NCBI RefSeq assembly: GCF_030345075.1
Contig: NZ_CP128361.1
Location: 2,356,001-2,420,000 of the forward strand
DNA from: Solwaraspora sp. WMMA2065
GTDB taxonomy: Bacteria; Actinomycetota; Actinomycetes; Mycobacteriales; Micromonosporaceae
DNA length: 64,000 nucleotides
Direction: 5' to 3'
The notes under the pieces are model-generated. The model saw nothing but the letters and a program-made list of their open reading frames with translations. It did not search any database and had not been told where the DNA came from. Position numbers and translations under genes: made by a program. The first letter of the stretch is position 1. Each line of letters starts with the position of its first letter. Of this stretch, positions 1-64,000 are shown one piece after another.

Positions 1-116
1 GCCAGGTCGGCGGTCACGGTCACCTGGGCACCGGCCCGGGCCAGCGCGCGTTCGGCGGAGCGCAGATTGCCGGAGCCGTAGTCGAGCACCACGACGGCCG
101 GCGGTGGCGTGGCCAT
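1..116 (-). CDS. hisH: Imidazole glycerol phosphate synthase subunit HisH, N-terminal fragment
   Basis: This is the glutaminase subunit that feeds ammonia to HisF in histidine synthesis. Only about 38 codons are visible; the gene runs off the left edge. The start reads [20 protein letters not shown], and the [10 protein letters not shown] stretch is the typical HisH N-terminal beta strand and loop of class I amidotransferases. The ATG at 116-114 overlaps the TGA of the upstream small membrane ORF, so the two are probably translationally coupled. The catalytic Cys/His/Glu lie outside the window. It is the last visible gene of the hisD-C-B-orf-H operon. Confidence 0.9.
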
Positions 117-286
117 CAGTCACCTCCGGGTAGCAGCCAGAACACACCGGCGGCGACCGCCAGCAGGGCGAGCCCGGCGGCCAGGCCGACGGCACCGCGC
201 CCGGCACCCTGACGATGCAGCGACCAGGCACCACCGACCAGCACCCCGGCCAGCGCGAACAGCGCTACCGGCAGGAAGCTGTCCAC
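116..286 (-). CDS. Small two-segment membrane protein inside the his operon
   Basis: A 56-residue ORF starts at GTG 286, two bases after the hisB stop codon (TAA at 290-288), and ends with a TGA that overlaps the hisH ATG. It has two hydrophobic stretches, about residues 4-22 and 32-52, joined by a short basic loop (HRQGAGR), so it should be a hairpin membrane protein with the loop probably cytoplasmic. No catalytic motif is visible and I do not recognise a family. Being wedged between hisB and hisH with minimal spacing on both sides argues for real, coupled translation. Its role is unknown. Confidence 0.7.
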
Positions 287-287
287 G

Positions 288-899
288 TTACAGCGCGCCT
301 TTGGTGCTGGGCACCGAGCCGGCCGACCGGGGGTCGATCGCCACCGCCTCGCGCAGCGCCCGGGAGACCGCCTTGAACTGGGCCTCGACCACGTGGTGCG
401 CATCCGGGTGGCCGCCGTCGCGGGCGGCCCGCAGCACCGACACGTGCAGCGTGATCATGGCCGAATGGCCGAGTGACTCCCAGATGTGCCGGGTCATGCT
501 GGTCGGGTAGACCGGCCCGATGTAGGGCGCCAGCGCCGGCTCGTCGTGCACCACGTACGGCCGGCCGGACAGGTCGACCGCCGCTCGTACCAGCACCTCG
601 TCCATCGGAATGGTGGCCGAGCCGTACCGGCGGATGCCCGCCTTGTCGCCCAGCGCTTGGCGCAGCGCGGTGCCCAGCGCGATCGCCGTGTCCTCCATCG
701 TGTGGTGCGCGTCGATCTCCAGGTCACCGACCGTCTGTACGGTCAGGTCGAAACCGCCGTGCCGGGCGATCTGGTGCAGCATGTGGTCGTAGAAGCCGAC
801 ACCGGTGCCGATGTCGGCGGTGCCGGTGCCGTCGAGGTCCAGCTCCACCAGCACCTTGGTCTCGGCCGTGGTGCGTTCGACCCGCGCGGTGCGGTTCAT
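288..899 (-). CDS. hisB: Imidazoleglycerol-phosphate dehydratase
   Basis: It converts imidazole glycerol phosphate to imidazole acetol phosphate, the sixth step of histidine synthesis, in the cytoplasm. The 203-residue length matches the monofunctional bacterial enzyme without a phosphatase domain. The two metal-binding signatures are visible: [15 protein letters not shown] followed by [14 protein letters not shown], and near the C terminus [14 protein letters not shown]. The ATG at 899-897 overlaps the hisC stop codon, which shows operon coupling. The N terminus [11 protein letters not shown] fits the family. Confidence 0.97.
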
Positions 900-2077
900 C
901 AGATTCCTTCCGTGGACGCTCCGGCCCGCAGGCCAGGGAGGAAATTTGCGGCTGTCTGCGACGTGGCGGCCCGTTCGGCCTTGGCGACCAGTTCGGTCAT
1001 CGCGGCGAGGAACGCGTCGGTCTCCTGCGGCGTCCCAGCGGTCACCCGCAGCCAGCCGGCCAGCCCGACGTCGCGGACCAGCACCCCACGCTCCAGCAAC
1101 GCCTGCCAGACGGCCCGCTGGTCGCCACCGGCGACGCCATCGACACCGCACAGCACGAAGTTGGCGTCGCTGTCCGCCACGGTGAGCCCGAGCCGACGCA
1201 GCTCGGCGACGATCCGGTCCCGCTGATGCATGATCACCCGTACCGTACCGAGCAGGGTGTCCCGGTGCGCCAGCGCCGCCCGGGCCGCCGCCTGGGTGAG
1301 TGCCGACAGATGGTAGGGCAGGCGGACCAGTTGGACCGCGTCGACCACCGCCGGATGCGCGGCCAGGTAGCCCAGCCGACCGCCGGCGAAACCGAACGCC
1401 TTGCTCATCGTCCGGGTCACCACCAGCCGTGGATGCGTCGACAGCAGCTGCACCGCGCTGGCCGTGCCGGGGCGGGCGAACTCGGCGTACGCCTCGTCGA
1501 CGACGACCATGCCCGGCGCGGCGGCCAGCACCGCCCGCACCACCGCCGGGTCCAGGGCGGTCCCGGTCGGGTTGTTCGGGGAGCAGAGGAAGACCAGGTC
1601 CGGCTGGTGCTCGACCACCTGGCCGGCCGCGTCGTCGGCGGACAGGTCGAAGTCGGGTCCGCGCCGGCCGTCCACCCACCGGGTGCCGGTGCCCACCGCC
1701 AGCAGCGGATGCATCGAGTACGCCGGGGTGAAGCCGAGCGCCACCCGGTCGGGACCGGCGAACGCCTGCAGCAGCTGCTGCTGGATCTCATTGGAGCCGT
1801 TGGCCGCCCACACCCCGGCGGTGGTCAGCCCATGGCCGAGATAGCCGGCCAGGTCGGCCCGCAGCGCGACCGCATCCCGGTCCGGGTAGCGGTTGAGTTC
1901 CCGCAGTTCGGCGGTGACCGCCTCGGCGATCGCCTCGACCACGACGTCCGGCAGCGGGTAGGAGTTCTCGTTGGTGTTGAGCCGCACCGGCACGTCCAAC
2001 TGCGGTGCGCCGTACGGGCTGCGCCCGCGCAGATCGTCGCGGATCGGCAGGTCGTCCAGGGTGATCGGGCCGGTCAT
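899..2077 (-). CDS. hisC: Histidinol-phosphate aminotransferase
   Basis: This is a PLP-dependent class II aminotransferase that moves an amino group from glutamate to imidazole acetol phosphate. The 392-residue protein carries the fold type I marks: [10 protein letters not shown] near the N terminus (residues 34-43), SPNNPTG in the middle, and [14 protein letters not shown], whose Lys binds PLP. The start overlaps the hisD stop by four bases (ATGA), and its stop overlaps the hisB start. It has a C-terminal tail of about 25 residues rich in Ala/Thr beyond the domain. Confidence 0.97.
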
Positions 2078-3462
2078 CTGGTCACCGTCGATCCACCCGC
2101 GATCGGGGAAACGGCCGGTGAGTTCGCTGCCGGGGCGGCGCTGCCGGTCGGGTCGGCGAACCGGGCCCGGACCGCCTGCCCGTGCGCCGGCAGGTCCTCG
2201 GCCTCGGCCAGAGTGACCACGTGGTCGGCGACGTCACGCAACGCGTCCGCGTCGTACTCGACGAGGTGGATGCCGCGCAGGAAGGACTGCACCGACAGAC
2301 CCGAGGAGTGCCGGGCGCAGCCGCCGGTGGGCAGGACGTGGTTGGAGCCGGCGCAGTAGTCGCCCAGCGACACCGGGGCGTACGCGCCGACGAAGACCGC
2401 CCCGGCGTTGCGGACCCGCAGCGCCCACTGCCGGGCGTCCCGGGTCTGGATCTCCAGGTGCTCGGCGGCGTACGCGTCGACCACGGCCAGACCGGCGTCG
2501 AGGTCGTCGACCAGGACGGTGCCGGACTGCTCGCCGCCGAGCGCGGTGGCGATCCGGTCGGCGTGCCGAGTGGCCGGCACCTGCCGGGCCAGCTCCCGGT
2601 CGACCGCGTCGGCCAGCCCGGTCGACGGGGTGACCAGCACGCTGGCCGCCAACGGGTCGTGCTCGGCCTGGCTGATCAGGTCGGCGGCGACGTGCACCGG
2701 GTCGGCGGTGTCGTCGGCGAGAATGGCGATCTCGGTCGGGCCGGCCTCGGCGTCGATGCCGACCACCCCGCGCAGCAGCCGCTTGGCGGCGGTGACCCAG
2801 ATGTTGCCCGGCCCGGTGATCACGTCGACCGGGGCGCACCGGTCGGTCCCGTCCGGATCGACGGCGGCACCGTAGCCGAGCATCGCGACGGCCTGGGCGC
2901 CGCCGACCGCGTACACCTCGTCGACGCCGAGCAGGGCGCAGGCGGCCAGTACGCGGGCGTCGGGCAGCCCGTCGTTGTCGCGCTGCGGCGGGCTGGTCAC
3001 CACCAGCGACGCCACCCCGGCGACCTGGGCGGGTACCACATTCATCACCACGGTCGACGGGTACATCGCCAGCCCGCCGGGCACGTACAGCCCGACCCGG
3101 CCGACCGGCACCCAGCGTTCGGTGACGGTGCCTCCGGGCACCACCTGGGTGGTGACGTCGGTCCGGCGCTGGTCGGCGTGCACCCGCCGGGTCCGGTCGA
3201 TGCATTCCAGCAGCGCGGCCCGGACCCCGGGGTCGAGGTCACGCTCAGCCGCGGCGAGCGCCTCGGTGGGCACCCGCAGCCGGTGCGGGCTGACCCCGTC
3301 GAACCGCTCGGCCGCCTCCCGGATCGCCGGGTAGCCATGGTCACGGACCGCCTCCACCAGCGGGCGGATCCGCTCGACCGCCGCGGAAACGTCGAGCTGG
3401 GCACGGGGCAGCAGGCCACGCGGGTCGCGTGACCCGCCTCGCAGGTCGATCCGGTTCAGCAC
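2074..3462 (-). CDS. hisD: Histidinol dehydrogenase
   Basis: This Zn-dependent enzyme oxidises histidinol to histidine in two NAD steps. At 462 residues it is slightly longer than the usual 430-440. Family signatures include [29 protein letters not shown] and the glycine/His-rich [16 protein letters not shown] region. It is the first gene of the his operon. The start is GTG 3462-3460 with no Shine-Dalgarno; instead a TAGACT box ends seven bases before it, suggesting a leaderless mRNA. The last residues after about 430 are low-complexity Ala/Ser/Pro. Confidence 0.96.
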
Positions 3463-3549
3463 GCCTGCGAGTCTAGGCGTCCTCCCACTGGCCGGACGCC
3501 GCCCGTCCAGCGGACGGGACAGTGAGCGTGACCACGCTAGGCTCGACCG
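3463..3549. promoter_or_regulatory. Divergent promoter region hisD / Lon-domain gene, both apparently leaderless
   Basis: This 87-bp spacer separates two divergent genes. On the minus strand TAGACT (3475-3470) is followed by seven bases and the hisD GTG. On the plus strand TAGGCT (3538-3543) is followed by six bases and the GTG at 3550. Both fit an actinobacterial -10 box with transcription beginning at the start codon. Neither start has a Shine-Dalgarno. The -35 matches are poor, so the -10 assignment rests on spacing alone. Confidence 0.5.
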
Positions 3550-4251
3550 GTGGGTCAGCGGCTACCGGTCTTTCCGCTCGGGACGGTGCTCTTCCCCGGG
3601 TTGGTGCTGCCTCTGCACATCTTCGAGGAGCGCTACCGGGCGCTGGTCCGGCATCTGACCAGCCTGCCCGACGGGGTCCCCCGGGAGTTCGGGGTGGTGG
3701 CGATCCGGCGTGGCTGGGAGGTGCTGCCGACCGCCGGGCCGCCGGGCGCGCCGACGCCGACCTCGGTGAGCCTGCACGAGATCGGCTGCACCGCGCAGCT
3801 GCGGCAGGTCACCGAGCTGCCGAACGGACGGTACGACCTCGTGACGGTGGGTCGGCGCCGGTTCCGGATCACCGACCTGGCCACCGAAGGTACGCCGTAC
3901 CTCACCGCGTCGGTGCAGTGGCTGCCCGAGCCGACCGGGTCCGAGGAGCTGGCCGACCTGCTGGCGCCGCAGTTGCTCGCGGTGTTCCGGCAGTATCTCG
4001 ACCTGGTCCGGACCGACTCGGCCGAGATCACCGAACAGCTGCCGGAGCAGCCGACCGTGCTGTCCCACCTGGTGGCGGCGACCGCCGCGTTGCACATCAG
4101 TGAGCGGCAGGCGCTGCTGGCGGAGCTGGACACCGCCCGGCGGCTACGGGCCGAGCTGCGGATGCTCAATCGGGAGGTGGCGCTGCTGCGCCGGGTGCGG
4201 GCGGTGCCGGTCCCGTTGCCCGAGTTGGCGATTCCGGCGAGTCCGAACTGA
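3550..4251 (+). CDS. Lon substrate-binding (LON_sub_bdg) domain protein, no protease domain
   Basis: The 233-residue protein begins [20 protein letters not shown], followed by [10 protein letters not shown], the standard opening of the N-terminal domain of Lon protease. The AAA+ and Ser/Lys protease parts are missing, so it is a stand-alone LON-domain protein like many actinobacterial homologues whose function is unknown. The C-terminal third (about 165-220) is helical and Leu/Arg-rich, as in the Lon N-terminal helical bundle. The GTG start has no Shine-Dalgarno and sits six bases after TAGGCT. Its last 86 bases overlap a convergent gene. Confidence 0.9.
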
Positions 4252-4975
4252 TCCGCGGATCGGCGGCGACGTCCGGGGCCGGCTCCGGACGCAGGTCCGG
4301 GTGGTCGGGTCCGGCCCCGACCAGGTCCGGCTCGGGACGCAGGTCCGGGTGGCTGGACCAGCCGGCCAGCATGGTGTACGCCAGCACTGCGCCGAGCGCC
4401 GGAGCACCGAACGCGCCGGTGACCGTCGGCAGCACGCCGAACCACAGGTCGAAGTCGCCGGCCTGCAGATCCGGTGGCCGCTCCAACTGGGCACCGAGCG
4501 CCGCCGTCTCCAGTGCCCGCTGGTAGCCGGCCAGGCCGATCTGCCGGCCGAGGGTCCAGGCCAGCGCTGCCGCGCCGAGCCCACCGACGGTGACGGCGAC
4601 CAGCCCGTACGGTCCACGGGACCGGGGCAACGACGCCCAGACGACGATCCCGGCGAGGATCCCGTAGCCGACGCCGAGCATCGCGAACCAGCCGTCGGCG
4701 GCGACGAAGTACTCCGGGGCGCCGCCGCGTACCGCCGCGCCCTGCTCGGTTCTGACCACCGGAATCCAGGGGGCCAGCATCGACCAGGCGACGCCGAGCG
4801 GAGCACCACCGACGGTGATCGCGGCGGCGACGTACAGCCCGGGCCGACGCCAGATCCGGCGCCGGCCGGCGGCCCGGGTGGGCTCCACGGCGCCGGTGTC
4901 GGGCGGCGGCGCCGGCGACGCCCCGGACGGGCCGGTCGGATCACCGGGTGGGCCGGCGTCAGCGGTGGAACTCAC
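4166..4975 (-). CDS. Four-TM membrane protein, DUF2567-like
   Basis: The 269-residue protein has a Pro-rich cytoplasmic head (1-45), four hydrophobic segments at about 46-70, 95-115, 124-148 and 175-200, and a disordered Pro/Asp/Ala tail containing two near copies of HPDLRPEP. The layout resembles the actinobacterial DUF2567 family; that assignment is from memory of the family. GTG 4975 follows GAGAGG at a good distance, 21 bases after the dnaE1 stop, so it probably shares the dnaE1 transcript. The tail is encoded antisense to the end of the Lon-domain gene (4166-4251). Confidence 0.75.
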   Translation of the reverse strand: MSSTADAGPPGDPTGPSGASPAPPPDTGAVEPTRAAGRRRIWRRPGLYVAAAITVGGAPLGVAWSMLAPWIPVVRTEQGAAVRGGAPEYFVAADGWFAMLGVGYGILAGIVVWASLPRSRGPYGLVAVTVGGLGAAALAWTLGRQIGLAGYQRALETAALGAQLERPPDLQAGDFDLWFGVLPTVTGAFGAPALGAVLAYTMLAGWSSHPDLRPEPDLVGAGPDHPDLRPEPAPDVAADPRISSDSPESPTRATGPAPPAPGAAAPPPD

Positions 4976-4996
4976 CCGTCGATCCTCTCGCAGATC

Positions 4997-7900
4997 TCAG
5001 CCGGCCACGGCGGTGGGGCCGAGGAGCGCTTTGAGGTCTGCCATCAGGGCGGTGGTCGGGGCGACCCGGTGCGGGCCGAGGCGCAGCAGGGTGGCGCGGC
5101 CGCCGTTGACGAGTTTGACGTGTACCTCGGCCGAGCCGGGGTGGCTGGTCAGCACGTCGCGGAGGCTGTCGACCAGGGGTGGGGTGCAGCGGGCCGGGGA
5201 CAGTGCGATCACGATGGGTTTGATCTCGTCGGCGGCGGTGATCTCCGGTACGGACAGGTCCATCGCCATCAGTCGGGGCTGGTCGTCGCGTCGGTCGACC
5301 CGGCCCTTCACCACGACGATGGCGTCCTCGGCGATGTACTGGCCGACGAGTTCGTAGGTGTTCGGGAAGAACAGCACCTCGACGGCGCCGCCCAGGTCCT
5401 CCAGGGTGGCCGACGCCCACGCCCGGCCCTGTTTGGTGATCCGCCGCTGCACCCCGGAGAGGATGCCGGCCAGGTTGACCACGGTACCGTCGGCGACCGC
5501 GCCGTCCTCGGACAGGGCGGCGATGGACATGTCCGCCGCTGCGGCGAGGACATGCTCGACACCGAACAGCGGGTGGTCGGAGACGTACAGGCCGAGCATC
5601 TCCCGTTCGAAGGTGAGCAGGTCGGTCTTGTCCCACTCGCCGTCCGGGATCGGTGGGGTGACCACCATCGGACCCGCGCCGCCGCCGGCCGGGTCGGCGG
5701 CGCCGAACGCGTCGCCGAACAGGTCGTACTGGCCGACCGCCTCGTTGCGTTTGAGGTCCATGAACGAGTCGATCGCGTCGGCGTGCACGGTCAGCAGGCC
5801 CCGGCGGGTGTGCCCCAGCGAGTCGAACGCCCCCGCCTTGATCAACGACTCGACGGTACGTTTGTTGCAGGCCACCGCGTCGACCTTGCGCAGGAAGTCG
5901 TAGAAATCGGTGTAGGCGCCCTTGTCCTTGCGGCACCGGGCGATCGCGTCGACCACGTTCGTACCCACGTTACGCACGGCGGCCAGGCCGAACCGGATGT
6001 CGGCGCCGACGGCGGTGAACCGGGCCCCGGAGGCGTTCACGTCCGGCGGCAGCACCTTGATCTTCATCCGCCGGCACTCGGCCAGGTAGACGGCGGCCTT
6101 GTCCTTGTCGTCGCCGACGCTGGTCAGCAACGCGGCCATGTACTCGGCCGGGTAGTTGGCCTTGAGGTACGCCGTCCAGTAGGACACCAGGCCGTAGCCG
6201 GCGGTGTGCGCCTTGTTGAACGCGTAGTCGGAGAACGGGACCAGGATGTCCCACAGCGTCTTGATCGCCTCGTCGGAGTAGCCGTTGTCCCGCATGCCCT
6301 GCGAGAACGGCACGTACTCCTTGTCCAGGATCTCCTTTTTCTTCTTGCCCATCGCCCGGCGCAGCAGGTCCGCGGCGCCGAGCGTGTAGCCGGCCAGCTG
6401 CTGGGCGATCGCCATGACCTGCTCCTGGTAGACGATCAACCCGTAGGTGTCGCCCAGGATGTCGGCGAGGGGTTCGGCCAGCTCGGGGTGGATCGGCACC
6501 ACCGGTTTACGGTTGTTCTTGCGGTCGGCGTACTCGTTGTGCGCGTTGGCGCCCATCGGACCCGGCCGGTACAGGGCGAGGACGGCGGAGATGTCCTCGA
6601 AGTTGTCCGGCACCATCGAGCGCAGCAGCGACCGCATCGGCCCGCCGTCGAGCTGGAACACCCCGAGCGTGTCACCACGGGCGAGCAGCTCGTAGGCGCG
6701 CTTGTCGTCCAGCGGCAGATCCTCCAGGACCAGGTTGAGGTTCTGGTTCTCGGCGATCCCGGCCAGGCAGTCGTCCATCACGGTCAGGTTGCGCAGCCCG
6801 AGGAAGTCCATCTTCAGCAGGCCGATGGACTCACACGCGCCCATGTCCCACTGGGTGATGATCGCCCCGTCCTGCTCCCGCTTCTGAATCGGCAGCACGT
6901 CCACCAAGGGGTCCCGGGACAGGATCACCCCGGCCGCGTGCACCCCCCACTGCCGTTTCAGCCCCTCCAGGCCCTTGGCCGTGTCGACGATCTTGCGGAC
7001 CTCGCCGTCGGACTCGTACAGCGCCCGGAACTCCACCGCCTCCGGGTAGCGCGGGTGTTTCGGGTCGAAGATGCCGGTCAGCGGGATGTCCTTGCCCATC
7101 ACCGGCGGCGGCATCGCCTTGGTGATCCGGTCACCCATCGCGAACGGGTAGCCGAGCACCCGCGCCGCGTCCTTGATCGCGGCCTTCGCCTTGATCGTGC
7201 CGTAGGTGATGATCTGGGCGACCCGCTCCTCGCCGTACCGCTCGGTCGCGTAGCGGATCATGTCACCGCGGCGACGCTCGTCGAAGTCCATGTCGATGTC
7301 CGGCATCGACACCCGGTCCGGATTCAAAAACCGCTCGAACAGCAGGCCGTGCGGGATCGGGTCCAGCTCGGTGATGCCCAGGGCGTACGCGATCAGCGCC
7401 CCGGCCGCCGAACCACGGCCCGGACCGACCCGGATCCCTTCCCGCTTGGCGTAGTGCACCAGGTCCGCGGTCACCAGGAAGTAACCCGGGAAACCCATCT
7501 TGAGGATCACGTCGAGCTCGTACTCGGCCTGCCGGCGGTGCCCGTCGGGCACCCCACCCGGGAAGCGGCGCTCCAGCCCGCGCAGCACCTCGGCCCGCAG
7601 GAACGACTCCTCGGTCTCCCCGGCCGGTACCGGGAACTGCGGCATCAGGTCCCGCGACGAAAACAGGGCCGAATAGTCGCCGATCTTCTCGGCGATCTCG
7701 AGGGTGTTGTCACATGCCCCCGGCACTTCGGCGTCCCACAGTTTCCGCATGTCCGCCGCGGATTTGAGATAGAAGTCGCGGGCGTCGAACTTGAACCGTT
7801 TCGGGTCCGCCATCGTCGAACCGGACTGTACGCACAGCAGCACCTCGTGCGCGTCCGCGTCGCGTTCATGGGTGTAGTGCAGATCATTGGTTGCGACCGG

Positions 7901-8539
7901 TTTGAGATTCAACCGCTTACCGAGCCGGATCAGATCGTCCCGGACCCGGGTCTCGATACCCAGTCCGTGATCCATCAGCTCCAGGTAGAAATTGTCGGCA
8001 CCGAAAATGTCGCGGAATTCGGCCGCCGACGCGCACGCCTTCTCGAAGTCACCGATCCGCAACCAGGTCTGGACCTCACCGGACGGGCACCCCGTGGTCG
8101 CGATGATCCCCTTGCCGTACTCGTTCAGCAGTTCCCGGTCCGCACGCGGCTTGTAGAAGTACCCCTCCAGGCTCGCCCGCGAGCCCAGCCGGAACAGGTT
8201 ACGCAGGCCGTCCGCGTCCGCCGCCAGCATCGTCATGTGGGTGTACGCGCCACCACCGGATACGTCGTTCTCCCCACCCTCGGCCCACCGTACCCGGGTC
8301 CGGTCCCGACGGTCCGTCCCGGGTGTGAGATACGCCTCCAGGCCGATGATCGGTTTCACCCCGGCGCCGGTCGCCTGCTTGAAGAAGTCGTACGCGCCGA
8401 AAAGATTGCCGTGGTCGGTCATCGCCAGGGCCGGCATCTCCAGACGGTTGGCCTCGGCGAACAGTTCCTTCAACCGGGCCGCTCCATCGAGCATCGAATA
8501 CTCTGTGTGCACGTGCAGGTGCACAAAACTATCGGACAC
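4997..8539 (-). CDS. dnaE1: DNA polymerase III alpha subunit, replicative
   Basis: This is the chromosomal replicase catalytic subunit, 1180 residues. The N-terminal PHP domain starts [19 protein letters not shown]. The polymerase active-site aspartates are in [12 protein letters not shown], and the helix-hairpin-helix region and an OB fold ([18 protein letters not shown]) follow. I chose GTG 8539 because it follows GGGAGAAGGGGG at a proper distance; another in-frame GTG at 8569 lacks a ribosome site. It is divergent from the AftA-like gene and followed at 21 bp by the DUF2567-like gene. A second alpha subunit, dnaE2, is at the right edge. Confidence 0.97.
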
Positions 8540-8731
8540 CGACCCGGCCCCCTTCTCCCGTCCCGGCACGACCAGCGAACCCTATCGTGTCGCCAGCGGC
8601 CCCGCACCGAGGCGCGCGGGGACCGCAGCCGCACGGCCGGCACGACTTTCACTCGCCCCCGACTCACGACACTCCCAGGAGAGTACGAGCTCCACCCGAC
8701 AACACTGTCAGCGAGGGTTTACCGTCTCTGT
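8540..8731. promoter_or_regulatory. Divergent intergenic region dnaE1 / AftA-like gene
   Basis: On the plus strand TACCGT (8721-8726 region) lies six bases before GTG 8732, with CCGACA 18 bases further upstream as a weak -35. No Shine-Dalgarno precedes that GTG, so a leaderless transcript is likely. On the minus strand I see only the dnaE1 ribosome site GGGAGAAGGGGG and no convincing -35/-10 pair. There is no other gene in this 192-bp spacer. Confidence 0.4.
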
Positions 8732-10297
8732 GTGAACACAGCCAGACAGATACCCACATTTCGCTCCAGGTTGGCCGGCATCGGCGTCGAGACGCTGGTC
8801 AGCATCGGTGCCGCGTTCGGGTTCCTGGCCTGGAGCAAAGACATAGATGTCGATCCACTGGACCGGAAAGGGCAGGTGAGCGGTCTGGCAGCACTCCAGC
8901 TCCGGTTCGCGGTGCTGGCCGGCGTGCTGGTCGTTGCGATGGTGCTGATGCACCGGCTGCTCGCCCCTGCGCACCGGCCGTACGTCGTCCGGGCCGGCTG
9001 CGCCGCAGTCGCCGGGCTCGCCACCGGGCTCGTCGCCGGTGGGATCGCGGTGGCACTGCGCGGCACCCGGCTGCCGCTGTGGGCCGGCGGCGGCGACTAC
9101 CAGTGGATCCTCGAGTGGACCGCCGCGTTGTGGTCCGGGCAGGACATATCCGACCACTACCCACCAGTCGTCTTCTGGGTGATCGGGGCCTGGGCGCGGT
9201 TGACCGACCAGCCGCACGTCCTCGCCCTCAAGGACCTCCAACTGGCCGGTACGGCTCTGTTCGGCCCGGCCGCCTATCTGGCCTGGCGACTGGTGCTGCG
9301 TCCGCTCTGGGCGGTGACCGTCGGGGTGCTGGCGATGCTGCCGATGATCGAACCGGTCAAGCCGTACCCGCAGATCACCCTGGTGATGCTGATCCCGGTA
9401 CTGGTGAGATTCCTGTCGACGGTCCGCCGGGCCGACCGGATGACCGACCGCCGGGCGCTGCTGGCCGGTGCGGTGGCCGGGGTCGGACTCGGGCTGCTCT
9501 TCCTGCTCTACTCCGGATGGTTCGTCTGGTGCGCCGGCGGCATGCTGGTGGCCGTCGCGCTGGCCGCCCCGTGGCGGGCCGGCTGGCGGTCGATCCTACT
9601 GCTCGGCGGCGCAACCCTGGTCAGCTTCGTGCTGGTCGGATGGGTGCATCTGCGCGGCCTGCTCGCCCCGACCGGCGGCACCTCCGACGACTACTTCTAT
9701 TTCGACACCGACACCGAGCCGGCGTACATCGCGATGTGGCGCAACGACCGGCCGGCCGACGTCGGCCCGGTCTGGCCGCCGGTCGGCGAACTCGGCGGGG
9801 TCGGACTGTTCACCCTGCTGCTCGCCGCCGGGCTCGGGCTGGCCCTCGCGCTGGCCTGGCGGCGCAGCATCGTGATCGCCCTCGGCGCGTGCGCGGCCAG
9901 TGCCTGGTTCCTGCGGATGTGGCTGGCCAGCGAGCAGTGGGAGACCCAGACCGTACGGCTGTATCCGCGGACCACCGCAGTGGTGCTCTACTGCCTGCTG
10001 ATCCTCACCGGATTCGGTGTGCTGCTCGCCGTCCAGCACTGGCGCGGCCGCACCGGCGCCGCCGCCCCGGGCCGGGAGCCGACCGTACCGGTCGGGTTGC
10101 TGCTCGTGCCGCTGCTGTTCGTGCTCGCCTCCGCCGGGTCCGCCACCGTCGACCGGTACATGCCCGACGAGCGGACCAACCACGCCGGCTACTTCGCGTG
10201 GATCGCACACACGACGCCCGACCCGGACGGCCGGTGCTCCCGCTGGGGTGTGGCGCACGGCTGCCAGCCGACAGCCGACCGGGTGCCAGCGGACTGA
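8732..10297 (+). CDS. AftA-like membrane arabinofuranosyltransferase (GT-C fold)
   Basis: A 521-residue polytopic protein with 11-13 hydrophobic segments. After the third segment an extracytoplasmic loop carries GGGDYQWILEW, then YPPVVFWVIGAWARLTDQP and EPVKPYPQITLVMLIPVLV. These resemble the mycobacterial AftA sequence, including its YPPGWFW and EPY motifs, as I remember it. AftA adds the first arabinofuranosyl units to galactan using decaprenyl-phosphoryl arabinose. Micromonosporaceae contain wall arabinose, so a related wall role is plausible but inferred. The C-terminal extracellular part after the last TM is short. Other GT-C enzymes are not excluded. Confidence 0.65.
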   Translation: MNTARQIPTFRSRLAGIGVETLVSIGAAFGFLAWSKDIDVDPLDRKGQVSGLAALQLRFAVLAGVLVVAMVLMHRLLAPAHRPYVVRAGCAAVAGLATGLVAGGIAVALRGTRLPLWAGGGDYQWILEWTAALWSGQDISDHYPPVVFWVIGAWARLTDQPHVLALKDLQLAGTALFGPAAYLAWRLVLRPLWAVTVGVLAMLPMIEPVKPYPQITLVMLIPVLVRFLSTVRRADRMTDRRALLAGAVAGVGLGLLFLLYSGWFVWCAGGMLVAVALAAPWRAGWRSILLLGGATLVSFVLVGWVHLRGLLAPTGGTSDDYFYFDTDTEPAYIAMWRNDRPADVGPVWPPVGELGGVGLFTLLLAAGLGLALALAWRRSIVIALGACAASAWFLRMWLASEQWETQTVRLYPRTTAVVLYCLLILTGFGVLLAVQHWRGRTGAAAPGREPTVPVGLLLVPLLFVLASAGSATVDRYMPDERTNHAGYFAWIAHTTPDPDGRCSRWGVAHGCQPTADRVPAD

Positions 10298-10324
10298 CCA
10301 GGGGCCAGCGGGACGGGCCCGGAC

Positions 10325-11788
10325 TCAGCGGACGAACGGCTCCAGCATCATCGCGGCCGCCTGCAGCCATGCCTGCCGCGTCTCCGGCTGCAACTGCACG
10401 TACTCGATCGACGACCCGGTTTCCAGGGCCGGGTCGTAGGGCACCACGGCCACCGCCCGGGTCCGGGTGGCGAAGTGCCGGCGCAGGTCGTCGAGCAACG
10501 GCATCGGCCCCGGACTCGGGCAGGACAGCAAGGTCACCGCGTTGCGCACCAGGTCGCCCATGCCGACATCGTCCAGCAGGTCCAGCATCCAGTCCGCGGT
10601 GAACGCCGCGTCCTCCCGGGGCACGCAGGTGACCACCAGCTGATCGGCGGCCTGCAGGACGGTCTGCCAGTTGGCGCTCTCCACGTTGTTGCCGGTGTCC
10701 ACACAGATCACGTCGTGGGTCCGGCGGAGCAGCTCCAGCACCCGCCGGACGGTGTGCGGGTCGAGCCGCTGCGCGAACCGAGGGCTCTCCTCACCGGCGA
10801 GTACGTCGTACGAGCCGTCGGAGGCGTGCCGGAGGTAGTCGTCGAGCCGGTCGGTCAGCTCGTAGCCGTGCGAGCCCTCGATCTCCACCAGATCGGAGAT
10901 CAGATGGCGGATGGTCCGGGCATGACGGGCGCTGCCGGCCCGCAGTCCGAGCGTGCCGCGCAGTTCGTTGTCGTCCCAGGCGAGCACCCCACGGCCACGG
11001 ACGCTACCGATCGTCGCCGCAGCGAGCACGGTCGCCGTCGTCTTGTGCACCCCGCCCTTCGGATTGGCGAACGCCAGCACCCGCGGTATGCCGAGGTTGC
11101 GACGCAGGATGCCGGTGGCCCGGTCGACCTCCGCGTCGGGCCGGCTCTCCCGCCACTCGATCCGTGCCGGGTATCCGCCACCGCCGTCCGGGCCCGGCGG
11201 GTACCCCGGCCCCGGCCCAGGTCCGCCCCGGCGCGGCGGCTCGGCGGCCGGCGGGTAGCCGCCGACCTCGGGGCCGCCCGGGAAGCCCTGTTCCGATGGT
11301 GGCGGCACACTCGGGCGCACCGGCCGAGCGGCCCGGTCCGCAGGGTGGCCGGGCATCACCGGATAGCCGGGCGGGTAGCCACCCGGGGCGGCCGGAGCCG
11401 GCGGCGGCGCCAGGGCGGCGTACCGTCCGGCGGCCGGCGCCGGCGGTCCCTGGTCGGCCGGATAGCCATGATCAGCCGGATCGGCGGGATAGCCGGGGTG
11501 GCCGAGGGTCGAGGGGTGACCGGGACCGGCCGGATGGCCGGAGTCGCCCATCCAACTGCCACCGGTGGAATGCCCCGGCTCCGGATGGTGACCCGGCACC
11601 TGCGCGATGCCGTTGGGCACCTGGGCCGTGCCGCGACCATTCTCCCGCGACCGGGGCGCCGCCCCGTTGGGGTCCGCCACCTCAGGCTGCTCACCGGTAC
11701 GGCCACCGAGGCGTGCCCGGTCGAGCAGCGCGCGCCAGCGCGGCGCTGGTTCGGCAGGCCGGCCCCAGCCGGACTCGGTGCCCTCCAC
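10325..11788 (-). CDS. ParA/MinD-family ATPase with long Pro/Gly-rich N-terminal region
   Basis: A 487-residue protein. Residues 1-220 are disordered, rich in Pro, Gly, Tyr and His with repeated GHP/GYP motifs. A deviant Walker A, NPKGGVHKTT, follows, then a switch-like DNELRGTLG and a Walker B-like VICVDTGNN. The closest general architecture I know is the EspI type of type VII secretion ATPases and other proline-rich MinD-like proteins; the link is only architectural. GTG 11788 follows GGGAGGG. The upstream gene, 211 bp away, is a membrane protein with a secreted domain, so the pair may act at the envelope. A role in chromosome segregation is unlikely because no parB neighbours it. Confidence 0.75.
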   Translation of the reverse strand: MEGTESGWGRPAEPAPRWRALLDRARLGGRTGEQPEVADPNGAAPRSRENGRGTAQVPNGIAQVPGHHPEPGHSTGGSWMGDSGHPAGPGHPSTLGHPGYPADPADHGYPADQGPPAPAAGRYAALAPPPAPAAPGGYPPGYPVMPGHPADRAARPVRPSVPPPSEQGFPGGPEVGGYPPAAEPPRRGGPGPGPGYPPGPDGGGGYPARIEWRESRPDAEVDRATGILRRNLGIPRVLAFANPKGGVHKTTATVLAAATIGSVRGRGVLAWDDNELRGTLGLRAGSARHARTIRHLISDLVEIEGSHGYELTDRLDDYLRHASDGSYDVLAGEESPRFAQRLDPHTVRRVLELLRRTHDVICVDTGNNVESANWQTVLQAADQLVVTCVPREDAAFTADWMLDLLDDVGMGDLVRNAVTLLSCPSPGPMPLLDDLRRHFATRTRAVAVVPYDPALETGSSIEYVQLQPETRQAWLQAAAMMLEPFVR

Positions 11789-11832
11789 GGCTCGCCCTCC
11801 CAGCGCTATCGGTCCCCGCCTGACAGGCTACG

Positions 11833-11862
11833 AAGCTAGACCTGTTCAGGCCACACCGCCAA
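11833..11862 (-). promoter_or_regulatory. Candidate promoter of the ParA-like gene
   Basis: On the minus strand TTGGCG (11862-11857), an 18-base spacer and TAGCTT (11838-11833) form a reasonable -35/-10 pair, giving a leader of about 38 nt before GTG 11788. A short dyad CCTGAACAGG lies inside the spacer. The rest of 11789-11999 holds no gene that I can support. Confidence 0.4.
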
Positions 11863-11999
11863 AGGCCCGTTGTTCGGCCCGACCGGCCATCTCTACCGGA
11901 CTCCCCCGGTCCGGTCACCGCAGCCGTCACCCGACGAGGAGCGTGGCGGCACCGGGGGTAGCGTACGGAACCGGGACACCGGTGGTCGATACCGGCCCG

Positions 12000-13256
12000 C
12001 TACCAAGATTCACCGGTGGGGTGCCCCGGGCAGACCGGCGGTCCGCCGGTGGCCGGCGACGCGCCGGTCGGTGACGGGGTACAGCCGGACGGCGTGCCAG
12101 CCGTCGCGGCCGGACGGCCCGGCCCGTTGGTCGACCGGCCCGCCGGGGCCGGGGTCGGGCGCCCCGACCCCGCCGGCGACGGGTCAGCCCTACCTGCCGG
12201 GTTTCCCGGACCGACCGGCGACGTGTCGACACCGTCCCGGCCGCCGTCGTCGGCGTCCGGGGCGGAATCGGCGCTGCCCGGGGTGGACTCACGGTCGGGT
12301 GCGGAACTGGTCCGCCCAGCTGACCCCGCGTCCGGGTCGCCGTCGGTCGCCGGAGCAACACTGGTCGGGCCGCCGCCGACCTTGGTGTCGGCCGCACCGC
12401 CCGGCTCGGCGGCCGGAACATCGAACGGCAACCCGCTGCTGGTGAGCGCGGCGTCGCCGACCGGCACCACCTCGTCGTACTCAGGTAGCGGAGGCAGGAA
12501 CACCGCCCGGTCCAGGCGGCGGACCTCGGGCGCCGGATCGACGACCCGGATCTCGGCCAGGCGGGCCAGCCTGCGCAGATCGACCGGGACGCCCTGCACC
12601 ACCGCCGCGAACACGCAGGCGCAATGGTCACGGTAGGCGGCGGCCTCGGCGGTGGCCACCCGGGCACCCTTGTCGTAGGCCAGCCACTGGTCAAGATCGG
12701 CTGCCCGGCCGAGTTCGGCGACCCGGCGTCGGTAGTCGGTCGCCTGCCTGCTCTTGCGCTCGGCGACCTGTTCCATCCCGGTCAGCACGTCCTCGGGCAG
12801 CTGAAAGGCCGGCATCCGGATCACCTGGGTCTTCTCCCGTCCCAGCGGAACCCGGGTGTACACCTCCACGGCAGACACTCCGGACAGGACAGCGGCGAGC
12901 CGGTCGGGTGCCAGATACCCGTTGAAGGTTGCCAGGGCGTAGTTGTCGCCGGTCGACCCGGCAGGTGCCGGACCCTCCGGCAAGGTGGCCAGCTCGCCGC
13001 GTACCGCCCGGAGGTAGTCCGGTATGGACTCACCCTCGGCTACTCCCACCTGCACGACGTCGTCCACCGCGCGAACGGCGCCGTCGTCGTGATCCACCGC
13101 CCAGACGGCGGCGACCAGCACCGCGCTGATCGACACCCCGGCCACCCCGGCGAGCAACTGGGGACGGACCGGTCGCTGCGCGAGCCGGACGGCAGCGTCC
13201 GCCAGGACCGGCAGCAGCCGTCGGTCGATTCGCCGCAACAGGTCGCCGGCACGCAC
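12000..13256 (-). CDS. Single-pass membrane protein with extracytoplasmic domain and Pro/Ser-rich tail
   Basis: A 418-residue protein. A basic N terminus is followed by one TM segment (about residues 30-52, LLAGVAGVSISAVLVAAVWA). An alpha/beta extracytoplasmic region runs to about residue 285. The last 130 residues are disordered and very rich in Pro, Gly, Ser and Thr, as in wall-spanning linkers. I do not recognise the family. GTG 13256 was chosen because AAAGGGGAG precedes it at a good distance. It lies 59 bp after rluD and 211 bp before the ParA-like ATPase, so a sensor or assembly pair with that ATPase is possible. Confidence 0.7.
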   Translation of the reverse strand: MRAGDLLRRIDRRLLPVLADAAVRLAQRPVRPQLLAGVAGVSISAVLVAAVWAVDHDDGAVRAVDDVVQVGVAEGESIPDYLRAVRGELATLPEGPAPAGSTGDNYALATFNGYLAPDRLAAVLSGVSAVEVYTRVPLGREKTQVIRMPAFQLPEDVLTGMEQVAERKSRQATDYRRRVAELGRAADLDQWLAYDKGARVATAEAAAYRDHCACVFAAVVQGVPVDLRRLARLAEIRVVDPAPEVRRLDRAVFLPPLPEYDEVVPVGDAALTSSGLPFDVPAAEPGGAADTKVGGGPTSVAPATDGDPDAGSAGRTSSAPDRESTPGSADSAPDADDGGRDGVDTSPVGPGNPAGRADPSPAGSGRPTPAPAGRSTNGPGRPAATAGTPSGCTPSPTGASPATGGPPVCPGHPTGESW

Positions 13257-13315
13257 GGGCGACTCCCCTTTCCCGATGGCGGGTGGACGCTGAGTGACCG
13301 CGTGTTCGCCGGCTC

Positions 13316-14257
13316 TCAATCGCCGAGCACGGCCAGGGCACGCTTCAAGTCGTCAGGGTAGTCGCTGTGGAAGCGAACTTCCTCCGCCGTACGGGGGTGT
13401 AGGAAACTGAGCGCACGGGCATGCAACCACTGGCGGGTCAGTCCGAGTCGGACGGCGAGTGTCGGATCCGCACCGTACGTCAGGTCACCTACGCACGGGT
13501 GCCGCAGCGCGGAGAAGTGCACCCGGATCTGGTGGGTACGGCCGGTCTCCAGGCGGATGTCGACCAGACTGGCGGCAGGGAAGGCCTCGACCGTCTCGTA
13601 GTGGGTGACGCTCGGCTTGCCACCCGAGACCACCGCCCACCGGTAGTCGTGGGTGGGATGGCGGTCGATCGGGGCGTCGATGGTCCCGCGCAGCGGGTCG
13701 AGGTGCCCCTGCACGACGGCGTGATAGCGCTTGTCCACCTCGCGTTCCTTGAACGCGCGTTTGAGCACCGAGTACGCGTGCTCGCTCTTGGCCACCACCA
13801 TCAGGCCGCTGGTGCCGACGTCGAGCCGGTGCACGATGCCCTGGCGTTCGGCCGCGCCACTGGTCGCGATGGTGTGACCGGCCGCCGCCAGACCGGCCAG
13901 CACGGTCGGGCCGGTCCACCCGGGGCTCGGGTGCGCCGCCACGCCCACCGGCTTGTCCACCACGACGATGTCCTCGTCGGCGTACTCGACCCGCAGTCCG
14001 TCGACCGGTTGGGCGATCACCACCGGAGCCGTGACGGGCGCCGGCAGGACCACCTCCAGCCAGGCGCCGGCACTCACCCGGTCGGACTTGTGCCGGGTGA
14101 CCCCGTCCACCTCGGCGTCGCCGGACTCCACCAGCGCGGCGGCCGCGGTGCGGGACAGTCCGAACAGCCGGGAGACAGCCTGATCGAGCCGGGTGCCGTC
14201 GAGCCCATCGGGCACCGGCAGCGACCGTCGCTCCCCATGGCGGGCAGGTGTGGTCAA
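13316..14257 (-). CDS. rluD: 23S rRNA pseudouridine synthase, RluD family
   Basis: It isomerises uridines in large-subunit rRNA. The 313-residue protein has an N-terminal S4 RNA-binding domain ([20 protein letters not shown]). The catalytic domain contains [17 protein letters not shown], whose Asp is the nucleophile, and the [15 protein letters not shown] motif. The start is TTG 14257, overlapping the lspA stop (TTGA) and preceded by AAAGGTGG, so it is translationally coupled to lspA. The lspA-rluD order is common in actinobacteria and firmicutes. Exact target positions cannot be read from sequence. Confidence 0.93.
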
Positions 14258-14778
14258 CGGTCCACCTTTCCGGACAGCCGGCGGCCGTCGCGCTGTCGGC
14301 CGGTCAGTTCCAGCAGTACGGCGAGGAGTACGCCGACGACCAACGCGCTGTCGGCCACATTGAAGATCGGGAAGACCTGGCCGTACGGGTGGAAGACGCT
14401 GAACATGTCCACCACGTGGCCGAGGAGGGGTCCGGGGGCGCGGAACATCCGGTCCAGGAAGTTGCCGAGCGCCCCACCGAGGATCAGCCCGAGCGCCACC
14501 GCCCAGGGCAGCGACCGCAGCCCTCTGGTCAACCAGCCGATCCAGCCGACGACCGCCACGGTGACCAGCGGGAATATCCAGGTGTAGTCGGATCCGAGGC
14601 TGAACGCCGCACCACTGTTGCGGATCAGCGTCAGGTAGAGGGCACCACCCAGCAGGCGGACCGGTTCCCGGTCGGTGAGGGCGCTGATCGCCCACTGTTT
14701 CGCGCCGAGGTCGACGAGCAGTGCCGCCGCCGCGACCAGGGCGAAGACCCACAGCGCACGTCGGCCGGTGCCCGTCAC
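14254..14778 (-). CDS. lspA: Lipoprotein signal peptidase
   Basis: This aspartic protease removes signal peptides from prolipoproteins in the membrane. Four TM segments are visible, with the catalytic boxes [11 protein letters not shown] and FNVADSAL, and NSGAAFSLG in the first loop. The GTG at 14778 gives 174 residues but has no clear Shine-Dalgarno. In the same frame a CTG at 14877 sits four bases after GAAGGGAGAGG and would add 33 disordered Pro/Gly/Asp residues, as many actinobacterial LspA proteins carry. The true start may therefore be the CTG. It is coupled to rluD downstream. Confidence 0.94.
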
Positions 14779-14933
14779 CGGCGAGCCGGTGACGGGCGTG
14801 CCATCGCCCCCAGGTGCTGGCGGGGCGTCGCCACCGGCGTTCGGAACGTCCGGGCGCGGATCGCTGTCGGCGGACAGACGCCTCTCCCTTCTCAGTGGAG
14901 CGGCTCGCCCACGTCGGGCCCGTCACCGCCCGG

Positions 14934-15500
14934 CTAGCGCCGCTCCTCGATCTGCTTGCAGGACACGCAGAGGGTGGCCGAGGGGAAGGCGGCGAGCCGC
15001 TCGACCGGAATGTCCGTGCCGCACCGCTCACACCAGCCGTAGTTGCCCTCGTCCAGCCGCTCCAGCGCCCGCTCCACCTGGTTGATGCGGTCCAGGATGC
15101 TCCTGGCGAGGGAAATCTCCTGCTCCCGCTCGAACGTCTTGGTGCCGGTGTCGGCCTGGTCGTCGCCGGCCGAGTCGGTCAGCCGTTCCCGCTGCAGCTC
15201 GGTGATCTCGCTCAGCGTCTGATCATACTCGGCTCGCAACTCGTCCCGACGGGCCTGCAGGGCAATCTGGATCTTGGTGGTCTCGGCCGCGCTGCGCGGT
15301 GCCCGGGCCACTCGTCCGCGGGCGGCGGTCTTCGTGTCGGCTGGCTTCGCCATCGTCGCTCCCTCGGCCGCGTCACCCGCGGCGATCGGCAGTGCCTGTA
15401 CGGGATCCTCCGGCGTCGGCAGGCCGGACGGTACGCGGCGCGGCGTCGTGGACGGGGTCACCCGACCCGTCCGGCGCCTCGCTTCCGTCAGCTCGGCCAT
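14934..15500 (-). CDS. TraR/DksA family zinc-finger regulator
   Basis: These proteins bind in or near the RNA polymerase secondary channel. The 188-residue form has a disordered basic N-terminal 80 residues, a coiled coil (about 85-145, [20 protein letters not shown]), and a C4 zinc finger with Cys 157, 160, 178 and 181 (CERC and CVSC). The start is ATG 15500, after TTTGGGGGC; a later ATG at [13 protein letters not shown] is possible. A promoter with good boxes lies 60-90 bp upstream. In actinobacteria a gene of this type usually sits near lspA, as here. Whether it responds to ppGpp is not shown by the sequence. Confidence 0.9.
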
Positions 15501-15561
15501 GCTGCCCCCAAAGCACAAAACGGGCGTACAACGGGTCCGTTGCACACTCCGGAGATTCGCA

Positions 15562-15590
15562 AGGATACGGAACGTGAAGACATCCGACAA
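15562..15590 (-). promoter_or_regulatory. Promoter of the DksA-like gene
   Basis: On the minus strand TTGTCG (15590-15585), a 17-base spacer and TATCCT (15567-15562) make a good sigma-A-type promoter. The predicted start near 15555 gives a leader of about 55 nt. A perfect small hairpin, CAACGG-AC-CCGTTG (15542-15529), lies in that leader. The rest of the spacer, 15591-15773, holds nothing I can support. Confidence 0.55.
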
Positions 15591-15773
15591 CAATGGCACA
15601 GCTTTCGTCCGGTGATGCACCGATTTGACTGGCCAGCTTGAGCGGCAGGGGACGGTGGCGGGGCACAGGCCGGCATATCACCCAAGAAGGACATTCGCCG
15701 GGCCTCATCGAGGAAGCGCGCGACGTGGTCGAGGTGTCGGCGCTCGGCCGTTTCATCCGTCCCGCAGACGTCT

Positions 15774-16133
15774 TCAGCCGTCCCGCAGACGTCGCAGCCG
15801 AGCGTCCAGCACCTCAGCCTCGTCGGCGGTCACGGTGTCCACCTTGAACAGCTTGTCCCGACTGGCGGCACCCGCCCGTAGCGTGATCCGCCGGGTAGGC
15901 ACCTCGAGCGCAGCCGCGAGCGCATGCCGGGCCGCCTCCGTCGCACGACCGTCCACCGCCGGGGCAGTGACCGCGACGACCAGCGCTGGTCCCTGTGAGC
16001 CGGGGTGGCAACCACCGATCCGGGCCCGGGAGGCGCCGGGCTTGACCCGGACGGCGACCACCAGGTCGGTCTCCGGACGCCCGCCGGCACCGGCGGCCGG
16101 CCGGGTGGGCCGGCGGCTGCTCGAACGGGACAT
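15774..16133 (-). CDS. DUF167 (YggU) family protein
   Basis: A 119-residue protein with the DUF167 features: VAVRVKPGASRARIGG near the start, VAVTAPAVDGRATEAA in the middle and ASRDKLFKVD toward the end. The family fold is known; its function is not, though it often neighbours yggT and yggS, as it does here. The 3' end lies in a short duplication, in which GCCGTCCCGCAGACGTC is repeated with slight change (about 15757-15792), partly in the coding region. Start ATG 16133. Confidence 0.85.
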   Translation of the reverse strand: MSRSSSRRPTRPAAGAGGRPETDLVVAVRVKPGASRARIGGCHPGSQGPALVVAVTAPAVDGRATEAARHALAAALEVPTRRITLRAGAASRDKLFKVDTVTADEAEVLDARLRRLRDG

Positions 16134-16151
16134 GAACCGAACGCCGCCTGT

Positions 16152-16724
16152 TCAGACGCGGCCGGACTCGGCCAGCAGGGTCCGGTTCGGCTGGCAGAGC
16201 CCACAAGGCGTGAATCCGAGCTCCAGGGCCTCGCGCACCGGCAGCGGCTCACCGTCCCTGGCCACCAGATACAGGCAGCTCGCCAGGTGGTAACGAGGCC
16301 GTCCGTCGACCACGATCACTTCGGCATCGAGCCCGGCGAGCCGGGCGTGATCGGTCTCACCCGTCTCCTCGACCGCTGGCTCGTCGGGCGGGTCGTCGTC
16401 GGCCGCCCCGCCGCCGAGATGGTCATCGGCCGGATCGGTCGGCTGCCGACCGACCGGCGCGGCGGATGACCATTGACCGGCCCCCTGTACCGGATCGGGG
16501 TCAACGCCGAACTCCGGACGGGACAGCGGCTCCGGGTCGACCGAGCCGACGCGTCCGCCCCCTGCTCGGGCCGCAGCGGCCTGCCTGGCACCGACCACGA
16601 GAGCAACCGCCGCGAGCAGACTGGCGACGATCGAGCCGACCAGCAGCAGGCTGGACCCGCTCGCCAGGCCGAGCACAAGCAGGGTGACGGCGACGAGGAT
16701 GAGCACCAGACTTGCCACTATCAC
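16152..16724 (-). CDS. Two-TM protein with C-terminal Cys/His cluster
   Basis: A 190-residue protein. Two adjacent hydrophobic segments (about 2-22 and 26-44) are followed by an acidic disordered linker. A C-terminal domain of about 60 residues carries H-x3-C-x23-C-x2-C, with YHLASCLYL and GFTPCGLCQP visible. The motif resembles the small metal-binding domain found in Ada N termini and at the C ends of some nucleases, so metal binding is a reasonable inference. No enzyme motif is present. It sits 18 bp from the DUF167 gene and 52 bp downstream of divIVA, in the same direction. Confidence 0.7.
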   Translation of the reverse strand: MIVASLVLILVAVTLLVLGLASGSSLLLVGSIVASLLAAVALVVGARQAAAARAGGGRVGSVDPEPLSRPEFGVDPDPVQGAGQWSSAAPVGRQPTDPADDHLGGGAADDDPPDEPAVEETGETDHARLAGLDAEVIVVDGRPRYHLASCLYLVARDGEPLPVREALELGFTPCGLCQPNRTLLAESGRV

Positions 16725-16776
16725 GGCTCACCCCCGCCGCATCGTTGCTGACGTACCCCCCGCGAGAGGCTCGGCC

Positions 16777-17583
16777 TCAGCGGCCGGCCTCCAGCGCACC
16801 GGACCGGCCACCGCCGTAGGAGCTGGCCAGGCCGGCGGTCGCCAGACCACCACCGCCCGAAGCGGAGCGACCGCCCTCGACCCGCCCCATCTCGGCCTCG
16901 AGGCCCTGCCCGCGACCGTCCAGGTCGCGCAGCTGGCTCTCCAGGTACGCCTTGAGCCGGGTGCGGTACTCCCGCTCGAACTGCTTGAGCTCCTCGATGT
17001 GCTTCTGCAGCGCGGTGCGCTTGGCGTCCAGGCCACCCATCGCCTCCTGGTGGCGCTGTCGCGCGTCCCGCTCCAGCGCGTCGGCCTTGGCCCGCGCCTC
17101 GCGGGTGACCTCCTCGGCCTTGGTGCGGGCGTCGGTAAGCAGCTTGTCCGCTTCCCGGCGGGCGTCGGAGACGTGGTCGTCCGCCGTCCGCTGGGCCATC
17201 ATCAGCACCCGCAGCGCCTGCTGCTCGCCGTCGCCGCCGCCACCGACGGCCGGGCCACCGGCCGACCTGACCTGCTCCAGCTCGGCCTGCATGGCACGGG
17301 CGGCCTGCTCGGCGGCGGCCTTGTCCCGCTGTACGCGGTCGAGCTGGGCCTTCATGTCGTTGAGCTCCGCCGCGAGACGCGGGTCGGCGCCCGGGCCCGC
17401 CGGCCCGCCACGGCCGCCGCGCTCCACCTGGGCGCGTAGCTCGTTGTTCTCCTCGATCAGACGGGCGAGCTCACGCTCGACCTCGTCCAGGAAGGCGTCG
17501 ACCTCCTCCTCGTCGTACCCCCGCTTGCCGATCGGAGGCTTTTTGAAGGCGACGTTGTGGACGTCGGCCGGGGTTAGCGGCAT
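16777..17583 (-). CDS. divIVA: DivIVA/Wag31 polar growth scaffold
   Basis: It recruits wall synthesis to cell poles and septa by sensing membrane curvature. The conserved N-terminal membrane-binding domain reads PLTPADVHNVAFKKPPIGKR and continues DEEEVDAFLDEVEREL. A Gly-rich hinge (about 55-65) and a long coiled coil (about 70-235) follow, ending in a Gly/Ser-rich tail. At 268 residues it is typical of actinobacteria. The start codon follows GAGGAG. It lies 40 bp after yggT in the sepF-yggT-divIVA order usual in the phylum. Confidence 0.95.
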   Translation of the reverse strand: MPLTPADVHNVAFKKPPIGKRGYDEEEVDAFLDEVERELARLIEENNELRAQVERGGRGGPAGPGADPRLAAELNDMKAQLDRVQRDKAAAEQAARAMQAELEQVRSAGGPAVGGGGDGEQQALRVLMMAQRTADDHVSDARREADKLLTDARTKAEEVTREARAKADALERDARQRHQEAMGGLDAKRTALQKHIEELKQFEREYRTRLKAYLESQLRDLDGRGQGLEAEMGRVEGGRSASGGGGLATAGLASSYGGGRSGALEAGR

Positions 17584-17623
17584 CGAAACTCCTCGGGTCA
17601 GTTGCGGCCGCGTAGCGCGCCGG

Positions 17624-17977
17624 TCAGTTGGTTGCCCTGATCAGCGGCTCCACCACGAACGTGATCAGCACGAACAGGATAACCAGGAGCACAAGGGAGG
17701 CCAGGTCGAAGCTCACGGTACCAATTCGCAGTGGTGGGATCACCCGCCTCAACGCCTTAAGGGGGGGATCAGTGACGCTCCACACCGATTCCAATCCGGC
17801 TGCGGCACCCCGACCGGGTTGCCAGCGTCGACCGTACTGAAGCACCGCGCTCAGGACAAACCTCGCCAACAGGGTGAGCAGAAAGACATACAACAGCAGA
17901 TACAGGACTTGGAACAAGATCGACAACACGGCAGGCGAGATCCTCAGGTCAGGGCTAGCCCAGGCTGAAAAATCCAC
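17624..17977 (-). CDS. yggT: YggT family membrane protein
   Basis: A small membrane protein with two hydrophobic blocks (about 15-40 and 85-112 of 117 residues) around PPLKALRRVIPPLRIG, the YggT signature. The family is linked by context to division and osmotic tolerance; no biochemical role is established. GTG 17977 overlaps sepF by 23 bases. A GTG at 17929 (LSILFQVLYLLL) would give the more usual short N terminus, so the start is uncertain. It is followed by divIVA. Confidence 0.88.
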   Translation of the reverse strand: MDFSAWASPDLRISPAVLSILFQVLYLLLYVFLLTLLARFVLSAVLQYGRRWQPGRGAAAGLESVWSVTDPPLKALRRVIPPLRIGTVSFDLASLVLLVILFVLITFVVEPLIRATN

Positions 17978-18653
17978 CCTCGGCTATCTTGGCCTTGTCC
18001 TCCGCGGTGACCTGGACGTTGGCCGGTGAGAGCAGAAACACCCGGTTGGTGACGCGTTCGATCGTACCGCGCAGACCGAACGCCAGACCGGCAGCGAAAT
18101 CAACCAGACGGCGGGCGTCTGCCTCATCCATCTCGGTGAGGTTGATGATCACCGGCGTGCCGTCGCGGAAGTGCTCCCCGATCGTCCGGGCCTCCCGGTA
18201 GGTGGTCGGGTGCAGCGTGGTGATCTGGTACCGCTGCTCCTCCTCGGCGACGACCATCCGCTCCCGCACCGCAGGCTGCGGCGCAAGAGCCAGGTTGTCC
18301 CTGGTCGGGTAGCTGGCCGACGCAGCCTCGGCACCGGCCCGGGTGATCGATCGCACACTGGCGCGCTCGCCCCGGTCCGGATCCGGACCCCGGTGCTCCC
18401 GCTCAGCGGCCCGGTGCTCCCGCTCGGCGGCCCGGGCCTGCAGCCGCTCCGACGGCCGCAGCCGCTCCACCGGTGGCCGCGCGCGTGGTGGCGGGTCGTC
18501 CGGCTCCTCGTCGTCAGCGAACTCGTCAGCATACCTACTGTCACGATAGCGCGACTCTCGGTAGCCACCCTTGTCGTAGCCGTCGTCGTAGCCCTGGTCG
18601 TCGTCCTCCTCGACCAGGCCTAGCCAAACCCCCGCTTTGCGCAGTGCACCCAT
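17955..18653 (-). CDS. sepF: SepF, FtsZ membrane anchor
   Basis: It polymerises and tethers FtsZ to the membrane, replacing FtsA, which actinobacteria lack. The 232-residue protein begins GALRKAGVWLGLVEEDDD, the amphipathic membrane-binding helix. An acidic and Arg-rich linker follows, then the SepF core (about 145-225) with TYREARTIGEHFRDGTPVI and TEMDEADARRLVDFAAGLAF. ATG 18653 was chosen because GGAGGGG precedes it and the family starts this way. Upstream, 18654-18839 contains no gene; a 10-bp palindrome CACTGCAGTG lies near 18714. Confidence 0.95.
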   Translation of the reverse strand: MGALRKAGVWLGLVEEDDDQGYDDGYDKGGYRESRYRDSRYADEFADDEEPDDPPPRARPPVERLRPSERLQARAAEREHRAAEREHRGPDPDRGERASVRSITRAGAEAASASYPTRDNLALAPQPAVRERMVVAEEEQRYQITTLHPTTYREARTIGEHFRDGTPVIINLTEMDEADARRLVDFAAGLAFGLRGTIERVTNRVFLLSPANVQVTAEDKAKIAEGGFFSLG

Positions 18654-18839
18654 GCCGCGCCCCTCCGTCCGCCGTGCGGCACGCGCCCCCGCCGTGCCAC
18701 TGTCGCGCGTGAACACTGCAGTGCCCACCGGTCCGAGCCGGCTCCCCGCCATGACCGGTGCGCGGTCACGGACGTCGACCCCCGACGACGGGGAGTCCGG
18801 CTCAAACAACACTGATGTAGTTTGGTATCCGCCGCCAGG

Positions 18840-19580
18840 CTACCGTAGCGTTGGGCGCTTTCCGAGCAACGCACTTCCGACACGGACATGTGTCGCGCCG
18901 GCGTCCACCGCCGCCTCCAGGTCGGCGCTCATCCCGGCAGAGACCATCCAGGCCTCCGGCGCGGCGGCTCTGAGCTGGGCAGACACCTCCGCCAGCCGGG
19001 CAAACGCCGGCTCCGGCGACTGGTCGAGCGGAGCCACTGCCATCACCCCGGCGAGTCGCAGATCGGACTTGCCCAGGATGCACTCGACCACCGGCCAGAA
19101 GCCGGTCACCGCATCCGCCGAGTCCGGCACCGCGCCACCACGCCCCGTCACGCCGTCCAGACTGACCTGGACCAGCACGTCGAGCGCCCGGCCACGCCCA
19201 CTGGCGGCGGCGGCCAGGGCTCGGGCCAGGGGCACCCGGTCCACCGAGTGCACCAGGTCCGCGTAGCCCACCACCGACCGGCACTTGTTGCGCTGCAACT
19301 GGCCGACGAAGTGCCAGCGCAGTCCCGGCCCACCGGACGGACCCGCAGCCAGCTCGGCGACCTTGGCCGCCGCCTCCTGGTCCCGGTTCTCGCCGACGTC
19401 GGTGACCCCGAGCTCGGCCAGCAGCCGCACGTCGGCGGCTGGATAGGTCTTGGTCACCGCGATCAGCGTGACGCTGTCCGCCGACCGACCCGCCGCCGCC
19501 GTGGCGGCGGCAAGCCGGGACCGTACGGCGGTCAGCCGGTCGGCCAGTTCCGCACGTCGTCGTTCGGTGTCGACCGTCAT
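18840..19580 (-). CDS. yggS: PLP homeostasis protein, YggS/PLPBP family
   Basis: It binds pyridoxal phosphate without known catalysis and buffers B6 and amino acid metabolism. The PLP Lys is in [12 protein letters not shown], and the family marks [20 protein letters not shown] and [20 protein letters not shown] are present. It is 246 residues long. The ATG overlaps the ftsZ stop by four bases. In many actinobacteria a YlmD-type laccase-domain gene lies between ftsZ and yggS; here none does. Confidence 0.93.
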
Positions 19581-20695
19581 GAGCCGTTCTTGAGAAAGTC
19601 CGGGACGTCGACGTCGTCGAAGAGCACCCGGCGGGTCTGCTGGGTCGGCGTCTGAGGCGCCGGGGCGACAGCCGGGCTGGTCGGCGCGGCCGGCGACACC
19701 GGTGCCGCCGGGACCTTACGCGGACCCTCGGCCGGCTTGTACGCGGGAGCCCCACCGTCGAAGCCGGCCGCGATGACGGTGACCCGCACCTCGTCGCCCA
19801 ACGCGTCGTCGATAACCGCCCCGAAGATGATGTTGGCGTCGGCGTGCGCCGCGTCGGTGACCAGTTGCGCCGCGTCGTTGATCTCGAATAGGCCGAGATC
19901 GGAGCCACCGGCGATGGAGAGCAGCACCCCCCGGGCACCGTCCATGCTCTGCTCCAGCAGTGGGCTGGAGATCGCCGCCTCGGCCGCCTCGACCGCCCGG
20001 TTCTCGCCCCGGGCACTGCCGATCCCCATCAGCGCGCTGCCGGCCCCGCTCATCACGCTCTTGACGTCGGCGAAGTCCAGGTTGATCAGGCCGGGCGTGG
20101 TGATCAGGTCGGTGATGCCCTGGACACCGGAGAGCAGCACCTGGTCGGCCTGCCGGAAGGCGTCCATCATGCTGATCCCCCGGTCACCGAGGGCCAGCAG
20201 CCGATCGTTCGGGATGACGATCAGCGTGTCGCACTGGTTACGCAGCTCCTCGATGCCGGCCTCGGCCTGCACCTGGCGTCGCTTGCCCTCGAAGGAGAAC
20301 GGCCGGGTGACCACACCGATCGTCAGAGCGCCGAGCTTGCGGGCGATGTTGGCCACCACCGGCGCCCCGCCGGTGCCGGTACCGCCGCCCTCACCGCAGG
20401 TGACGAAGACCATGTCGGCGCCCTTGAGCACCTCCTCGATCTCGTCGCGGTGGTCCTCGGCGGCGTTCTTGCCGACGTCCGGGTTCGCCCCGGCACCGAG
20501 CCCCCGGGTCAGCTCCCGGCCGACGTCGAGCTTGACGTCGGCGTCGCTCATCAGCAACGCCTGGGCGTCGGTGTTGATCGCGATGAACTCGACGCCCTTG
20601 AGGCCAACCTCGATCATCCGGTTGACGGCGTTGACTCCGCCTCCGCCGATGCCGACGACCTTGATGACCGCCAGGTAGTTGTGCGGAGGTGTCAT
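19577..20695 (-). CDS. ftsZ: Cell division GTPase FtsZ
   Basis: A tubulin homologue that forms the Z ring. The 372-residue protein has the nucleotide-binding [15 protein letters not shown], the tubulin signature [15 protein letters not shown] and the T7 loop [12 protein letters not shown] short Pro/Ala linker leads to the conserved C-terminal peptide [13 protein letters not shown], the site bound by SepF and other partners. The start follows GAAGGGAAGG. The promoter with a 31-bp dyad lies about 95-130 bp upstream, so ftsZ is expressed at least partly independently of ftsQ. It is coupled to yggS downstream. Confidence 0.98.
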
Positions 20696-20789
20696 CGGGG
20701 TGCCTTCCCTTCGAGAGTGGCGGGCGCCGGCCTGACCCGGCCCACTGGGACCACGGAGGACAGACCCGTCGGTACACGAGAGCGGGACG

Positions 20790-20827
20790 AACCCTCACCC
20801 TCTACTAGAGGCTTAGGGTTATGTCAA
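20790..20827 (-). promoter_or_regulatory. ftsZ promoter overlapped by a 31-bp dyad
   Basis: On the minus strand a perfect TTGACA (20827-20822) is followed directly by a dyad spanning 20820-20790, with outer arms AACCCT/AGGGTT and inner arms CCTCTA-G-TAGAGG centred on 20805. TAGAGG at a 17-base spacing could be the -10 and is one arm of the inner repeat. A dyad next to the -35 is the usual place for a MerR-type activator. FtsR, a MerR-family protein, is a known activator of ftsZ in Corynebacterium glutamicum, so FtsR is the first candidate. A weaker pair, TTCAGG-N18-TACATT, lies near 20930-20960. The rest of 20696-20984 has no gene. Confidence 0.6.
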
Positions 20828-20984
20828 CCACTGAACCTCTCCGGGCAACGTATGCGCACGTACCGCGTGATCCAAGGACCATGCTGGGCGTGTCGCGGGC
20901 CGCGCCGGGCCGAGCCAGTCTCGGCAGACCGTAATGTACCTTCTACACCGAGCCGTCCTGAAATCACCCAGACGACATGCCGGA

Positions 20985-21940
20985 TCAGCGGATGGTCACC
21001 ACATCCGGGGCACTGACGTCGATCACGCTGCCGTCCTGGACCAGCAACGCGTCGGCGACCCGGGCCTTGACCGCGTTCTCCGTGGCGTCACCCCAGATCA
21101 CCACCCGGTCGTCGGCGAGCCGCAGCTCGATCCCGGCCGGGCCACTGACCACCATCTCCTCCAGTACCTCGCGCAGCTGGGCGGTCAGCGAGTCGAGCAC
21201 CACGACCGCGTCGCGGACCAGCGCCTGGTCGAACTCGGCCGTCTCCAGCCGGACGACCGCCAGGTCGTCCGGGCGCGTGGCCAGTGTCCGGAAGGCCACC
21301 CCGGCCCCGTCGACCACCACGAACGCGTCGTCCTGGGGCACCACGGCGGCCGGCACCCGCTCCACCACGGTGATCACCACCGTACCCGGCCAGTCCCGGC
21401 TCGCCACCGCCCGCTCCACCGCGGCCAGGCCGGAGACCCGGCCGGCCACCGCGGCCAGATCCACCCGGGCCAGTGGGGTCCCCTGTGGAATCTGCGCGGC
21501 CTGCCGTACCTCCGACTCGGTCACCAGCGCCGCCCCCGCGACCCGGACCTGGTCCACGCCGAACACCGAGGTCGCCGAGACCACCCACCAGCCGACCGCG
21601 GCCAGGGCCGCCAGGCAGCCGGCCACCGCCCAGGGCAGCGCGGCCCGCAGCCGTCGTCGCCGGGCCCGGCGCATGAACCGCCGGACCGACGGCGGCACCG
21701 CCTCCCGGCTCGCCCGGACCAGCCGCCAGCGGCCGGTGGACCCGTCCGCGCCGCCCGGCTGGCGCCGGGTGTGCCCGGTGTCCGCTCCCGCCGGCCCGGA
21801 CCGGGCGGCGGGCACCCCGGCACGACCGGTCCGACCTGCCGGCCGGACATCGCCCACCCGACCGGAACCCACCCGACCGGTGCCGGAGCGGCTGGAACCG
21901 GTCCGACCCGAGCCGGGCCGCGGCGAGCGACCAGCCGGGG

Positions 21941-21944
<4 letters not shown>
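20985..21944 (-). CDS. ftsQ: Divisome protein FtsQ
   Basis: A bitopic divisome assembly protein. The cytoplasmic N terminus (1-100) is long and disordered with repeated GRVGSGR-type runs. One TM segment follows (about 103-125, LPWAVAGCLAALAAVGWW), then a POTRA domain starting SVFGVDQVRVAGAALVTESEV and the FtsQ beta domain to the end. It is 319 residues. The start overlaps the murC stop by four bases. The 289-bp gap after it contains the ftsZ promoter. Confidence 0.94.
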
Positions 21945-23374
<1,430 letters not shown>

Positions 23375-23395
23375 GTGGTCACCTTCCCGTGCGGG

Positions 23396-24502
23396 TCATC
23401 GGGACACCGCCTCGTAGACGAAGTCGAGCAGCGCCTCGTCGCCGTCGCGGCGACCGTACCCGGCCGCTGCCGAGCCCATCGCAGCCAGCCGCTGCGGGTC
23501 GCGGGCCAACGGGACCACGACCTGCTCCACCCAGGCCGGGGTCAGTTCGGCGTCGTCGACGAGCAGACCACCGCCGGCCTCGACCACCGGCAGCGCGTTG
23601 CGCTTCTGCTCCTGGTTACTGTGCGGATAGGGAACGTAGACCGCGGGCAATCCGATCGCGGCGACCTCGGCGCAGGTCATCGCGCCCCCCCGGCAGACCA
23701 TCAGGTCGGCTGCGGCGTACCCGAGCTCCATCTCCGACAGGTACGGCAGGGTCACGTACGGCACCGGCAGATCACTCGGCACCGAGACCGCCTCGTTGCG
23801 GGCACCGATCGCGTGCAGCACCTGGACGCCGGCCCGGGCCAGTTCCTTGGCCGCCCCGGAGACCGCCAGGTTGATCGACCGGGCGCCCTGGGAGCCACCG
23901 GAGACGAAGACCGTCGGCAGATCCGGGCGCAGCCCGAAGTGCGCTCGGGCGGCCTCCCGGGCGGCCACCCGGTCCAGCCCGGTGATGGACCGGCGCAGCG
24001 GCACCCCGACCACCCGGGCGTCGCGCAGCGACTCGGCCTGGACCGGCTGGTGTGGGAAGCCCACCGCGACGTGCTTGGTGAACTTCATGCCCATCCGGTT
24101 GGCCACGCCCGGCGGCACGTTCACCTCGTGCACCACGATCGGCATCTCGCGACGCCACGCCGCCAGGTAGGCCGGTACGGACACGTACCCGCCGAAGCCC
24201 ACCACCACGTCGGCCCGCACCTCGTCGATGACCTTGCCGGCGGCGCGGGCGGCCTTGAACATCCGGTCTGGCGTACGCACAAGGTCCATGTTGACCGACC
24301 GGGGCAGCTGATGTGCGGGGATCAACCGCAGATCGTACCCTTTCGGCGGAATCAGCTCGTTTTCTAGCCCTTTCGGGGTACCGAGACAGGTGATCTGCAC
24401 GCTCGGGTCGTGCCGGCGCAGACAGTCGGCGAACGCCAACAACGGGTAGATGTGCCCACCGGTCCCCCCACCTGCCAGCACCACCGATCGCAGCGGACCC
24501 AT
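23396..24502 (-). CDS. murG: MurG transferase (lipid II synthase)
   Basis: It transfers GlcNAc from UDP-GlcNAc to lipid I at the inner membrane face. The 368-residue GT28 enzyme has VVLAGGGTGGHIYPLLA at the N terminus, HEVNVPPGVANRMG, FVSGGSQGARSIN and the UDP-binding PYPHSNQEQKRNA. ATG 24502 was chosen over ATG 24508 because AGGAG lies seven bases before it. One conserved patch (GLENELIPPKGYDL) uses CTA, GAA and AAA codons, unlike its GC-rich surroundings. The 127-bp gap to ftsW, 24503-24629, shows no gene. Confidence 0.97.
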   Translation of the reverse strand: MGPLRSVVLAGGGTGGHIYPLLAFADCLRRHDPSVQITCLGTPKGLENELIPPKGYDLRLIPAHQLPRSVNMDLVRTPDRMFKAARAAGKVIDEVRADVVVGFGGYVSVPAYLAAWRREMPIVVHEVNVPPGVANRMGMKFTKHVAVGFPHQPVQAESLRDARVVGVPLRRSITGLDRVAAREAARAHFGLRPDLPTVFVSGGSQGARSINLAVSGAAKELARAGVQVLHAIGARNEAVSVPSDLPVPYVTLPYLSEMELGYAAADLMVCRGGAMTCAEVAAIGLPAVYVPYPHSNQEQKRNALPVVEAGGGLLVDDAELTPAWVEQVVVPLARDPQRLAAMGSAAAGYGRRDGDEALLDFVYEAVSR

Positions 24503-24629
24503 CAGCATCTCCTCTCGCTCGACTCGGTGGCCGCGCGGCGGGCCCGGCGGACCGCCGACGGCGTACGCGGCACGCCGGGCGGTTGCGTACGGGGCCCGTC
24601 GGCCCGGATGCGCGCTTCGCGGGGGTACG

Positions 24630-26216
24630 TTAACGCCCGTCCCGTCGCCTCGGTACACGGGGCGGCGTTGACCCGCCCTGGCCGCCTGACCCCGACCCCG
24701 ACGCACCGCGACCGCCCGGCTGCCCGGAGCCGGCCGGTTTCGGTCCGACGCCGGTCATCCGCGGCTTGGCCGGGTGGCGCGGGCGGGGCATCGGCGGCAG
24801 CGGGGCCCAGACCAGTCGCACCCAGCGGGCCGGCGGACGGGCGTTGAGCGCCCGGGCGGCGTCGGGCTCGGCCCGGGCGAACGACGCCAGCATGCCGATC
24901 GCGGCGAGCGTCACCACCAGCGCACTGCCACCGGCGGAGATGAACGGCAGCGGAATACCGGTGATCGGCAGCAGCCCGATCACCCCGGAAATGTTGATCA
25001 CCGCCTGGCTGATCAGCCAGCTGGCCGCCGCTGCGGCGGCGAGTCGCCGGAACGGGTCGGCCACCCGACGGGCGATCCGCAACGCGGTGTACGCGAGGAC
25101 CGCGAACAGGGCCAGCACCACGACGCAGCCGACCACCCCGAGTTCCTCGGCGACGATGGCGAAGATGAAGTCGTCCTCGGCCTGCGGCAGGTAGCCCCAC
25201 TTCAACCGGCTGGAGCCGAGCCCTTCACCGAACCATCCCCCGTTGGCGATCGCGTACCTCGCCTGCAACGCCTGGTAACAGTCGTCGACGCACTGGTCCG
25301 GAGGGGTGAAGAACGACGTCAGCCGGGCCAACCGGTAGTTGTCCGCGTCCTGGGCGCCGGAACCGGCGCCCTGCCAGGCGGCGGCGATCAGCAGGCCGAT
25401 GCCGACCAGACCGACCGCGCCCAACGTGGCGAAGATCCGCAGCGGTACGCCGGCTGCCCAGAGCAGCCCGACGACCAGGGCCAGGATGCACAGCATGGTG
25501 CCCAGGTCGTTGTAGCCGACCAGGAGGAACAGCAGGCCGACGGCGGGGAACAGCGGAATTGCCAGCTCCCGCCAGTGGCCCAGCTCGGCACCTTTGCGGG
25601 CGATGACGTCGGCGCCCCACAGCACCAGGCCGAGCTTGGCCAGCTCGGAGGGTTGCAGCTGAAAGGAACCGAAGTAGAGCCAGAGCAGCTCCGCCTCGAC
25701 CGGACCGACCCGGGCGGCCTGCCAGCCCGCCAGCGTGGACACCAGCAGCAGCCCGTTGAGCAGCAACAGCAGGGCGACCGCCACGCCGAGCACCACGATG
25801 CCCAGGGCACGGAACGTCGCCGCCGGCAGCCGCTGACAGATCCAGAACGCGACCAGGCCGATCACCGCGAAGGTCGCCTGTCGGCTCAGCACGCTGAACG
25901 CGCTGCCGTCGTCGATGTACGCCTTGATGCTGGTCGCGGAGAAGACCATGGTCAGGCCGATCATCAGCAGCAGCCCGCTGCTGAAGATCAGCAGATAGTA
26001 CGAGGCGAGCGGCCGGGCCAGCAGACCACGCAACGCGGCCAGTCCGCCGATCGGATCCAGCCGGGCGGTGGGGCCGTGCCGATCTGGGACAGGCTGCCCC
26101 GGAGCCGGGCGATCCGGGGCAGGCCGGTCCGCGGCAGTGACAGGCCGATCCGTGACGGGCCGGCCCGGGTCAGCGCCCATCCGGGCCGCCACCTGTCGTC
26201 GCCATCGGTCCATCAT
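24630..26216 (-). CDS. ftsW: Septal peptidoglycan polymerase FtsW (SEDS)
   Basis: A SEDS-family glycosyltransferase that polymerises lipid II with FtsI. The 528-residue protein has about ten TM segments between residues 70 and 450, PSELAKLGLVLWGADVIA, the extracellular loop ending GEGLGSSRLKWGYLPQAEDD, and PLPFISAGGSALV. Both ends are long and disordered: the N-terminal 55 residues have DRPAP repeats, and the C-terminal tail is Gly/Ser/Pro-rich. The gene directly upstream is mraY, so murD, usually between them, is missing here. Confidence 0.96.
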   Translation of the reverse strand: MMDRWRRQVAARMGADPGRPVTDRPVTAADRPAPDRPAPGQPVPDRHGPTARLDPIGGLAALRGLLARPLASYYLLIFSSGLLLMIGLTMVFSATSIKAYIDDGSAFSVLSRQATFAVIGLVAFWICQRLPAATFRALGIVVLGVAVALLLLLNGLLLVSTLAGWQAARVGPVEAELLWLYFGSFQLQPSELAKLGLVLWGADVIARKGAELGHWRELAIPLFPAVGLLFLLVGYNDLGTMLCILALVVGLLWAAGVPLRIFATLGAVGLVGIGLLIAAAWQGAGSGAQDADNYRLARLTSFFTPPDQCVDDCYQALQARYAIANGGWFGEGLGSSRLKWGYLPQAEDDFIFAIVAEELGVVGCVVVLALFAVLAYTALRIARRVADPFRRLAAAAAASWLISQAVINISGVIGLLPITGIPLPFISAGGSALVVTLAAIGMLASFARAEPDAARALNARPPARWVRLVWAPLPPMPRPRHPAKPRMTGVGPKPAGSGQPGGRGASGSGSGGQGGSTPPRVPRRRDGR

Positions 26217-26301
26217 CAGCGCTGCCGCCCCCGGCGGCCGGGCATCGACACCACACCGGCGTGTCGGGCCGGTCGCCGCAGCGGGCGCGGGCTGGTCCGG
26301 G

Positions 26302-27426
26302 CTAGCCCATCACCGCGAGAAACTCGCTGTAGAACAGGCCGAGACCGATCGCCACGCCGATCCCGGCGATGATCCAGAAACGGACGACGATGTTGACCTC
26401 GCTCCACCCGGCCAGTTCGAAGTGGTGCTGCAGAGGCGACATCCGGAACACCCGTTTGCCGGTGGTGCGGAACGAGATGATCTGGATCACCACCGACATG
26501 GTGATGATGACGAAGAGCCCACCGATGATCAGCAGCAGCAGCATGGTCCGGGTGGCCATCGCCATCCCGGCGATCAGCCCGCCCAGCCCGAGCGCGCCGG
26601 TGTCGCCCATGAAGATCCGCGCCGGCGAGGTGTTCCACCAGAGGAAACCGACACATGCCCCGGCGGCCGCCCCAGCGATCAGCGCGATTTCCAACGGGTC
26701 GCGCACCTGGTAGCAGTACTCGGCCGTGTAGTTCGGGTCGGCGCACCAGTGCCGGTACTGCCAGAAGGCGATCAACGCGTAGGTGGCGAGCACCATCACC
26801 GACGCGCCGGTGGCCAGACCGTCCAGACCGTCGGTCAGGTTGACGCCGTTGGTCGTGGCCATCACCACCAGGATGAAGATGACCACCGACGCGGCCTTAC
26901 CGACGTCGAGGGCGTCGATGTCGCGGATGAACGACAGCGTGGTGCTGCCGACCGTCTCGGTGTTGGTCGCGTCGCCGGTGGAGTCCACCATCGTGCTCGG
27001 GAAGTACAGCGCGATCACCCCGAACACCGCGCCGACCAGGATCTGACCGAGTAGCTTGCCCCGTTTGTTCAGCCCGGCGCTGTTGCGCTTGCGGACCTTG
27101 AGGAAGTCGTCGACGAAGCCGACCGCCCCGGAGAAGACCAGCAGGCCGAGCAGGACGAGCGCGGTGATGGTCGGTCCGACCTGGGCGATCTGCTGGGCCG
27201 GCAGGGTGGTCAGGGCGAGGTGACCGGCGACATACGCGATCACCGTCGCCACGATGAAGACCACGCCGCCCATCGTCGGCGTGCCCTTCTTGCCCTGGTG
27301 CATGACCGGGCCCTCGGCCCGGATCGGCTGGCCGGCCTTGAGCCGCGTGAAGACCTTGATCGCCACCGGGGTGCCGAACAGCGACACCAGGAAGGCCACG
27401 GCCGCCGCGACGATGACCGCTCTCAC
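26302..27426 (-). CDS. mraY: Phospho-MurNAc-pentapeptide transferase MraY
   Basis: It makes lipid I from UDP-MurNAc-pentapeptide and undecaprenyl phosphate. The 374-residue protein is polytopic with [13 protein letters not shown], the catalytic [29 protein letters not shown] and [17 protein letters not shown] 27426 overlaps the murF stop (GTGA), so the two are coupled. Downstream, 85 bp (26217-26301) separate it from ftsW without any gene. Confidence 0.97.
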
Positions 27427-28868
27427 GCCGTCGCCTCCCCTGCCCCGGTGACCGGCGTACCCTCGGCGGCCGATCCGTCGCGCAGCGCGTCGGCGACCTC
27501 CCAGGTGCGGTACCGCGAGCCCTTCACCAGCACCACGTCCCCGTCGGTGAGCTCCCGCCGGAGCAGGTCGATCGCCGCCTGTTGATCGGTGACCAGCACC
27601 GACTCCCCTTCCCACGTCGCAACCGCCGCCGCCGCCTGCCGGATCGGCGCGGCCTGTTCACCCACCACCAGCACCCGGTGCACGCCGAGCTCGGCGGCCA
27701 ACCTGCCGACCTCGGCGTGCCCCTGCTCCTCGTACTCGCCGAGCTCGGCCATGTAACCAAGCACCGCGAAGGTCCGTCGCCCCGAGCCGAGATCGACCAA
27801 CGCCCGCAACGCCGCCGCTGCGGAGGCGGGGTTGGCGTTGTAGGAATCGTCGATCACGGTGATCCCGTCCGTCCGGTCGATCACGTCCATCCGACGGGTC
27901 GAGACCAGCCGGAGCCGGCCTAGCCCGGCCGCCAGCTCCGCCGGGTCGGTCAGCCCCAGCTCGATCGCCACGGCCGCGGCGAGCAGGCTGTTACCGACCT
28001 GATGCCGGCCGCTGACCGCGAGCCGTACCGGCGCCGACCCGGCCGGGGTGACCAGCTGGTACGCGGCACGTCCCCGGGCGTCCACTGCGACCTTCTCGGC
28101 ACGCACCGTCGCCGCGGGATCCTCCCCGGCCAGCACCACCCGCCCAGCGGTGCGGTCAGCCATCCGCCGCACCCGGGGGTCGTCGGCGTTGAGCACCGCG
28201 ACGCCGTCGGCCGGCAACGCCTCGACCAGTTCGCCCTTGGCGGTGGCGATGGCGTCGACCGAACCGAACTCCCCGATGTGCGCGACCCCGACATTGATCA
28301 CCACACCGATCCGGGGCGGCGCGATCTCGCACAGATGCCGAATGTGGCCGATTCCCCGGGCACCCATCTCCAGCACCAGAAACCGGGTCTCGACGTCGGC
28401 CTGCAGCACGGTGTACGGCTGACCGAGCTCGTTGTTGAACGAGCCGGCCGGCGCCACCGTCGGGCCGAGCCCGGCGGCAAGCTGCGCGATCAGGTCCTTG
28501 GTCGTGGTTTTACCGGACGATCCGGTCAGGCCGATCACGGTCAGCTGGGGCAGCCGGTCCAGGACCGTCCGGGCCAACCGGGCCATCGCGTCGAGCGGGT
28601 CGTCGACGAGCACCATCGGCACCGGGGCGGCACCGCCGGCGGTGGCGACCGGGCGGGTGCCGAGCACCGCGACGGCTCCGGCGGCGAGCGCCGCGCCGGC
28701 GAAGTCGTGCCCGTCGACCCGCTCGCCGGCGAAGGCGACGAACAACCCGCCGGGCCCGATCTTGCGGGAGTCGAACTCCACCCCGCCGGTGACCCGGCTG
28801 GCCGGGTCGGCGTCCCGCAGCCGCCCACCGACCGCCTCGGCCACCTCGGCCAGCGTCATCGTGATCAT
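27423..28868 (-). CDS. murF: UDP-MurNAc-tripeptide--D-Ala-D-Ala ligase
   Basis: It adds D-Ala-D-Ala to complete the pentapeptide. The 481-residue Mur ligase has the uridine-binding N domain ([20 protein letters not shown]), the P loop [29 protein letters not shown] and [18 protein letters not shown], which is diagnostic for MurF. The start overlaps murE by four bases, and its stop overlaps mraY. Confidence 0.97.
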
Positions 28869-30391
28869 GCCTGCCTCACCAGTGCCGGGAACCGGGCGGT
28901 CAGCGACGCCGCGAGCTCCACCCGGTCGTCGAACGGCTGCACGTCGCCGTCGATCTCCTGTCCCTGCTCGTGGCCCTTGCCGAGCAGCGCGACCACGTCG
29001 GTGGGCCCGGCCAGCCGGACCGCCTCGTCGATCGCCGCCCGCCGGCCGGCGACCTCCACCACCTCGGCACCGGCGACGCCGTCGGCCCCGTGGCGTACCT
29101 CGGCCCGGATCGCCGCCGGATCCTCGGTCCGCGGGTTGTCGTCGGTGACGATCACCAGATCGGCACCGCGGGCGGCGGCGGCGCCCATCGTCGGACGTTT
29201 GCCCCGGTCCCGGTCGCCACCGGCCCCGATCACGCAGATCAGCCGGCCCCGCCGCGAGTCGGCCAGGCCGCGCAGCGCGGTCAGCACGGCGACGATAGCG
29301 TCCGGTTTGTGCGCGTAGTCCACCACGCCGAGCACCGGCCCAGGAGCGGCGACCTGTTCCAGCCGGCCCGGTACGCCGGGACAGTCGGCCACTGCAGCGA
29401 CGGCCGTTGCCGGGTCGACGCCGAGCGCGACCAGGGTCGCGATGGCCAGCAGCGCGTTCGCCACGTTGTGCCGCCCCGGCAGTCCGACGGCGGCCTCGAG
29501 GCAGATCCCGTCCGGGCCCAGGGCGATGAAGTGTTGCCGGTAGCCGTCGTCGCTGACCGCCGCGGCCCGCCAGGTGGCGGCGGCGTCCCCGGCGGCCGAA
29601 TAGGTGACCGTGTGCGGACGACGCAGCGGCTCCAGGGCCGGGTCGTCGTGGTTGAGCACCTCGACCGCGCAGCGGCCGTCGAAGAGCCGGGCCTTGGCGG
29701 CGAAGTAGTCGGCGGCGTCGGCGTGGAAGTCGAGGTGGTCCGACCCGAAGTTGGTGTAACCGCCGACCGCGAACCGCACGCCACCGACCCGGTCCAGCGC
29801 CAACGCGTGGCTCGACACCTCCATGACCACGCTGGCTACGCCATGCTCACGGGCCACGGCCAGCATCGCGTGCAGGTCGGTCGCCTCGGGCGTGGTCCGT
29901 ACGCTGGGCACGATCAGGTCGCCGAGGCGGGTCTCGACCGTGCCGATCAGCCCGGTCGACTGGCCGGCGGCCCGCAGCCCCGACTCGACCAGGTACGCGG
30001 TGGAGGTCTTGCCGGCGGTACCGGTCAACCCGACCATGGCCAGGTCCCGAGTCGGCTCGCCGTAGACCACCGCTGCAACCCGGCCCAGCACGGCCCTCGG
30101 CTCGGGAACCACCAGGGCGGGTAGCCCGGCTTCGGCAGCCGCCGGGGCGCCGGCCGGATCGGTGAGCACGGCCACCGCGCCGCGGGCACCGGCGTCGGCG
30201 ACGAACTCGGCGCCGTGCCGGCGGGCTCCGGGCAGCGCGGCGTACAGGTCACCGGGCCGGACATCGCCGCTGGCGTGGGTGATTCCGCTGATCAGCGGGG
30301 CTGCGGCGGTCGGTGGCGGCACCGCCAGCGACGCGGCGAGCTCCGCGAACGGAATCGGACGATTGGTGCGGGGTCGTGGATTGCCGGGCAC
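28865..30391 (-). CDS. murE: UDP-MurNAc-L-Ala-D-Glu--diaminopimelate ligase
   Basis: It adds the third residue. The DNPR motif in VIVTDDNPRTEDPA marks the diaminopimelate-specific enzyme, matching the DAP-containing wall of the presumed family. Other marks are MVGLTGTAGKTSTAYLVE, SVRTTPEATDL, MEVSSHALALDRV and VVDYAHKPDAI. GTG 30391 (PGNPRPRTNRP) gives 508 residues; in-frame starts at 30454 and 30490 lack ribosome sites too, so the start is uncertain by up to 33 residues. It lies 118 bp after ftsI. Confidence 0.95.
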   Translation of the reverse strand: MPGNPRPRTNRPIPFAELAASLAVPPPTAAAPLISGITHASGDVRPGDLYAALPGARRHGAEFVADAGARGAVAVLTDPAGAPAAAEAGLPALVVPEPRAVLGRVAAVVYGEPTRDLAMVGLTGTAGKTSTAYLVESGLRAAGQSTGLIGTVETRLGDLIVPSVRTTPEATDLHAMLAVAREHGVASVVMEVSSHALALDRVGGVRFAVGGYTNFGSDHLDFHADAADYFAAKARLFDGRCAVEVLNHDDPALEPLRRPHTVTYSAAGDAAATWRAAAVSDDGYRQHFIALGPDGICLEAAVGLPGRHNVANALLAIATLVALGVDPATAVAAVADCPGVPGRLEQVAAPGPVLGVVDYAHKPDAIVAVLTALRGLADSRRGRLICVIGAGGDRDRGKRPTMGAAAARGADLVIVTDDNPRTEDPAAIRAEVRHGADGVAGAEVVEVAGRRAAIDEAVRLAGPTDVVALLGKGHEQGQEIDGDVQPFDDRVELAASLTARFPALVRQA

Positions 30392-30509
30392 GGCGCTAGA
30401 CCCTACCCGGTCCGCGGTCCGGGGCCGCGCAGCGGCGTACCGGTCGCTCCGCATCGCGCAGCGTTTCGTCCGTACGGGTGAGTCCCGCACGTCGCCGGGG
30501 CACGGACAG

Positions 30510-32819
30510 TCACGGGTGCACCACGAACTCGGGTGGCTCGGTGCCGCTCGGCGGGACCCGGTAGTGCAGCAGAGTGAAGCGCATCATGTCGCGAAACGCC
30601 GGGGCGGCGACGTCCCCGCAGCCACCACCGGGGGTGTGCGACACCACGGCGATCACGTAGCGCGGGTCGTCGGCCGGCGCCATGCCGATGAACGACGTCA
30701 CCTCGCCGGGCGCGACGGAGCCGTTGACGATCCGCCGACCGGTGCCGGTCTTGCCGGCCACCCGGTAGCCGGGGACCGCCGCCGCGGTGCCGGTGGCACC
30801 GGGGATTGTGGTGACACCTTCCATGATCGCTCGCAGCGCGGCGGCGTTGTCGGCGCCGAGCACCCGGCGGGCGGTCGGCGCCTCGGTCGGGGTGCGCTGT
30901 CCGTGCTCGTCGACGATCTCCCGGACCAGTCGGGGCGGTACGTAGACGCCGTCGTTGGCGATCGCCGCGTACGCGGCGGCCATCTGCAGCGGGGTGGCGT
31001 CGACGCTGTGTCCGAGCGGCACCGACCCGTACGACGAGGCGCTCCACTCGTCCAGCGGCAGCACCCGGCCGCTGGCCTCGCCGGGCAGTCCGACCCCGGT
31101 CGGGCTACCCAGACCGAACGCCTGCTGGTACGCGTGCAGCCGCTCCGGCCCGAGCTGGTCGGCGATCTTGATCGTGCCGACGTTCGACGAGTAGGCCAGC
31201 ATGCCGGCCAGGCTGGTCGCGACACCCGCCTCGATCGGGCGAGTGTCCCGGAAGGTGGTGTCGCCCTTGCGGATCGTCGGCCCGAGGTCGAGTGTGGTGT
31301 CGGGCCCGATCAGCCCTTCCTCCAGGGCAGCGGCGAGCACCAGCGGCTTGTGCACCGAGCCGGGTTCGGCGGTGAAGGTGGTGGCGATGTCCTGCCGGTC
31401 GGACGGGTCGCTGGACCACGCGTCGGCGGCGTTGTAGGTGGGCTCGCTGGCCTGGGCGAGCACCTCCCCGGTATGCGGGTCCAGTACCACCGCGGCGGCC
31501 ACGCTGACGGTGCACTGCTCCAGCGTCGCGCTGAGGATGCGTTGCACCTCGTACTGCAGGTCCCGGTCGATGGTGAGCACCAGCGAACTGCCGGGCTGCG
31601 GCTCGGTCTCCTGCCGGTAGCCGCCGGGAATCTCGGCCAATCGCAGGTCACGGTTGCCCTGCTCGGCGATCCGCTGCCCGTTCACCCCGCGCAGCACCTC
31701 GTCGTAGCGCGCCTCGAGGCCTTCCAGCCCGTTCATGTCCAGGCCGACGAAGCCGAGCAGGTTCGCGGCCAGGTCGTTGCCGGGCACCTCGCGCCGTTCG
31801 TCGTAGTCCACCCCGATACCTGCCAGCTCAAGGTCCATCACCTGGTCGGCGAGTTCGACGTCCACCCCACGGGCCAGGAACTCGAACCGCGACTCCTGCC
31901 CGTCCTCGCGGGTCTGCGGCACCAGCCGGTCCAGCAGCGTGGAGCGGGGGATGCCGAGCAGCGGTGACAGCGCCTCCGCCGTCGCCTGCGGATCCTCGAC
32001 CAGACCCGGGTCGGAGTAGACGAACCGGGCGGCGACGCTGTGCGCCAGCACCGCGCCGGTGCGGTCGTAGATGCTGCCCCGGGGGGCGGGCACGACGACC
32101 GGCGAGCCGACCCGGTCCCAGACGCCGCCGTCGGCGTACGCCGGGGCGTCGACGACCTGCAGCACGATCAGCCGGATCCCGATCACCACGAACATGGTCA
32201 GGGTGAGAAAGGTGCCCAGCCGCAGCCGGCGCCGGGGATCGGCCAGCCGGGGCAGGGTGGCGGGCCGCCGTGGGCGGCCCCGGGTGCCCTGTCGGGCCGG
32301 GCCCGGGGCACGCCGGGCGGAGCCGGACGACGCCTGCCGGGACCTGCCGGCCGACCCGGCACGGCCGGTGGTTGACCGGCGGCGGTCGGAGTCGGCTCCG
32401 CGCCGCGCTGCCCGGTCCGGGTCGGCTCCGCGCCGCGCTGCCCGGTCCGGGTCGGCGCCGCGCCGTGCCCTCCGGTCCGGGTCGACGTCGCGGCGCGGCG
32501 TGGTCCGGCGGTCAGGGTCGCGACGTGGTCCGGTACCCGGTCCGGTGCCCGGGTCGCCGGGGTCCGCCGGGCCGGTCCGGTCCGGCGGCCGACCGCTGGT
32601 GGCCCGACCCCCGTCGAGCACCTGCAGCGCGGGCCGGAACGGATCCCGGCTGCGTTCGGCGCGGCCGGTACGGCGTTGCTCGGCTGTCTCGCGCACCGTC
32701 CGACCCCGGGGGGTGTAGGCACGGGCGTCGGCGATCCCGCCGATCGGGCCGGGTTCACCGACGCCGCCGCGCCGGGATCCACGTGGATCCCGGCGCGGCG
32801 GATCGGAACGGTCAGCCAC
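30510..32819 (-). CDS. ftsI: Septal transpeptidase FtsI / PBP2b with long cytoplasmic head
   Basis: It is the class B PBP that crosslinks septal peptidoglycan with FtsW. The 769-residue protein has about 200 cytoplasmic residues, very rich in Arg, Pro, Asp and Gly, before the TM segment (LGTFLTLTMFVVIGIRLIVLQ). The dimerisation domain with APRGSIYDRTGAVLA and the transpeptidase domain follow: catalytic Ser in EPGSVHKPLV (SxxK), SSN in AYSSNVGTIK and KTG in VAGKTGTGRR. The head holds a threefold 30-bp repeat coding near copies of DPDRAARRGA. The start follows GGGAG, five bases after ftsL. Confidence 0.96.
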   Translation of the reverse strand: MADRSDPPRRDPRGSRRGGVGEPGPIGGIADARAYTPRGRTVRETAEQRRTGRAERSRDPFRPALQVLDGGRATSGRPPDRTGPADPGDPGTGPGTGPRRDPDRRTTPRRDVDPDRRARRGADPDRAARRGADPDRAARRGADSDRRRSTTGRAGSAGRSRQASSGSARRAPGPARQGTRGRPRRPATLPRLADPRRRLRLGTFLTLTMFVVIGIRLIVLQVVDAPAYADGGVWDRVGSPVVVPAPRGSIYDRTGAVLAHSVAARFVYSDPGLVEDPQATAEALSPLLGIPRSTLLDRLVPQTREDGQESRFEFLARGVDVELADQVMDLELAGIGVDYDERREVPGNDLAANLLGFVGLDMNGLEGLEARYDEVLRGVNGQRIAEQGNRDLRLAEIPGGYRQETEPQPGSSLVLTIDRDLQYEVQRILSATLEQCTVSVAAAVVLDPHTGEVLAQASEPTYNAADAWSSDPSDRQDIATTFTAEPGSVHKPLVLAAALEEGLIGPDTTLDLGPTIRKGDTTFRDTRPIEAGVATSLAGMLAYSSNVGTIKIADQLGPERLHAYQQAFGLGSPTGVGLPGEASGRVLPLDEWSASSYGSVPLGHSVDATPLQMAAAYAAIANDGVYVPPRLVREIVDEHGQRTPTEAPTARRVLGADNAAALRAIMEGVTTIPGATGTAAAVPGYRVAGKTGTGRRIVNGSVAPGEVTSFIGMAPADDPRYVIAVVSHTPGGGCGDVAAPAFRDMMRFTLLHYRVPPSGTEPPEFVVHP
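32391..32480 (-). repeat. Threefold 30-bp tandem repeat in the ftsI head
   Basis: Copies span 32391-32420, 32421-32450 and 32451-32480. The first two are identical and the third differs at a few positions. Each encodes ten residues, giving a basic-acidic DPDRAARRGA-type unit, with further degenerate units on the 5' side (DPDRRARRGA). The unit length is a multiple of three, so copy number can change without losing frame. Confidence 0.9.
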
Positions 32820-32824
32820 CCGGC

Positions 32825-33403
32825 CTACTCCCCTGCCCCCTGCTGCGAGCTGGTGATGGCCGGCTCACCGGTGGCCGGCTGCGGTACGCCGATGATCCGT
32901 CCGTCCGGCAGCCGGATGAACGCCGGCGGACCGGACTCGACCAGGCCGAGCTTGCGGGCCTGGGCGGCCAGGTTGTTCGGCGCCTCGTACTGCGCGATCT
33001 CCTTCTCCAGCTGCTGCTCCTGCAGATCCAGGTTCGACTGCTGCTGCTGCAGGGTGCCGATCCGCACCGCGTTCTCGTTGATCTTGGTGTTGACCAGCAG
33101 CACACCGAGCACCCCACCGACGACGACCACCAGGATCATCGCGATGAACGGTGCCCGGGGCACCGACACCGGTGCCGGCGGTGCGACCCGCAGTCGCGGC
33201 GGCGCCGGCTCCGCCGAGCTGTCCCAGACCCGGACCGAGTCCTGAGTCGTGGGCTGCTCCTGCAGCGCCGCGCTGCCCTGGGTCGCGTAGCCCCCTGACG
33301 GGTTGCTGCGCCGCGCCGCGGTCCGGCCCCCCGACCGCAGTGCGCCCACCCGGGCGCCGCGCTGACCGACCTGCCCCGAGCGGTCGCGCTTCTCGACGTT
33401 CAT
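32825..33403 (-). CDS. ftsL: FtsL/septum formation initiator-like protein
   Basis: A 192-residue bitopic protein between rsmH and ftsI, where ftsL belongs. The disordered basic cytoplasmic part (1-83) is followed by a TM segment (about 85-106, FIAMILVVVVGGVLGVLLV) and a leucine-zipper-like coiled coil (about 110-145, LQQQQSNLDLQEQQLEKEI). A Pro-rich tail has LGLVESGPPAFIRLPDG. It should form the FtsQLB subcomplex. Assignment rests on position and topology, because FtsL sequences diverge strongly. Confidence 0.88.
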   Translation of the reverse strand: MNVEKRDRSGQVGQRGARVGALRSGGRTAARRSNPSGGYATQGSAALQEQPTTQDSVRVWDSSAEPAPPRLRVAPPAPVSVPRAPFIAMILVVVVGGVLGVLLVNTKINENAVRIGTLQQQQSNLDLQEQQLEKEIAQYEAPNNLAAQARKLGLVESGPPAFIRLPDGRIIGVPQPATGEPAITSSQQGAGE

Positions 33404-33414
33404 CTCCCCTCCCC

Positions 33415-34569
33415 CTACTCTTTCTCGTCACGACCCCGATCGTGACGTCTCCGCCGGCCGGCTACCCCGTCCGGTGTGGATGGCCCGGACGCCGCCGCGC
33501 CGGGCCGATGTGGTGCTGTCCCCGGGTGGGGCCGTTCGCGGGCGGCCCCACCCTTTCCCCGCCCGGCGGTGCCGGCACTGCGCACCGCCGCCTGTCCGAT
33601 CTGCTTCGCCACCGGTCCGATCTGCTCCGCCGCCCGCAGCCGCACCGACGCCGCCCGCGGGTTGGCCGCGATCTCCGCCTCGCTGGCCTGCTCGGCACCC
33701 CGGCCGAGCAGCCGCAGCGTCGGGCCGGTGCCCGGCAGTTCGACCGGTAGCTCCAGCGGCGCGGTGCTGCGCGCCCGGCCAGCCAACGTCTGCTTGGTGA
33801 TCCGGTCCTCCAGCGAGTGGTAGGACAGCACCACCATGCGTCCGCCGACGTGCAATGCGTCCAGCGCGGCCGGCAGCGCCCGGCGCAGCACCGCCAGCTC
33901 CTCGTTTACCTCGATGCGTAACGCCTGAAACGTTCTTTTCGCGGGGTTTCCCCCAGTTCTTCGGGTAGCCGCCGGCACGGCCGACTCGACCAGCTCGGCC
34001 AATCGCGTCGACGAGGTGATCGGCTGCCGCTGCCGCTCCCGCACGATCGCCGAGACGATCCGGCTGGCGAACCGCTCCTCGCCGTACTCCCGCAGCACCC
34101 GGACCAGGTCCCCCGGGGGGTACCCGTTGACGATCTCCGCGGCCGTGGTCCCCCGACCCTGGTCCATCCGCATGTCCAGGGCGACGTCCCGGGAATAGGC
34201 GAACCCGCGGTCGGGCGCGTCGAGCTGCAGCGAGGACACCCCCAGATCGAACAACACGCTGTCCACCCCGGACAGCTCGAGCTGGGCGAGGACCTCGGGC
34301 AACTCGTCGTAGACCGCGTGGACCAGATGGACCCGGTCGGCGAACCCGGCCAACCTCGCCCGGGCATGGGCCAGCGCCTCCCGGTCACGGTCCAGCCCTA
34401 CCAGGGTGACCAGTGGGAACGCCGCCAGCACCGCATGGGCGTGACCACCCAGGCCGAGGGTCGCGTCGACATGCACGGTCGGCCGGTCACCGCGGTCCAG
34501 CGCGGGGGCGAGCAGCTCGAGACACCGCTCGAGCAGCACCGGTACGTGCGTACCGCGAAGCTCCCCCAT
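33415..34569 (-). CDS. rsmH: 16S rRNA (cytosine1402-N4)-methyltransferase RsmH
   Basis: It methylates C1402 of 16S rRNA. The 384-residue protein has [13 protein letters not shown], the SAM site [30 protein letters not shown], and [19 protein letters not shown]. Roughly the last 60 residues are an Arg/Pro/Gly tail beyond the family. Around 33905-33950 the conserved stretch uses A/T-ending codons, including AGA and a TTA Leu codon (33921-33919), unlike the rest of the gene. It lies 11 bp before ftsL and 265 bp after mraZ. Confidence 0.96.
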
Positions 34570-34696
34570 GTCGACCCCCAGTGACCTGCCTGCCGTGTCG
34601 TGCCCGGTTGCTGCGTTGCCGCTCGTCGTACCGCCAGATCCCCATCCGCTCTACTCCCGCCCACCGTCCGCGCCGGGCCGGTGCTCGAAACACGCG

Positions 34697-34722
34697 CCTG
34701 GCGCCGGGGAAGTGGCGCCAGG
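34697..34722 (-). terminator. GC hairpin between mraZ and rsmH
   Basis: A perfect 9-bp inverted repeat, CCTGGCGCC and GGCGCCAGG, with an 8-base loop lies in the 265-bp gap (34570-34834). No T tract follows, so it may attenuate, stabilise RNA or be a weak actinobacterial-type terminator. The rest of the gap shows no supportable gene; rsmH itself is preceded by TGGGGG as ribosome site. Confidence 0.4.
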
Positions 34723-34834
34723 TGCGGGAGCGGCTGGAGATCTCGCAGTACGTCGGACGACCGGTGCCGACCGGCGGCTCTCGCGTCAGCCACCGACACC
34801 CGACGAGACGCCGGGCGGTCGACCATCCGTTGCC

Positions 34835-35266
34835 CTACAGTCCGCCGGGCAGCACCCCCTCTTCGATGTCCGCGAAGTCGTCCTCGCTATCGGAGAGGTA
34901 TGTCTCCCATGCCTGCTTGTCCCAGATCTCCACCCGGCTGCTCGCCCCGATCACCACGAGGTCGCGGCCGAGCCCGGCGTACTCCCGCAGATGCGCCGGG
35001 ATCGTCACCCGGCCCTGCTTGTCGGGCACCTCGTCATGGGCACTGGCGAAGAAGACCCGGCTGTAGGCCCGCGCCGCCTTGTGCGTCATCGGTTGCTCGC
35101 GCAACTGCTCGGCGATCCGCTGGAACTCCGGCGTCGGGAACACGTACAGACAGCGTTCCTGCCCCTTGGTAATCACGACACCTCCCGCCAGCTCGTCCCG
35201 AAACTTGGCTGGAAGGATCAACCGGCCCTTTTCGTCCAGGCGTGGAGTATGGGTGCCGAGAAACAC
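34835..35266 (-). CDS. mraZ: Transcriptional regulator MraZ
   Basis: A DNA-binding protein of the AbrB-like fold that forms rings and autorepresses the dcw operon in species studied. It is 143 residues, the family length, with two repeats: [21 protein letters not shown] and, later, [21 protein letters not shown] 35266 was chosen because AAGGGGGG precedes it; an ATG-like start ten residues earlier lacks this. Three phased GTGG boxes on its promoter fit autoregulation. It heads the dcw cluster. Confidence 0.96.
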
Positions 35267-35350
35267 GGCCCAACCCCCCTTGCCCTTGTACGGCATTCGC
35301 GGTGCCGCATCCCCCGGGGCCGGCGGGCCCTCCCGGCCCCGCCATCGCGC

Positions 35351-35381
35351 CCCACTCTACTCCACTTCCCTCCACCTGCAA
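35351..35381 (-). promoter_or_regulatory. mraZ promoter with three phased MraZ boxes
   Basis: On the minus strand TTGCAG (35381-35376), a 16-base spacer and TAGAGT (35359-35354) form a promoter with a leader of about 80 nt. Direct repeats GTGGA (35375-35371), GTGGA (35365-35361) and GTGGG (35355-35351) recur exactly every 10 bp across the spacer and -10. MraZ of E. coli binds TGGGN repeats with 5-bp spacers, and mollicute MraZ binds related GTG repeats, so these are the expected operator. The whole gap 35267-35615 has no gene I can support. Confidence 0.7.
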
Positions 35382-35437
35382 CCGGAATCGCGACCGAAAC
35401 ACGCCCGATTCACCGACAAAACCGCACGTCAGCGGGG

Positions 35438-35603
35438 GTGGTGCCGAGTGGAGGAGGCGAGGGCCCGCCCTAGGTCCACTTTCCGACAGGCACAACCGAT
35501 CCCAGGCACACATCGGGTGAAACGGGCCCCATTACAGCGCTACAACGGCTGTCCGCTCTCGATCGCGGGCTCGCCAGCGGGCAGACGGTGGAGGGAAGTG
35601 GAG
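35438..35603 (+). promoter_or_regulatory. Two extra GTGG box pairs in opposite orientation
   Basis: On the plus strand GTGGT (35438-35442) and GTGGA (35448-35452) form one 10-bp-phased pair. GTGGA (35588-35592) and GTGGA (35598-35602) form another. The second sits in a 17-mer, GGTGGAGGGAAGTGGAG (35587-35603), identical to the one on the minus strand at 35376-35360. No plus-strand gene follows. They may be auxiliary MraZ sites allowing looping. Confidence 0.45.
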
Positions 35604-35615
35604 ATCCTGCGCCGG

Positions 35616-38205
35616 CTACCGCGCGAGGATCTCCAGAGCGGCCCGTACCGGATCACCGTTCCAACGGGAGGCTAAGGCATCGACCAACGTCCAGCCGGCC
35701 CGACGCAGCGCCCGCTGCCGCGCCAGATGCGCCTGTGGACCGTCCGGATGGACCCCGCAGATGAGGCCCACGGCCTGCGCGCCGACACCGAGACAGATGT
35801 CCACCGTCCAACGCCCTACCGGATAGTCGAACCGCACCGGCCCGTCGAGATCGGCCAGCCGGGCACCGAGCTGCCCGACCCAACCGCTGACCCCGACCGT
35901 GGCCACCGCGCCCCCGGACGGCACCGCAGGCGGGGGCCGGCGCGCGTACTGCAGGAACTGCCCCACCAGGCCGTCGGGTGCCGTCAGCGAGGTCACCACC
36001 ACCAATTGCCGCCGCGCCCGGGTGATCAGGACGTTGAACAGGTGCGGATCGGCGAGGAAACGCAGCCGGGCCGGTGGATCGGCGGCGGTCACCGCGAACG
36101 ACGCCACCACCGTCTCGGCCTCGCCGCCCTGGATCGCGTGTACGGTGCCGACCCGCAGCCCCAGCTCTTCGATCCGCTCTACCGGGAACTCCTTGACCAG
36201 CGCCGCCTCCAGCGCGTCAGCCTGAGCGCGAAACGGGGTGACGACGCTGATCTGCGACCGGCCGGAATCGGCGAGCTCCCGCACCACATCGACGGTGGCG
36301 GTCACCTCTGCCTGGTTGACCCCGTCCACGGTGGCCGCCGACACCACCTGCCGCACCGCGATGACGTCGATCGACTCGTTCGCCGGGTGGCGGGTCGCGA
36401 CCGCGAACCGGTCGGCGTAGAACCGCCGGGCCGAAAACTCGATCAGCTGCGGTACGCAGCGGAAGTGCTCGTCGAGCCAGGTGACCGCCGCGCTGGCGGC
36501 AGCGAGGTCGAAGGCGCTGACCCGACGGACGTCGAGCCGGTCGTCCAGACCGTGGCGGTCCAGTGTGTCGGCCACGTCCACGTCCGCGACGAAGGAGACG
36601 AACCGCAGCTGCCGCGGGTCGCCGACCACCAGCGCCCGACGGGCCCGGGCCAGTGCCGGCGCTGCCCGGATCTGGTCGCTGTGCGAGGCCTCATCGAGGA
36701 TGACCAGGTCGAACAGACCGGGCACCGGCGGCAACAGTTCGGCCACGTCGGTCACCGTGCCGATCCACAACGGCAATGCCCGGACCAGCGCCGGACCGTC
36801 CAAGGCGCTCAGCAGCTCCCGGCGCCGGTTGCGCCCGGCCCGCAACGCGCTGGCCAGCGCCCCCGCGTTGCGCCGGGCCGCCAAATCCCACCGCCGTTCG
36901 CTACCGGCGCGGTGGCGCATCGCGGTCCCGACGTGTTCGGCGAGTTCCCGGTCGGCCTGGTCGAGTCGGTCCCAGTGCACCGTCAGATCAGTTCCGCCTG
37001 CCACGGCGAGCCGGGCCCGGGCCGCCACCGCCCGGGCCGCGTCCACCGCCGCGGCCACCTGGTCCAGAGCACCGTCGGTGCTCCCCGCGAGGTCGGCGGC
37101 GACGCCGAGCCGACGCCGCAGCCAGCGACGGGCGGCCCACCGCCGCCACCGCGCCCGCCAGCTCCGGCCCGCGCCGCGCGCCAGCCGGACCTTGCGCGCG
37201 GCACCGGCGAGGTCCGTCCCGGGTGCGAACGCACCCGGCGCGCTCAGTGTCAACGCACCGAGCAGAGGCTCCCACGAGGTAGCGGCGGCGGCCAACTGCT
37301 CGGTCTCCAGTGCGAGCCGGATCAGTCCGGTCTCCCGGTCGACCCGGTCACGGGCCACCGCCACCGCCTCCTCGGCGGCGTACACCCTCGCCGCCGGCAC
37401 ACCCGCACCGGCACCAGCGGCGAGAGTAGCGGCGACCTCCGCCCTTCGTTCGGCGTCGCCGAACAGCACCGGCGTCGGCCCCCGGTAACGGGCCAGCAGA
37501 TCAACCAGTACGTCGGCGGCGTGCGGCGACTGCGTCACCACCAGGACACTGCCGCCCCGGTCGACCGTGTCCAGGGCGGCGGCCACCACCGCATGGCTCT
37601 TGCCGTTGCCTGGCGGACCCGAGACGACGGTGAGTCGTTCCCGCCGGACCCGACGGACCACGTCCGACTGGGCGGCGGTCAGCGGCAACGGCGACTCGAC
37701 CGCGGCAGCGTCGGCCCCGGTATCCGGCAACCCGGCCGCCACCGCTGTGCCGCTGCCGGTCGGCTGGTACACCTCGGCCAGGGCGGTGCCCGTCAGGTCC
37801 CAGCCGGCCCAGGCCCGGCACCGATTCCAGGTTCGCCGCCACGGCGCGATCCGTGACCAGGGAGGTCAGCTCCAACTCACCGGCCGACACCACCCGGTAA
37901 CCACGCAGCGCACGCTCCAACCGGACCGGTTCGGACAGCAACGGCAGCCGGACCCGGCGACGGACCCCGTCCCGTTCGACGGTGCCGACGACCAGACCCA
38001 GGCCGCGTCGCAGGATCCGCTCGTCGCGGTGCAACAGGTCGACCGCGGCCAACCGGTCGGTGGCGGCGTCGCGCCGGTGCCGGTCCGGATCGGCGAGCCA
38101 GAGCAGCGGCTGGCCACCGCGGGTCACGTCCAACGCCCGCTCTGGTGCGGCGGGTGCCAGCTCGGCCAACGCCCGCAGCGCGGTAGCGACCATTGAGCTG
38201 CTCAT
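35616..38205 (-). pseudogene. SF1 (UPF1/DNA2-type) helicase-nuclease gene split by one frameshift
   Basis: From ATG 38205 the frame reads MSSSMVATALRALAELAPAA and continues to about 37821, then loses sense. The frame ending at 35616 picks up at AGWDLTGTALAEVYQ. Removing one base in GTGCCGGGCC (within 37812-37818) restores an 862-residue reading. Domains: N-terminal part with WLADPDRHRR; Walker A VVSGPPGNGKSHAVV; Walker B LVILDEASHSDQ; GDPRQLRFVS; WLDEHFRC; VGTVHAIQGGEAETV; and a C-terminal part with VRFDYPVGRWTVDICLG, resembling Vsr/PD-D/E-type nuclease ends. It may be a recent pseudogene or a sequencing error. It faces away from murT. Confidence 0.8.
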
Positions 38206-38274
38206 CGGTCGTCGACCGTACCAACGCGTCCGTGCGGCGATCCACGCCCACCACGGTCCGGTAACCTCGCTCGC
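38206..38274 (+). promoter_or_regulatory. murT promoter, leaderless type
   Basis: TAACCT (38262-38267) ends seven bases before the murT GTG at 38275, and no Shine-Dalgarno is present, so a leaderless mRNA is likely. No convincing -35 is seen. The same 69 bp must also hold the promoter of the divergent helicase gene. Confidence 0.4.
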
Positions 38275-39510
38275 GTGACGGACGCGAAGATGCCCTTGCG
38301 GGCGAAGGTGGCAAGCTCGGTGTCCCGCACCGCTGCGGCGCTGTCGCGGGCCGCTGGGCGAGGTGACGGGTCGGTGATCGGCGGTTGGATCGGCCTCAAG
38401 ATCGATCCGGAGCTGCTGGCGCATCTCGCCGCCGGGCGGTCCGTCGCGCTGGTCTCCGGCACCAACGGCAAGACCACCACCACCCGGCTCGCCGCGGCGG
38501 CGGTCGGCGTACTCGGCCGGGTCGCGACGAACTCGTACGGCGCGAACATGCCGACCGGGCACACCTCCGCGCTGGCCAAGGCGGGCACCACGCCGTACGC
38601 GGTGCTCGAAGTGGACGAGCACTACCTGGCTCAGGTGCTCGAGGCCACCAGTCCCCGGGTGGTCGCCCTGCTGAACCTCTCCCGCGACCAGCTGGACCGG
38701 GCCAAGGAGGTGGCCATGATGGCCCAGCTGTGGCAGGTGGCGCTGGCCGAGCATCCCGAGGTCAAGGTGGTGGCCAACGCCGACGACCCGATGGTGGTGT
38801 GGGCGGCCGCTACCGCCGGCTCGGTCTCCTGGTTCAGTGCCGGGCAGCGCTGGCACGACGACTCGTGGGTCTGCCCCGAGTGCGGTTCGGCGATCGAACG
38901 CTCCGACAACCAGTGGTGGTGTGCCGGCTGCCCGCTGCGCCGGCCCGAACCGGAGTGGGTGGTCGACGAGGACGGCGTCATCGACCCGACCGGCGCCTGG
39001 CACAAGGTGACGCTGCAACTGCCCGGCCAGGTCAACATCGGCAACGCGGCCACCGCGCTGGCGGTGGCCGCCGAGTTCGGCGTACGCCCGGTGGCCGCGG
39101 TGTCCCGGTTGGCGGTGGTCACCTCGGTGGCCGGCCGGTACGCGCAGGTGGTCCGCAACGGGCGGACCATCCGGCTGCTGCTGGCCAAGAACCCGGCCAG
39201 TTGGCTGGAAGCGTTCGACATGGCCGAACAGGCGCCGACGCTGCTGTCGATCAACGCCCGCGACCCCGACGGGTTGGACACCTCCTGGCTGTTCGACGTC
39301 GACTTCTCGCCGTTGCGCGGTCGCCAGGTGCTGATCACCGGGGACCGCGCCTTCGACCTCGCCGTCCGGCTGGAGGTCAACGACGTGCCGTTCCTGCACG
39401 TCCCGTCGCTCAACGCGGCGATCTCCTCGGTGCCGCCCGGCCGGCTGGAGGTCATCGCGAACTACACCGCATTCCAGGACATCCGAGCGGAGCTGGACCG
39501 TGTCAACTGA
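38275..39510 (+). CDS. murT: Lipid II isoglutaminyl synthase subunit MurT
   Basis: With GatD it amidates D-Glu to D-isoglutamine in lipid II, needed for efficient crosslinking. The 411-residue Mur-ligase-like protein has SGTNGKTTTTRL (61-72), LEVDEHYLAQV and LNLSRDQLDRA. A zinc ribbon insert has Cys 200, 203, 216 and 219 (CPEC, CAGC), and a C-terminal DUF1727 domain carries LLLAKNPASWLEAF. It overlaps gatD by 11 bases. Its position near dcw suits the role, but it is transcribed opposite to that cluster. Confidence 0.95.
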   Translation: MTDAKMPLRAKVASSVSRTAAALSRAAGRGDGSVIGGWIGLKIDPELLAHLAAGRSVALVSGTNGKTTTTRLAAAAVGVLGRVATNSYGANMPTGHTSALAKAGTTPYAVLEVDEHYLAQVLEATSPRVVALLNLSRDQLDRAKEVAMMAQLWQVALAEHPEVKVVANADDPMVVWAAATAGSVSWFSAGQRWHDDSWVCPECGSAIERSDNQWWCAGCPLRRPEPEWVVDEDGVIDPTGAWHKVTLQLPGQVNIGNAATALAVAAEFGVRPVAAVSRLAVVTSVAGRYAQVVRNGRTIRLLLAKNPASWLEAFDMAEQAPTLLSINARDPDGLDTSWLFDVDFSPLRGRQVLITGDRAFDLAVRLEVNDVPFLHVPSLNAAISSVPPGRLEVIANYTAFQDIRAELDRVN

Positions 39511-40249
39511 GTCGTTCCCGGCCATCGGCCCGTCGATCGGCGGGCCCAGCGTGCTCCGCCTGGTCTGGATCTACCCTGACCTGCTGTCCACCTACGGCGA
39601 CCGGGGCAACCTGCTGATCCTGGCCCGCCGGGCCCAGCAGCGCGGCATCCCGGTGGAGCTCACCGAAATCCGCTCCGACCAGCCGGTGCCGCAGTCGGCG
39701 GATATCTACCTGATCGGCGGCGGCGAGGACGGCCCGCAGGCGCTGGCCGCCCAGCGGCTCCGGGCCGACACCGGGCTGCACCGCGCCGTCGACCAGGGTT
39801 CGGTGATCTTCGCGGTCTGCGCCGGCTACCAGCTGCTGGGCACCTCGTTCTTCGCCAAGGGCACCCAGTGCACCGGCCTGGAACTACTGGACCTGCAGTC
39901 CGACCGGGGACCGAGCCGGGCGGTCGGCGAATTGGCCGGCGACATCGACCCGCGGCTCGGCGTACCGCCGCTGAGCGGTTTCGAGAACCACGGCGGGCGC
40001 ACCCATCTCGGCAACGGCGTCTCGCCGCTGGCCCGGGTCACCGCCGGGGTCGGCAACGACGGGACCAGCGAGGGCGCCTGGCGGGGCAACATCCTCGGCA
40101 CCTACGCGCACGGCCCGGCGCTGGCCCGCAACCCGGCGCTGGCGGACCTGCTGCTGCGCTGGGCGATCGGTGCCGCCAGTCTGCCGCCGCTCAACGACAT
40201 GTGGGCCGACCGGCTGCGGGCCGAACGGATGGCCGCGATCCGCGCATGA
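39500..40249 (+). CDS. gatD: Lipid II isoglutaminyl synthase glutaminase subunit GatD
   Basis: The class I glutaminase supplies ammonia to MurT. The 249-residue protein has WIYPDLLSTYGDRGN, LIGGGEDGPQ, the nucleophile Cys107 in AVCAGYQLLG and the catalytic His in GTYAHGPALARN, typical of the CobQ-like GATase fold. GTG 39500 lies inside the end of murT, so the subunits are translated together. Its TGA overlaps the ATG of the next membrane gene. Confidence 0.95.
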   Translation: MSTESFPAIGPSIGGPSVLRLVWIYPDLLSTYGDRGNLLILARRAQQRGIPVELTEIRSDQPVPQSADIYLIGGGEDGPQALAAQRLRADTGLHRAVDQGSVIFAVCAGYQLLGTSFFAKGTQCTGLELLDLQSDRGPSRAVGELAGDIDPRLGVPPLSGFENHGGRTHLGNGVSPLARVTAGVGNDGTSEGAWRGNILGTYAHGPALARNPALADLLLRWAIGAASLPPLNDMWADRLRAERMAAIRA

Positions 40250-41043
40250 GGCGGCTGTGGCAGGCGCTGCGCGAACCGGCGGTGGCCCGGTTCGCGGCCC
40301 TGCTCGCGCTGATCGCCGGCTGCGGACTGCTGGTGCTGCTGATCCCCCGGCCCGACCTGGCGGCCCTGTCCGGCCTGCCGGACCGGCTCGGCCTGGCCGC
40401 ACCGGTGCTGGCCGTGGTGGGCGGCGCGCTGCTGCTGACCGTCCTGGTGCCCCGGACCTTCATCACGCTGACCTGGGGTGCGCTGTTCGGCCCGGTGGCC
40501 GGGGCCGGCTACAGCCTGGCAGCGGCGACGCTGGCGGCGCTGATCGGCTTCGGTGTCGGCCGCTGGCTCGGCCGCGAGTACGTCGCCAGCCGCACCTCGG
40601 CGGCGCCGGCGGGCGGCCTGGCCAGCCGGACCGGTCGGGTCCGGCTGCGGCTGGCCCAGCTGGACCGGTGGTTCACCACTCAGAGCGTGCTGGGCGTGGT
40701 GACGGTCCGGCTGTTGCCGGTCAGCGGCTTCGGGATGGTCAGCCTCGGCTACGGCACCACCGGGGTCCGGCTGACCCCGTTCCTGATCGGCAGCGTACTG
40801 GCGTCGGCGCCGACCGCAGTCGGCTACGCGGTGATCGGCGCGGCCGTGGTCGCCCCCGGTGAGGTCAACTGGCTGGCCGCCGCGCCCGCCGGACTGGGCG
40901 CGGCGGCCACCGTCGTCCTGCTGCTGCGCTGGCGCCGCGCGGTCCGCGCCAGTGCCGCCGCCGCCCGCGTCCCAGACCACGATGTCACCGCGCCGGCGCG
41001 GGACCGGGCCGGGTCCGACGGCGACGTCACCGCCTCGGCGTAG
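40246..41043 (+). CDS. TVP38/TMEM64 (VTT/DedA-like) membrane protein
   Basis: A 265-residue membrane protein. Five to six hydrophobic segments surround a VTT core: LLTVLVPRTFITLTWGALFG, then GYSLAAATLAALIGFGVGRWLGRE, and RLLPVSGFGMVSLGYG. Some DedA/VTT proteins move lipids or polyprenyl phosphate across membranes, which would suit a neighbour of lipid II genes, but this is inference. The ATG overlaps the gatD stop (ATGA). The tail after residue 230 is hydrophilic, and its last 17 bases overlap the convergent NmrA-like gene. Confidence 0.85.
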   Translation: MRRLWQALREPAVARFAALLALIAGCGLLVLLIPRPDLAALSGLPDRLGLAAPVLAVVGGALLLTVLVPRTFITLTWGALFGPVAGAGYSLAAATLAALIGFGVGRWLGREYVASRTSAAPAGGLASRTGRVRLRLAQLDRWFTTQSVLGVVTVRLLPVSGFGMVSLGYGTTGVRLTPFLIGSVLASAPTAVGYAVIGAAVVAPGEVNWLAAAPAGLGAAATVVLLLRWRRAVRASAAAARVPDHDVTAPARDRAGSDGDVTASA

Positions 41044-41854
41044 CCGGACCGGGCCGGGACGACGCCGCCACGGCCGCCGCGACCTCGAGTGGATCGGCCG
41101 GGTCGCGACCGAGCAGCCGGACGAGATCGTCGCCGCCGGCACCGAGCAGCCCGTGTCGCACCGCGCTCGCGGTCGACACCAGCATCGGCGGTTGGAACGG
41201 CAGCAGACCCGCTGTGTCCGCCAGCCGGGCGCGGTACTCCCCCAGGCCGATGGTGCGGTGTCCGACGCCGAGCCGGGCCGCGACCTCATCGGCGGTCACT
41301 GGCCGGCCGACCAGGTCGTAGCGGCGGCCGGCATGCTCCGACGCGGCGGCGGCGACCAGCGCGGCGGCCTCGGCCAGGTCGGCCCGGGCGACCGCGGCCA
41401 GGGCCCCGGTGCCGAAGGCGGACTCCAGCCCCTGCGGGCCCCAGGTGAGCAGCGCCCCGAACAGTTCGGCGTACAGCCCGTTGCGCAGTACCGTCCAGCC
41501 CAGGCCGCTGGCGGCCAGCAGCTGTTCGGTGACCCGGTGTGCCAGCGCGAAGCCGAGATGGTCGCCCGCCGTGGTCAGGCTCGTGTACACCACCTGGTCG
41601 ACCCCGTCGCGGACGGCGGCGTCGACGACCGCCCGGTGGCGGGCGACGACCTGGTCGTCCTCGGCGTAGCCGGCGGAGACCAGCACCAGCGTCCGGACGC
41701 CGCGCAGATCGAGGTCGGCCGGCCGGTCGAAGTCCAGGTGCCGCAGACCCGGGCGCGGTGACCGGCTGGCACCGGTGACCGGTGCCCCGGTGCGGCCCAG
41801 CCGGTCGACGATGGCCGCGCCGAGGTGTCCGGTGGCACCCGTGACAAGGATCAT
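41027..41854 (-). CDS. NmrA-like NAD(P)-binding oxidoreductase
   Basis: A 275-residue atypical short-chain dehydrogenase. The Rossmann motif VTGATGHLGAAIVDRLGRTG is at the N terminus. SAGYAEDDQVVARHRAVVDA, YTSLTTAGDHLGFALAH and TVLRNGLYAELFGALL are as in NmrA/quinone-reductase-2-like proteins. The substrate is unknown. It is divergent from an HxlR regulator, the usual arrangement for redox- or quinone-responsive pairs. Its ribosome site AGGAGG lies in a perfect 12-bp palindrome GAGGACGTCCTC (41856-41867). Confidence 0.88.
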   Translation of the reverse strand: MILVTGATGHLGAAIVDRLGRTGAPVTGASRSPRPGLRHLDFDRPADLDLRGVRTLVLVSAGYAEDDQVVARHRAVVDAAVRDGVDQVVYTSLTTAGDHLGFALAHRVTEQLLAASGLGWTVLRNGLYAELFGALLTWGPQGLESAFGTGALAAVARADLAEAAALVAAAASEHAGRRYDLVGRPVTADEVAARLGVGHRTIGLGEYRARLADTAGLLPFQPPMLVSTASAVRHGLLGAGGDDLVRLLGRDPADPLEVAAAVAASSRPGPATPRR

Positions 41855-41907
41855 TGAGGACGTCCTCCTGCTCGCCGTAGCTTCCTGCGGCGATCGTCCC
41901 GTCCCCC

Positions 41908-41921
41908 TGTCGGCACCGACA
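41908..41921. promoter_or_regulatory. Candidate HxlR operator
   Basis: TGTCGG-CA-CCGACA, a perfect 6-bp-arm dyad, lies 13 bp before the hxlR start in the 80-bp divergent spacer (41855-41934). HxlR-type regulators usually bind such dyads between the regulator and the divergent target. No clear -35/-10 pair accompanies it. Confidence 0.4.
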
Positions 41922-41934
41922 AGAAGGCACTCTC

Positions 41935-42357
41935 ATGTCACCCACGCACACCGCGGTAACCACCTCGGCCGCACAGCTGGAGCCGTGTGGGCGCGCCGAG
42001 CACCCCGACTGCGGCATCCGCGACGTGCTGGACCGGCTCGGCGACCGGTGGTCGGTCCTGGTCGTGGTCGAGTTGGCGGCCGGGCCCCGGCGCTTCCGCC
42101 AGCTGCAACGGTCGATCGACGGCATCTCGCAGCGCATGCTCACGCTCACCGTCCGCCGGCTGGAGCGGGACGGGCTGGTGACCCGTACGGTCTATCCGAC
42201 CGTCCCCGCCCAGGTCGACTACCGGCTGACCGACGTCGGCGCCAGCCTGACCCACCTGGTCAAGGCGCTGGCCGACTGGTCACTCGCGCACCGACCGGTG
42301 ATCGCCGCCGCCCGCCAGCGCTACGACGACCGCGCCGGCGATCACCTGGCCGGCTGA
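41935..42357 (+). CDS. HxlR-family winged-helix regulator
   Basis: A 140-residue regulator. The HxlR domain starts DCGIRDVLDRLGDRWSVLVV, followed by ELAAGPRRFRQLQRSIDGIS and the wing RRLERDGLVTRTVYPTVPAQ. Cys18 and Cys26 flank the N terminus, a layout seen in thiol-sensing members such as those responding to quinones or diamide. It probably controls itself and the divergent NmrA-like reductase. ATG 41935 has AAGAAGG upstream. Confidence 0.9.
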   Translation: MSPTHTAVTTSAAQLEPCGRAEHPDCGIRDVLDRLGDRWSVLVVVELAAGPRRFRQLQRSIDGISQRMLTLTVRRLERDGLVTRTVYPTVPAQVDYRLTDVGASLTHLVKALADWSLAHRPVIAAARQRYDDRAGDHLAG

Positions 42358-42364
42358 ACCCGGG

Positions 42365-42392
42365 CCGGCCCGCAGCTGACCCTGCGGGCCGG
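42365..42392. terminator. Bidirectional hairpin terminator between hxlR and leuS
   Basis: An 11-bp perfect stem, CCGGCCCGCAG (42365-42375) and CTGCGGGCCGG (42382-42392), with a 6-base loop occupies the 60-bp gap between the two convergent stops. No long T tract follows on either side, as is common in actinobacteria. Confidence 0.65.
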
Positions 42393-42417
42393 GCCGCCGG
42401 CACCAGGAGCCCTGGCC

Positions 42418-45258
42418 TCAGGGGACCACGCTGACCATCCGGCCCGGGACCACGATCACCTTGCGCGGCGTACGGCCGGCCAGGTGCTCGGCGACGGCGG
42501 CCAAAGCGGCGGCCCGTACCTCGTCCTCGGCGGCCTCGGCCGGCACCTCGACGCGGCCCCGCACCTTGCCGGCCACCTGCACCGGGTAGATCACCGACGC
42601 GGCCCGCAGCAGCGCCGGGTCGGCCGACGGGAAGTCGGCGTAGGTCAGCGAACCGGTGTGGCCGAGCCGCTGCCACAGTTCCTCGGCGACGTGCGGGGCG
42701 AACGGCGCCAGCATCAGGACCAGCGGCTCGGCCGCCTCCCGGGGCGTCGCGGGCAGCCGGGTCAGCGCGTTGGTCAGCTCGATCAGCTTCGCGATCGCCG
42801 TGTTGAACCGCAGCCCGTCCATGTCGGCGCGGACACCGTCGACGATCCGGTGCGTCAGCCGGCGGACCTCGTCGGCGGCGGGCGCGTCGGTCACCCGGGA
42901 CGCGCCGGTGTGCTCGTCGACCAGGGCCCGCCACACCCGCTGCAGGAACCGGTACGAACCGACGACCGCCCGGGTCTCCCAGGGACGGGAGACCTCCAGC
43001 GGGCCCATCGACATTTCGTACACCCGGAACGTGTCGGCGCCGTACGCCTCGCACATCTCGTCCGGGGTGACCACGTTGCGCAGGCTCTTACCCATCTTGC
43101 CGTACTCGCGGTTGACCGCGGTTTCGCCGTGGAACCAGCCGCCGTCGCGCTCGGTCACCGCCGCCGCGTCGACGTACGCGCCGCGCGCGTCGGTGTACGC
43201 GTACGCCTGGATGTAGCCCTGGTTGAACAGCCGGCGGAACGGCTCGACGCTGGACACGTGCCCCAGATCGAACAGCACCTTGTGCCAGAACCGGGCGTAC
43301 AGCAGGTGCAGCACGGCGTGCTCGACCCCGCCGACGTACAGGTCGACACCGCCGCAGTCGGTCGCCGACGCCGGTCCCATCCAGTACCGCTCGTTGGCCG
43401 GGTCCACGAAGGCGTCGGCGTTGGCCGGGTCGGCGTAGCGCAGCTCGTACCAGCAGGAGCCGGCCCACTGCGGCATCGTGTTGGTCTCCCGGCGGTAGCT
43501 CCGCCGGCCGGCCGGCGCACCCGGCACCCCGGTCAGGTCCAGCTCCACCTCGACCCAGTCGGCGGCCCGCGACAGCGGCGTCTCCGGGTCGGATGCGGCG
43601 TCGTCGGGGTCGAAGGTACGCGGCGAAAAGTCGTCGATCTCGGGCAGCTCCAGCGGCAGCATCTCCTCCGGCAGCGGGATCGGCAGTCCGGTCTCGTCGT
43701 AGACGATCGGGAACGGCTCGCCCCAGTAGCGCTGCCGGCTGAACAGCCAGTCCCGCAGTCGGTAGGTGACCGCGCCCCGGCCGTGGCCGCCCGCCTCCAG
43801 CCAGGCGATGATCCGTTCCTTGGCCTCGGTCACGCCCAGACCGTTCAGGAAGTCGCTGTTCATCGCCGGCCCGTCACCGGTGTACGCCTTGCCGGTGAAG
43901 TCCGCCGGCGGTGTCACGGTCCGCACGATCGGCAGGTCGAACACCTCGGCGAAGTCCCAGTCCCGCTCGTCCTGCGCCGGCACCGCCATGATCGCCCCGG
44001 TGCCGTAGCCGGCCAGCACGTAGTCGGCGATGAAGATCGGCAGCCGGGCGCCGTTGACCGGGTTGGTGGCGTACGCGCCGACGAAGACGCCGGACTTGTC
44101 GCGGGTCTCGGCCTGCCGTTCGGCGTCGGTGCGCCCGGCCGCCTGCTTGCGGTACGCCTCGACCGCCTCGGCCGGGGTGGCGTGCCCGCCGGTCCACGCC
44201 GGCCGGGTGCCCTCCGGCCAGGCGGTCGGCACCAGCTCGTCGACCAGGGCATGCTCCGGGGCCAGCACCATGTAGGTGGCGCCGAAGACGGTGTCCGGCC
44301 GGGTGGTGAAGACCTCGATCGGCGCGGCGTCGGTCGGGAAGACGATGTGCGCGCCGGTGGACCGGCCGATCCAGTTGCGCTGCATCAGCTTGATCGGCTC
44401 GGGCCAGTCCAGCAGGTCCAGGTCGGTCAGCAGCCGGTCGGCGTAGGTGGTGATCCGCATCATCCACTGCCGCAGGTTGCGCTTGAAGACCGGGAAGTTG
44501 CCGCGCTCGGACCGGCCGTCGGCGGTGACCTCCTCGTTGGCCAGCACGGTGCCCAGACCGGGGCACCAGTTGACCGGCGCCTCGGAGACGTACGCCAGCC
44601 GGTGCGCGTCGACCAGTTCGCGGCGTTCCCGGTCGGTCAGCTCGGACCAGGCGCGCCCGTCCGGGGTGGCGCGCCGACCCGACTCGTACGCGGCGATCAG
44701 CTCACTGACCGGCCGGGCCCTGCCGGCCTCGGTGTCGTACCACGAGTTGAAGACCTGCAGGAAGATCCACTGGGTCCAGCGGTAGAACTCCACGTCGGTG
44801 GTGGCCACCGACCGCCGGTCGTCGTGGGCCAGCCCCAGCATCCGCAGCTGGGCCCGGTAACGTTCGATGTTGGCCTCGGTGGTGGTCCGCGGGTGCTGGC
44901 CGGTCTGCACCGCGTACTGCTCGGCGGGCAGGCCGAAGGCGTCGAAGCCCATCGCGTGCAGCACGTTGCGGCCGGCCATCCGCTGGTAGCGGCCGTAGCA
45001 GTCGGTGCCGATGAAGCCCAGCGGGTGGCCGACGTGCAGGCCCGCGCCGGACGGGTACGGGAACATGTCCAGCAGGAAGAGCTTCTCGGCGTCGGCGCGC
45101 GGGTGGGCCGGGTCGGCCAGCGGGCCGACCGGGTTGGGCGCGTGGAAGGTGCCGTCACGCTCCCACCGCTGCTGCCACCGTCGCTCGATCTCGCCGGCCA
45201 TCGCGGCGGTGTACCGGAACGGTGGGGTGTCCGCCGCGGTCTCGACTGCCTCGCTCAT
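42418..45258 (-). CDS. leuS: Leucyl-tRNA synthetase
   Basis: A class I synthetase of 946 residues. The HIGH motif is HVGH in [17 protein letters not shown], and the KMSKS loop appears as GKMGKSLRN. The CP1 editing domain contains [13 protein letters not shown] and the [16 protein letters not shown] region. The C-terminal anticodon domain runs to [11 protein letters not shown]. The leader, with a Leu-rich peptide and intrinsic terminator 57-170 bp upstream, suggests control by charged tRNA-Leu supply. It ends at a shared hairpin with hxlR. Confidence 0.98.
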
Positions 45259-45314
45259 CGTCGGTCGCCACCTCAGGGTCGGTTGTGGGCTGTGGTGTAT
45301 TGGTCGTGGGCATG

Positions 45315-45338
45315 AAAAAACCCCTCCACAGGAGGGGT
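45315..45338 (-). terminator. Attenuator terminator of leuS
   Basis: Read on the minus strand, CCCCTCC-TGT-GGAGGGG forms a perfect 7-bp stem (8 with the flanking A-T) followed by TTTTTT (45320-45315). It lies upstream of leuS and downstream of the leader ORF, so it would end transcription before leuS. The sequence CAGCACGGC just before the stem is complementary to GCCGTGCTG at the end of the leader ORF. CCACCAGG after the leader stop can pair, with one bulge, with CCTGTGG inside the terminator, giving a possible antiterminator. Confidence 0.8.
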
Positions 45339-45391
45339 CGCCGTGCTGCCGCCGCCGGACGGCCGCTGCGCCGGTCAGGCGGCCTGGTGGG

Positions 45392-45430
45392 TCAGCACGG
45401 CCGGAGAAGGAGCAGGAAGGCGCCGGCCAT
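45392..45430 (-). CDS. leuS leader peptide [12 protein letters not shown]
   Basis: A 12-codon ORF with four consecutive Leu codons (CTG CTC CTT CTC), then Arg-Pro-Cys and TGA. TACACT lies six bases before its ATG and there is no Shine-Dalgarno, so it is probably translated from a leaderless transcript. Stalling at Leu codons when charged tRNA-Leu is low would change folding of the RNA just downstream, where the terminator sits. This is the classical attenuation layout of amino acid operons. The peptide itself likely has no function. Confidence 0.75.
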
Positions 45431-45494
45431 GGCGTCAGTGTACTCCGGGTCGGCGAACCAGGTGGACCGCCCTCACCGCCGGCTCCGGCGACGG

Positions 45495-45905
45495 CTACGA
45501 CCGGCCGGCCTCCCCCGGTCCCTCCGGCACGGTGCCCGGCCGTGACCGGTCTCCCTGTCCCGCGTCGGGCCGGGGCCCGCCCTGCTCGGCGAGGGCGTCG
45601 AACCTGCTCTGCGGGCTCATCGGCGCACCGGACAGGTAGGCCGACCGGGCCAGCGCGTACCCGCCGACCGGCGCGGTGACCACCTGCAGCAGTACGGCCA
45701 GGGTCACCACCACCGCGGTCCGTGGGCTGGGCAGCAGGGTCAGCGCGCCGAGCAGGATGAGCACCAGACCCAGGCTGGCCGCCTTCGCCACCGCGTTCAT
45801 CCGGTTGTAGACGTCGGGCAGCCGTAGCATGCCGAGCCCGGTGATCCCGATCAGCAGGGTGCCCGCGCCGAGCAGCACCCCGGCGAGCACGTTCCAGCCG
45901 TTCAC
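45495..45905 (-). CDS. mnhG: Mrp antiporter subunit G
   Basis: A small subunit of the multi-subunit Na+(K+)/H+ antiporter. The 136-residue protein has three TM segments (about 5-27, 38-58, 65-86) with [27 protein letters not shown], the MnhG signature (in two parts). A 45-residue disordered tail follows. Its start overlaps mnhF by four bases. It is the last gene of the operon; the leuS promoter and leader begin within 65-105 bp of its stop. Confidence 0.93.
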
Positions 45906-46159
45906 CGGCTCCTCCGATGCACCAGGCGGGCGAGCGCGACCGTGGCGAGGAACCCGACCAGGGTCGCGGTCAGCACGATGTCGAGCAGTTCGGCGATCCG
46001 CAGCCGGGCGGCGAGGACGGCGACCCCGGCGATGAAGACGAAGAAGCCGAAGTCGACGGCGGCGGCGCGGTCGGCGTCGGTCGGGCCGATCACCAGGCGG
46101 ATGATCGCCGCCGCCATCGCCAGGGCCAGGACGGCGAGGACGAGGTCGAGTCCGGTCAC
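45902..46159 (-). CDS. mnhF: Mrp antiporter subunit F
   Basis: An 85-residue, three-TM subunit. The motif [19 protein letters not shown] is typical of MnhF/MrpF. Four-base overlaps join it to mnhE and mnhG. It works only as part of the complex. Confidence 0.94.
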
Positions 46160-46686
46160 CGGTCGGCTCCCTCCGGCTGGTCGGCCCGGTCGTCCCGGTC
46201 CCCCGGGTCGTCCCGGTCGACCGGGCGGGCGGCGGGCAGCAGGTGGTCCTGCAGCCGGGCGAGTTCGGCGCGGAACCGCTGCGGGTCCTCGGCGTGCATG
46301 CCGTGCACGAACAGGGTCGGCGGTTGCGGGCGGACCGCCACGGTGAGCGTGCCCGGGGTCAGCCCGACGGCCAGCGCCATCAGCACCATCTCGGTGCTGG
46401 TCCGGGTCCGCAGCGGGAACTCGACGATCCCCGGCGACAGCCCGCTGCCCGGCGTGACGATCTCCCGGGCGACGACGACGTTCGCCACCACCAGGCGGCC
46501 GGTGAAGTAGCCGACGAAGCTCAGCACCCGCCCGGCCCGGCGCAGCGTCCGGACCGGCCAGTGCAGCAGCGTCCGGTCCGGCCCCCGGCGCGGCCTGCCG
46601 GCCCGGCCGCCGCCGGCTCCCCGGCCGGTACGGGCTTCCACCGGGCCGGTTCGGGTCTTTTCGGTCCGTCGCGTTCGTCTGGTCAA
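46156..46686 (-). CDS. mnhE: Mrp antiporter subunit E
   Basis: A 176-residue membrane subunit. The N-terminal 45 residues are Arg/Gly-rich and disordered. FVGYFTGRLVVANVVVAREI and the C-terminal soluble part with SLTPGTL-like GLTPGTLTVAV and LFVHGMHAEDPQRFR are MnhE marks. It overlaps mnhD and mnhF by four bases each. The charged Asp/Arg tail is unusual but low complexity. Confidence 0.93.
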   Translation of the reverse strand: MTRRTRRTEKTRTGPVEARTGRGAGGGRAGRPRRGPDRTLLHWPVRTLRRAGRVLSFVGYFTGRLVVANVVVAREIVTPGSGLSPGIVEFPLRTRTSTEMVLMALAVGLTPGTLTVAVRPQPPTLFVHGMHAEDPQRFRAELARLQDHLLPAARPVDRDDPGDRDDRADQPEGADR

Positions 46687-48236
46687 CGTCCGGTCACCGC
46701 CTCCACATAGGCGCTCGGGTCGATCAGTCCGTCGGCGGCGGTCGCCGCCAGGCCGAGCAAAGGCTGCGCGGCCGGACCCAGCAGCAGGGTGAGGGCCGCG
46801 AGCAGCACCGCCGGCCCGGTCAGCCAGGTGGTCATCCGCGGCGGCACGTCGTCGGTACGGGCGGCCGAGTTCGCGGACACCGAAGGTTGGCCGGCCGGGT
46901 TCACGGAGGCCGACGGGCGGCCACCATGGTCCACCGGTGCGGGCGTGGGTTCACCCCAGAACGCCAGATCCCAAATCTTGATCATCGAGATGAGTGTGCC
47001 GAGGCTGACCAGCACCGCGACGGCGAACAGCAGATAGTCGCCGTTGGCGACCGCTGCCCGCAGCAGCAGGAACTTGGCCAGGAACCCGGAAAACGGCGGC
47101 ATCCCGGCCAGCGACAGCCCCGCACCTATGAAGGCCAGGGCGAGCAGCCGGTGCACCGTGGCCAGCCCGCCGAGCCGGTCCAGCTTATCGGTGCCGTAGC
47201 CGACCACCACCGCCCCGGCGCAGAGGAACAACGCCGCCTTGACCAGGATGTACTGCACCAGGAAGAAGATCGCCGCAGTGAGCGCGGCCGGGTTGAACAC
47301 CGCCAGCCCGATCAGCAGGTAGCCGATCTGGCTGACCATGTGGAACGCGAGCACCGAACGCATCGTGGTCTCGCCGAGCGCCCCGAGGACGCCGATCACC
47401 ATGGTCACGGCGGCGGCCAGCCCGATCACCCACCGGTAGTCGACCGCGCCGTCATAGACCACCGCCACGATCCGGACGATCGCATACCCACCGACCTTGG
47501 TGAGGACGCCGGAGAACAACGCGGTGACCACCGGTGGCGCGTACGGGTAGCTGCGGGGCAGCCAGCCGTGCAGCGGCACCACCGCGGCCTTCACCGCCAG
47601 GGCGAGCAGCACCACTGTGCCGGCCAGGGCCAGCGCGCCGTCGCGGCTGGCCGACCCGGCCAGTTCGCCGAGATCGACGGTGCCGGCGACGGCGTAGACC
47701 AGCCCCACCCCGGCCAGCAGGATCGTGGAGGCGAGCAGGTTGACGGTCACGTAGATCCGCCCGGCCACTGTCCGCTCCCGGCCGGCGCCGGCGGTCAGCA
47801 GTACGTACGACGGCACCAGCATGACCTCGATCAGCACGAACAGGTTGAACAGGTCGGCGGTCAGGAACGCCCCGAACGCGCCGGCGCTGGTCATCAGCGC
47901 CAGCGGGACCAGATACGGTCGCCGGTCGTCACCGGAACCGATGGCGAAGACCCCGCACAGCAGCACGACCAGCGCCACGACCGTGACCATCAGCGCGCTG
48001 AAGGTGTCCGCCGCCAGGGTGATCGCGAAGCCTGCCGGCCAGCCACCGATCCGCTCGGTCAGCACCTCACCACGGCGGGTCGCGGCCAGCAGCATTCCGC
48101 CCTGGGCGAGCACTGCCACGCCCGTGCCCAGCCAGCCGATCCGGTGCAGCGTCAACCGACGCGGTACGGCCAGCAGCAGCCCGGCCACGACCAGTGGCAG
48201 CACGATCGGACCGACCAGCGGCAGCGGCGCATTCAT
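46683..48236 (-). CDS. mnhD: Mrp antiporter subunit D
   Basis: A 517-residue proton-translocating subunit homologous to complex I NuoM/N, with about 14 TM segments. Key marks are ADLFNLFVLIEVMLVPSYVL, with the conserved Glu in TM5, AVKAAVVPLHGWLPRSYPYA and SGVLTKVGGYAIVR. A disordered Pro/Ser insert (about 440-475) precedes the last TMs. ATG 48236 overlaps the mnhC stop. Confidence 0.95.
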   Translation of the reverse strand: MNAPLPLVGPIVLPLVVAGLLLAVPRRLTLHRIGWLGTGVAVLAQGGMLLAATRRGEVLTERIGGWPAGFAITLAADTFSALMVTVVALVVLLCGVFAIGSGDDRRPYLVPLALMTSAGAFGAFLTADLFNLFVLIEVMLVPSYVLLTAGAGRERTVAGRIYVTVNLLASTILLAGVGLVYAVAGTVDLGELAGSASRDGALALAGTVVLLALAVKAAVVPLHGWLPRSYPYAPPVVTALFSGVLTKVGGYAIVRIVAVVYDGAVDYRWVIGLAAAVTMVIGVLGALGETTMRSVLAFHMVSQIGYLLIGLAVFNPAALTAAIFFLVQYILVKAALFLCAGAVVVGYGTDKLDRLGGLATVHRLLALAFIGAGLSLAGMPPFSGFLAKFLLLRAAVANGDYLLFAVAVLVSLGTLISMIKIWDLAFWGEPTPAPVDHGGRPSASVNPAGQPSVSANSAARTDDVPPRMTTWLTGPAVLLAALTLLLGPAAQPLLGLAATAADGLIDPSAYVEAVTGR

Positions 48237-48724
48237 CGGGGCAGCTCCCCGGTGTCGCCGCCGGCCACCGTCCGACCGTGTTCGGCGACCTGGTCGGACA
48301 TCGACCGGGGCTCGGTCAGCACCGGCTCCGGGCCAGCTTCCGGCTCCGGGCCCGCTGCGATGTCCTGGCCCGCCGCGCTGTCCGGATCGACCTTGTCCTG
48401 CGGGCCGGCCTCGCCCAGCTCCAGGTCGGGTCGGCCTGGTCGTGGCCGGTCGACCACCGCGAGCGCGAGCAGGAAGATCGTGATGCCGAATGTGATCACG
48501 ATGGCGGTGAGCGCGAAGGCCTGAGGCAGCGGATCGGCCGTCGCCGCCGGGTCGACGTCGCCGAACGGCGGCTGCCGGCGCCACAGACCGCCCGAGGCGA
48601 GCAGCAGGATGTTGACGGCGTGGCCGAGCAGGACGAAGCCGATGACGACCCGGATCAGGCCGCGGTGCAGGATGAGGTAGACGCCGGCCGCAGTGAGCAG
48701 GCCGATCACCAACGCGACGGTCAT
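48233..48724 (-). CDS. mnhC: Mrp antiporter subunit C
   Basis: A 163-residue NuoK-like subunit with three TM segments (about 3-22, 27-47, 68-92) including GFVLLGHAVNILLLASGG and DPLPQAFALTAIVITFGITI. A 65-residue acidic Pro/Gly tail is extra to the family. Four-base overlaps join it to mnhA and mnhD. Confidence 0.95.
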   Translation of the reverse strand: MTVALVIGLLTAAGVYLILHRGLIRVVIGFVLLGHAVNILLLASGGLWRRQPPFGDVDPAATADPLPQAFALTAIVITFGITIFLLALAVVDRPRPGRPDLELGEAGPQDKVDPDSAAGQDIAAGPEPEAGPEPVLTEPRSMSDQVAEHGRTVAGGDTGELPR

Positions 48725-51555
48725 GGTGCCCGCACCCCCGCCCCGTCGGACGGAACCGCCCCGTCGGACGGTTCCGCCGTGCCGAGCCGCCGTACCGACG
48801 CCGTGATCAGGCCCAGCACCATCAGATAGACGCCGAGGTCGAAGAAGGTCACCGGCGACACCGCGAAGCCGAGCACCGACAGTTTCAGCCCGGGCGACGG
48901 CGTCAGGAACGGCTCACCGGCCAGCAGCGCGGACAGACCGATCCCGAGACAGGTCAGCAGCCCAGCGGCGAGCAGCGGCCCGGGCCGCAGCCGGCCGGCC
49001 GCCGTCGGTGGGCGTCCGGCGTACGCCAGCTGACCGAGCCCGGCCGCGATCCCGGCCACCAGCGCGGCGACGAAGCCGCCGCCGGGCTCGTCGTGGCCGC
49101 GCAGGAACAGCCACGCCGAGACCACCAGCATCACCGGGGTGAGCAGTCGGTACGCGAACCGGAGCACCGGATCCGGCTCGGCCGGGCCGGATCCGGTGCG
49201 GCCGCGCCCGGCGGTGCCGCCAGGCCCACCGGCGACGCCGGGCCCGCCGGCGACGTCGGGCCCACCGGCGACGTCGCGTCCGGTGGTCCGGAACAGCCCG
49301 ACCAGCCCGAGTGCCACGGCGACAAGGACGGTCGCCTCACCGAGGGTGTCGAACGCCCGGAACTCGACCAGGATCACGTTGACCACGTTGCCGCCGCCGG
49401 TCGCCGGTTCCGCAGTCCGCAGGAAGTAACCCGCCGGGGCGGACAGGTCACGACGACCGGTCAGCCCGACCGTCGCGGCCACCGCGACGGCACCGGCGGC
49501 GACCGCGAGGGCGGCGGCGAAGAAGCTGACCGGCTGACGGTCGGCGCCCGGCAGCCGAGCCGGCAGCCGGCGCAGGACGAGCATCGCGACGACTGCGGTC
49601 AGTACCTCGACGAGCATCAGGGTCAACGCCACGTCCGGCGCGCCGGCGAGCAGAAACCAGGTGGCGACCATCAGGCCGACCAGGCTCAGCAGCCCGACCG
49701 CCGCGAGCGCCGACCTGGCCAGCACGATCCCGGCCAGGGCCACCGCGAGCAGCACCAGCAGCGGCCAGTCGCCGGCCGCCGCGCCAGCGGCCGGCCAGGA
49801 CGGCATCGACCCCAGCGCGGCGCTGCCGGCCGCCCCGATCAGCACCAGCAGCAGCACCGGCCGGAACAGGTGGGCGGCCGGCGAGTCGTAGCGGGTCGGC
49901 CGGCCGACGATCCCGCCCAGTCTCAGCAGCGCGCCGTAGCAGCGGTCGAAGGTGACCGCCCCGGCCGGCGGCAGCCGCACCGACTGCACCAGCCGGTCGA
50001 CCCGTCCACGGGCGGCGAACAGGGCCATCCCCGACAGCACGGTGAGCGCCGACAGCGCCAGCGCCGGGGTGAAGCCGTGCCAGAACGCCACGTACGGCGG
50101 ATCGCCGCCGGGGGACGCGTCCTCGGTCGCCTGGTCGATCAACGGGCCGAGCAGCGCGGCCGCCGGGCCGAGCAGCAGGCTCAGCAGCGCGGCGATCGCC
50201 GCCGGGGTCAGAAACGCCAACGCCGGCTCGTACAGCTCCGGCTGTCGCGGCGGTCCGGCGAAGGTCTCGTAGACGATCCGGGCGCCGTACGCGAAGGTGA
50301 GGGCGGACGCCGAAACGGCCAGCACCTCGGCCGACGGGCTGAGCCACGGATCGACCCCGGTCTTGATCAACGCGTCGAAGATCGCCTCCTTGCTGACGAA
50401 CCCGAGCAGTGGTGGCAGGCCGGCCATCGACATCGCGGCCAGGCCGGTCAGGGTGGCGGTCACCGGCATCACGTGGCGCAGGCCGGAGAGCTGTCGGATG
50501 TCCCGGCTGCCGGCCTCCCGGTCGATGATGCCGACGAGCATGAACAGGGTGGCCTTGAACAGCGCGTGAGCGACGGTGTGCAGCACCGCAGCGGCCAGCG
50601 CCGCCGGGGTGCCGACCCCGATCACCCCGACCAGCAGCCCGAGCTGGCTGACCGTCGAGTACGCCAGCATGGCCTTCAGGTCGTGCTGGCGCAGCGCGAG
50701 GAACGCACCCGCCAACGCGGTGCCGAGCCCGCCGAGGACCAGCACGATGGTCCAGGCGGCCTGGTCGGCGTAGATCGGCGAGAACCGGATCAGCAAGTAG
50801 ATCCCGGCCTTGACCATCGTCGCGGCGTGCAGGTAGGCGCTGACCGGGGTGATCGCCACCATCGCGCTGGGCAGCCAGAAGTGGAACGGGAACTGCGCGG
50901 ACTTGGTGAACGCCGCGACGATCAGCAGCCCGCCGACCACCCAGGCGACCGGCGAGCCGAGCAGCCGGTCGGGGTAGGCCAGGATGGTGGTCAGGTCGCT
51001 GGTGCCCAGCTGGACCGTCATCACCACGACCGCCGCCAGCAGCGCCAGGCCGCCACCGGCGGTGACCAGCAACGCCCGGGTGGCGGGGCGGGCCGCCGCC
51101 GGACTGGCCTGGCCGATCAGGAAGAACGAGCAGATCGTGGTCAGCTCCCAGAACAGGAACAGCAGTACCGTGTCGGCGGCGAAGACCAGGCCGAGCATCG
51201 CCACGGTGAACAGGGTCAGCAGCGTGTAGAGCGCGGCGCACGGGCGGTGCGGGGCGAGGTAGCGCGGGCAGTACATCATGATCAGCGCGCCGACCCCGAG
51301 CACCAGCAGCCCGAAGACCATCGCCAGGCCGTCGAGCCGCAGCGCGAACGCGATGTCCAGCGACGGCAGCCAGCGCGCCGAGACCGCGACCGCGCCGTTG
51401 TCCAGCACCACCGGCAGCCGGGAGGCGAGCAGCCCGCAACCCAACAGGTAGCCGACCGCGAGCGGGTAGCCGGTGTCGCGGCCGAGCGATCGGGTGAGCA
51501 GTGGTACGGCGGCGGCGAGCCCGGTCAGCAGGGCCAGCACCGCGACCATCGTCAA
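48721..51555 (-). CDS. mnhA: Mrp antiporter subunit A fused with B-like domain
   Basis: The largest subunit, about 944 residues. The NuoL-like part (residues 1-650) has FLFWELTTICSFFLIG, FTKSAQFPFHFWLPSAM and STVSQLGLLVG. The MrpA C-terminal extension with APDVALTLMLVEVLTAVVA comes next. An MnhB-like block (LTPVMLVVSAWLFLRGHDEPGGGF) ends the protein, so no separate mnhB exists. The linker between them is a Gly/Pro repeat (DVAGGP). TTG 51555 follows GAGGGG at seven bases; ATG 51549 is the alternative. It heads the operon. Confidence 0.94.
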   Translation of the reverse strand: MTMVAVLALLTGLAAAVPLLTRSLGRDTGYPLAVGYLLGCGLLASRLPVVLDNGAVAVSARWLPSLDIAFALRLDGLAMVFGLLVLGVGALIMMYCPRYLAPHRPCAALYTLLTLFTVAMLGLVFAADTVLLFLFWELTTICSFFLIGQASPAAARPATRALLVTAGGGLALLAAVVVMTVQLGTSDLTTILAYPDRLLGSPVAWVVGGLLIVAAFTKSAQFPFHFWLPSAMVAITPVSAYLHAATMVKAGIYLLIRFSPIYADQAAWTIVLVLGGLGTALAGAFLALRQHDLKAMLAYSTVSQLGLLVGVIGVGTPAALAAAVLHTVAHALFKATLFMLVGIIDREAGSRDIRQLSGLRHVMPVTATLTGLAAMSMAGLPPLLGFVSKEAIFDALIKTGVDPWLSPSAEVLAVSASALTFAYGARIVYETFAGPPRQPELYEPALAFLTPAAIAALLSLLLGPAAALLGPLIDQATEDASPGGDPPYVAFWHGFTPALALSALTVLSGMALFAARGRVDRLVQSVRLPPAGAVTFDRCYGALLRLGGIVGRPTRYDSPAAHLFRPVLLLVLIGAAGSAALGSMPSWPAAGAAAGDWPLLVLLAVALAGIVLARSALAAVGLLSLVGLMVATWFLLAGAPDVALTLMLVEVLTAVVAMLVLRRLPARLPGADRQPVSFFAAALAVAAGAVAVAATVGLTGRRDLSAPAGYFLRTAEPATGGGNVVNVILVEFRAFDTLGEATVLVAVALGLVGLFRTTGRDVAGGPDVAGGPGVAGGPGGTAGRGRTGSGPAEPDPVLRFAYRLLTPVMLVVSAWLFLRGHDEPGGGFVAALVAGIAAGLGQLAYAGRPPTAAGRLRPGPLLAAGLLTCLGIGLSALLAGEPFLTPSPGLKLSVLGFAVSPVTFFDLGVYLMVLGLITASVRRLGTAEPSDGAVPSDGAGVRAP

Positions 51556-51630
51556 CGGGCACCCCTCGGTGCGGCGGTGACCCAGGGGTACGGACCGGCC
51601 CGGCACCGGCCGGCGGTCGTCGGGCGCACC

Positions 51631-52293
51631 TCAACCGTCCTCGCTGGCGGCCAGCAGCACCGGCCGGGTGGCATCCCGGACCACCTGGTCGGCGACGCTG
51701 CCGAGCAGCCGGTTGGACAGTCCACGGCCCCGCCGCCCGACCACGATCATGTCCACGTCGCGCGCCTGAGCGACGTCCAGCAGGGCCCGGGCGGGCCGGC
51801 CGGTGACGATCTCGATGCTGCTCGGCAGCGGCTGCCCGACGGCGTGGCGCAGTCGGGCCGCCCGGTCGGTGAGCAGTTCCCGTGCCCGGTCCAGCTGGTC
51901 GACTTCTTCGGCGGTGCGTTCGCCCCGCTCGACGGCGGCGACGTCGACCACGGTGGTCAGGATCAGCTCGCCGACCCGACCGGCGAGCACCCGGTGCGCC
52001 GTACGCAGGGCGTGTTCGGAGTCGGCGGAGCCGTCCAGGCCGACCAACACCCGGGGCCCCGTGCCGGGTGCGCTCGGCCCGGTGTCGGGCGGTGCCGGGC
52101 GGGTTTCCAACCGCCCCGTCGGTCGCGATCCGCGCTCCACCGCGATCGGGACGAAGAGCAGTCCGAGCACGGCGCCCAACGGATACCAGTACCAGGCGCG
52201 TTGGCCGTGCCGGGCGATGAACACCGCCACCGCTACGATCCCGGAGAGCACCCAGACGGCGACGACGGTCACGATGTAGCCGGCTGTGGACAT
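51631..52293 (-). CDS. Universal stress protein with N-terminal membrane hairpin
   Basis: A 220-residue protein with two N-terminal TM segments (about 5-26 and 34-52) and a Pro-rich linker. The Usp domain follows (VLVGLDGSADSEHALRTAHR), ending with the ATP-binding G-2x-G-9x-G motif in GRRGRGLSNRLLGSVADQVV. ATG 52293 follows GGAGGGAG. It lies 75 bp upstream of the Mrp operon in the same direction, so it may sense conditions relevant to pH or Na+ stress; that is inference. Confidence 0.88.
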   Translation of the reverse strand: MSTAGYIVTVVAVWVLSGIVAVAVFIARHGQRAWYWYPLGAVLGLLFVPIAVERGSRPTGRLETRPAPPDTGPSAPGTGPRVLVGLDGSADSEHALRTAHRVLAGRVGELILTTVVDVAAVERGERTAEEVDQLDRARELLTDRAARLRHAVGQPLPSSIEIVTGRPARALLDVAQARDVDMIVVGRRGRGLSNRLLGSVADQVVRDATRPVLLAASEDG

Positions 52294-52736
52294 CCAGCTC
52301 CCTCCGGTTGCACGTACCGGTCGACCCGCCCGACCATCTGACCTGGTCACCGCTGGTGTCGCCGACTACCCGGGAAACGCCGGTCCTACCCGGCCGCCCG
52401 GCGGGTTCACCCCGGCGGGTGGTGTCGGTCGGGGCGGGGCGCGGTCCGGGCGGGCGCTTGAACCGGACCGGTCACCGGCCCGTACTCCCGGTGGGGAGCG
52501 GGTGCCGCCCTGCCCGCTCCCGCGCGGCTCCCGGACCGTCCGTCTACGACCGGGTTGCCCACGGTGAGCATGGGCGGGTGAGCAGACCACGCCATCCCGT
52601 GGATGGCGGACGCGCGAAAGATGGATAGCCTGAGAGGCATGTGGGGTCCCTGCGGCGGGAGACGACGGTCCCCCACGTGACCGACGGCGGGCGGCCGGGC
52701 CGACCCGCGTGACGCCGTACGACGAGGAGGAGGATC
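52294..52736. promoter_or_regulatory. 443-bp divergent region between Usp and MoxR genes
   Basis: No protein gene is supported. Toward moxR, TAGCCT (52626-52631) lies seven bases before an ATG opening a 13-codon ORF (MWGPCGGRRRSPT, 52639-52680), which could be a leaderless leader peptide. The same stretch forms a stem from GTGGGG (52641-52646) and CCCCAC (52671-52676). The moxR ribosome site GAGGAGGAGG comes 55 bp later. Upstream of the Usp gene I see no clear promoter. The remainder is GC-rich without structure. Confidence 0.35.
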
Positions 52737-53807
<1,071 letters not shown>

Positions 53808-53810
53808 CCG

Positions 53811-55109
53811 ATGCGGGCGGCGCTGCGCGGCCTGACCACCCGCGGCCGGTCGTTCCTGGCCGCCGGCGCGGCGGCGGTCGTCTCGGCACTGATCCTCGGC
53901 GAGAAGGACCTGCTGCGGGTCGCCATCCTGCTGGCCGTCCTGCCGCTGCTGGCCGCCCTGTACGTGGGCCGTAGCCGGTACAAGCTGGCCTGTACCCGCT
54001 CGCTGGAACCGCACCGGATCCCGGTCGGCTCCAACGCCCGGGTGGTGCTGCGGCTGCAGAACCTGTCCCGGCTGCCCACCGGCACCCTGCTGCTGGAGGA
54101 CCGGCTGCCGTACGCCCTGGGCAGCCGGCCCCGGGTGGTGCTGGAACGGCTCGGTGCTCAGCAGGCCAGTTCGGTGGCGTACACGGTGCGGGCCGAGGTC
54201 CGCGGCCGCTACGAGGTCGGCCCGCTGGTGGTCCGGCTCACCGACCCGTTCGGCCTGTGCGAGCTGACCCGGGCCTTCCCCAGCGTCGACCGGCTCACGG
54301 TCATCCCACAGGTCACCGCGCTGCCGTCGGTCCAACTCGCCGGCGAGTACGCCGGTTCCGGTGACAGCCGGGCCCGGTCGGTGGCGGTGCACGGCGACGA
54401 CGACTCCGCCACCCGCGAGTACCGCCGCGGTGACGACCTGCGCCGGGTGCACTGGAAGTCGACCGCCCGCACCGGTGAGCTGATGGTGCGCCGGGAAGAA
54501 CAGCCGTGGGAGACCCGGGCGACCGTGGTGCTCGACACCCGCGCGTACGCGCACCGTGGCGAGGGCCCGACGGCGAGCTTCGAGTGGGCGGTGGCGGCGG
54601 CAGCGAGCATCGCCGTGCACTTCCGGTCGAACGGCTACCGGCTGCGGCTGGTCACCGACACCGGCATCGACGCCGACGCCACCGAGGCCGACGGGGACGG
54701 ACTGCTGCTCGACCGGCTGGCCGACGTCACCGCCAGCCAACGCAGCGACATCGCCACCCTGGTCGAGCAGGTACGCCGCCGCTCGGACAGTTCACTGGTG
54801 ATCGCGTTGTTCGGAGCGCTCACCCCGACCGAGGCTAAGCTGCTGGCCGGGCTGCGGGGCAACCGGTCGACCTGCGTCGGCCTGCTGATCGACAGCTCGA
54901 CCTGGATGAATCTGAGCCCGGACGAACGGGCCGAGGCCGACCGGGCGCACGGTGCCGCCGCGCTGTCGCTGCTGCAGAGCGGCTGGCGGGTGATCGGAGT
55001 GAACCATGGCGACCAGTTGCCGTCGCTGTGGCCGCAGCTCGCCCGGGGTTCCCAGGGCTTCGCCTGGCGGGCCGCGCTGGCCGAGACGATAGCCGGAGGA
55101 GTGAATTGA
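53811..55109 (+). CDS. DUF58 protein with vWA-like domain
   Basis: A 432-residue protein. Two N-terminal TM segments (about 15-52) precede a beta-rich region with EVRGRYEVGPLVVRLTDPFGL. The DUF58 core YRRGDDLRRVHWKSTARTGEL follows, and a vWA-like C-terminal part has VVLDTRA but an incomplete MIDAS. DUF58 proteins are common partners of MoxR ATPases. Its TGA overlaps the TTG start of the transglutaminase. Confidence 0.92.
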   Translation: MRAALRGLTTRGRSFLAAGAAAVVSALILGEKDLLRVAILLAVLPLLAALYVGRSRYKLACTRSLEPHRIPVGSNARVVLRLQNLSRLPTGTLLLEDRLPYALGSRPRVVLERLGAQQASSVAYTVRAEVRGRYEVGPLVVRLTDPFGLCELTRAFPSVDRLTVIPQVTALPSVQLAGEYAGSGDSRARSVAVHGDDDSATREYRRGDDLRRVHWKSTARTGELMVRREEQPWETRATVVLDTRAYAHRGEGPTASFEWAVAAAASIAVHFRSNGYRLRLVTDTGIDADATEADGDGLLLDRLADVTASQRSDIATLVEQVRRRSDSSLVIALFGALTPTEAKLLAGLRGNRSTCVGLLIDSSTWMNLSPDERAEADRAHGAAALSLLQSGWRVIGVNHGDQLPSLWPQLARGSQGFAWRAALAETIAGGVN

Positions 55110-57613
55110 CCACCCGCAGACACCTCGGTCTGGTCGCGGCGGCAGCCACCCTGATGGCGGCCGCGCCGATGGCCACCATCTTCCAGGACTGGACCTGGCT
55201 GGTGCAGTGCGCGATCACCGTGACCATGATCGGTGGCGCCGGGATGCTGGTCCGCTCGTTGCGGGCTCCCGGATGGCTGCACCCGGTGGCCATGATCGGC
55301 GCGCTGCTCCTCGCCCTGACCTGGCTGTTCCCCAGCGGCGACGAGTTCCTCGCGGTGCTGCCGTCGCCGGCGACAATCGGCCACTTCGGTGCGCTGCTGG
55401 CCCAGTCGGCGCAGGACGTGCACGCGTACGGCGTGCCGGTGCCCGACGGCGACGCGCTGCTGTTCATCACCGCGCTGGGGATCGGTTCGGTCGCGGTCGT
55501 CGTCGACGTGCTCACGGTGACCCTGCGCCGGCCGGCGCTGGCCGGCCTGCCGATGCTGGCGATCTACTCGGTGCCGGTGGCGATCTACGTCGACAGCGTT
55601 CCGGCGGCACCGTTCGTGGTCGGCGCGGTCGGCTACCTGTGGCTGCTGATGGCCGACAACGTCGACCGGGTCCGCCGGTTCGGCCGCCGGTTCACCGGCG
55701 ACGGCCGGGACGTCGACGTGTGGGAGCCGTCGCCGCTGGCCGCCGCCGGTCGGCGGCTCGCCGTGCTCGGGGTGGTCATCGCGGTGCTGATCCCGCTGAC
55801 CATCCCCGGCATGACGTCCGGGCTGCTGACCAACCTCAGCGGCGGCGGGACCGGCGGCAACGGGCTGGGCAACGGCCCCGGCCAGGTGAACCTGTTCGCG
55901 GCGTTGAGCGGCCAGCTCAACCAGAGCGAGGTCACCGAGATGGTCCGGGTGACGACCAACGACCCGGCCCCGGCGTACCTGCGGATCGGTATCGCCGATG
56001 AGCTGCGCGAGGACGGTTTCGCCAGTCGCCCGCCACGCGGGCGGCCGGACTCGGCCCGGTCGCTGCCCGACCCGCGGACCGACCCGGACATCCGCAACAC
56101 CGGGGTCAGCCACCAGGCGTACGAGGCGACCGTCGAGGTCACCGGGAACTTCAACATGGCGCTGCTGCCGACCTACGCGGTGCCGGTGCAGATGCGCGAC
56201 GTGGACGGCAACTGGGCGTACGACCGCACCGCGCAGATCGTCTTCTCCGGCCAGTCGCGGGCCCGCAACATGACCTACGGATTCGAGTACGTCCGCACCA
56301 GCTACACCCCGGGGGCACTGCGCCGGTCCCAACCGTTGCCGGCCGACAACGACCTGCGGCAGGCGTTCACCGCAGTGCCGCAGGTGCCGCAGGTGACCGA
56401 GCTGGTCGGGGAGCTGACTGCCGGCGCGCGCAGCGACTACGACCGGGTGCTGGCCATCTACGAGCACTTCTCCCGAGACAACGGTTTCACCTACAGCCTG
56501 GCCACCGAGGGCGGCACGGCCGGCCAGGACATCGTCAACTTCCTCGACAACAAGGTCGGTTTCTGCCAGCAGTACGCCGCCGCGATGGCGTGGCTGGTCC
56601 GCGCCGCGGACGTACCCGCCCGGGTGGCGTTCGGTTTCACCAACGGCTCCCGACGACTGGAGAACACGTACACGCTGACCAACCTGAACCTGCACGCGTG
56701 GACCGAGGTCTACTTCGACGGGCTCGGCTGGGTGCCGTTCGACCCGACCCCGGCGGCGAGCATCCCCGGCTCGGTGCGCTCCGAGTGGGCGCCGGACGTG
56801 GACGCCCCGCCGGACGCCGGACCGAGCGCCGGACCGAGCGCGGCCCCGTCCGCCGCGCCTTCGACGACGGCGCTGCCGGAGACCGGGCCCGGCCAGCTCG
56901 ACCCGGGTGCACTGGGTGCCGGATCCGCTGCCGATTCCACCGCCGGTCCCCGTTGGCCGTGGTGGGCCCTCGCTGGTGTGGTCGCGGTGCTCGTGTTGGC
57001 GGCCCTGCCTGCGGCCCGACGCGCGACGGTACGCCGTCGGCGGCTGGCCCGTGTCCTGGCTCCGGTGACCCCGGCGGGCACCGACCCGACGGACGCTCGG
57101 GACGCCGACTCCCCCGCCGCGAGCGGGGCCGCCGCCGGTGGTGCTCCGCTGATGACCGTCACCGGCGCCGACGCCGGGGCCGCCCGGCAGCACGCGCACG
57201 CCGTCTGGAGCGAACTGGTCGACACCCTGGTCGACCTGCGGATGCCGGTCGACCGGTCGGAGACGCCACGGGCAACCGCGGCGCGGCTGGCTGCTCTGGA
57301 GTCGGTCCACGGTGCGGCGACCGACGCGGTCCAGCTACTCAGCCAGGCGGAGGAGCGGGCCCGGTACGCCCGTCAACCGGTGCCGGGCGAGCCGCTGGTC
57401 GAGGCGTTGGGGCGGGTACGGGCGGCGTTGGCGGCCGGGGTGGGTCGGCGTACCCGGCTGGCGGCCCGGCTCCTGCCGCTGTCGGTACTGCTGCGCTGGC
57501 GGGACGCGGTTGTCGAGGCGTACAGCCGGGTCTTCTCGGTCGTCGGCCGGTGGCGCGACGCGGCGGCGCGGTTGAGTCCGCGCCGGCTGTTGGCCAACCG
57601 GGCGGGTCGCTGA
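55106..57613 (+). CDS. Membrane transglutaminase-like protein (TgpA type)
   Basis: An 835-residue protein. Six or so N-terminal TM segments (to about residue 240) are followed by an extracellular transglutaminase domain. Its triad is Cys in DNKVGFCQQYAAAMAWL, His in LNLHAWTEVYFDGLGW and Asp in PFDPTP. A Pro/Ser linker with SAGPSAAPSAAP, one TM (WPWWALAGVVAVLVLAAL) and a cytoplasmic DUF4129-like tail close it. TTG 55106 was chosen because GGAGGAG precedes it and it overlaps the DUF58 stop (TTGA). The substrate is unknown. Confidence 0.92.
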   Translation: MTTRRHLGLVAAAATLMAAAPMATIFQDWTWLVQCAITVTMIGGAGMLVRSLRAPGWLHPVAMIGALLLALTWLFPSGDEFLAVLPSPATIGHFGALLAQSAQDVHAYGVPVPDGDALLFITALGIGSVAVVVDVLTVTLRRPALAGLPMLAIYSVPVAIYVDSVPAAPFVVGAVGYLWLLMADNVDRVRRFGRRFTGDGRDVDVWEPSPLAAAGRRLAVLGVVIAVLIPLTIPGMTSGLLTNLSGGGTGGNGLGNGPGQVNLFAALSGQLNQSEVTEMVRVTTNDPAPAYLRIGIADELREDGFASRPPRGRPDSARSLPDPRTDPDIRNTGVSHQAYEATVEVTGNFNMALLPTYAVPVQMRDVDGNWAYDRTAQIVFSGQSRARNMTYGFEYVRTSYTPGALRRSQPLPADNDLRQAFTAVPQVPQVTELVGELTAGARSDYDRVLAIYEHFSRDNGFTYSLATEGGTAGQDIVNFLDNKVGFCQQYAAAMAWLVRAADVPARVAFGFTNGSRRLENTYTLTNLNLHAWTEVYFDGLGWVPFDPTPAASIPGSVRSEWAPDVDAPPDAGPSAGPSAAPSAAPSTTALPETGPGQLDPGALGAGSAADSTAGPRWPWWALAGVVAVLVLAALPAARRATVRRRRLARVLAPVTPAGTDPTDARDADSPAASGAAAGGAPLMTVTGADAGAARQHAHAVWSELVDTLVDLRMPVDRSETPRATAARLAALESVHGAATDAVQLLSQAEERARYARQPVPGEPLVEALGRVRAALAAGVGRRTRLAARLLPLSVLLRWRDAVVEAYSRVFSVVGRWRDAAARLSPRRLLANRAGR

Positions 57614-57832
57614 CCCGTCCCGGGGTTTCGCGAAACCGCCACCTCGGGTCGGCGCACCGGGCATAATCGCCCACGTGCCGAGACGCTTGATCGCAGCGCG
57701 GTCAGTCAAGCAGCGCGGTCAGTCGACGAGATCCGTGGCCGACCGCCGCTGCCCCGCGTGGCGGGCCGGTAGGCGGGCACGACAAGACCACCCGGCTCAC
57801 GCCGAACCGGGCGGCTGGTCCCGCCCGCTAGG
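57614..57832. terminator. Convergent intergenic region with palindrome and direct repeat
   Basis: A 14-bp perfect palindrome GGTTTCGCGAAACC (57624-57637) lies just after the transglutaminase stop and could fold as a bidirectional terminator, though without T tracts. A 15-bp direct repeat GCAGCGCGGTCAGTC occurs at 57693-57707 and 57710-57724. No gene is seen in these 219 bp. Confidence 0.35.
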
Positions 57833-58219
57833 TCAGCGGTGGCCCTCCGGCCGCTGGCGCCAGCGCTCGTCCAGCCGGTCGATCAGCGATGACCGTCGCC
57901 CGCTGCGGGTCCTCCGACGTGTGGTCCCGCCGACCACCCGCAGGTCGGGCGAGTTCGACTTGCGCTGGGACTGCATGGCGAACGCCGCTGCCCCGAGCAT
58001 GACCACGAAGCCGGCCACACCGAGCAGCGGCACTTTGCTCACTGTGCCGTAAACGACCAGGGCAAGGCCAATGATGATCACACCGGCAGCGACGAGCAGG
58101 CGACGCCGCGCGTGGAAACGCGGGTCGCTGGCGCGCACGGCCGAGGCGAATTTGGGGTCCTCGGCAAGCGACCGCTCGATCTGCTCGAACAGCCGCTGCT
58201 CGTGCTCCGAGAGCGGCAC
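57833..58219 (-). CDS. DUF3040 membrane protein
   Basis: A 128-residue actinobacterial family member. It starts PLSEHEQRLFEQIERSLAED with FASAVR, the DUF3040 signature. Two TM segments (about 43-62 and 67-86) and an Arg-rich tail follow. Its function is unknown; it is often found near mraZ and the transglutaminase operon. It converges on the transglutaminase gene. Confidence 0.93.
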   Translation of the reverse strand: MPLSEHEQRLFEQIERSLAEDPKFASAVRASDPRFHARRRLLVAAGVIIIGLALVVYGTVSKVPLLGVAGFVVMLGAAAFAMQSQRKSNSPDLRVVGGTTRRRTRSGRRSSLIDRLDERWRQRPEGHR

Positions 58220-58501
58220 GGCACTCCTCCCCGGTCACGTTGGTCAGCCCGGTCGGACCGACAGACCGTGGCAGCCAACCGGCTGCTTACCCGCAAGTCT
58301 ACGAGGGGGGTCGCGGGTCGGAAAGCCGGACGACGGACCGCCTAGGTTGATTTTCCGTCCGGCGGACGTCATCACCTGGTAACAGAGTAGCCGCCCAACC
58401 GGACAGTGCACCGCTGCCCGGCCCTCGTCACACCAGGAACTCGATCTTTCTCGCCCACCGCACCGCGAGTTTCACTCTCATAGCACACTCAACCGGGCAA
58501 A
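58220..58501 (-). promoter_or_regulatory. Upstream region of the DUF3040 gene
   Basis: This 282-bp spacer carries a 13-bp dyad CGTCCG-G-CGGACG (58356-58368) and a 17-codon minus-strand ORF (58428-58481, beginning MRVKLAVRWARK) without a ribosome site. I see no clear promoter boxes and support no full gene. Confidence 0.3.
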
Positions 58502-59692
58502 TCACTCGCGACCAGCGCCGGTGGTGATCAGCAGCGGAACGGCCATCTCGACCTCGGTCACTCCACCGTGGAAGCCGACCAACGCGGAGCCGACCGGATC
58601 GGTCCGGGTGGCCACCACGACGAACCGGTCCTGACAGATCACCACGACGTCGCCGATCCGGCCCAGATGCCCCGACGGCACCGGGCCGAACCAGCCTTCG
58701 GCGATCAGCTCGTCCCGCTCGGCCACCCGGGCCGCCGGGCCGAGGACGGCCCGCCACCCGGCGATGACGTCGCCCACCGCGCCCGGCACCGGGTGCAGGT
58801 AGCGGGCGCGGGGCTCCCCGGCGACCACCCGCACGCCGGCCCGCAGCCGGGGGTCGGTGTCCAGGTCGAACCGGTGTCGCGGGTCGGCCGGCACGTTCAG
58901 CTGACCGTGGTCGGCGGTCACCAGCAGCGCCGCGTCCCGGGGCAGCCCGCCCAGCACCCGGTCCAGCAGCCGGTCCAGGTCGGCGGCGGCGGCCCGCCAG
59001 GGCGGGGAACCGACCCCGGACAGGTGGCCGTGCCGGTCCAGGTCGGGATGGTAGCCGGAGACCAGCACCGGAGCGTCGCCGGCGGTGACCGCGTCGAGCA
59101 GCCCGGCGGCGAGGGCGTCGGCGTCGGCCGCGCCCCGGTACGCGCCGCCCCGGTTGGCGGCGACCGTCAGCCCGCTGCCGGCGAACTCGGGCCGGCTGAC
59201 CACGGTGACCGTCACCCCGGCGGCCGCCGCCCGTTCCAGCTGGGTCGGCACCGGCTGCCACCGCCGCGGGTCCGGGTCGTCGCGCCAGTCGACGTGGTTG
59301 AGTACCCGGTCGGTGCCGGGCACCAGGCTGCGGAAGCCGAGCACCCCGTGCGCCCCCGGCGCGGCACCGGTGCCGAAGCTGACCAGGCTGGTCGGTGTGG
59401 TGGACGGGAAGCCGGTGGTGAGCCGCCGCGCGTACCGGCCGGCGGAGAGCGCGGCCAGCGTCGGAGCGTGTTCGCCGGCGGCCGGCAGCTGGTGCCAGCC
59501 GAGCCCGTCGACCAGCAGCACCACGACGCGCCGCACCCCGGCGAGCGGCCCGGCGAGGCCGAGTACGTCGTCCGCGCCGGGCACCCCGAGCACCGCCAGC
59601 ACGCTGGGCAGCACGTCGGCGAGGCTGGCCGCGCCGTACTCCGGGCGCACCGGGCGCAGCAGCTCCGCAGCCGGCGGGTCCGCCGCTGTCAC
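58502..59692 (-). CDS. Type I phosphodiesterase / nucleotide pyrophosphatase family protein
   Basis: A 396-residue alkaline-phosphatase-superfamily enzyme. The metal ligands and nucleophile are visible: Asp in VVVLLVDGLGWHQL, Thr nucleophile in GFPSTTPTSLVSFGTG, HPDLDRHGH, TADHGQLNVP, and a late His in GFHGGVTEVE. No signal peptide or TM is seen, so it is probably cytoplasmic. The substrate is not predictable. It overlaps the methyltransferase upstream by four bases. Confidence 0.88.
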   Translation of the reverse strand: MTAADPPAAELLRPVRPEYGAASLADVLPSVLAVLGVPGADDVLGLAGPLAGVRRVVVLLVDGLGWHQLPAAGEHAPTLAALSAGRYARRLTTGFPSTTPTSLVSFGTGAAPGAHGVLGFRSLVPGTDRVLNHVDWRDDPDPRRWQPVPTQLERAAAAGVTVTVVSRPEFAGSGLTVAANRGGAYRGAADADALAAGLLDAVTAGDAPVLVSGYHPDLDRHGHLSGVGSPPWRAAAADLDRLLDRVLGGLPRDAALLVTADHGQLNVPADPRHRFDLDTDPRLRAGVRVVAGEPRARYLHPVPGAVGDVIAGWRAVLGPAARVAERDELIAEGWFGPVPSGHLGRIGDVVVICQDRFVVVATRTDPVGSALVGFHGGVTEVEMAVPLLITTGAGRE

Positions 59693-60435
59693 AGCGGACG
59701 CCGGGCGAACAGGTGCAGCTGGGTGGCGAGGTCCCGGTACGGCGGCTGGGCGGCGACGGCGAGCTCCAGGGCGAGCAGGGCCTGCGGGTCACCCTCGGCG
59801 ACGGCCGCCGGCAGCAGGTCGGACAGTACGCGTACCCCGTGGATCTGCTCGACCCGCAGCCCGGCGGCGGCGAGCAGATCGACGGCGCGGTCGGCGTCGT
59901 AACGGCGGCGCAGCGTGTCCCGCGCGCCGGCGGTGCCCTGTGGGTCGGCGAGCAGTGCGGCGGCGAGGTCGAGATGTCCGTTGACCGCGCGGGCCAGCAC
60001 CGCTGCGGCGCGGCCGGCCACCAGTACGCTGGCCGCCCCGCCCGGCCGCAGCACCGTGGCCAGCGACTCCACCACCCGGGCCGGCTCGTCGACCACCTCC
60101 AGTACCGCGTGGCAGAGCACCAGGTCGGCGCTGGCCGGCGCGATCAGCTCGCCGAGCGCGTCGCCGTCGCCCTGGGTGGCGGTGATCCGGTCGGCGACCC
60201 CGGCGTCGGCGGCCCGTCGGGTGAGCGCGGCCAGCGCGTCGGGGCTGGCGTCGACCACGGTCACCTGGTGTCCTGCTTCGGCCAACGGCACCGCGAAGCC
60301 ACCGGTGCCGCCGCCGACGTCGACCACGGTGAGCCTGCGGCCGGGCTGCCGGTCCAGCTCGTGACGCAGGACGGACCAGACCACGGCGGTTCGCGGGCCG
60401 GCCGCCTGGCCGGCCGGGATGTGTGTCGGTTCCAC
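59689..60435 (-). CDS. SAM-dependent methyltransferase (class I)
   Basis: A 248-residue Rossmann methyltransferase. Motif I is VVDVGGGTGGFAVPLAEAG, the acidic loop VTVVDASPDAL, and motif IV DLVLCHAVLEVVDEP. The C-terminal part resembles CmoM/SmtA-type tRNA methyltransferases (YDADRAVDLLAAAGLRVEQI), but the substrate is unknown. GTG 60435 (EPTHIPAGQAAG) was preferred to a start at 60468 because the N terminus then matches the family; neither has a strong ribosome site. It is coupled to the phosphodiesterase. Confidence 0.85.
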   Translation of the reverse strand: MEPTHIPAGQAAGPRTAVVWSVLRHELDRQPGRRLTVVDVGGGTGGFAVPLAEAGHQVTVVDASPDALAALTRRAADAGVADRITATQGDGDALGELIAPASADLVLCHAVLEVVDEPARVVESLATVLRPGGAASVLVAGRAAAVLARAVNGHLDLAAALLADPQGTAGARDTLRRRYDADRAVDLLAAAGLRVEQIHGVRVLSDLLPAAVAEGDPQALLALELAVAAQPPYRDLATQLHLFARRPL

Positions 60436-60557
60436 CCGCGCGAGCCTATCGGCCCGGCCCGGTCCCACTCGGTCCGGTGCGGCCCGGTGCGGCCCGGTGC
60501 GGCCCGGGGCGGCCGATTCCGGGGCGGCGCTCGTCGCCGGGCGGCGGTACTCCGCGA

Positions 60558-60587
60558 TTGACGGTATATCGCACTACGAAGTAGTCT
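60558..60587 (+). promoter_or_regulatory. padR promoter and operator
   Basis: TTGACG (60558-60563), an 18-base spacer and TAGTCT (60582-60587) form a good promoter whose start would fall at the GTG at 60595, so the mRNA is probably leaderless. A perfect dyad ACTAC-GAA-GTAGT (60573-60585) covers the spacer end and the -10, the expected position of a PadR autorepression site. Confidence 0.7.
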
Positions 60588-60594
60588 GCGAAGC

Positions 60595-60927
60595 GTGGAT
60601 ACCACCCAGCTTCTCAAAGGGGTGCTCGATCTGGCCGTCCTCGCTGTGCTGCAGCACGAGGACGGCTACGGCTACGACATCCTGCGGCGACTACGCACCG
60701 CCGGGCTGACCGAGGTCGGCGACGCCTCGGTGTACGGCACGCTGCGCCGGCTGTTCCAGGCCGGTCTGCTCACCACCTACGTGGTCCCGTCCGAGGAGGG
60801 CCCGCACCGCAAGTACTACTCACTCAACGGCGCCGGGCGTGACCAGTTGACCCGCTCCGGCAAGACCTGGCGCGGCTTCGCCACGACGATGGACAACCTA
60901 CTTGACGATCGGGGGGTGGCGGCGTGA
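60595..60927 (+). CDS. PadR-family winged-helix regulator
   Basis: A 110-residue PadR of the short type. LLKGVLDLAVLAVLQHEDGY, GYDILRRL, VYGTLRRLFQAGLLTTY and GPHRKYYSLNGAGRDQL are the family motifs. It overlaps the next gene by four bases (GTGA), and that gene carries a HAAS domain, the known partner type for PadR. It likely represses its own operon in response to a signal at the membrane or a drug. Confidence 0.94.
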   Translation: MDTTQLLKGVLDLAVLAVLQHEDGYGYDILRRLRTAGLTEVGDASVYGTLRRLFQAGLLTTYVVPSEEGPHRKYYSLNGAGRDQLTRSGKTWRGFATTMDNLLDDRGVAA

Positions 60928-61901
60928 ACGCCGCGACGCAGGCTGAGATCACGCACTACGTCGAGCAGGTCCGGTCCGCGCTGGCCGACCTGCCCGGCCC
61001 GGTCCGCGACGAACTGCTGGAAGACCTGCCCGAGCACCTCGCCGAGGTGCTCGCCGAAGGCGACGGCACGCTGGTCGACCGGCTCGGCGACCCGACGGAG
61101 TACGCCGCCGAACTGCGCGCCAGCGCCGCACTGGACGCCCCGGCGTCGCCGCCGGGGATCGGCCACCGGGCGGCTGCCGCCTGGCAGGCCACCCGCCACC
61201 GGCTGGGCCGGATCGACCGCCGGGTCGGCCCAGTCCTCGCTCACGGCACCGCCAGCGAGTTCCTGCGGTCGCTGCGCCCCGGCTGGTGGGTACTGCGCGG
61301 CTACCTCGCCGCGATGCTCCTCACCCACCTGGTCTTCGGAGGGATCTCCTCGCCGCTGCCCACCCCCGATGGCAGCGTCCCGGCCGGGCTGCTACTTCTC
61401 ACCGTGGCCGTGACCGGCTCGGTCTGGCTCGGCCGCCGAGGACTACGACTGACCCGACGGCCACGGCTGGTGGTGACTGGCGCCACCGCCCTGGCGCTCG
61501 TTGGGTTCGCCTCGTACTTCCTGTTCGGCCTTGGATCAACGTCAGAAGGTCCGCTCGTCGTGATGGAGTCGAACGGCGGCGCGGCCTACCTCGCTCCCCC
61601 GTTGCCGGCTCCGCTGGACGTGTATGTCTACGACAGTCAGGGACAGTTGGTGGAGGGTGCCCGGCTGTTCGACGAGAACGGCGAGCCGATCGTTCTCGGC
61701 TACCCGGACTGGTGCGAGTTGACGGACCTGGAACGATTGCGGATCGGGCAGGGCATTCTCCGCATGGGCGACCGGTTTACCTTGCACGACTCGAACGTGG
61801 AGTACCTCTACCCGCTCTGTCCCGAGCGGAACCCGTTCCAACTGCCGGCCCTGAACCCGAGCCCCGACACCACCCCGGCACCCGACCCGTCGCCGAGCTG
61901 A
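60924..61901 (+). CDS. HAAS-domain membrane protein paired with PadR
   Basis: A 325-residue protein. The N-terminal HAAS/DUF1700-like helical domain (1-70, HYVEQVRSALADLPGPVRDE) has LEDLPEHLAEV. Three TM segments follow (about 127-146, 153-170, 185-205), then a unique extracytoplasmic domain of about 105 residues with YLAPPLPAPLDVYVYDSQGQ and two Cys that could pair. Such proteins are thought to signal to the adjacent PadR. The extracellular part has no recognised family. It converges on dnaE2 with 21 bp between. Confidence 0.85.
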   Translation: MNAATQAEITHYVEQVRSALADLPGPVRDELLEDLPEHLAEVLAEGDGTLVDRLGDPTEYAAELRASAALDAPASPPGIGHRAAAAWQATRHRLGRIDRRVGPVLAHGTASEFLRSLRPGWWVLRGYLAAMLLTHLVFGGISSPLPTPDGSVPAGLLLLTVAVTGSVWLGRRGLRLTRRPRLVVTGATALALVGFASYFLFGLGSTSEGPLVVMESNGGAAYLAPPLPAPLDVYVYDSQGQLVEGARLFDENGEPIVLGYPDWCELTDLERLRIGQGILRMGDRFTLHDSNVEYLYPLCPERNPFQLPALNPSPDTTPAPDPSPS

Positions 61902-61922
61902 TCTGCGGCATCGGCTGTGTAT

Positions 61923-64000
61923 TCAGCGGAAGTCCCGGGACGTCGGACTGACCGGGGTGGTCACCGCGTCCAGCCGGTCGGCGACCAGGTTGATCACCCC
62001 TTCGGCCTTCTCCAGCCGGCCCCGCACCAGCAGCGCCGCGCTGGACCGGGCCACCGTCCGGTAGCGCTGCCACAGCCCGGGTGAGCAGGTCACGTTGAGC
62101 ATCCCGGTCTCGTCCTCCAGGTTCACGAACGTCACCCCACCGGCGGTCGCCGGGCGCTGCCGGTGGGTGACGATACCGCCGACCCGGACCCGGGTGCCGG
62201 CCTCGACCCGACCCAGGGCGGCGATCGGCACCGCCCCGGCGGCGGCCAGCCGGTCCCGGACGAACCGCACCGGATGATTCTCCGGCGACAGCCCGGTGGC
62301 CCACACGTCGGCCATCAACGCGTCGACCTCCTCCAGACCGGGCAGGGCCGGCGCCGCGACCCCGACGGCGACACCCGGCAGCCGGTCGGCGCGTTCCTGC
62401 GCGGCCGCCCCGGCCCCCCACAGCGCCTGCCGACGGGTCAGCCCGAAACAGGCGAACGCGTCGGCGGTGGCCAGCGCCTCCAGCTGGGCAGCGGTCAGCC
62501 CGACCCGGCGGGCCAGGTCCGGCATGTCCCGGTACGGCCCGTGCGCGGCCCGCTCGGCCTCGATCCGCTCGGCCAGGTCGTCGCCGATGCTCCGGACCGC
62601 CGACAGGCCGAGGCGCACCTGCGGGCCGCCGACCCCCCACTGGTGCGGCGGCTCCCCCGGCGCGCCACCCCACCGGGTACGGGCGTCGACGACCAGGGTG
62701 GCCGCCGCGCCGCTGGCGTTGACGTCCGGCCGGTGCACCCGTACCCCGTGCCGGCGGGCGTCGTCCACCAGGGTCTGCGGCGAGTAGAACCCCATCGGCT
62801 GGGCGTTGAGCAGCGCGGCCAGGAACGGTGCCGGGTGGTAACGCTTGAGCCAGGCACTGGCGTACACCAGGTAGGCGAAGCTCATCGCGTGGCTCTCCGG
62901 GAACCCGAAGCTGGCGAACGCGCTCAGCTTCACGTACAGGTCGTCGGCCAGTTCACCGGTGATGCCCCGGCCGGCCATTCCGGCGTACAGCCGGTCGCGG
63001 ATCGCGGCCATCCGAGACGCCGACCGTTTCGACCCCATCGCCCGGCGCAGCTGGTCGGCGCCGGCGGCGTCGAAGCCGGCCAGGTCGATCGCCAACTGCA
63101 TCAGCTGCTCCTGGAACAGCGGCACCCCGAGGGTCTTCTCCAACGCGTTGCGCATCAGCGGATGCGGGTAGGTCACCGGGTCCTGGCCGTTGCGCCGGCG
63201 GATGTACGGGTGCACCGAGCCGCCCTGGATCGGGCCGGGCCGGATCAACGCCACCTCGACGACCAGGTCGTAGAAGCAGGTCGGTTTCAGCCGGGGCAGG
63301 GTGGCCATCTGGGCGCGGCTCTCCACCTGGAACACCCCGACCGAGTCGGCCCGGCACAGCATCGCGTACACCTCGGGGTCGTCCAGCGACATGGCGCTCA
63401 GGTCCAGTTCGGAGCCGATCAGGTCGTGCGCGTCGTGCAGCGCGGTGAGCATGCCGAGCCCGAGCAGGTCGAACTTGACCAGGCCGACGCTGGCGCAGTC
63501 GTCCTTGTCCCACTGCAGCACGGTGCGCCCCGGCATCCGGGCCCACTCCACCGGGCACACCTCGATCACCGGCCGGTCGCAGATCACCATGCCGCCGGAG
63601 TGGACGCCCAGATGCCGGGGGAAGGTCTGCAGTTCGTCGGCGTACGCCACCACCTGCGCCGGAATGTCCTCCCCGGCCGCCGCGACCGCGCCGTAGTGGT
63701 CGATCTGTTTGCTCCAGGCGTCCTGCTGGCCGGGCGAGAACCCGAACGCGCGGGCCACGTCGCGCACCGCCGACCGGGGCCGGTACGAGATCACGTTGGC
63801 CACCTGGGCGGTGTGTTCCCGGCCGTAGCGGCGGTACACGTACTGGATGACCTCCTCGCGGCGGCCGGACTCGATGTCGACGTCGATGTCCGGCGGGCCG
63901 TCGCGTTCCGGGGCGAGGAACCGTTCGAACAGCAGCTGGTGGCGGACCGCGTCGACGTTGGTGATCCGCAGCGCGTAGCAGACCGCCGAGTTGGCCGCCG
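61923..64000 (-). CDS. dnaE2: Error-prone DNA polymerase DnaE2, 3' part
   Basis: This is the alternative alpha subunit used in damage-induced mutagenesis with ImuA'/ImuB. About 692 residues are visible; the N-terminal PHP domain lies beyond the right edge. The polymerase active-site motif appears as GPPDIDVDIESGRREEVIQY, and then VANVISYRPRSAVRDVARAF, GVHSGGMVICDRP, RPGPIQGGSVHPYIRRRNG and the C-terminal OB fold with GGIVTHRQRPATAGGVTF follow. GPIQGGSVHPY is the DnaE2-type variant of the DnaE1 motif. No imuB or lexA is inside the window. Confidence 0.95.
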   Translation of the reverse strand, partial: AANSAVCYALRITNVDAVRHQLLFERFLAPERDGPPDIDVDIESGRREEVIQYVYRRYGREHTAQVANVISYRPRSAVRDVARAFGFSPGQQDAWSKQIDHYGAVAAAGEDIPAQVVAYADELQTFPRHLGVHSGGMVICDRPVIEVCPVEWARMPGRTVLQWDKDDCASVGLVKFDLLGLGMLTALHDAHDLIGSELDLSAMSLDDPEVYAMLCRADSVGVFQVESRAQMATLPRLKPTCFYDLVVEVALIRPGPIQGGSVHPYIRRRNGQDPVTYPHPLMRNALEKTLGVPLFQEQLMQLAIDLAGFDAAGADQLRRAMGSKRSASRMAAIRDRLYAGMAGRGITGELADDLYVKLSAFASFGFPESHAMSFAYLVYASAWLKRYHPAPFLAALLNAQPMGFYSPQTLVDDARRHGVRVHRPDVNASGAAATLVVDARTRWGGAPGEPPHQWGVGGPQVRLGLSAVRSIGDDLAERIEAERAAHGPYRDMPDLARRVGLTAAQLEALATADAFACFGLTRRQALWGAGAAAQERADRLPGVAVGVAAPALPGLEEVDALMADVWATGLSPENHPVRFVRDRLAAAGAVPIAALGRVEAGTRVRVGGIVTHRQRPATAGGVTFVNLEDETGMLNVTCSPGLWQRYRTVARSSAALLVRGRLEKAEGVINLVADRLDAVTTPVSPTSRDFR

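Follow-up and report, generated by a model that had tools for sequence, protein, structure and literature searches.

The leuS gene of Solwaraspora sp. WMMA2065 is preceded, on the minus strand of the 64,000-nucleotide stretch of DNA that we analysed (the window), by an element that is probably a ribosome-mediated transcription attenuator, one of a family of leuS leaders found across much of the Actinomycetes. As judged by comparison among relatives, this element is real and widely conserved. We are most certain of its outline, in which a translated leucine leader would control leuS via a terminator, less certain that the isoacceptor tRNA-Leu(GAG) is what the leader senses, and least certain of the antitermination step. 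Attenuators of this kind are already known; as far as we searched, the fixed CTC/CTT control codons of the leader and the avoidance of these codons in leuS were not found in print. A preliminary description of the same DNA had read the region as a leucine attenuator. The leader, the promoter box and the terminator of that reading are strongly supported by comparison, whereas the exclusivity of its helices and its wording on novelty had to be modified. The features are listed in Table 1.

Table 1. Features of the leuS leader region in the window (positions of the window; P1, leader hairpin; T, terminator hairpin)
Feature	Position	Strand	Remarks
−10-like box TACACT	45437..45442	-	6 nt upstream of the leader ATG; from sequence
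Leader ORF, 12 codons	45392..45430	-	ATG at 45430; from sequence
Consecutive Leu codons CTG CTC CTT CTC	45415-45404	-	within the leader ORF
Fixed control position CTT	45409-45407	-	9 nt ahead of CCGTGC; from family comparison
P1 5′ arm, GCCGTGCTG	45393..45401	-	final codons and stop of the leader ORF
P1 3′ arm (a′), CAGCACGGC	45340..45348	-	stops 2 nt short of the terminator CCCC
Intrinsic terminator hairpin T, GACCCCTCC TGT GGAGGGGTT	45319..45339	-	directly behind the P1 3′ arm
U tract TTTTTT	45315..45320	-	first two bases double as outermost stem bases
ATGCCCA, conserved RTGCC block	45307..45313	-	7 nt past GGGG
leuS, leucyl-tRNA synthetase, 946 aa	42418..45258	-	ATG at 45258; almost without CTC/CTT codons

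The leader ORF reads ATG GCC GGC GCC TTC CTG CTC CTT CTC CGG CCG TGC TGA; its coordinates and letters, including the four Leu codons in a row, had been given correctly in the preliminary description. From the position of TACACT, the transcript is predicted to be leaderless, with its start at about 45430, and no −35 box was recognised upstream of TACACT. The end of the ORF pairs with a downstream arm to form the hairpin P1 (GCCGTGCTG:CAGCACGGC, with arms of 9 bases), and 43 bases lie between the ORF and the 3′ arm. The terminator stem has 9 pairs, 6 of them G-C. In a fold of the whole leader P1 and T win, and the leader folds better than its shuffled versions (z −2.44), 4 of 200 shuffles being equally good. 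A script with fixed criteria recovered 2 strong U-tract terminators on both strands of a 400-kb sample of this genome. The leuS product matches TIGR00396 (leuS_bact) with 872 bits, compared to a cut-off of 548, and the antiporter genes mnhG and mnhE are located upstream of the leader on the same strand. Searches against Rfam gave no match across the window, and none in the leader region (45200-45500) even at E-values up to 5; this includes T-box leaders, for which neither the window nor 45200-45500 gave a match. At Rfam gathering scores, neither the window nor any of nine relatives gave a hit. What places the arrangement of leader and terminator beyond chance is its conservation, which is the decisive evidence.

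Within the family to which the window belongs, taken as Micromonosporaceae from its closest named relatives, Micromonospora and Salinispora, leuS was found in 147 of 150 genomes, and the DNA upstream of it was surveyed at 90 loci of this family (L082-L171, the window's own locus counted). By script, an ORF with adjacent Leu codons behind a TANNNT box was found at 88 of the 90 loci, P1 at 85 and a terminator, sought with a loose pattern, at all 90. Inspection by eye of what the script had missed raised both the ORF and P1 to 89 of 90: L117 has a longer ORF with the same kind of start, P1 is visible in the sequences of L113, L123, L141 and L150, and L148 is the sole locus of the family without both leader and P1. 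Three elements of the preliminary description are confirmed, namely TACACT six bases ahead of the leader ATG, a terminator with TTTTTT between leader and leuS, and pairing of the leader ORF end with an arm just before the terminator. In the relatives TANNNT lies mostly 6-7 nt ahead of the leader start, as counted by a script that took only ORFs with a box 3-10 nt upstream.

The spacing of the element was compared over a larger set. From 170 oriented loci, a script requiring the TANNNT box retrieved 163 with a leader. After 15 loci regarded as lying outside the family (L065-L073 and L075-L080), 10 of which bear a leader, had been set aside, 153 elements were left, corresponding to 137 distinct ones, a set that takes in named loci and is rich in Micromonospora; L046 and L123 could not be anchored, leaving 135. 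CTT is located 9 nt ahead of CCGTGC in 133 of the 135 anchored elements, the leader start 30 nt ahead of CCG in 125, and a gap of 2 nt separates the P1 3′ arm from CCC in 123. Furthermore, U and G are found at 10 and 11 nt past the P1 3′ arm in 116 elements, while the interior of P1 varies in length from 9 to 55 nt. CCGTGC is kept even where leaders stop earlier at TAG, so this stretch is conserved at the RNA level. Beyond the U tract, a G-run followed after 7 or 8 nt by [ACG]TGCC is present in 119 of the 137 distinct elements and absent in 18. The idea that a second ORF begins at the RTGCC block was rejected, as the ORF lengths scatter, six having 2 codons, and no sign of coding constraint was seen. 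Both strong terminators of the 400-kb sample are without an RTGCC block.

Leaders of the same layout were found upstream of leuS in many other families of the class. We aligned 54 chosen elements (alignment A1; 35 from the family and 19 from others, with L175 excluded, its T tract being unrecognised). In this alignment 97.7% of the P1 cells are paired and columns 30-33 and 35, in the P1 5′ arm, are invariant in all 54 elements. The bases GCCG/CGGC of P1 do not vary and T hardly does, which goes beyond mere pairing; four P1 pairs are invariant and hence silent on covariation. One P1 pair does covary, being U-A in 33 elements, C-G in 18 (both sides changed) and U-G in 3. The helix joining the leader ORF end to the downstream arm is conserved and, through this pair, supported by covariation. 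For P1 and T together, a structure derived from the same sequences that were used to test its covariation, 91.9% of the cells are paired and the covariation score is 0.134, and neither value was attained by any of 500 shuffles or any slid control; two of five measures were matched by 10 and 35 of the 500 shuffles. The alignment across relatives that the preliminary description had proposed has thus been made at family and class level, and it upholds the Leu run, the stem and the T tract.

A covariance model (R1) built from these 54 rows matched 158 of 394 genomes of the class, in 65 of 138 genera (E up to 0.001), with one match per genome among those listed, except for G478 and G523 with two. 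In 42 genomes picked by eye, for which both positions were listed, the R1 match is located 43-180 nt upstream of the leuS match on the same strand in all cases. The matches extend to genomes whose leuS only weakly resembles that of the window (E around 1e-21). No R1 match was found in the 20 listed genomes of family f2, which we guess to be Mycobacteriaceae. The window scores 67 bits and the class-level loci L181, L183 and L186, which have a S. lividans-type leader, score 71-72 bits; of these four, L186 is the only one outside the 54 rows used to build R1. The three loci, taken as Streptomyces from their leader peptide, carry the same element as the window, and the scores indicate that the elements upstream of leuS are homologous.

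The leaders use CTY CTT, with CTC and CTT as the control codons, and these same codons are nearly missing from leuS. In the 5′ parts of leuS from 63 relatives we found 5 CTT and 26 CTC among 2643 Leu codons. In the window leuS, CTY accounts for 2 of 71 CTN codons versus 28% in the genome sample, a share to which none of the 169 sampled genes with sufficient codons descends. Seven other codon boxes of leuS show no comparable depletion: Val, Ala, Thr, Ser, Arg and Gly are not reduced, and Pro is reduced only mildly. Across ten genomes, pooled fusA, rpoB, rpoC, tuf and rplL, where recognised (fusA alone in three of the ten), have 32-46% CTY. In contrast, leuS has 0-9% in the seven element-bearing genomes compared, its sequence being partial in all except the window's (Fisher p 9e-3 to 8e-10 against the housekeeping genes). 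For the window's genome, fusA was the sole housekeeping gene recognised and has 37% CTY, versus 26% of Leu codons in the sample. Codon bias due to expression level was considered as the cause of the low CTC content of leuS and ruled out, because housekeeping genes use CTC freely.

At class level, codon use was compared with the presence of the element, as taken from model matches, at 61 of the 76 loci L172-L247; L188-L200 (distant) as well as L172 and L232 (leuS start not where assumed) were left out. After filtering on Leu number and GC3, the median CTY of leuS was 0.034 with the element (n=34) and 0.234 without it (n=23; p 8e-6), compared to 0.046 (36) and 0.234 (25) before filtering. This contrast is inflated because the loci are related; on family means, p is 0.010 (13 vs 10). 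Four families hold both states and one of them shows the opposite direction. Moreover, the element is present, yet leuS CTY is 0.2-0.34, in f5, f47, f54, f84 and part of f6, f49 and f65. Among element-free genomes, leuS is also below its housekeeping genes in G338, but not in G187.

Both control codons are read by tRNA-Leu(GAG). One gene for this tRNA was seen, beside CAG and TAA, among the eight class-II-like places examined. The leuA gene of the same genome follows the pattern of leuS, with leader codons CTT CTC CTT (by eye) and CTY at 2 of 41 in the gene. The use of CTY codons in the leader and their avoidance in leuS suggest the sensing of one isoacceptor, tRNA-Leu(GAG), and also suggest that leuS is protected from the very shortage that it answers. 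According to theory, the codons used for control belong to the isoacceptor that is most sensitive to starvation (Elf and Ehrenberg, PMC1183508).

No stable conserved antiterminator was found when the 5′ arm and loop of T were compared with all upstream sequence for four ribosome positions in 104 distinct family elements. In a model of the same 104 elements, the mean probability of the terminator was 0.90-0.97 in all six modelled ribosome states, with values in single elements down to 0.003. The sole conserved competitor found is a weak helix between GCACGG in the P1 3′ arm and CCUGC in the T stem end and loop. This helix consists of 5 pairs and a bulge; 93.6% of its cells are paired, and it hardly covaries, its covariation measures being matched by 10 to 195 of 500 shuffles. 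Three further pairings were considered by eye, two of them with the terminator (its 3′ arm with the CUCCUU Leu codons, its 5′ arm with GGRG of codons 3-4) and one between AUGGCC and GGCCGU. All were dropped, since they would be hidden by the stalled ribosome or are not kept in some relatives. By its footprint, a ribosome stalled at CTT covers just the base of P1, whereas a ribosome at the stop codon covers the whole P1 5′ arm, so the geometry is not that of the textbook. The G-10/Y-1 G+1 pause pattern was compared with the RTGCC block and P1.

We propose that transcription would start at the leader ATG, where a ribosome would load immediately, and that P1 would form behind the RNA polymerase, placed to pause it at the U/G step 10-11 nt past P1. 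When tRNA-Leu(GAG) is charged, the ribosome would reach the stop codon and depart, P1 and the terminator would form, and transcription would end near 45315. With this tRNA uncharged, the ribosome would stall at CTC/CTT, and its front edge would lie over GCCG at the base of P1. This would free the P1 3′ arm to disturb the terminator, possibly through a pairing of GCACGG to CCUGC in the terminator stem and loop, and the polymerase would enter leuS. Because leuS is almost without CTC/CTT codons, its mRNA should still be translatable during the shortage. As no stable antiterminator was found and a stall at CTT would cover the invariant GCCG base, a kinetic switch is favoured: most likely, P1 would hold the polymerase, and the stalled ribosome would keep the base of P1 open while the polymerase passes T. 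The proposal in its entirety, with a leader that watches tRNA-Leu(GAG), leuS and leuA recoded to avoid it, and a pause-timed P1 beside T without a stable antiterminator, together forming an uncatalogued RNA family of the Actinomycetes, is put forward tentatively, and we incline somewhat against its holding in every part.

The switch had first been drawn as a textbook attenuator, in which stalling of the ribosome makes CCACCAGG available for pairing with CCTGTGG of the terminator, as an antiterminator. We consider this very improbable. Both strings are indeed present in the window and in its two closest relatives seen (L083 and L084), but these are 3 of the 7 genus genomes examined, window included, and the pairing is absent from the other 4. 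The terminator loop usually has the form CTGYGY (111 of 135 family rows), and in the whole-leader fold the CCACCAGG pairing loses to P1 and T. The helices that the preliminary description took to be mutually exclusive are therefore not conserved as such a pair: the CCACCAGG pairing is lineage-specific, and P1 and T, which adjoin each other, can coexist in the fold. It is hardly conceivable that the terminator merely closes the mnh antiporter operon located upstream and that the Leu ORF is a chance reading, even though mnhG stops 64 nt ahead of the leader start on the same strand. No upstream MnhG motif was detected within 760 nt at 138 of 155 leader-bearing loci, or within 1.5 kb at any of 35 class-level leader loci, both searches using a crude motif that may miss MnhG. 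Moreover, a codon that occurs 5 times among 2643 in leuS would not be fixed by chance in 133 of 135 leaders.

Two other readings keep P1 and T as the switch, or part of it, and assign the signal differently; both are unlikely. P1 and T could be read by a protein, either LeuS itself or some other factor that binds RNA, and the leader ORF would then be secondary. The invariant GCCG/CGGC of P1 and the near-invariant T, as in a binding site, fit this reading, as does the failure to find a stable antiterminator, and a protein was argued for at the LEU element of leuA (Seliverstov et al., PMC1262725). However, a protein site alone would not need the conserved control codons and their conserved distances to the start and to P1, and leuS codon use mirrors the leader codons. 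Alternatively, the element might mainly set transcription-translation coupling or growth-rate dependent expression instead of answering leucine starvation, with a ribosome at the stop opening P1 and preventing termination. From the sequence and the ribosome footprint, only a ribosome at the stop would fully cover the P1 5′ arm, but such a device has no need for rare Leu control codons or for their near absence from leuS.

The attenuator of the enterobacterial leu operon, with its leuL leader, CUA control codons and stable antiterminator, serves a biosynthetic operon, whereas the window element precedes a synthetase gene and no stable antiterminator was found in it. The two are alike in that their Leu control codons belong, in the window element presumably, to an isoacceptor sensitive to starvation (PMC1183508). 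As a further parallel, the leu genes that follow leuL in E. coli have been noted to be robust when leucine is starved for (PMC3783181). The actinobacterial LEU element of leuA also has a leader with a Leu run (PMC1262725), as is the case for the leuA leader of this genome. LEU was described as a pseudoknot in whose base stem the ribosome binding site of leuA is paired to the Leu codons (PMC1262725), and the S. lividans leuA leader is reported to be without a typical terminator (PMC8079986). Assignment of the window element to LEU was rejected, as its gene is leuS and a terminator is present. In S. coelicolor work cited in PMC1262725, altered ilvB leader codons had no effect and altered leuA leader codons had effects unlike attenuation; we count these results against a ribosome-mediated attenuation reading.

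For leuS itself, classical attenuators were predicted in 2005 from two Streptomyces species, S. coelicolor and S. avermitilis (Seliverstov et al., PMC1262725). Like the window, they have a leader peptide ORF and a terminator ahead of leuS, but that prediction names an antiterminator hairpin, and none that is stable was found in the present element. The present element has been traced through 65 genera, and its fixed CTY codons and their avoidance in leuS are absent from the accessible text of PMC1262725. The preliminary description had called leuS attenuation not well described. This stands for the family of the window, as far as we searched, but not more broadly, given the 2005 prediction for Streptomyces and the leuL2 leader reported from S. 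lividans. Judged by titles and the openings of abstracts, with thin coverage of subscription journals, no description of the element in this family or of the codon avoidance in leuS was found; the main text of a S. clavuligerus 3′-end paper, in the part accessible, does not mention leuS (PMC8269248).

The comparison turns a prediction for two Streptomyces species into an alignable, testable family of elements, in a group in which experiments on leader attenuation have so far been ambiguous. The opposed codon choices of leader and gene offer a natural test, beyond the enterobacteria, of the theory of isoacceptor draining, and this pairing of leader and gene codons is worth testing. In addition, with no stable antiterminator found, the way in which the element switches becomes a question that can be put in concrete terms.

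A close described counterpart is found in S. lividans TK24, where RNA-seq revealed a leaderless 12-aa leuL2 (MRAVRLLLSEPR) ahead of leuS, with a hairpin and a run of U behind the leader (PMC8079986). Its terminator and use were read from sequence and RNA-seq, with no mutation test in the accessible part of that paper, which also reports a −10 consensus of TAnnnT and 17% leaderless transcripts for this species (PMC8079986). The leader peptide of L181 and L183 is identical to S. lividans leuL2. The leuL2 peptide ends in PR and the window leader in PC, and this difference matches the covarying pair of P1.

Among members of the window's own family, taken as Micromonosporaceae, conserved positions were found in the leader and behind the U tract of the predicted leuS attenuator. 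The leader starts with ATG NCC NGG in most family members, with C conserved at 87% and 82% and the last G at 88% (135 rows). Downstream of the terminator, 119 of the 137 family elements match the pattern of the RTGCC block, in which the first base was allowed to be A, C or G and the spacing 7 or 8 nt. In most family elements the distance between GGGG and RTGCC is constant (7 nt). No conserved ORF was found downstream of RTGCC in the family elements. GAGGGG lies upstream of RTGCC in a placement resembling that of a ribosome-binding site.

One family member has the terminator alone: at locus L148 (genus g31) it is retained before leuS, while the leader ORF and hairpin P1 are both absent.

Features of the leuS and leuA leader regions
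Feature	Location	Strand	Remark
leuA Leu leader	leuA locus of the window's genome (L314), from about 3620	reverse	read by eye
RTGCC block	45313-45307	-	immediately 3' of U tract; also in relatives
Leader codons 2-3	45427-45422	-	family rows compared

At the class level (Actinomycetes), leuS searches separated two groups, with a strong and a weak match to the window's leuS, respectively, and the leuS leader precedes members of both. The covariance model of this leader gave two matches each in genomes G523 and G478.

In the window's genome, the leuA leader was read as MWQALLLRCRDEAPEAGTSSRS, which contains CTT CTC CTT. In leuA itself, CTC/CTT make up 2/41 CTN Leu codons.
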